From positions 1 through 15,497 of the forward strand of contig JAISRY010000204.1 of assembly GCA_031273385.1 (NCBI GenBank): a DNA stretch of 15,497 bases, in the 5' to 3' direction. Of this stretch, positions 1-15,497 are shown one piece after another (the stretch's first letter is position 1; each line of letters starts with the position of its first letter). The translations under genes were made by a program, and so were the position numbers. The DNA is from Tannerellaceae bacterium (lineage in GTDB: Bacteria; Bacteroidota; Bacteroidia; Bacteroidales; Tannerellaceae). The notes beneath the pieces are model-generated. The model searched no databases. It saw only the letters and a list, made by a program, of their open reading frames with translations, and was not told the DNA's origin.

Positions 1-60
1 CGAGTGGAGACACCTCAGATCGAAAGGGCAGGCGGGTGCGATCTGAGGTGTCTCCACTCG
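1..60. repeat. 22-bp perfect inverted repeat
   Basis: Arms 1-22 and 39-60 are exact reverse complements (22 of 22) around a 16-nt loop, so a transcript of either strand can fold into a long hairpin. The left arm starts at the first base of the window, so the repeat may extend further upstream. The right arm runs into the 50-bp tandem repeat that follows, and positions 97-110 in the second copy can also pair with 1-14. It could end transcription of a gene to the left or be part of a dispersed intergenic repeat; there is no T-tract directly after it, so terminator function is unproven. Confidence 0.9.
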
Positions 61-149
61 CTGCGCTCGGTCGACATGACGTTCTTGCTTGCGCTCGGTG
101 TCTCCACTCGCTGCGCTCGGTCGACATGACGTTCTTGCTTGCGCTCGGT
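47..149. repeat. 50-bp tandem repeat, about two copies
   Basis: Copies at 47-96 and 97-146 are identical and three further bases (147-149) begin a third copy. Each unit contains the nonamer GCGCTCGGT twice (63-71 and 91-99; 113-121 and 141-149), so the unit itself looks like a product of short-repeat duplication. The content (CTCGCTGCGCTCGGTCGACA and similar) resembles dispersed intergenic repeats of Bacteroidetes. No open reading frame uses it and copy number may vary between strains. Confidence 0.92.
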
Positions 150-204
150 TATAATGACGGATACTATTTGTTTTTCACACGATTATGATTCGTCGTCATT
201 ATAA
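149..204. repeat. 11-bp inverted repeat
   Basis: Positions 149-159 (TTATAATGACG) and 194-204 (CGTCATTATAA) are perfect reverse complements separated by 34 AT-rich bases. The left arm starts on the last base of the tandem repeat. The pair could be the ends of a small element or a weak stem; nothing inside resembles a gene. Confidence 0.6.
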
Positions 205-212
205 GCGCAGAG

Positions 213-249
213 CGGGGTATGGGAGATACCCACCATCTCCCATACCCCG
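213..249. repeat. 15-bp perfect hairpin upstream of fusA2
   Basis: Arms 213-227 and 235-249 are exact complements (15 of 15, GC-rich) around the 7-nt loop ACCCACC. A smaller GGGG/CCCC stem with loop TTG follows at 253-263. There is no T-tract on either side, so it is not a typical intrinsic terminator. It lies about 200 bp before the fusA2 start. It could be an end-processing hairpin of an upstream transcript or a dispersed repeat. The rest of 250-455 shows nothing beyond a weak promoter candidate. Confidence 0.8.
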
Positions 250-392
250 AATGGGGTTGCCCCCCGCAGGGAAAATGAGCAAAAGTCCCGCCGCGGTACC
301 CGCCACCTCTCCCACCCGGACGGAAAGGATGTTAAACAACATTGTTCTGTAACAGTGCCTTATTCGTTGCTTTTTCCGTTCACAATCCATAA

Positions 393-425
393 TTTGCGGC
401 CTTGTTAAAAACAGGCATAATCTTT
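393..425 (+). promoter_or_regulatory. weak candidate promoter for fusA2
   Basis: TTTG at 393-396 and TAATCTTT at 418-425 (6 of 8 against TAnnTTTG) are separated by 21 bp, two more than the usual 19. The start would fall near 432, some 24 bp before the ATG. The fit is poor, so the real promoter may be elsewhere or need an activator. Confidence 0.25.
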
Positions 426-455
426 TTAGTATAAACTTATTTAAAAACCGATATC

Positions 456-2612
456 ATGAAAGTGTATCAAACGAATGAAATCAAGAACATCGCCATTTTG
501 GGAAGTTCCGGCTCTGGGAAAACCACTCTCGCTGAAGCTATGCTTTACGAGGGTGGAGTTATAAAACGTCGGGGCACGATCGACGCAGGCAATACGGTCT
601 GCGATTATTTTCCGGTTGAGAAAGAGTATGGCTACTCCGTGTTCTCAACCGTTTTCAGTGTCGAATGGCAAAACAGGAAGTTGAATTTTATCGACTGTCC
701 GGGGTCGGACGACTTTATCGGCGGCGCGGTGTCGGCGCTGAACGTGACGGATACCGCTTTGATGGTACTGAACGCCCAATACGGCGTAGAGGTCGGCACC
801 ATCAACCAGTTCCGGTATACCGAACAGTTCAACAAGCCGGTGATCTTTATCGTCAACCAGTTGGACAACGACAAGGCGGATTATGACGGTACGGTCGCAC
901 AGCTGAAAGACCGTTACGGGAGCAAGGTCGTCCAGATTCAGTACCCGGTCAATACCGGTACGGCGTTTAATGCCGTCGTCGACGTGTTGAAGATGAAGAT
1001 GTACCGTTGGAAGCCGGAGGGCGGCGTCCCGGAGGTGTTGGATATTCCGGCGGAAGAGATCGACAAGGCGACCGAACTGCACGGCATACTGGTGGAAGCC
1101 GCAGCGGAAAACGACGACCTGTTGATGGAGAAATTCTTTGAAGAGGGCAGCCTGAGCGAAGATGATATGCGCGCCGGGATCAGCGCGGGGTTGATTGTCC
1201 GCGGTATGTTCCCCGTCTTCTGCGTCTGTGCGGAAAAAGACATGTGCGTACGCCGGACGCTGGAGTTCCTGGGGAATGTCGTCCCTACGGTCGACCGGAT
1301 GCCCCATGTCAGGACGAGCGACGGCGAGGATGTCGCGCCCGACCCGGATGGGCCGGCCAGCCTCTTCTTTTTTAAGACGACCATAGAGCCGCATATCGGG
1401 CAGGTGTCGTATTTTAAGGTGATATCGGGAAAAGTAAAGGAGGGCGACGACCTGTTGAACGCCGACCGTGGCTCGAAGGAGCGTATTGCGCAGATCTTCT
1501 CCGTAGCGGGGCAAACGCGCAGCCAGATCAGCGAAATAGTGGCCGGCGATATCGGCGTTACCGTTAAGCTGAAAGATGTCCGCCGCGGCAATACCCTGAA
1601 CGGGAAAGGCATCGACTATACGTTTGACTTCATTAAATACCCGAACCCCAAATACCGCCGTGCGATCAGGGCGGTGAACGAATCGGAAGCGGAAAAGATG
1701 AGCGAGCTGCTGACCCGTATGCGCGAAGAAGACCCCACGTGGCTGGTCGAACAGTCGAAGGAGCTCCGGCAGACGATCGTCTCCGGGCAGGGCGAGTTCC
1801 ATCTCCGCACATTGAAATGGCGGCTGGAGCATAACGAAAAGATCGCCATCGAATTTTTCGAGCCGAAAATCCCTTACCGCGAAACCATCACCAAGTCGGC
1901 GCGTGCCGATTACCGCCACAAGAAACAGTCCGGCGGCGCCGGGCAGTTCGGCGAAGTCCACCTGATTATAGAGCCCTACTACGACGGTATGCCCGCCCCC
2001 GACGTATACCGTTTCGGCGGGCAGGAGTATAAGATGAGCGTGCGCGATACGCAGGTTATTGACCTGGACTGGGGCGGTAAGCTGGTCTTTGTCAACTGTA
2101 TCGTGGGAGGGGCGATCGATACGCGTTTCCTGCCGGCTATCCTGAAAGGGATCATGGCGCGTATGGAGCGGGGGCCGTTGACCGGTTCGTATGCCCGCGA
2201 CGTGCGTATTATGGTATACGATGGGAAGATGCACCCTGTCGACAGCAACGAAATATCCTTTATGCTTGCCGGGCGCAACGCGTTCAGTACGGCGTTCAAG
2301 GAGGCCGGGCCGAAGATCCTGGAACCTATTTATGATGTGGAGGTGTCTGTACCGGCCGATTACCTGGGCGACGTCATGAGCGACCTGCAGGGGCGCCGCG
2401 CCATCATTATGGGGATGAACAGCGAAAAGGGGTACGAAAAGCTGTTGGCCAAAGTGCCGCTGAAGGAGATGTCTACCTATTCCACTTCGCTCAGTTCGAT
2501 CGCCGGAGGGCGCGCTTCGTTCGTCATGAAGTTTGCCTCCTACGAGCTTGTCCCCGCCGATGTGCAGGATAAGCTGCTGAAAGCGTACGAAGAGAGCAAA
2601 GAGGAAGATTAA
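456..2612 (+). CDS. fusA2: Elongation factor G paralogue (EF-G2-like translational GTPase family)
   Basis: This 718-residue protein has the full five-domain EF-G layout. The G domain is residues 1-290 (P-loop G16-x5-K22-T23), domain II about 300-385, domain III about 397-470 with SGQGEFHL at 443-450, domain IV about 473-600 with GGAGQFGEV at 493-501, and domain V to the C terminus. Several G motifs differ from ordinary EF-G. G3 reads DCPGS (80-84), so Ser84 replaces the catalytic His of DTPGH; G4 reads NQLD (134-137) instead of NKxD; the switch I Thr is Ser61. In Bacteroides thetaiotaomicron an EF-G paralogue, EF-G2, was reported to support translation without GTP hydrolysis under carbon limitation. 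This gene is probably its counterpart, which is an inference from the motif changes. It is not the fusA of a ribosomal-protein operon, since no such genes adjoin it. It appears to be transcribed alone. Confidence 0.93.
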   Translation: MKVYQTNEIKNIAILGSSGSGKTTLAEAMLYEGGVIKRRGTIDAGNTVCDYFPVEKEYGYSVFSTVFSVEWQNRKLNFIDCPGSDDFIGGAVSALNVTDTALMVLNAQYGVEVGTINQFRYTEQFNKPVIFIVNQLDNDKADYDGTVAQLKDRYGSKVVQIQYPVNTGTAFNAVVDVLKMKMYRWKPEGGVPEVLDIPAEEIDKATELHGILVEAAAENDDLLMEKFFEEGSLSEDDMRAGISAGLIVRGMFPVFCVCAEKDMCVRRTLEFLGNVVPTVDRMPHVRTSDGEDVAPDPDGPASLFFFKTTIEPHIGQVSYFKVISGKVKEGDDLLNADRGSKERIAQIFSVAGQTRSQISEIVAGDIGVTVKLKDVRRGNTLNGKGIDYTFDFIKYPNPKYRRAIRAVNESEAEKMSELLTRMREEDPTWLVEQSKELRQTIVSGQGEFHLRTLKWRLEHNEKIAIEFFEPKIPYRETITKSARADYRHKKQSGGAGQFGEVHLIIEPYYDGMPAPDVYRFGGQEYKMSVRDTQVIDLDWGGKLVFVNCIVGGAIDTRFLPAILKGIMARMERGPLTGSYARDVRIMVYDGKMHPVDSNEISFMLAGRNAFSTAFKEAGPKILEPIYDVEVSVPADYLGDVMSDLQGRRAIIMGMNSEKGYEKLLAKVPLKEMSTYSTSLSSIAGGRASFVMKFASYELVPADVQDKLLKAYEESKEED

Positions 2613-2621
2613 ATGCCTCTT

Positions 2622-2656
2622 ATCGGGGGAAAGATAGCGCCCGATTCGTCTTTTTT
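2622..2656 (+). terminator. weak terminator-like hairpin after fusA2
   Basis: A 6-bp stem (2622-2627 with 2640-2645, ATCGGG/CCCGAT) with a 12-nt loop is followed five bases later by six T residues (2651-2656). The short stem and long loop make it a marginal terminator. If functional it separates fusA2 from coaX. Confidence 0.3.
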
Positions 2657-2685
2657 GCTTTCCTTTGCGGAAAATTTATACAGAG

Positions 2686-3414
2686 GTGAATCTGATTATC
2701 GAACAAGGAAATACACGGACGAAGGCCGCTATATATCACGGGGGGCGGCAGGAGGCGTCTTTTACTTACAAGGCGTTTCATGCGGTCGATCTCGTTCCGC
2801 TTTTTGCGCAGTATCCGCTGACGCGCGGCATTTTGTCGACGGTGACCGACAGGGACGAAGAGGTGGAGCGCTTCCTGAAAGAGCGCTTGCCGGGCTTTAT
2901 CTTTCTGGACGAAACGATACCGGTGCCCATCAAGGTGGGCTACGAAACCCCCGCGACGCTGGGGAAAGACCGGTTGGCGGCTGCCGTGGCCGCCAACTAC
3001 CTCCAGCCGGAAAGGGATCTCCTGGTCATCGACGCCGGGACGGCCATCACGTATGAGCTGATCGAGTCGTCGGGCACCTTTCTGGGCGGGAATATCTCCC
3101 CCGGGATGACGACGCGCTTCAGGGCGTTGCACGAATTTACGGGAAAACTCCCCCTGATCGCTGAAAAAGAGGATATTCCGTTTGTCGGCGTCAGTACCGA
3201 AACGGCTATTCTGGCCGGCGTAGTCAATGGCATTGTGTATGAGATGGACGGCTATATCCATGATCTACGTATAAAATATCCAAAGCTTTTGGTTTTTTTA
3301 ACGGGCGGTCATTCGTTTTATTTTGAAAGACGGCTAAAAAACCGCATCTTTGCAGACATTAATTTAGTGTTGATAGGATTAAATCGAATCTTAGAGTATA
3401 ATGTTGAAAATTAA
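2686..3414 (+). CDS. coaX: Type III pantothenate kinase
   Basis: CoaX phosphorylates pantothenate with ATP, the first committed step of coenzyme A synthesis, in the cytoplasm. The GTG at 2686 is chosen as start because the protein then begins MNLIIEQGNT, the nucleotide-binding motif expected at the extreme N terminus of the ASKHA-fold family; an in-frame TTG at 2665 would add seven residues before it. Length is 242 residues, slightly short for the family. Visible motifs are EQGNT (6-10), GKDR (93-96, Asp95 the likely catalytic base), DAGTAIT (116-122) and GGNISPG (134-140). Two acidic positions carry Glu where most CoaX proteins have Asp (residues 6 and 124). The end overlaps the next gene by 14 bp, and the gene contains a promoter near its 3' end. 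Confidence 0.93.
   Translation: MNLIIEQGNTRTKAAIYHGGRQEASFTYKAFHAVDLVPLFAQYPLTRGILSTVTDRDEEVERFLKERLPGFIFLDETIPVPIKVGYETPATLGKDRLAAAVAANYLQPERDLLVIDAGTAITYELIESSGTFLGGNISPGMTTRFRALHEFTGKLPLIAEKEDIPFVGVSTETAILAGVVNGIVYEMDGYIHDLRIKYPKLLVFLTGGHSFYFERRLKNRIFADINLVLIGLNRILEYNVEN
3322..3352 (+). promoter_or_regulatory. internal promoter inside coaX
   Basis: TTTG at 3322-3325, an exact 19-bp spacer, and CATCTTTG at 3345-3352 (7 of 8 against TAnnTTTG) match the Bacteroidetes housekeeping promoter. Transcription would begin near 3358, about 43 bp before the ATG of the outer-membrane protein gene at 3401. It would let the envelope genes be expressed independently of coaX. Confidence 0.5.
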
Positions 3415-4642
3415 GAGAGTAGTAGCAGCAAGCCTTCTCGTCTTCCTGCCATTGGCGTTATTTGCGCAGAATAATACAAACTCGCCCTACACGAGATATG
3501 GTTATGGTGAATTGGCCGATCGTTCCTTTGGAGCGGGGCGCGCGATGGGAGGAGTAGGTTTCGGGATGCGTTCGCCCAAGCAGATTAACCCGCTGAACCC
3601 TGCGTCGTATACCGGTATGGATTCGTTGACCTTTCTTTTTGATTTCGGCCTTGCCGGGCAGTTGTCATGGTTTGACGACGGCGCGAACCGGCAGCACAAT
3701 ATCAACGGGAACTTCGAATATGCGGCCATGCAGTTTCCGCTTCACCGCAGGATAGCCCTTAGCGTGGGTATTTTACCCATTTCGTATGTCGGCTATCATT
3801 TCGGAGAGAATAAGACGACGGAGGGTATTTCGTATACGGAGGAGTTTTCGGGTTCGGGCGGATTAAACGATCTGTATCTGGGCATGTCTATAGATATATG
3901 GAAGAGGCGTCTTTCAGTCGGAGCCAATGTCGGTTACCTGTTTGGGAATATCTCGCACAACCAGTCGGTTATTTTCACCTCCACGGGCGCGACGTCGTCT
4001 ACGGTGAGCAAGAGTATGGAGGTGAAAGATATCAAGCTCGACCTGGGGATTCAGTACGTACATCCTGTCGGCGCACAGGAAAATGTCGTCTTCGGCGTGG
4101 CCTATTCCCCTAAAAACAAGTTGAACACGACCTCTTATGAGATCAACGTGAGCGGCAATACGCTGGAAAAGGCCGATACGACGAGAAACCAGTCGTTCGA
4201 TATGCCGCAGTCGATCGGAGCGGGCATTTCGTATGTCAAACAAAACAGGCTGACGCTGGCCGCCGATTTCCTGTATGAAGATTGGGACAAAGCCCATTTT
4301 TTCGATAAGAGCGATGAGTTTAAGAAACGGATACGCGTGGCTGCCGGCGGAGAGTTTATCCCCGCCTATCAGAATAAAGCGTTCTTTAGCCGGATCAGGT
4401 ACCGCGCCGGCGTCCATTACAGCAACTCATACCTGAGGGTGAAAAATTCGGGCTATAATGAGTACGGGGCAAGCGTCGGATTCGGATTGCCGCTGATCGA
4501 CAACCGCTCCTTCCTGAACCTGTCGCTTGAATACGTCAAGCTTCAACCGGGGACTAAAGCCCTGATCAGCGAACAGTATTTCAGGTTTACGGTCAATTAC
4601 ACGTTTAACGAAATGTGGTTCCTCAAGTTTAGAGTAAATTAA
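3401..4642 (+). CDS. Outer-membrane beta-barrel protein of unknown function
   Basis: The 413-residue product has a clear signal peptide (basic MLKIKR, hydrophobic core 7-19, likely cleavage after LFA at 22). The mature start SPYTRYGYGEL and the glycine-rich stretch at about 44-56 are typical of a Bacteroidetes outer-membrane protein family loosely similar to FadL/PorV-type barrels. Alternating hydrophobic and polar residues with many aromatic residues continue to the C terminus (NYTFNEMWFLKF), as in barrel strands. The specific substrate or role is not recognisable. The gene overlaps coaX by 14 bp and is followed 31 bp later by an exported TPR protein, then lptC, which suggests a role in outer-membrane building or maintenance; that is inference from context only. 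PorV or a fatty-acid transporter are alternatives but neither is supported by specific motifs. Confidence 0.8.
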   Translation: MLKIKRVVAASLLVFLPLALFAQNNTNSPYTRYGYGELADRSFGAGRAMGGVGFGMRSPKQINPLNPASYTGMDSLTFLFDFGLAGQLSWFDDGANRQHNINGNFEYAAMQFPLHRRIALSVGILPISYVGYHFGENKTTEGISYTEEFSGSGGLNDLYLGMSIDIWKRRLSVGANVGYLFGNISHNQSVIFTSTGATSSTVSKSMEVKDIKLDLGIQYVHPVGAQENVVFGVAYSPKNKLNTTSYEINVSGNTLEKADTTRNQSFDMPQSIGAGISYVKQNRLTLAADFLYEDWDKAHFFDKSDEFKKRIRVAAGGEFIPAYQNKAFFSRIRYRAGVHYSNSYLRVKNSGYNEYGASVGFGLPLIDNRSFLNLSLEYVKLQPGTKALISEQYFRFTVNYTFNEMWFLKFRVN

Positions 4643-4673
4643 GCGAATAACAACTTATAATGAATATAGAAAT

Positions 4674-6038
4674 ATGAAAACGAAAGTATTATTACTTGCC
4701 ATCGGATGCCTTGTCGGAATAGTGGGCACGCATGCTCAGAAAGGTGTGGATACAGGTACTCCTTTCGGATCAGGAGAAGATAGTGTCCGTTGCATAACCA
4801 ATGTCAGCCTGTTTAGTTCGTATGCCAGATCCGGAAACTTGAAGGATGCGTATGAGTTTTGGAAGATCGCATACGACGAATGTCCCGCCGCCCATAAAGA
4901 CATTTACCAATACGGCGTACGTATCGTCGGCTGGCAGATTGAGAACGAAAGCGATCCCGCCAAAAAAACCGCGCTGATGAACGACCTGATGGCGGTATAC
5001 GACAAACGTATCGTCTATTTCGGTAACGACCCGAGATATGGCAAAGACTGGATCGTCTCCCGTAAAATACAGGATTATATGCAGCGAATGGGCGAACAGG
5101 CCGATGCGAAAACCGTATATGGCTGGGTGAAAGAGATTGTCGACGAGTTCGGGAACAAGACCGAATCGTTGGCGGTTTCCTATTTTATGTTCTCTTCGCA
5201 CCAACTGCTACTCTCCGACGAAAACCATAAGCAGGCCTATATCCAGGATTACCTGAAAGCCAGCGAAATATTGGATGCGCAATTAGCCGAAGCGACGGCG
5301 GCCAATAATGAAAAGGAAAAGAGTACGCTTCTCAGCATCAAGACAGGCATCGACACCGGTTTTGCCGGCAGCGGCGCCGCCGATTGCGAGACGTTACAAC
5401 ATATTTACGGCGCTAAAGTGGAAGAGAACAAGGATAACCTGGCCTACCTGAAAGAGACGGTCGCGTTGCTCAGAAGAATGCGTTGCCATGAGACGGAAGC
5501 CTATTTCGCCGCTTCGGAGTATGCCCACAAACAGGATCCGACGGCCGAGTCGGCGATGGGGCTTGCCCGGCGCGCCGTAAAGCTGAAAGATTTCATAACG
5601 GCCATCGCGCTGTTTGAGGAAGCGGCCGGCATGGAAACCGATAATATCGTCAAGGCGGAAGATTATTACCTGATCGCGTTGCTGACGTTCGAGCAGAATA
5701 ACTATTCGAAAGCCAGGCAGTATTGCCAGAAAGCGTTGGATTCCAACCCGAACTACGGAGATCCCTATATGCTGATCGGCACGATGTACGCCGCAACTGC
5801 GCCAAGCGTTTATCCGGATGATAACGTGTTGAGGAAAAGCGTGTTTTATGCCGTCGTAGACAAATTTGAAAAGGCGAAACAGGTCGATCCCAGCGTGACG
5901 GAACAGGCGAATAAAAACATCAGGACGTATCGTGAACACTTCCCGTCGTCGGAAGAGATCTTCATGCATCCGGATCTGGAAAAAGGAAAGACAATTACGA
6001 TCGGTGGCTGGATTGGAGAACGTACAGTGGTAAGGTAA
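4674..6038 (+). CDS. Exported tetratricopeptide-repeat protein
   Basis: A 454-residue protein with a signal peptide (MKTKVLLLAIGCLVGIVGTHAQ, likely cleavage after HA at 21), so it acts in the periplasm or at the outer membrane. The body is helical and two TPR-like units are visible near the C terminus: about 288-320 and 327-376, the latter with the pattern YYLIALLTFEQNNYSKARQY followed by ALDSNPNYGDPY. Residues 195-235 are rich in Ala, Glu and Lys and may be a long helix. TPR proteins usually serve as scaffolds for other proteins. The gene is 31 bp after the barrel protein and one base before lptC, so the three are almost surely co-transcribed, and a scaffold for envelope assembly is plausible. 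No enzymatic motif is seen and the exact function is unknown. Confidence 0.8.
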   Translation: MKTKVLLLAIGCLVGIVGTHAQKGVDTGTPFGSGEDSVRCITNVSLFSSYARSGNLKDAYEFWKIAYDECPAAHKDIYQYGVRIVGWQIENESDPAKKTALMNDLMAVYDKRIVYFGNDPRYGKDWIVSRKIQDYMQRMGEQADAKTVYGWVKEIVDEFGNKTESLAVSYFMFSSHQLLLSDENHKQAYIQDYLKASEILDAQLAEATAANNEKEKSTLLSIKTGIDTGFAGSGAADCETLQHIYGAKVEENKDNLAYLKETVALLRRMRCHETEAYFAASEYAHKQDPTAESAMGLARRAVKLKDFITAIALFEEAAGMETDNIVKAEDYYLIALLTFEQNNYSKARQYCQKALDSNPNYGDPYMLIGTMYAATAPSVYPDDNVLRKSVFYAVVDKFEKAKQVDPSVTEQANKNIRTYREHFPSSEEIFMHPDLEKGKTITIGGWIGERTVVR

Positions 6039-6039
6039 C

Positions 6040-6672
6040 ATGTTCAACGAACGTTTTATCCGTAAAACGAAGAGACAAGGCATAACGGCTATCCCCGTGA
6101 TCGTCGTTATGCTTCTTTTGTTTTCCGCCTCCTGTTCTAAAGAGACGAAAGAGACGGTGGAGGTCGTCTTCGACCCTGAACATACCTATACGATGAGGAC
6201 GGTCGATGTGTTGTCGCTCATTTCGGATTCGGGCATTACCCGTTACCGGGTGAACACCAAAGAGTGGTTGACGTACGGAAAGGCGGCCGATCCCTACCAT
6301 TTCTTTCCGCAAGGTATTTATATCGAGATATTGGATACCCTCTTCCATGCCGAAGCCACGATAAAGGCCGACACCGCCTATTGGTATGACAAGAAAGGGC
6401 AGTGGAAGCTCGCCGGCAATGTGCAGATCGAGAACCTGGAGGGCGAGTTTTTCGAGACGTCGGCGCTTTACGGCGACCAGAAAGCGGAAAGGATTTATAC
6501 CGACCGCTACATCCACATCATCGACAAAAAGAAGAATGACATCCAAGGGATCGGTTTCGAGTCGAACCAGAACATGACGAAATACCGGATATTCGATACC
6601 AGCGCTATCATCCCGTTCGAAGAGACAGCGCCTGCGGATTCCACGGATACAAACGCCCCGGGCAACGAGTGA
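6040..6672 (+). CDS. lptC: LPS export protein LptC, lipoprotein form
   Basis: LptC is the inner-membrane-linked periplasmic protein that takes lipopolysaccharide from the LptBFG transporter and passes it to the LptA-type bridge. The 210-residue length is close to that of LptC. The beta-rich pattern, with short repeats such as ATIKADTAYWYDKKGQWKLA and GNVQIENLEGEFFETSALY, is typical of the OstA/LptC jellyroll. The N terminus ends in FSASC with Cys32 as the likely lipidated residue, so the anchor is a lipid rather than the single transmembrane helix of Escherichia coli LptC, a form I associate with Bacteroidetes. The start lies one base after the upstream stop and TAAGG precedes it. The stop TGA shares its last base with the next start (TGATG), a sign of translational coupling. 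Confidence 0.87.
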   Translation: MFNERFIRKTKRQGITAIPVIVVMLLLFSASCSKETKETVEVVFDPEHTYTMRTVDVLSLISDSGITRYRVNTKEWLTYGKAADPYHFFPQGIYIEILDTLFHAEATIKADTAYWYDKKGQWKLAGNVQIENLEGEFFETSALYGDQKAERIYTDRYIHIIDKKKNDIQGIGFESNQNMTKYRIFDTSAIIPFEETAPADSTDTNAPGNE

Positions 6673-7928
6673 TGAATACCCTGTCGTACATAGTGATAGC
6701 GCTGGCCTTCTCCGCCTTTTTCTCGGGGATGGAGGCCGCTTTCCTTTCATCCAACAAGCTGCGCCACGAGCTGGATAAAAAGACGCGGAGCTTTTCCAGT
6801 AAGATACTGGATATCTTCTACCGCCATCCGAACCGCTTTATCTCGACCATGCTGGCGGGCAACACGATCGCCCTGGTCGTTTACGGCCTGCTGATGGCCA
6901 TCATCCTGAAGCCTTATATCGCCTGCGTGGCCGGCAGTGAGGCGTTGATTATACTTGTCCAGTCGGTTATTTCGACGATCCTGATCCTGTTTGCCGCCGA
7001 GTTTATCCCTAAAACGATCTTTAAGCTCCATTCTCATTTTTCGCTGAACCTGTTCGCCATCCCCCTGTTCCTCTCCTATATTATCCTGTACCCGGTATCG
7101 AAATTCTCGACGTTGCTTTCCGGCGGTATCCTGCGGATCATCGGGGTGAAAAACCTGAAAAGCGCCTCCGAACGGACATTGGGCAAGGTCGACCTGGATT
7201 TCTTTATCCAGCAAAGCATGGAAGACAGGCCACAGAAATCGGATATGGAGACGGAGGTGAAGATTTTCCAGAACGCCCTGGATTTCTCCAATGTCCGTTT
7301 GCGCGACTGCATCGTCCCCCGTACCGAAATTGTGGCCTGCGACAAAAATACCGGCATGGAAGCGCTGAAGTCCAGGTTTATAGAGACCGGCCTTTCGAAG
7401 ATACTGGTGTTTAAGGAAAGCATCGACGACATTATCGGGTATATCCACTCGTCGGAACTGTTCAAAAACCCCGGAGACTGGACGCAGGCGATCAAGCCCG
7501 TCTCCATCGTCCCCGAAACGATGGCGGCCAACAAACTGATGAAACTCCTAATGCAGGAGAAGAAGAGCATGGCGGTCGTCGTCGACGAGTTCGGGGGGAC
7601 GGCCGGTATCGTCACGCTGGAAGACCTGGTGGAGGAGATCTTCGGGGAGATAGAGGACGAACACGATACGAAATCGCACATCGCCCGGAAAGTGGCTGAA
7701 AACGAATACCTTTTATCCGGACGCCTTGAGATAGATATCCTGAACGACACGTTCGGCCTTAGCCTGCCCGAATCGGACGACTACGTAACGGTCGCCGGAT
7801 ATATCCTGCATTTCTATCAGAAGTTCCCGAAGCTGAACGAAACGGTCGCCATCGACCGTTATACGTTCAAAATCATAAAGGTAACCGCCACAAAGATCGA
7901 GCTGGTACGTATGACGGTGGGGAATTAA
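6672..7928 (+). CDS. CNNM/CorC-family membrane protein (hemolysin-type, DUF21 and CBS domains)
   Basis: An inner-membrane protein of 418 residues. The DUF21 (CNNM) membrane domain spans about 1-160 with hydrophobic segments at roughly 4-18, 58-79, 92-110 and 124-143, and the early small-residue motif FSGMEAAFLSSNK. A CBS pair covers about 212-325, starting with DCIVPRTEI and ending with DEFGGTAGIVTLEDLVEEIF (305-324), the hallmark of the family. A CorC_HlyC domain completes the C terminus from about 340. Relatives include CorC/MpfA, linked to magnesium export or resistance, and GldE of gliding bacteria; the substrate here is not certain. The ATG at 6672 is preferred over GTG 6669 because it gives a TGATG junction with lptC. 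It appears to be the last gene of the operon. Confidence 0.88.
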   Translation: MNTLSYIVIALAFSAFFSGMEAAFLSSNKLRHELDKKTRSFSSKILDIFYRHPNRFISTMLAGNTIALVVYGLLMAIILKPYIACVAGSEALIILVQSVISTILILFAAEFIPKTIFKLHSHFSLNLFAIPLFLSYIILYPVSKFSTLLSGGILRIIGVKNLKSASERTLGKVDLDFFIQQSMEDRPQKSDMETEVKIFQNALDFSNVRLRDCIVPRTEIVACDKNTGMEALKSRFIETGLSKILVFKESIDDIIGYIHSSELFKNPGDWTQAIKPVSIVPETMAANKLMKLLMQEKKSMAVVVDEFGGTAGIVTLEDLVEEIFGEIEDEHDTKSHIARKVAENEYLLSGRLEIDILNDTFGLSLPESDDYVTVAGYILHFYQKFPKLNETVAIDRYTFKIIKVTATKIELVRMTVGN

Positions 7929-7981
7929 GCCACCCGTTCGTACAAATTTCAGGCAGGCTGTAAATAAAAAGCAATAGAAAA

Positions 7982-8012
7982 TATGCGTTAAATCCTTTTT
8001 TTCGTATCTTCG
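7982..8012 (+). promoter_or_regulatory. promoter of ppiD
   Basis: TATG at 7982-7985 (3 of 4 against TTTG), a 19-bp spacer, and TATCTTCG at 8005-8012 (7 of 8 against TAnnTTTG). Transcription would start near 8018, leaving a leader of about 40 AT-rich bases before the ATG at 8058. The 129-bp gap to the previous gene supports a separate transcription unit. Confidence 0.5.
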
Positions 8013-8057
8013 TGCCCTTAAACTGTAAATATAAACTTTTAAACATACATAAGACAA

Positions 8058-10187
8058 ATGGCTACGCTTGAAAAGATCAGGAACAAAGCAGGATTGCTGG
8101 TAATCGTTGTTGGTTTAGCTTTGTTCGCTTTTATTATTGGAGACTTTCTAAATTCAGGTTCTACTTTTTTCAGACAATCGCAGGAGAAAATAGCTGAAGT
8201 CGATGGGGAATCAATCACTATTCAGGACTATCAGGAACGCATAGACGAAATGACGGAGGTCTATAAAATGCAGTCCGGGTCGAACAATCTTCCTGAAGAA
8301 TACGCCGCTCAGATGCGCCAGTCCGTTTTTGACGGGATGGTACAGGATATTATCCTGAGTGAAGCGTTGTATAAACTGGGCATGACGGTGGGAGCCGAAG
8401 AGCTGTTCGATATGGTACAGGGCGAAAATATCTCCCCGATCATTCAACAAATGCCCATGTTCAACAATCCGGAAACAGGGGCGTTCGATAAAACGGCGCT
8501 ATTGAACTTTCTGAAAACGATTGACGACGACAACATCGGCAACTATTCCCCCGAGCAGCAGGCACAGCTTCTTCAGGCCAAAAACTTCTGGCTATTCTGG
8601 GAAAAGAACATCAAACGCCAACGTATGGAACAGAAATACACGACGTTGCTTGGCAAGGCGCTGGCCGTAAACGTACTGGACGCAAAAGCCTCTTTTAGCG
8701 AGACGGAAGAAAGTGCGGACATCGTTTATGCCATGCAATCCTACTCTTCCATCCCCGATTCTACGATCAACGTAAGCAAACAGGAGATCGAGCAGCTGTA
8801 CAAGCAACGGAAAGAGCTGTACAAACAAAAAGAGGGCAAGGTGATCAAATACATTGCCGTGGATATCCGCCCCAGCAAGGAGGATTACGATAAAGCCGCC
8901 GCAGAGGTGGAAAGCATACGCGAAGAGCTGGCTACGGCGGAGCGGATTGCCGACGTGGTGAATGAAAATTCGGAAATACCCTACATAGACGCTTTCTTCT
9001 CGGAGAATGCGCTGGATCCGGAGATGAAACAGTTTGTAACGACAGCCTCCGTAGGAGACATCTACGGCCCGGCGTTCGAGAACGACAAATACAGGATATT
9101 CCGGTTGATAGACAAGGCCGTTGCCCCCGACTCGGTAAAGGTTAGCCATATCATGCTGGCGAATAACGGGAAAGAGGTGGCGTTGGCCGACAGTTTAATG
9201 GCCGTATTGAAAGCGGGAGGCGACTTTGCCCAATTGGCGCAGGAGTTTTCGACCGACCAGTCCGCCCAGAACGGCGGCGAACTTGGCTGGTTTACCGAAG
9301 TGGCCGCTTTGAGGGGGCTGAATGAAGAATTTAAGCATCTGATATTCTCTACGCCCCTGAATCAGGTGGTACAGTTGAAAAGCACATACGGCACACACCT
9401 GGTGAAAGTAACCGAAAGAACGGCAAACATACCCAAATACAAAATAGCGGATATTGATATCACCGTTACGCCAAGTTCGAAAACATACAGCAATATCTAT
9501 AACGAACTGAATCAATACATCACAAAGAATCAGGATATTGCCAAAATGGATGAGACGGCGAAAGAGGCCGGTTATAATGTGGTGAGCAACATTACGGTTA
9601 CGGCTTCCGACCAGACGGTGGGCAACATCAAAAACTCACGCCAGATTATCCGTTGGGCGTTCCAGAACAGCGGAGGAAAAATCTCCGATATCTTCGAGTG
9701 TGACGACAAGTTTGTCGTAGCGGCCGTTCAGGGGACGTTGAAAGAGGGATACCGTTCGTTGGCTTCTGTCGAGGCGGCATTGAAATCGGAACTGATCGCA
9801 CGGAAGAAAGGCGAACAGATCGCCCGCGACCTGAAAGCCAAGAACCTGGCCTCTTTGCAGGCATACGCCGAAGCGATGGGTTCGCAGGTCGATTCGGTCA
9901 AATTCATCAACTTTGCCACACGCCGTATTACGGGGATCGGGGCAGAGCCGAAATTGAATGCGATGATCTCTTTAGCGCAGCCCGGCCGGTTGAGCGAACC
10001 CGTTAGCGGAACGAACGGCGTATATGTATTCGAAGTCATCCATAAAGAAAAAGAGGCGAAAGAATACAACGAAGCCGAACAAATCAAAACGCTGGAAGCC
10101 TCCAACGCCTATCGTTACGGCTATCAAGCGATCCAGTCATTGACAAACCAGGCAAAGATTGTCGATAACCGTATCCGCTTCTATTAA
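8058..10187 (+). CDS. ppiD: Membrane-anchored periplasmic peptidyl-prolyl isomerase and chaperone (PpiD/SurA type)
   Basis: A 709-residue protein that helps fold outer-membrane and periplasmic proteins by proline isomerisation and chaperoning. The N terminus has a single transmembrane helix (about 11-31, GLLVIVVGLALFAFIIGDF) with a short basic cytoplasmic end, which fits PpiD rather than soluble SurA. A SurA-like helical N domain spans about 45-215. A parvulin domain lies at about 358-453: VSHIMLA at 362-368, FAQLAQEFSTD at 390-400, GGELGWF at 406-412 and GTHLVKV at 445-451. A second parvulin-like segment without these motifs may lie at about 455-560. The length is near the 620-720 range seen for PpiD in Bacteroidetes. 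The gene has its own promoter and is followed by a strong terminator, so it is likely monocistronic. Confidence 0.9.
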   Translation: MATLEKIRNKAGLLVIVVGLALFAFIIGDFLNSGSTFFRQSQEKIAEVDGESITIQDYQERIDEMTEVYKMQSGSNNLPEEYAAQMRQSVFDGMVQDIILSEALYKLGMTVGAEELFDMVQGENISPIIQQMPMFNNPETGAFDKTALLNFLKTIDDDNIGNYSPEQQAQLLQAKNFWLFWEKNIKRQRMEQKYTTLLGKALAVNVLDAKASFSETEESADIVYAMQSYSSIPDSTINVSKQEIEQLYKQRKELYKQKEGKVIKYIAVDIRPSKEDYDKAAAEVESIREELATAERIADVVNENSEIPYIDAFFSENALDPEMKQFVTTASVGDIYGPAFENDKYRIFRLIDKAVAPDSVKVSHIMLANNGKEVALADSLMAVLKAGGDFAQLAQEFSTDQSAQNGGELGWFTEVAALRGLNEEFKHLIFSTPLNQVVQLKSTYGTHLVKVTERTANIPKYKIADIDITVTPSSKTYSNIYNELNQYITKNQDIAKMDETAKEAGYNVVSNITVTASDQTVGNIKNSRQIIRWAFQNSGGKISDIFECDDKFVVAAVQGTLKEGYRSLASVEAALKSELIARKKGEQIARDLKAKNLASLQAYAEAMGSQVDSVKFINFATRRITGIGAEPKLNAMISLAQPGRLSEPVSGTNGVYVFEVIHKEKEAKEYNEAEQIKTLEASNAYRYGYQAIQSLTNQAKIVDNRIRFY

Positions 10188-10233
10188 GCAAGAAGCAAGT
10201 TAACGTATATACAGGCGCCTCTCTGAGGTGTGC

Positions 10234-10274
10234 AAAAGGGCAAAAATCCTCATCTGGGATTTTTGCCCTTTTTT
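10234..10274 (+). terminator. intrinsic terminator of ppiD
   Basis: Perfect 16-bp arms at 10234-10249 and 10257-10272 (AAAAGGGCAAAAATCC and its complement) enclose a 7-nt loop, with T residues continuing to 10274. The hairpin lies 47 bp after the ppiD stop. The left arm starts with A residues, so it could work in both directions. Confidence 0.9.
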
Positions 10275-10303
10275 GCATCAAATTAATTGTCGTAGTGGCT
10301 AAG

Positions 10304-10468
10304 GAATACGAAATAAATAACCTATAACGGTATAAAGGTCTTAGAGCATTAACCAGAGGGCAACGCCCTGTCATGTTCGGAAGAAGTATCAACGGCTCTC
10401 AACTCTCAATTCTCAACTCTGACTGGCCGTTGGCCTTTATACCGTTATAGGTTATTTATTTCGTATTC
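10304..10468. mobile_element. 165-bp element with 35-bp terminal inverted repeats (MITE-like)
   Basis: Arms 10304-10338 and 10434-10468 are exact reverse complements over 35 bp. TAAG occurs just outside both ends (10300-10303 and 10470-10473), which could be a target duplication or a decayed arm extension. Inside are a hairpin AGGGC-AAC-GCCCT (10357-10369), a 7-bp inverted pair CAACGGC/GCCGTTG (10390-10396 and 10426-10432) and, between those, four 7-bp units of the CTCTCAA type (10396-10423). There is no gene. The structure fits a non-autonomous mobile element or a REP-like composite; no transposase is in the window. Confidence 0.7.
10396..10423. repeat. 7-bp tandem repeat, four units
   Basis: Units CTCTCAA, CTCTCAA, TTCTCAA and CTCTGAC follow each other without gaps. 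The pyrimidine-rich array sits in the loop of the CAACGGC/GCCGTTG inverted pair inside the 165-bp element. Slippage could change its copy number. Confidence 0.75.
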
Positions 10469-10486
10469 TTAAGCCCGGAGGGCTGA

Positions 10487-10647
10487 ATTTTCATAACCGC
10501 AGGTCAACGACCTGCGAGCAGGCAATCACACTAATCACTGCCTGAAAGGCAGGACTGTCTTATATCCTAAAAAGATTGTCCTGCCTTTCAGGCAGTGTTC
10601 GTGTGGTTGCCATCTTCCGCAGGTCGTTGACCTGCGGTTATGAAAAT
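10487..10647. repeat. 161-bp nested palindrome
   Basis: Outer arms 10487-10516 and 10618-10647 match perfectly over 30 bp. Inner arms 10536-10555 and 10578-10597 match perfectly over 20 bp. Between them 10519-10535 and 10598-10611 are imperfect complements, and the centre is a 22-nt AT-rich loop (10556-10577). Each arm is itself a palindrome: CGCAGGTC-AAC-GACCTGCG (10498-10516) with its inverse (10618-10636), and CTGCCT-GAA-AGGCAG (10538-10552) with its inverse (10581-10595). Flanking hairpins AGCCC-GGA-GGGCT (10472-10484) and ATGCCC-TTC-GGGCAT (10649-10663) are placed symmetrically. It resembles REP/BIME-like repeats; no gene is present. Confidence 0.85.
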
Positions 10648-10709
10648 CATGCCCTTCGGGCATCACTGCGACAATTTGAATTGAAAATCGACCCTGGAAA
10701 GTCAACCTA

Positions 10710-10729
10710 TTGCTTATTGCAGTAAGCAA
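10710..10729. promoter_or_regulatory. 7-bp inverted repeat over the ATPase promoter (possible operator)
   Basis: TTGCTTA at 10710-10716 and TAAGCAA at 10723-10729 are perfect complements with a 6-nt centre. The repeat covers the -33 element of the ATPase promoter, where a bound protein would block transcription. This is a candidate only: no regulator gene is nearby. Confidence 0.35.
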
Positions 10730-10745
10730 AAAATGCGTAACTTTG
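10716..10745 (+). promoter_or_regulatory. promoter of the DUF4143-type ATPase
   Basis: ATTG at 10716-10719, an 18-bp spacer and TAACTTTG at 10738-10745, a perfect TAnnTTTG. Transcription should begin near 10751, only about 13 bases before the ATG at 10764, so the leader is very short. This placement rules out any start codon upstream of 10764. Confidence 0.6.
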
Positions 10746-10763
10746 TATACTGTAATACACAAA

Positions 10764-11966
10764 ATGGAAGATATGGATGCTTTGTTTGAAAAATCGTATC
10801 GCCGGACTGAAAGCGTTTCGCTGAATTTCGTGAGGAGTATAATGAGTGATATTCAGTGGGACAACCGTTTGATTGGTATTCGCGGAGCGCGGGGCGTAGG
10901 TAAGACGACTTTGCTGTTGCAATATATGAAGCGATTTCTGCCCCGGGATGCATCGGCTTTGTATGTAAGCCTGGATAACATCTGGTTTTCGGAACACCGG
11001 CTGGTTGAGTTGATTGACGGCTTTGTTAAAAAAGGGGGGAAATATCTTTTTGCGGATGAAGTACACAAATACCCGAACTGGTCGCAGGAGTTGAAAAATG
11101 CGTATGATGATTATCCTGAACTGAAGATTGTTTTTACGGGTTCGTCGTTGCTCGAAATTCTGAATGCCCGCGCCGATTTGAGCCGGCGCGCCGTGGTCTA
11201 TCAGATGCAGGGCTTGTCGTTCAGGGAATATCTGAATATGAGTTTGTCCGAAAACTTTCCTGTTTATTCCTTGCAGGATATACTGGAAAATCAGCGGGAT
11301 ATTTCAAGTGAGATACTGAAACGGATAAAACCCCTGCAATATTTCAGCCGCTATCTCGAAAGCGGTTATTATCCTTTCTCGTTCGAGATGAAAGAGTTGT
11401 ATTACGGTCAACTGGAAGAGGTTATCAACCTGATTCTCGAAATAGAATTACCCTTGCTCAGGGGCGTTGAGATGGCGTACATCGGCAAGTTGAAACAGTT
11501 GTTGCTGATTATTGCCGAGTCGGCCCCTTTCACGCCCAATGTGCAAAAGTTGAGTGAGCATATCGGCATCAACCGCACGACGCTGGTCTCGTATCTGCAT
11601 TACTTGCAGGAAACGCACCTGACAAAACATTTGTACAAAGATACTTCAGGCATGAGCAAGCTGCAAAAGCCCGACAAGATTTTTCTCGAAAATACCAATC
11701 TGGCATACGTGCTGGCTGCCGGCCGCGCCAATATCGGCAATTTGCGTGAAAGTTTCTTTTTCAATCAATTGGATTACCGGTACAGGACGGAGTATTCCGA
11801 AAAAGGCGATTTCCTGATTGACAGGAAATACACGTTCGAAATAGGAGGGAAAAGCAAAAACAACCGCCAGATCTATTCGCTTGATCATGCGTATATCGCT
11901 GCCGATGATATTGAATATGGACTTGAGAATAAAATCCCCTTGTGGATGTTCGGTTTCCTGTATTGA
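10764..11966 (+). CDS. Stand-alone AAA+ family ATPase with DUF4143-like C terminus
   Basis: A 400-residue ATPase (COG1373-like) of unknown function. Walker A is GARGVGKTT (41-49) and Walker B is YLFADE (94-99), followed by the sensor-like FTGSSLLE (124-131) and the RRAVVYQMQGLSFREYL stretch (141-157) typical of this family. Residues about 254-282 (FTPNVQKLSEHIGINRTTLV onward) look like a winged helix. The C terminus contains GDF...FEIGGKSK with Asp349, Glu359 and Lys363, an arrangement resembling the D-ExK pattern of PD-(D/E)xK nucleases; that likeness is inference. No partner gene is present. It has its own promoter and terminator, sits between core genes directly after a repeat cluster, and reads visibly more AT-rich than its neighbours, all consistent with an acquired cargo gene. 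ATG 10773 is an alternative start. Confidence 0.85.
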   Translation: MEDMDALFEKSYRRTESVSLNFVRSIMSDIQWDNRLIGIRGARGVGKTTLLLQYMKRFLPRDASALYVSLDNIWFSEHRLVELIDGFVKKGGKYLFADEVHKYPNWSQELKNAYDDYPELKIVFTGSSLLEILNARADLSRRAVVYQMQGLSFREYLNMSLSENFPVYSLQDILENQRDISSEILKRIKPLQYFSRYLESGYYPFSFEMKELYYGQLEEVINLILEIELPLLRGVEMAYIGKLKQLLLIIAESAPFTPNVQKLSEHIGINRTTLVSYLHYLQETHLTKHLYKDTSGMSKLQKPDKIFLENTNLAYVLAAGRANIGNLRESFFFNQLDYRYRTEYSEKGDFLIDRKYTFEIGGKSKNNRQIYSLDHAYIAADDIEYGLENKIPLWMFGFLY

Positions 11967-11967
11967 A

Positions 11968-12017
11968 ATAAAAAAAGCTGCCGTACTTTTACCCAAAAGT
12001 ACGGCAGCTTTTTTTAT
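11968..12017. terminator. bidirectional intrinsic terminator with 23-bp stem
   Basis: Arms 11968-11990 and 11995-12017 are perfect complements around the loop ACCC. The core GCTGCCGTAC is flanked by seven A on the left and seven T on the right, so it can stop transcription in either direction. It begins two bases after the ATPase stop codon. Its right end contains the first bases of the rlmN promoter. Confidence 0.95.
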
Positions 12018-12022
12018 CTTTG
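12015..12022 (+). promoter_or_regulatory. -7 element of the rlmN operon promoter
   Basis: TATCTTTG is a perfect TAnnTTTG; its first three bases belong to the right arm of the terminator. No good TTTG lies at the expected -33 position (11992-11995 is CCCA); TTTT at 11987-11990 is the nearest. Transcription would start near 12028, about 22 bases before the rlmN ATG. Confidence 0.5.
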
Positions 12023-12049
12023 TGGCGTAAAAGACAGCCCCTTATATAA

Positions 12050-13078
12050 ATGAGTAAAAAAAAGCGATTATTAGGCATGACATTGGATGAACTGGGAAAA
12101 GTGGCATCCGGTACGGGACTTCCCGTCTATGCGTCCAAACAGTTGGCCGATTGGCTATACAAAAAGAGAGTGACTTCCATCAACGAGATGACCAACATTG
12201 CGGCAGCCAAACGCCTTGCCCTGGAAAAAGAGTTTGAGGTAGGCGCCGCATCGCCGGTGGAATCCGTCAAGTCGGAAGACGGGACGACAAAGTATCTTTA
12301 CCCCGTCGCCTCCGGCTCTTTCGTCGAGACGGTCTACATACCGGCGGACGACAGGGCGACGGTGTGCGTCTCTTCGCAGGTCGGCTGCAAGATGAGTTGT
12401 ATTTTCTGTATGACGGGGAAGCAGGGTTTTACCGCCGACCTCACGGCCAACGAGATGCTGAACCAGATACAGTCGCTCCCCGAATCCGCATCGCTGACCA
12501 ATATCGTCTTTATGGGGATGGGTGAGCCGTTGGACAATACGGACGAACTGCTTAAGGTACTCGACATACTGACGTCGCCCTACGGGTACAACTGGAGCCC
12601 GAAGCGGATCACCGTCTCTACCATCGGCGCCAAGGGGTTGAAGCGTTTCCTTGACGAAAGTACCTGTCACCTGGCCGTCAGCCTGCACTCGCCCTATCCT
12701 GCCGAACGCCTTTCGATTATGCCTGCCGAAAAGGCTTTCCCGATACATAAAACCATCGCCATGGTCAAAGAGTACGATTTCAGCCATCAGCGGCGGGTAT
12801 CTTTTGAATACATCGTTTTCAAGGGATTGAACGATACGATACGCCATGCCATCGACCTGGCTGACCTGTTGAGGGGGATACCTTGCCGCGTCAACCTGAT
12901 CCGCTATCATACCGTGCCGGATATTCCGCTGGAAAGTGCGGATATGAAAAGGATGGAGACGTTCCGCGACGTATTGAATACGCGGGGTACGGTGTGTACG
13001 ATCCGGACGTCGCGGGGAGAAGATATTTTTGCCGCATGTGGCATGTTGTCCACGAAAAAAGATATATTTGTGCATTAA
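12050..13078 (+). CDS. rlmN: Dual-specificity rRNA/tRNA adenine-C2 methyltransferase RlmN
   Basis: RlmN is a cytoplasmic radical-SAM enzyme that methylates C2 of A2503 in 23S rRNA and of A37 in some tRNAs. The 342-residue length fits the family. The iron-sulfur motif CKMSCIFC has cysteines 113, 117 and 120. The two mechanistic cysteines are visible: Cys106 in VCVSSQVGC and Cys330 in GEDIFAACGML, the latter the methyl carrier by comparison with Escherichia coli. MGMGEP at 155-160 is the SAM-binding GGEP-type motif, and the SLHSP stretch near 211 is also conserved. All key residues are present, so the enzyme should be active; a Cfr resistance enzyme is not indicated because the context and sequence match housekeeping RlmN. 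It is the first gene of an operon with DUF4837 and pdxA. Confidence 0.95.
   Translation: MSKKKRLLGMTLDELGKVASGTGLPVYASKQLADWLYKKRVTSINEMTNIAAAKRLALEKEFEVGAASPVESVKSEDGTTKYLYPVASGSFVETVYIPADDRATVCVSSQVGCKMSCIFCMTGKQGFTADLTANEMLNQIQSLPESASLTNIVFMGMGEPLDNTDELLKVLDILTSPYGYNWSPKRITVSTIGAKGLKRFLDESTCHLAVSLHSPYPAERLSIMPAEKAFPIHKTIAMVKEYDFSHQRRVSFEYIVFKGLNDTIRHAIDLADLLRGIPCRVNLIRYHTVPDIPLESADMKRMETFRDVLNTRGTVCTIRTSRGEDIFAACGMLSTKKDIFVH
13063..13070 (+). promoter_or_regulatory. possible -7 element before the DUF4837 gene
   Basis: TATATTTG inside the 3' end of rlmN matches TAnnTTTG perfectly and would start transcription near 13076, about 15 bases before the next ATG. No TTTG lies at the -33 position, so it may be chance in AT-rich codons. 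Confidence 0.25.
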
Positions 13079-13090
13079 TAAGAAACAGAC

Positions 13091-14137
13091 ATGAAAACAC
13101 ATCACTTGATTATCGGCCTACTACTACTCTTCGTCATATCGTTGAGTTCGTGTGATTTCAGCGCTACGCTGGTGAAAGCGACCGGCGTCCCTTACGAGAT
13201 CGTCGTCGTTATGGATAAAGCCAATTGGGAACAGGAGGCGGGAGCTGCCGTCAAGGGTGAATTGCAATCCCCCATACCCGGACTGCCCCAGATCGAGCCG
13301 GCTTTTAAGATCACATACGTCACCCCCGACCAGTTTAACGGCTTACTGACTTATGTGAAAAACATTCTGCTTGTCAACGTCAACAACACCAGGTTTACGA
13401 AGACCTCCGTCTCTTACGAGAGAGACCGTTGGGCGCAGGGGCAGGTGGTCGCCACCCTGAATACGCCGGACGGGGAAAGCCTCGCCGAATTTATGGATGC
13501 GAATCAAAACAGCCTGACCGGATTCTTCACCGGTATAGAGATGAAACGCACGGGGGCTTTACTGGAAAAGACGTACAGCACCACGGTGATGGATAACGCG
13601 AAGAACCTGTTCGACGTCATGCTGAACGCCCCGACCGACATGGTATACAACCGTATAGATAAAGATTTCTTCTGGGCGTCGAACAATGCGATATCCGGGC
13701 GGACGGACATGATTATCTATTCGTTTCCTTACAGGGATGCCGATACGTTCACCCAGGAATACCTGGTCGCCAAGCGTGATTCGGTGTTGAAAGCCAACCT
13801 GCCCGGAGCGTTTCCCAACTCCTATATGACGACCGAAACCAGGGGCTTAACCTATACGCCGATCACCGTGCGCGGCAAATATTGCGGCGTATTGCGGGGA
13901 CTGTGGAAGATGGTCGGCGATATGATGGGCGGGCCTTTCGTCAGCCATTTCCGCCTGGACGAAGAATACCGGCGGGTGGTTGTGGTAGAGGGCTTTGTCT
14001 ATGCGCCGGAAGTGGATAAGCGGAACTATATCCGCAGGATTGAAGCGGCGTTGTATACGTTGCGCCTGCCGGGGGAATTTGACCAACCGGCAGTTGAAAG
14101 CGCAGCATCATCTTCGGTCGAAAAAGTAAATGAATAA
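13091..14137 (+). CDS. DUF4837 family lipoprotein
   Basis: A 348-residue lipoprotein with a signal sequence (basic start, hydrophobic core 7-17) and lipobox SLSSC, Cys21 being the likely lipidated residue. The Asp at 22 just after it is the classical inner-membrane retention residue of Escherichia coli, but Bacteroidetes sorting rules differ. The remainder matches what I recall of the DUF4837 family of Bacteroidetes: GVPYEIVVVMDKANWE near 32-47, SGRTDMIIYSFPYRD near 205-219 and the GLTYTPITVRGKYCGVLRGLW stretch near 255-275. The biochemical role is unknown. It follows rlmN by 12 bp and overlaps pdxA by 8 bp, so it is co-transcribed and may be translationally coupled to pdxA. Confidence 0.82.
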   Translation: MKTHHLIIGLLLLFVISLSSCDFSATLVKATGVPYEIVVVMDKANWEQEAGAAVKGELQSPIPGLPQIEPAFKITYVTPDQFNGLLTYVKNILLVNVNNTRFTKTSVSYERDRWAQGQVVATLNTPDGESLAEFMDANQNSLTGFFTGIEMKRTGALLEKTYSTTVMDNAKNLFDVMLNAPTDMVYNRIDKDFFWASNNAISGRTDMIIYSFPYRDADTFTQEYLVAKRDSVLKANLPGAFPNSYMTTETRGLTYTPITVRGKYCGVLRGLWKMVGDMMGGPFVSHFRLDEEYRRVVVVEGFVYAPEVDKRNYIRRIEAALYTLRLPGEFDQPAVESAASSSVEKVNE

Positions 14138-15245
14138 AAACAGCATGGAAGAACGATTGGTAAAAGTGGGGATCACCCACGGGGATATAAACGGTATTGG
14201 GTATGAAATCATATTGAAGACCTTTTCCGACAGCCGGATGGAAGAGCTATGTATTCCGGTGATATACGGCTCGTCGAAGATAGCGGCCTATCACCGGAAA
14301 ACGTTGGGGCTGCCGGCGATCAATATGAATAATATCGGCAAAGCGGAAGATGCCGGAACAAACCGCCTGAACATCATCAATTGTGTCCATGAAGAGACGA
14401 AAGTCGAATTGTCCAAACCCAGCGAAGTAGCCGGTGAAGCCGCCTATAAAGCGTTGGAGGCGGCGGTGGCCGACCTGAAACGGGGCGTGATTGATGTGTT
14501 GCTGACGGCGCCGATCAACAAAAACAGCATACAGAATGACCAATTCAACTTCCCCGGCCACACGGAATACCTGGAGAAACAGTTCGCGAAAGAGAAGAAA
14601 GCGTTGATGGTACTGATGAACGAGGAGTTGCGCGTAGCCCTTGTCACCGGACATATCCCCCTTGCCGACGTCGCGTCGCAGATCACAACGGCCGGCATCG
14701 TGGAGAAGCTGCGGATATTCAACCAGTCGCTGAAACAGGATTTCAATATCATCAAGCCGCGCATTGCCGTCCTGTCGTTGAATCCCCATGCCGGCGACGC
14801 CGGATTGCTGGGCAATGAGGAGGAAACCATCATCATACCGGCCATGCGGGAGGCGGAAAAGAGTGGGGTTATGTCGTTTGGCCCTTTTGCGGCGGACGGC
14901 TTTTTCGGCTCCCGGAAATATGACAAGTTTGACGGCGTACTGGCCATGTACCACGATCAGGGCTTGATCCCTTTCAAAACGCTTGCCATGAAGAGCGGCC
15001 TGAACTATACCGCCGGACTCCCTGTCGTACGCACATCGCCGGCACATGGTACCGCATACGACATCGCCGGCCAAAACCTGGCTTCCGAAGAATCTTTCCG
15101 CGAAGCGCTGTATGCCGCAATAGATATCTTCCGCAACCGCAAACGGCACAAAGAAACAACCGCAAACCCCTTACGCAAACAATACTTCGACAAAGGAAAC
15201 GGCGAAGAAAAGCTCGACCTGACAAAAGAAGAAGATACCCTCTGA
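14130..15245 (+). CDS. pdxA: 4-hydroxythreonine-4-phosphate dehydrogenase
   Basis: PdxA oxidises 4-phosphohydroxy-L-threonine with NAD, in the DXP-dependent route to pyridoxal 5'-phosphate; it is a cytoplasmic metal-dependent dimer. The 371 residues are somewhat longer than the roughly 330 of Escherichia coli PdxA; a charged C-terminal tail (about 335-371) and the N terminus account for the excess. Conserved motifs are GITHGDINGIG (14-24), FPGHTEYLE (141-149), TGHIPLADV (173-181), NPHAGDAG (218-225) and YHDQGL (274-279); the metal-binding histidines are probably 175, 220 and 275. Two starts are possible: ATG 14130, which overlaps the upstream stop, or ATG 14145 (MEERLVKVGITHG); the former suggests coupling but the latter fits family length better. 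Confidence 0.94.
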   Translation: MNKNSMEERLVKVGITHGDINGIGYEIILKTFSDSRMEELCIPVIYGSSKIAAYHRKTLGLPAINMNNIGKAEDAGTNRLNIINCVHEETKVELSKPSEVAGEAAYKALEAAVADLKRGVIDVLLTAPINKNSIQNDQFNFPGHTEYLEKQFAKEKKALMVLMNEELRVALVTGHIPLADVASQITTAGIVEKLRIFNQSLKQDFNIIKPRIAVLSLNPHAGDAGLLGNEEETIIIPAMREAEKSGVMSFGPFAADGFFGSRKYDKFDGVLAMYHDQGLIPFKTLAMKSGLNYTAGLPVVRTSPAHGTAYDIAGQNLASEESFREALYAAIDIFRNRKRHKETTANPLRKQYFDKGNGEEKLDLTKEEDTL

Positions 15246-15268
15246 GGCGCCACCCGCCTCACCCCACC

Positions 15269-15306
15269 CAAGGGGCTGTGCCAGAGCAATCCGGCACAGC
15301 CCCTTG
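15269..15306. terminator. hairpin after pdxA, probable terminator
   Basis: Arms 15269-15282 and 15293-15306 are perfect 14-bp complements (CAAGGGGCTGTGCC and its complement) with a 10-nt loop. It starts 23 bp after the pdxA stop. There is only a short T-run afterwards (15310-15312), so it may stabilise the 3' end or need a factor rather than act as a strong intrinsic terminator. Confidence 0.7.
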
Positions 15307-15373
15307 CCGTTTATAATGCCGGCGAATCCATTGTTTATCCCTTGCCGAGCGGTAATGGCAATGCCCCCGGATA

Positions 15374-15483
15374 TACACAATTGTGTAGCCGGACGTACAC
15401 AGTTGTGTAGTCGGAGACAGACAATTGTGTAGCCTGAACTACACAGTTGTGTAGCCTGGGCTATACAATTGTGTAAAACCGGA
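15374..15483. repeat. 22-bp tandem array of near-palindromes, five copies
   Basis: Five units of exactly 22 bp start at 15374, 15396, 15418, 15440 and 15462. Each has a core TACACARTTGTGTA (palindromic ACACAATTGTGT when R is A) and an 8-bp variable part such as GCCGGACG or GCCTGGGC. The central base is A, G, A, G, A in order. A degenerate earlier copy may lie at 15352-15373. The first three bases of unit 3 and the third base of unit 5 depart from the consensus. The array lies between pdxA and whatever follows and carries no gene. Confidence 0.93.
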
Positions 15484-15497
15484 AATAGCTCCCGTCC

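Follow-up and report, generated by a model that had tools for sequence, protein, structure and literature searches.

The right lobe of an intergenic hairpin array, at positions 10472 to 10663 of the window (the whole stretch of 15,497 nucleotides from a Tannerellaceae bacterium that was analysed here), most probably represents a non-autonomous, REPIN-like unit belonging to a REP/RAYT system whose enzyme is of the subclass 1.2 type, at a probability of about 0.83. We conclude this because the same hairpins flank a Y1 transposase gene in the same order in other genomes, because a spacer of 28 nt stands at the place of the gene here, and because the hairpins were associated, among the loci examined, with one clade of transposases only. 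The array lies between a gene ending at 10187 and a gene for an AAA_14 ATPase. Its features are as follows; the hairpins were located by a palindrome scan, and hairpin B is also an exact site common to many genomes.

10297-10475, unstranded: left lobe, an inverted repeat with 42-nt arms (10297-10338 and 10434-10475) around a truncated member of a second dispersed repeat family
10357-10369, + strand: left-lobe hairpin AGGGC-AAC-GCCCT, belonging to the second family
10425-10435, + strand: left-lobe hairpin GGCC-GTT-GGCC
10472-10663, + strand: right lobe, the candidate REPIN-like unit A-B-C / C'-B'-A' of about 190 nt, recognised by its inverted repeats and its dispersed copies in the same genome
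10472-10484, + strand: hairpin A, AGCCC-GGA-GGGCT
10498-10516, + strand: hairpin B, CGCAGGTC-AAC-GACCTGCG, with TTTTCATAAC just before it
10538-10552, + strand: hairpin C, CTGCCT-GAA-AGGCAG
10553-10580, unstranded: spacer of 28 nt between C and C'; relatives have a transposase ORF at this place
10581-10595, - strand: hairpin C', the inverse of C, CTGCCT-TTC-AGGCAG
10617-10637, - strand: hairpin B', the inverse of B, CCGCAGGTC-GTT-GACCTGCGG, stem of 9 bp
10649-10663, - strand: hairpin A', ATGCCC-TTC-GGGCAT

An earlier note on this DNA had described eight palindromes with 3-nt loops between 10357 and 10663, and all eight were found where it had placed them. Their number is far above that in 500 dinucleotide shuffles. 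With stems of at least 5 bp, seven perfect palindromes with a 3-nt loop were present in this interval (shuffle mean 0.31, maximum 3); with at least 6 bp there were five (mean 0.06, maximum 1) and with at least 4 bp nine (mean 1.23, maximum 6). The palindrome scan of the same interval gave no loops of 4-8 nt with stems of 5 bp or more. A ninth, weak hairpin, ATGA-AAA, occurs at 10640-10650. Folded as a single strand, the array was 20-22 standard deviations better than its shuffles, either as RNA or as DNA. The stem lengths of 4-8 bp given in the note hold in general, with B' being one base pair longer.

The eight hairpins are present but are not independent of each other, since A/A', B/B' and C/C' make up the arms of two long inverted repeats; these arms measure 44 nt in the outer repeat (10473-10516 and 10618-10661) and 26 nt in the inner repeat (10536-10561 and 10572-10597). 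The right lobe therefore has three distinct hairpins, which are mirrored, and the other two hairpins belong to the left lobe. The inverted repeats begin at about 10297 and not at 10357, where the array had been said to start, and the region 10297-10663 is made up of two elements side by side. Ahead of it, an inverted repeat of 16 nt, perfect and with T's at its end, was found at 10234-10272, which we read as a putative terminator of the upstream gene; it is absent from the output of the terminator scan. No Rfam family and no tRNA was detected in the window, and a promoter scan of 10100-10850 gave nothing. The PdxA protein encoded in the window shares 93% identity with a protein named from a Tannerellaceae bacterium, which makes a host among the Bacteroidales probable.

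Copies of the right lobe are dispersed in the genome of the window, an assembly of 2.31 Mb in 251 contigs that is 70% complete. A query of 416 nt had 95 matches in it, and right-lobe copies were read at 16 places, which lie on 15 contigs; some of these copies are incomplete or run off the end of their contig. A full copy has the order A, then ATTTTCATAAC, B, C, spacer, C', B', A', and the spacer between C and C' measured 22-31 nt at 11 distinct places. Ten of the 16 copies do not overlap any mechanical ORF of 100 or more amino acids, and six do at least partially. Most copies have diverged to 85-94% identity over the core. In L004, L006, L007, L011 and L015, flanks resembling CTTCGACAGGCTCAGCCACCGCG and GGGTGCATTTGACC extend the inverted repeats symmetrically, as if the arms change together. 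The exact B site occurs 25 times in this genome, and at the genus level 3 of 18 genomes, including this one, have any such site. No PF01797 (Y1_Tnp) gene was found in the 70% of the genome that is covered, and thus the IS200- or RAYT-like gene that the earlier note suggested looking for did not turn up there.

The gene was found elsewhere. PF01797 genes were detected in 33 of 60 genomes, with that of the window counted among the 60, and in G052, which belongs to the same order and to another family, a Y1 gene has the hairpins on either side of it. When named genomes were scanned for the pattern, at least 117 stretches with the hairpin were returned, which is no census of the hosts, and among the stretches listed a close relative of the G052 gene lies beside the hairpins in L126, L145 and L184. 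In all eight full or near-full genes of this clade the order A-B-C is found upstream with C nearest to the gene, B being changed in L306. The mirrored order C'-B'-A' follows downstream in seven of the eight, where the stems are not all perfect. In the planctomycete copy L308 (the same as L145), A-B-C precedes the gene and a B-like palindrome comes after the stop codon, with no C' right after it. The homologous hairpins thus enclose a gene of about 150 codons in other genomes and, in the window, 28 nt. In the transposase loci there are also changes of the B stem that keep its pairing, for example to CCTTAGGTC and CCATAGGTC, and some copies have a mismatch or a bulge.

The encoded proteins match PF01797 with 74-84 bits and also NF033573, and they match the structures of the ISHp608 transposase by sequence (E about 1e-4). 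Both histidines of the HUH motif are invariant across eight aligned clade proteins. The clade copy in L310 has an isoleucine in place of the catalytic tyrosine. This copy comes from the Prolixibacteraceae-labelled bin G251 (L310, L322, L332), where the query had 14 Y1 matches, two accompanied by hairpins of the window type.

The association of the hairpins with the enzyme was examined by searching 25 genomes with one clade enzyme, which gave 46 places, 30 of which were analysed as loci. The palindrome GGTC-NNN-GACC was present within 600 nt of eight of the nine clade genes and of none of the 21 others (Fisher p = 1.5e-6); the B site is present in the genomes of 20 of these 21. The nine clade genes have 64-100% identity to the query, and L321, which is among the eight with the palindrome, is only part of a gene. 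The clade gene without it, L306, has A and C together with an altered palindrome resembling B. In a tree of 17 proteins the clade of eight was supported with 99/98. The earlier suggestion of a RAYT-type system was therefore borne out in so far as the hairpins stand in the same order around a Y1 gene elsewhere, which in the loci analysed holds for a single transposase clade. The phage and plasmid collections contained only distant Y1 relatives, with 31% and 36% identity for the best row; no plasmid matched the array at the DNA level, the exact B site was absent from the viral contigs, and no vehicle was found in the phage and plasmid collections.

Palindromes were then recorded around Y1 genes in general. 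A convenience sample of 93 non-redundant genes was used, from which identical domains and domains shorter than 80 residues had been dropped; 40 of the sampled places were hand-picked from a listing, minus some with stops and some extra copies. The motif Y...Q..HH was found in 73 genes, 12 were of the Y...Q type and 8 remained unclassified. The main statistics refer to the 73, three of which came from the hairpin pattern scan, and their assignment to subclass 1.2 is by the motif Y---Q--HH only and not by the published subclass HMM. Within 150 nt of these genes, palindromes with stems of at least 6 bp occurred at 36.5 per 10 kb for 3-nt loops, 32.8 for 4-nt loops and 7.4 for 5-nt loops, and beyond 800 nt the density for 3- and 4-nt loops was down to about 5-7 per 10 kb. 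A recurring palindrome within 500 nt was found with a 3-nt loop at 36 of the 73 genes, with a 4-nt loop at 25 and with either at 53, as compared to 1-8 of 73 for loops of 5-8 nt. The controls for the 53 were 2 of 73 at a distance of 800-1300 nt and 0.45 of 73 in shuffles. No such palindrome with a 3- or 4-nt loop was seen within 500 nt of any of the 12 Y...Q genes or the 8 unclassified ones, and 20 of the 73 Y...Q..HH genes had none either. When the window-type clade was removed, 49 of 69 genes still had one. The canonical REP tag is missing, since of 352 hairpins only 12 had GTAG, GTGG or CGTC close to a foot.

The constant geometry with differing stems that had been claimed for the window thus recurs near most of the sampled genes with the subclass 1.2 motif, but a 4-nt loop is about as common there as a 3-nt loop. 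A general code of two loop classes, AAC/GTT and GAA/TTC, was considered and rejected, because TAC, GTA, GCA and other loops occur near other Y1 genes and because of the equally common 4-nt loops.

Which parts of the hairpins are constant was studied in segments centred on B. Of 128 segments with enough flank, 69 had a palindrome with a 3-nt loop upstream of B, with varied stems, and 95 had one downstream; the loop was GAA in 56 of the 69 and in 76 of the 95. A slightly different draw of 141 segments gave 69 upstream and 94 downstream, as compared to 6.4 and 12.0 in shuffles. Palindromes with a 4-nt loop were found upstream in 49 of the 141, as compared to 7.1; in this analysis only the 3- and 4-nt rows were used, since loops of 5 nt or more include 3-nt hairpins with their inner pair opened. 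The GAA loop is the constant part of A and C, whereas in B the stem is kept across phyla, partly since the search pattern demands it, and the loop varies. Hence the stem sequence seems to matter too, and loop and stem may both be read by the enzyme. Among 31 pairs of B sites less than 800 nt apart, 27 were oriented head to head, 24 of them at distances of 86-193 nt; in two further head-to-head cases, 10 nt apart, one hairpin was counted on each of its strands.

The left lobe represents a second repeat family with a like hairpin geometry, of which it is a truncated remnant. The core of this lobe, GGGC-AAC-GCCC and then GTCATGTTCGGAAGAAGTATCAACGGCTCTC, or only its second part, was found in six other stretches of the same genome with seven matches, which continue as GCTCTC-GGA-GAGAGC (with the loop GTA in one) and in some cases with further hairpins. 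The hairpin GGCC-GTT-GGCC also adjoins hairpin A in two copies on contig C207. A transposase for the left lobe was not found, and among the loci examined the exact core string occurred only in loci of this genome and in one locus of G013. Full second-family copies (L281-L286) carry several further hairpins with 3-nt loops, and tandem blocks of a sequence like GGATGCATACTCTTTCGGGAAA lie beside them in L281 and L284-L286. A short repeat, CTCAACTCTCAATTCTC, at about 10396-10420 of the window was seen at many places in the genome, often in tandem. A third family has the hairpin GATAAAC-GCA-GTTTAT together with GGGTACTCGCAATGACGG (sample contigs L261-L280; flanks in L011, L017 and L026).

The claim that triplet-loop palindromes are enriched in the genome was analysed in 20 of its contigs (19 whole and 20 kb of another; 215,879 bases), with ORFs of 120 or more amino acids taken as coding. 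It held for noncoding DNA, where 19 palindromes with stems of at least 6 bp were present as compared to 4.7 expected from shuffles; coding DNA was not enriched (61 as compared to 61.0), and 4-nt loops were also in excess in noncoding DNA (12 as compared to 4.4). The noncoding excess is not one of AAC or GAA loops, as the two proposed loop classes would have had it, but is mostly due to a different repeat, whose loops include CAG and GCA. Since the third family, with ATAAAC-CAG/GCA, supplies much of the noncoding 3-nt-loop palindromes in these contigs, the sample supports the geometry and not the two loop classes.

The B site was then counted in 19 genomes that had been chosen because of a hit. 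Four Planctomycetaceae-labelled bins contained 118, 96, 88 and 34 exact sites and supply 34 of the at least 117 hairpin stretches. Two Flavobacteriaceae-labelled bins contained 73 and 1, a Desulfuromonadales-labelled bin 20 and the other 12 genomes, with a Spirochaetaceae-labelled bin (1 site) among them, 1-72, the names of the Flavobacteriaceae and Desulfuromonadales being bin labels. The reversed pattern was found in none of the 19. The hairpin also occurs in genomes named Seramator thermalis (a named strain), Paludibacter and Prolixibacteraceae. Most of the bin names with the hairpin look, as we take it, like termite and cockroach gut samples; a paper search gave no confirmation of such an origin. 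In the Spirochaetaceae-labelled bin (L126, Ncb351_bin24) the contig seems to have an rseC-like gene and a stretch resembling a TPP riboswitch, which we assume to be of the Bacteroidales type. With these neighbours and a single B copy in the bin, its label is probably a binning error.

The planctomycete placement was examined with G235, one of the four bins. Its transposase contig also encodes a protein of 733 amino acids, which was matched in 39 of 40 other genomes of the same family with up to 251 bits, and in the order of the window in 3 of 41 genomes, all weakly (at most 28.6 bits). This distribution makes the contig most likely planctomycete, as judged from the neighbouring gene. The B site is present in 2 of 61 genomes sampled from this family, namely G235 and another of the four bins. 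When 20 flanking ORFs were compared with Pfam (18 of them in the four bins and 2 in the Desulfuromonadales-labelled bin), mostly ordinary domains were found, which is not decisive. The listed loops of G235 are mostly TTT, TGC and TCT, and those of the Bacteroidales bins AAC, ATC and AGC. This difference would fit copies that were amplified after their entry, but AGC and AAC loops also occur in G238, a second one of the four bins. In the tree, two other Y1 genes from the G238 bin pair with Bacteroidota genes (97/94 and 90/88). Within the clade the planctomycete gene is the first to branch off; as the tree is midpoint-rooted, it does not give the direction of a transfer.

The process by which the window copy could have arisen is inferred from these arrangements. 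The hairpins would fold while the DNA is in single-stranded form, for instance on the template of the lagging strand, and a RAYT that is encoded elsewhere in the genome, or was formerly present, would bind them by stem and loop. It would cleave and strand-transfer the unit, and copies would spread between genes. The window copy would have come from a hairpin-flanked transposase unit that lost its ORF, may have been moved by such an enzyme, and might still be mobile. By its sequence the array looks like the passenger of a little-known mobile element. Alternatively, the hairpins could be derived from a REP/RAYT system but no longer be mobile, being kept for the protection of mRNA, for transcription end or for chromosome folding, side roles that REPs of other bacteria have. 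The divergence of most copies and the lack of a Y1 gene in the genome speak for this, but the assembly is incomplete, and intergenic, structured copies are predicted by the mobile reading as well. We regard an immobile remnant as rather doubtful, though a serious contender.

Much less can be said for the other explanations. If the array served as terminators or attenuators at gene ends and the repeats were incidental, its strong folding would be accounted for, and A and A' with the following GATTTTCAT do score terminator-like (2 found as compared to 0.6 in shuffles). B and C, however, have no T tracts and do not score, the upstream gene already has the inverted repeat read as its terminator, and the ordered hairpins around one transposase clade would be left unexplained, which makes this function a very improbable one. 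We think it similarly far-fetched that the unit is a MITE-like element that was moved by a classical DDE transposase and contains the small hairpins incidentally; inverted arms that are long, partly symmetrical and different from copy to copy would suit such an element, but in other genomes the hairpins themselves flank a Y1 gene. Chance or an artefact of assembly and binning is hardly credible. The sources are fragmented metagenome bins, one of which is probably mislabelled, but the shuffle controls, the lack of the reversed pattern in all 19 genomes, the copies in the named-strain record of Seramator thermalis and the gene next to the planctomycete transposase argue against it.

The REPIN-like reading of the right lobe can be extended to a wider proposal, which we put forward tentatively and consider possible at best. 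The unit would belong to a system, frequent in Bacteroidales, that transposes single-stranded DNA by means of a neglected Y1 subclass and in which ordered mini-hairpins are recognised by their 3- or 4-nt loop and a lineage-specific stem. The system, which was found mainly in bins presumed to be from insect guts, would have been passed between Bacteroidota and Planctomycetota and re-amplified there to about a hundred copies. No report on an exchange of REPs between these two phyla was found in the open-licence PMC literature. The REP family and its enzyme on a planctomycete-supported contig, at high copy in the four bins and present in two of the 61 family members, offer a testable case of interphylum spread.

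Compared with known systems, the right lobe resembles a REPIN, a REP doublet that forms a hairpin (Bertels and Rainey 2011, PMC3116915), in its dispersed, intergenic pairs of close inverted palindromes and in the association with a Y1 transposase (RAYT). It differs from a REPIN in having three ordered hairpin types per arm in place of one REP, no GTAG foot and another Y1 subclass. The 3-nt-loop hairpin is shared with the Stenotrophomonas maltophilia REPtron (PMC8266576), where the sequence of the loop is needed for binding and cleavage; that study describes a single type of hairpin, whose cleavage requires GTAG. Like subclass 2.6 of the RAYTs, which is listed with 'atypical secondary structures' (Quentin et al. 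2018, PMC6006769), the system has Bacteroidetes hosts and palindromes without GT[AG]G, but the Y motif of that subclass, YIH[QN]NP, scored in 0 of the 93 sampled genes. A Y1 HUH enzyme and hairpins at the ends are also found in IS200/IS605 (subclass 1.1), which has the motif Y...Q without HH, unlike the Y...Q..HH of the clade enzymes; NCBIfam names these enzymes IS200/IS605 family despite this motif.

The motif places them with TnpA_Y1 subclass 1.2, for which the same survey gives Y---Q--HH and Bacteroidetes among the main hosts. In the survey this subclass is entered with REP 'no' and generally without typical terminal structures, unlike the recurring palindromes described here, and a search of the open-licence PMC literature found no report on REPs of subclass 1.2. 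Cognate palindromes are now attached to a subclass that was listed in 2018 without any. The REP/RAYT world of the Bacteroidales is thus larger than the survey describes, and this system would escape a search that relies on the GTAG rule. Occurring with and without the ORF, the hairpin unit provides a ready pair of autonomous and non-autonomous forms for biochemistry.
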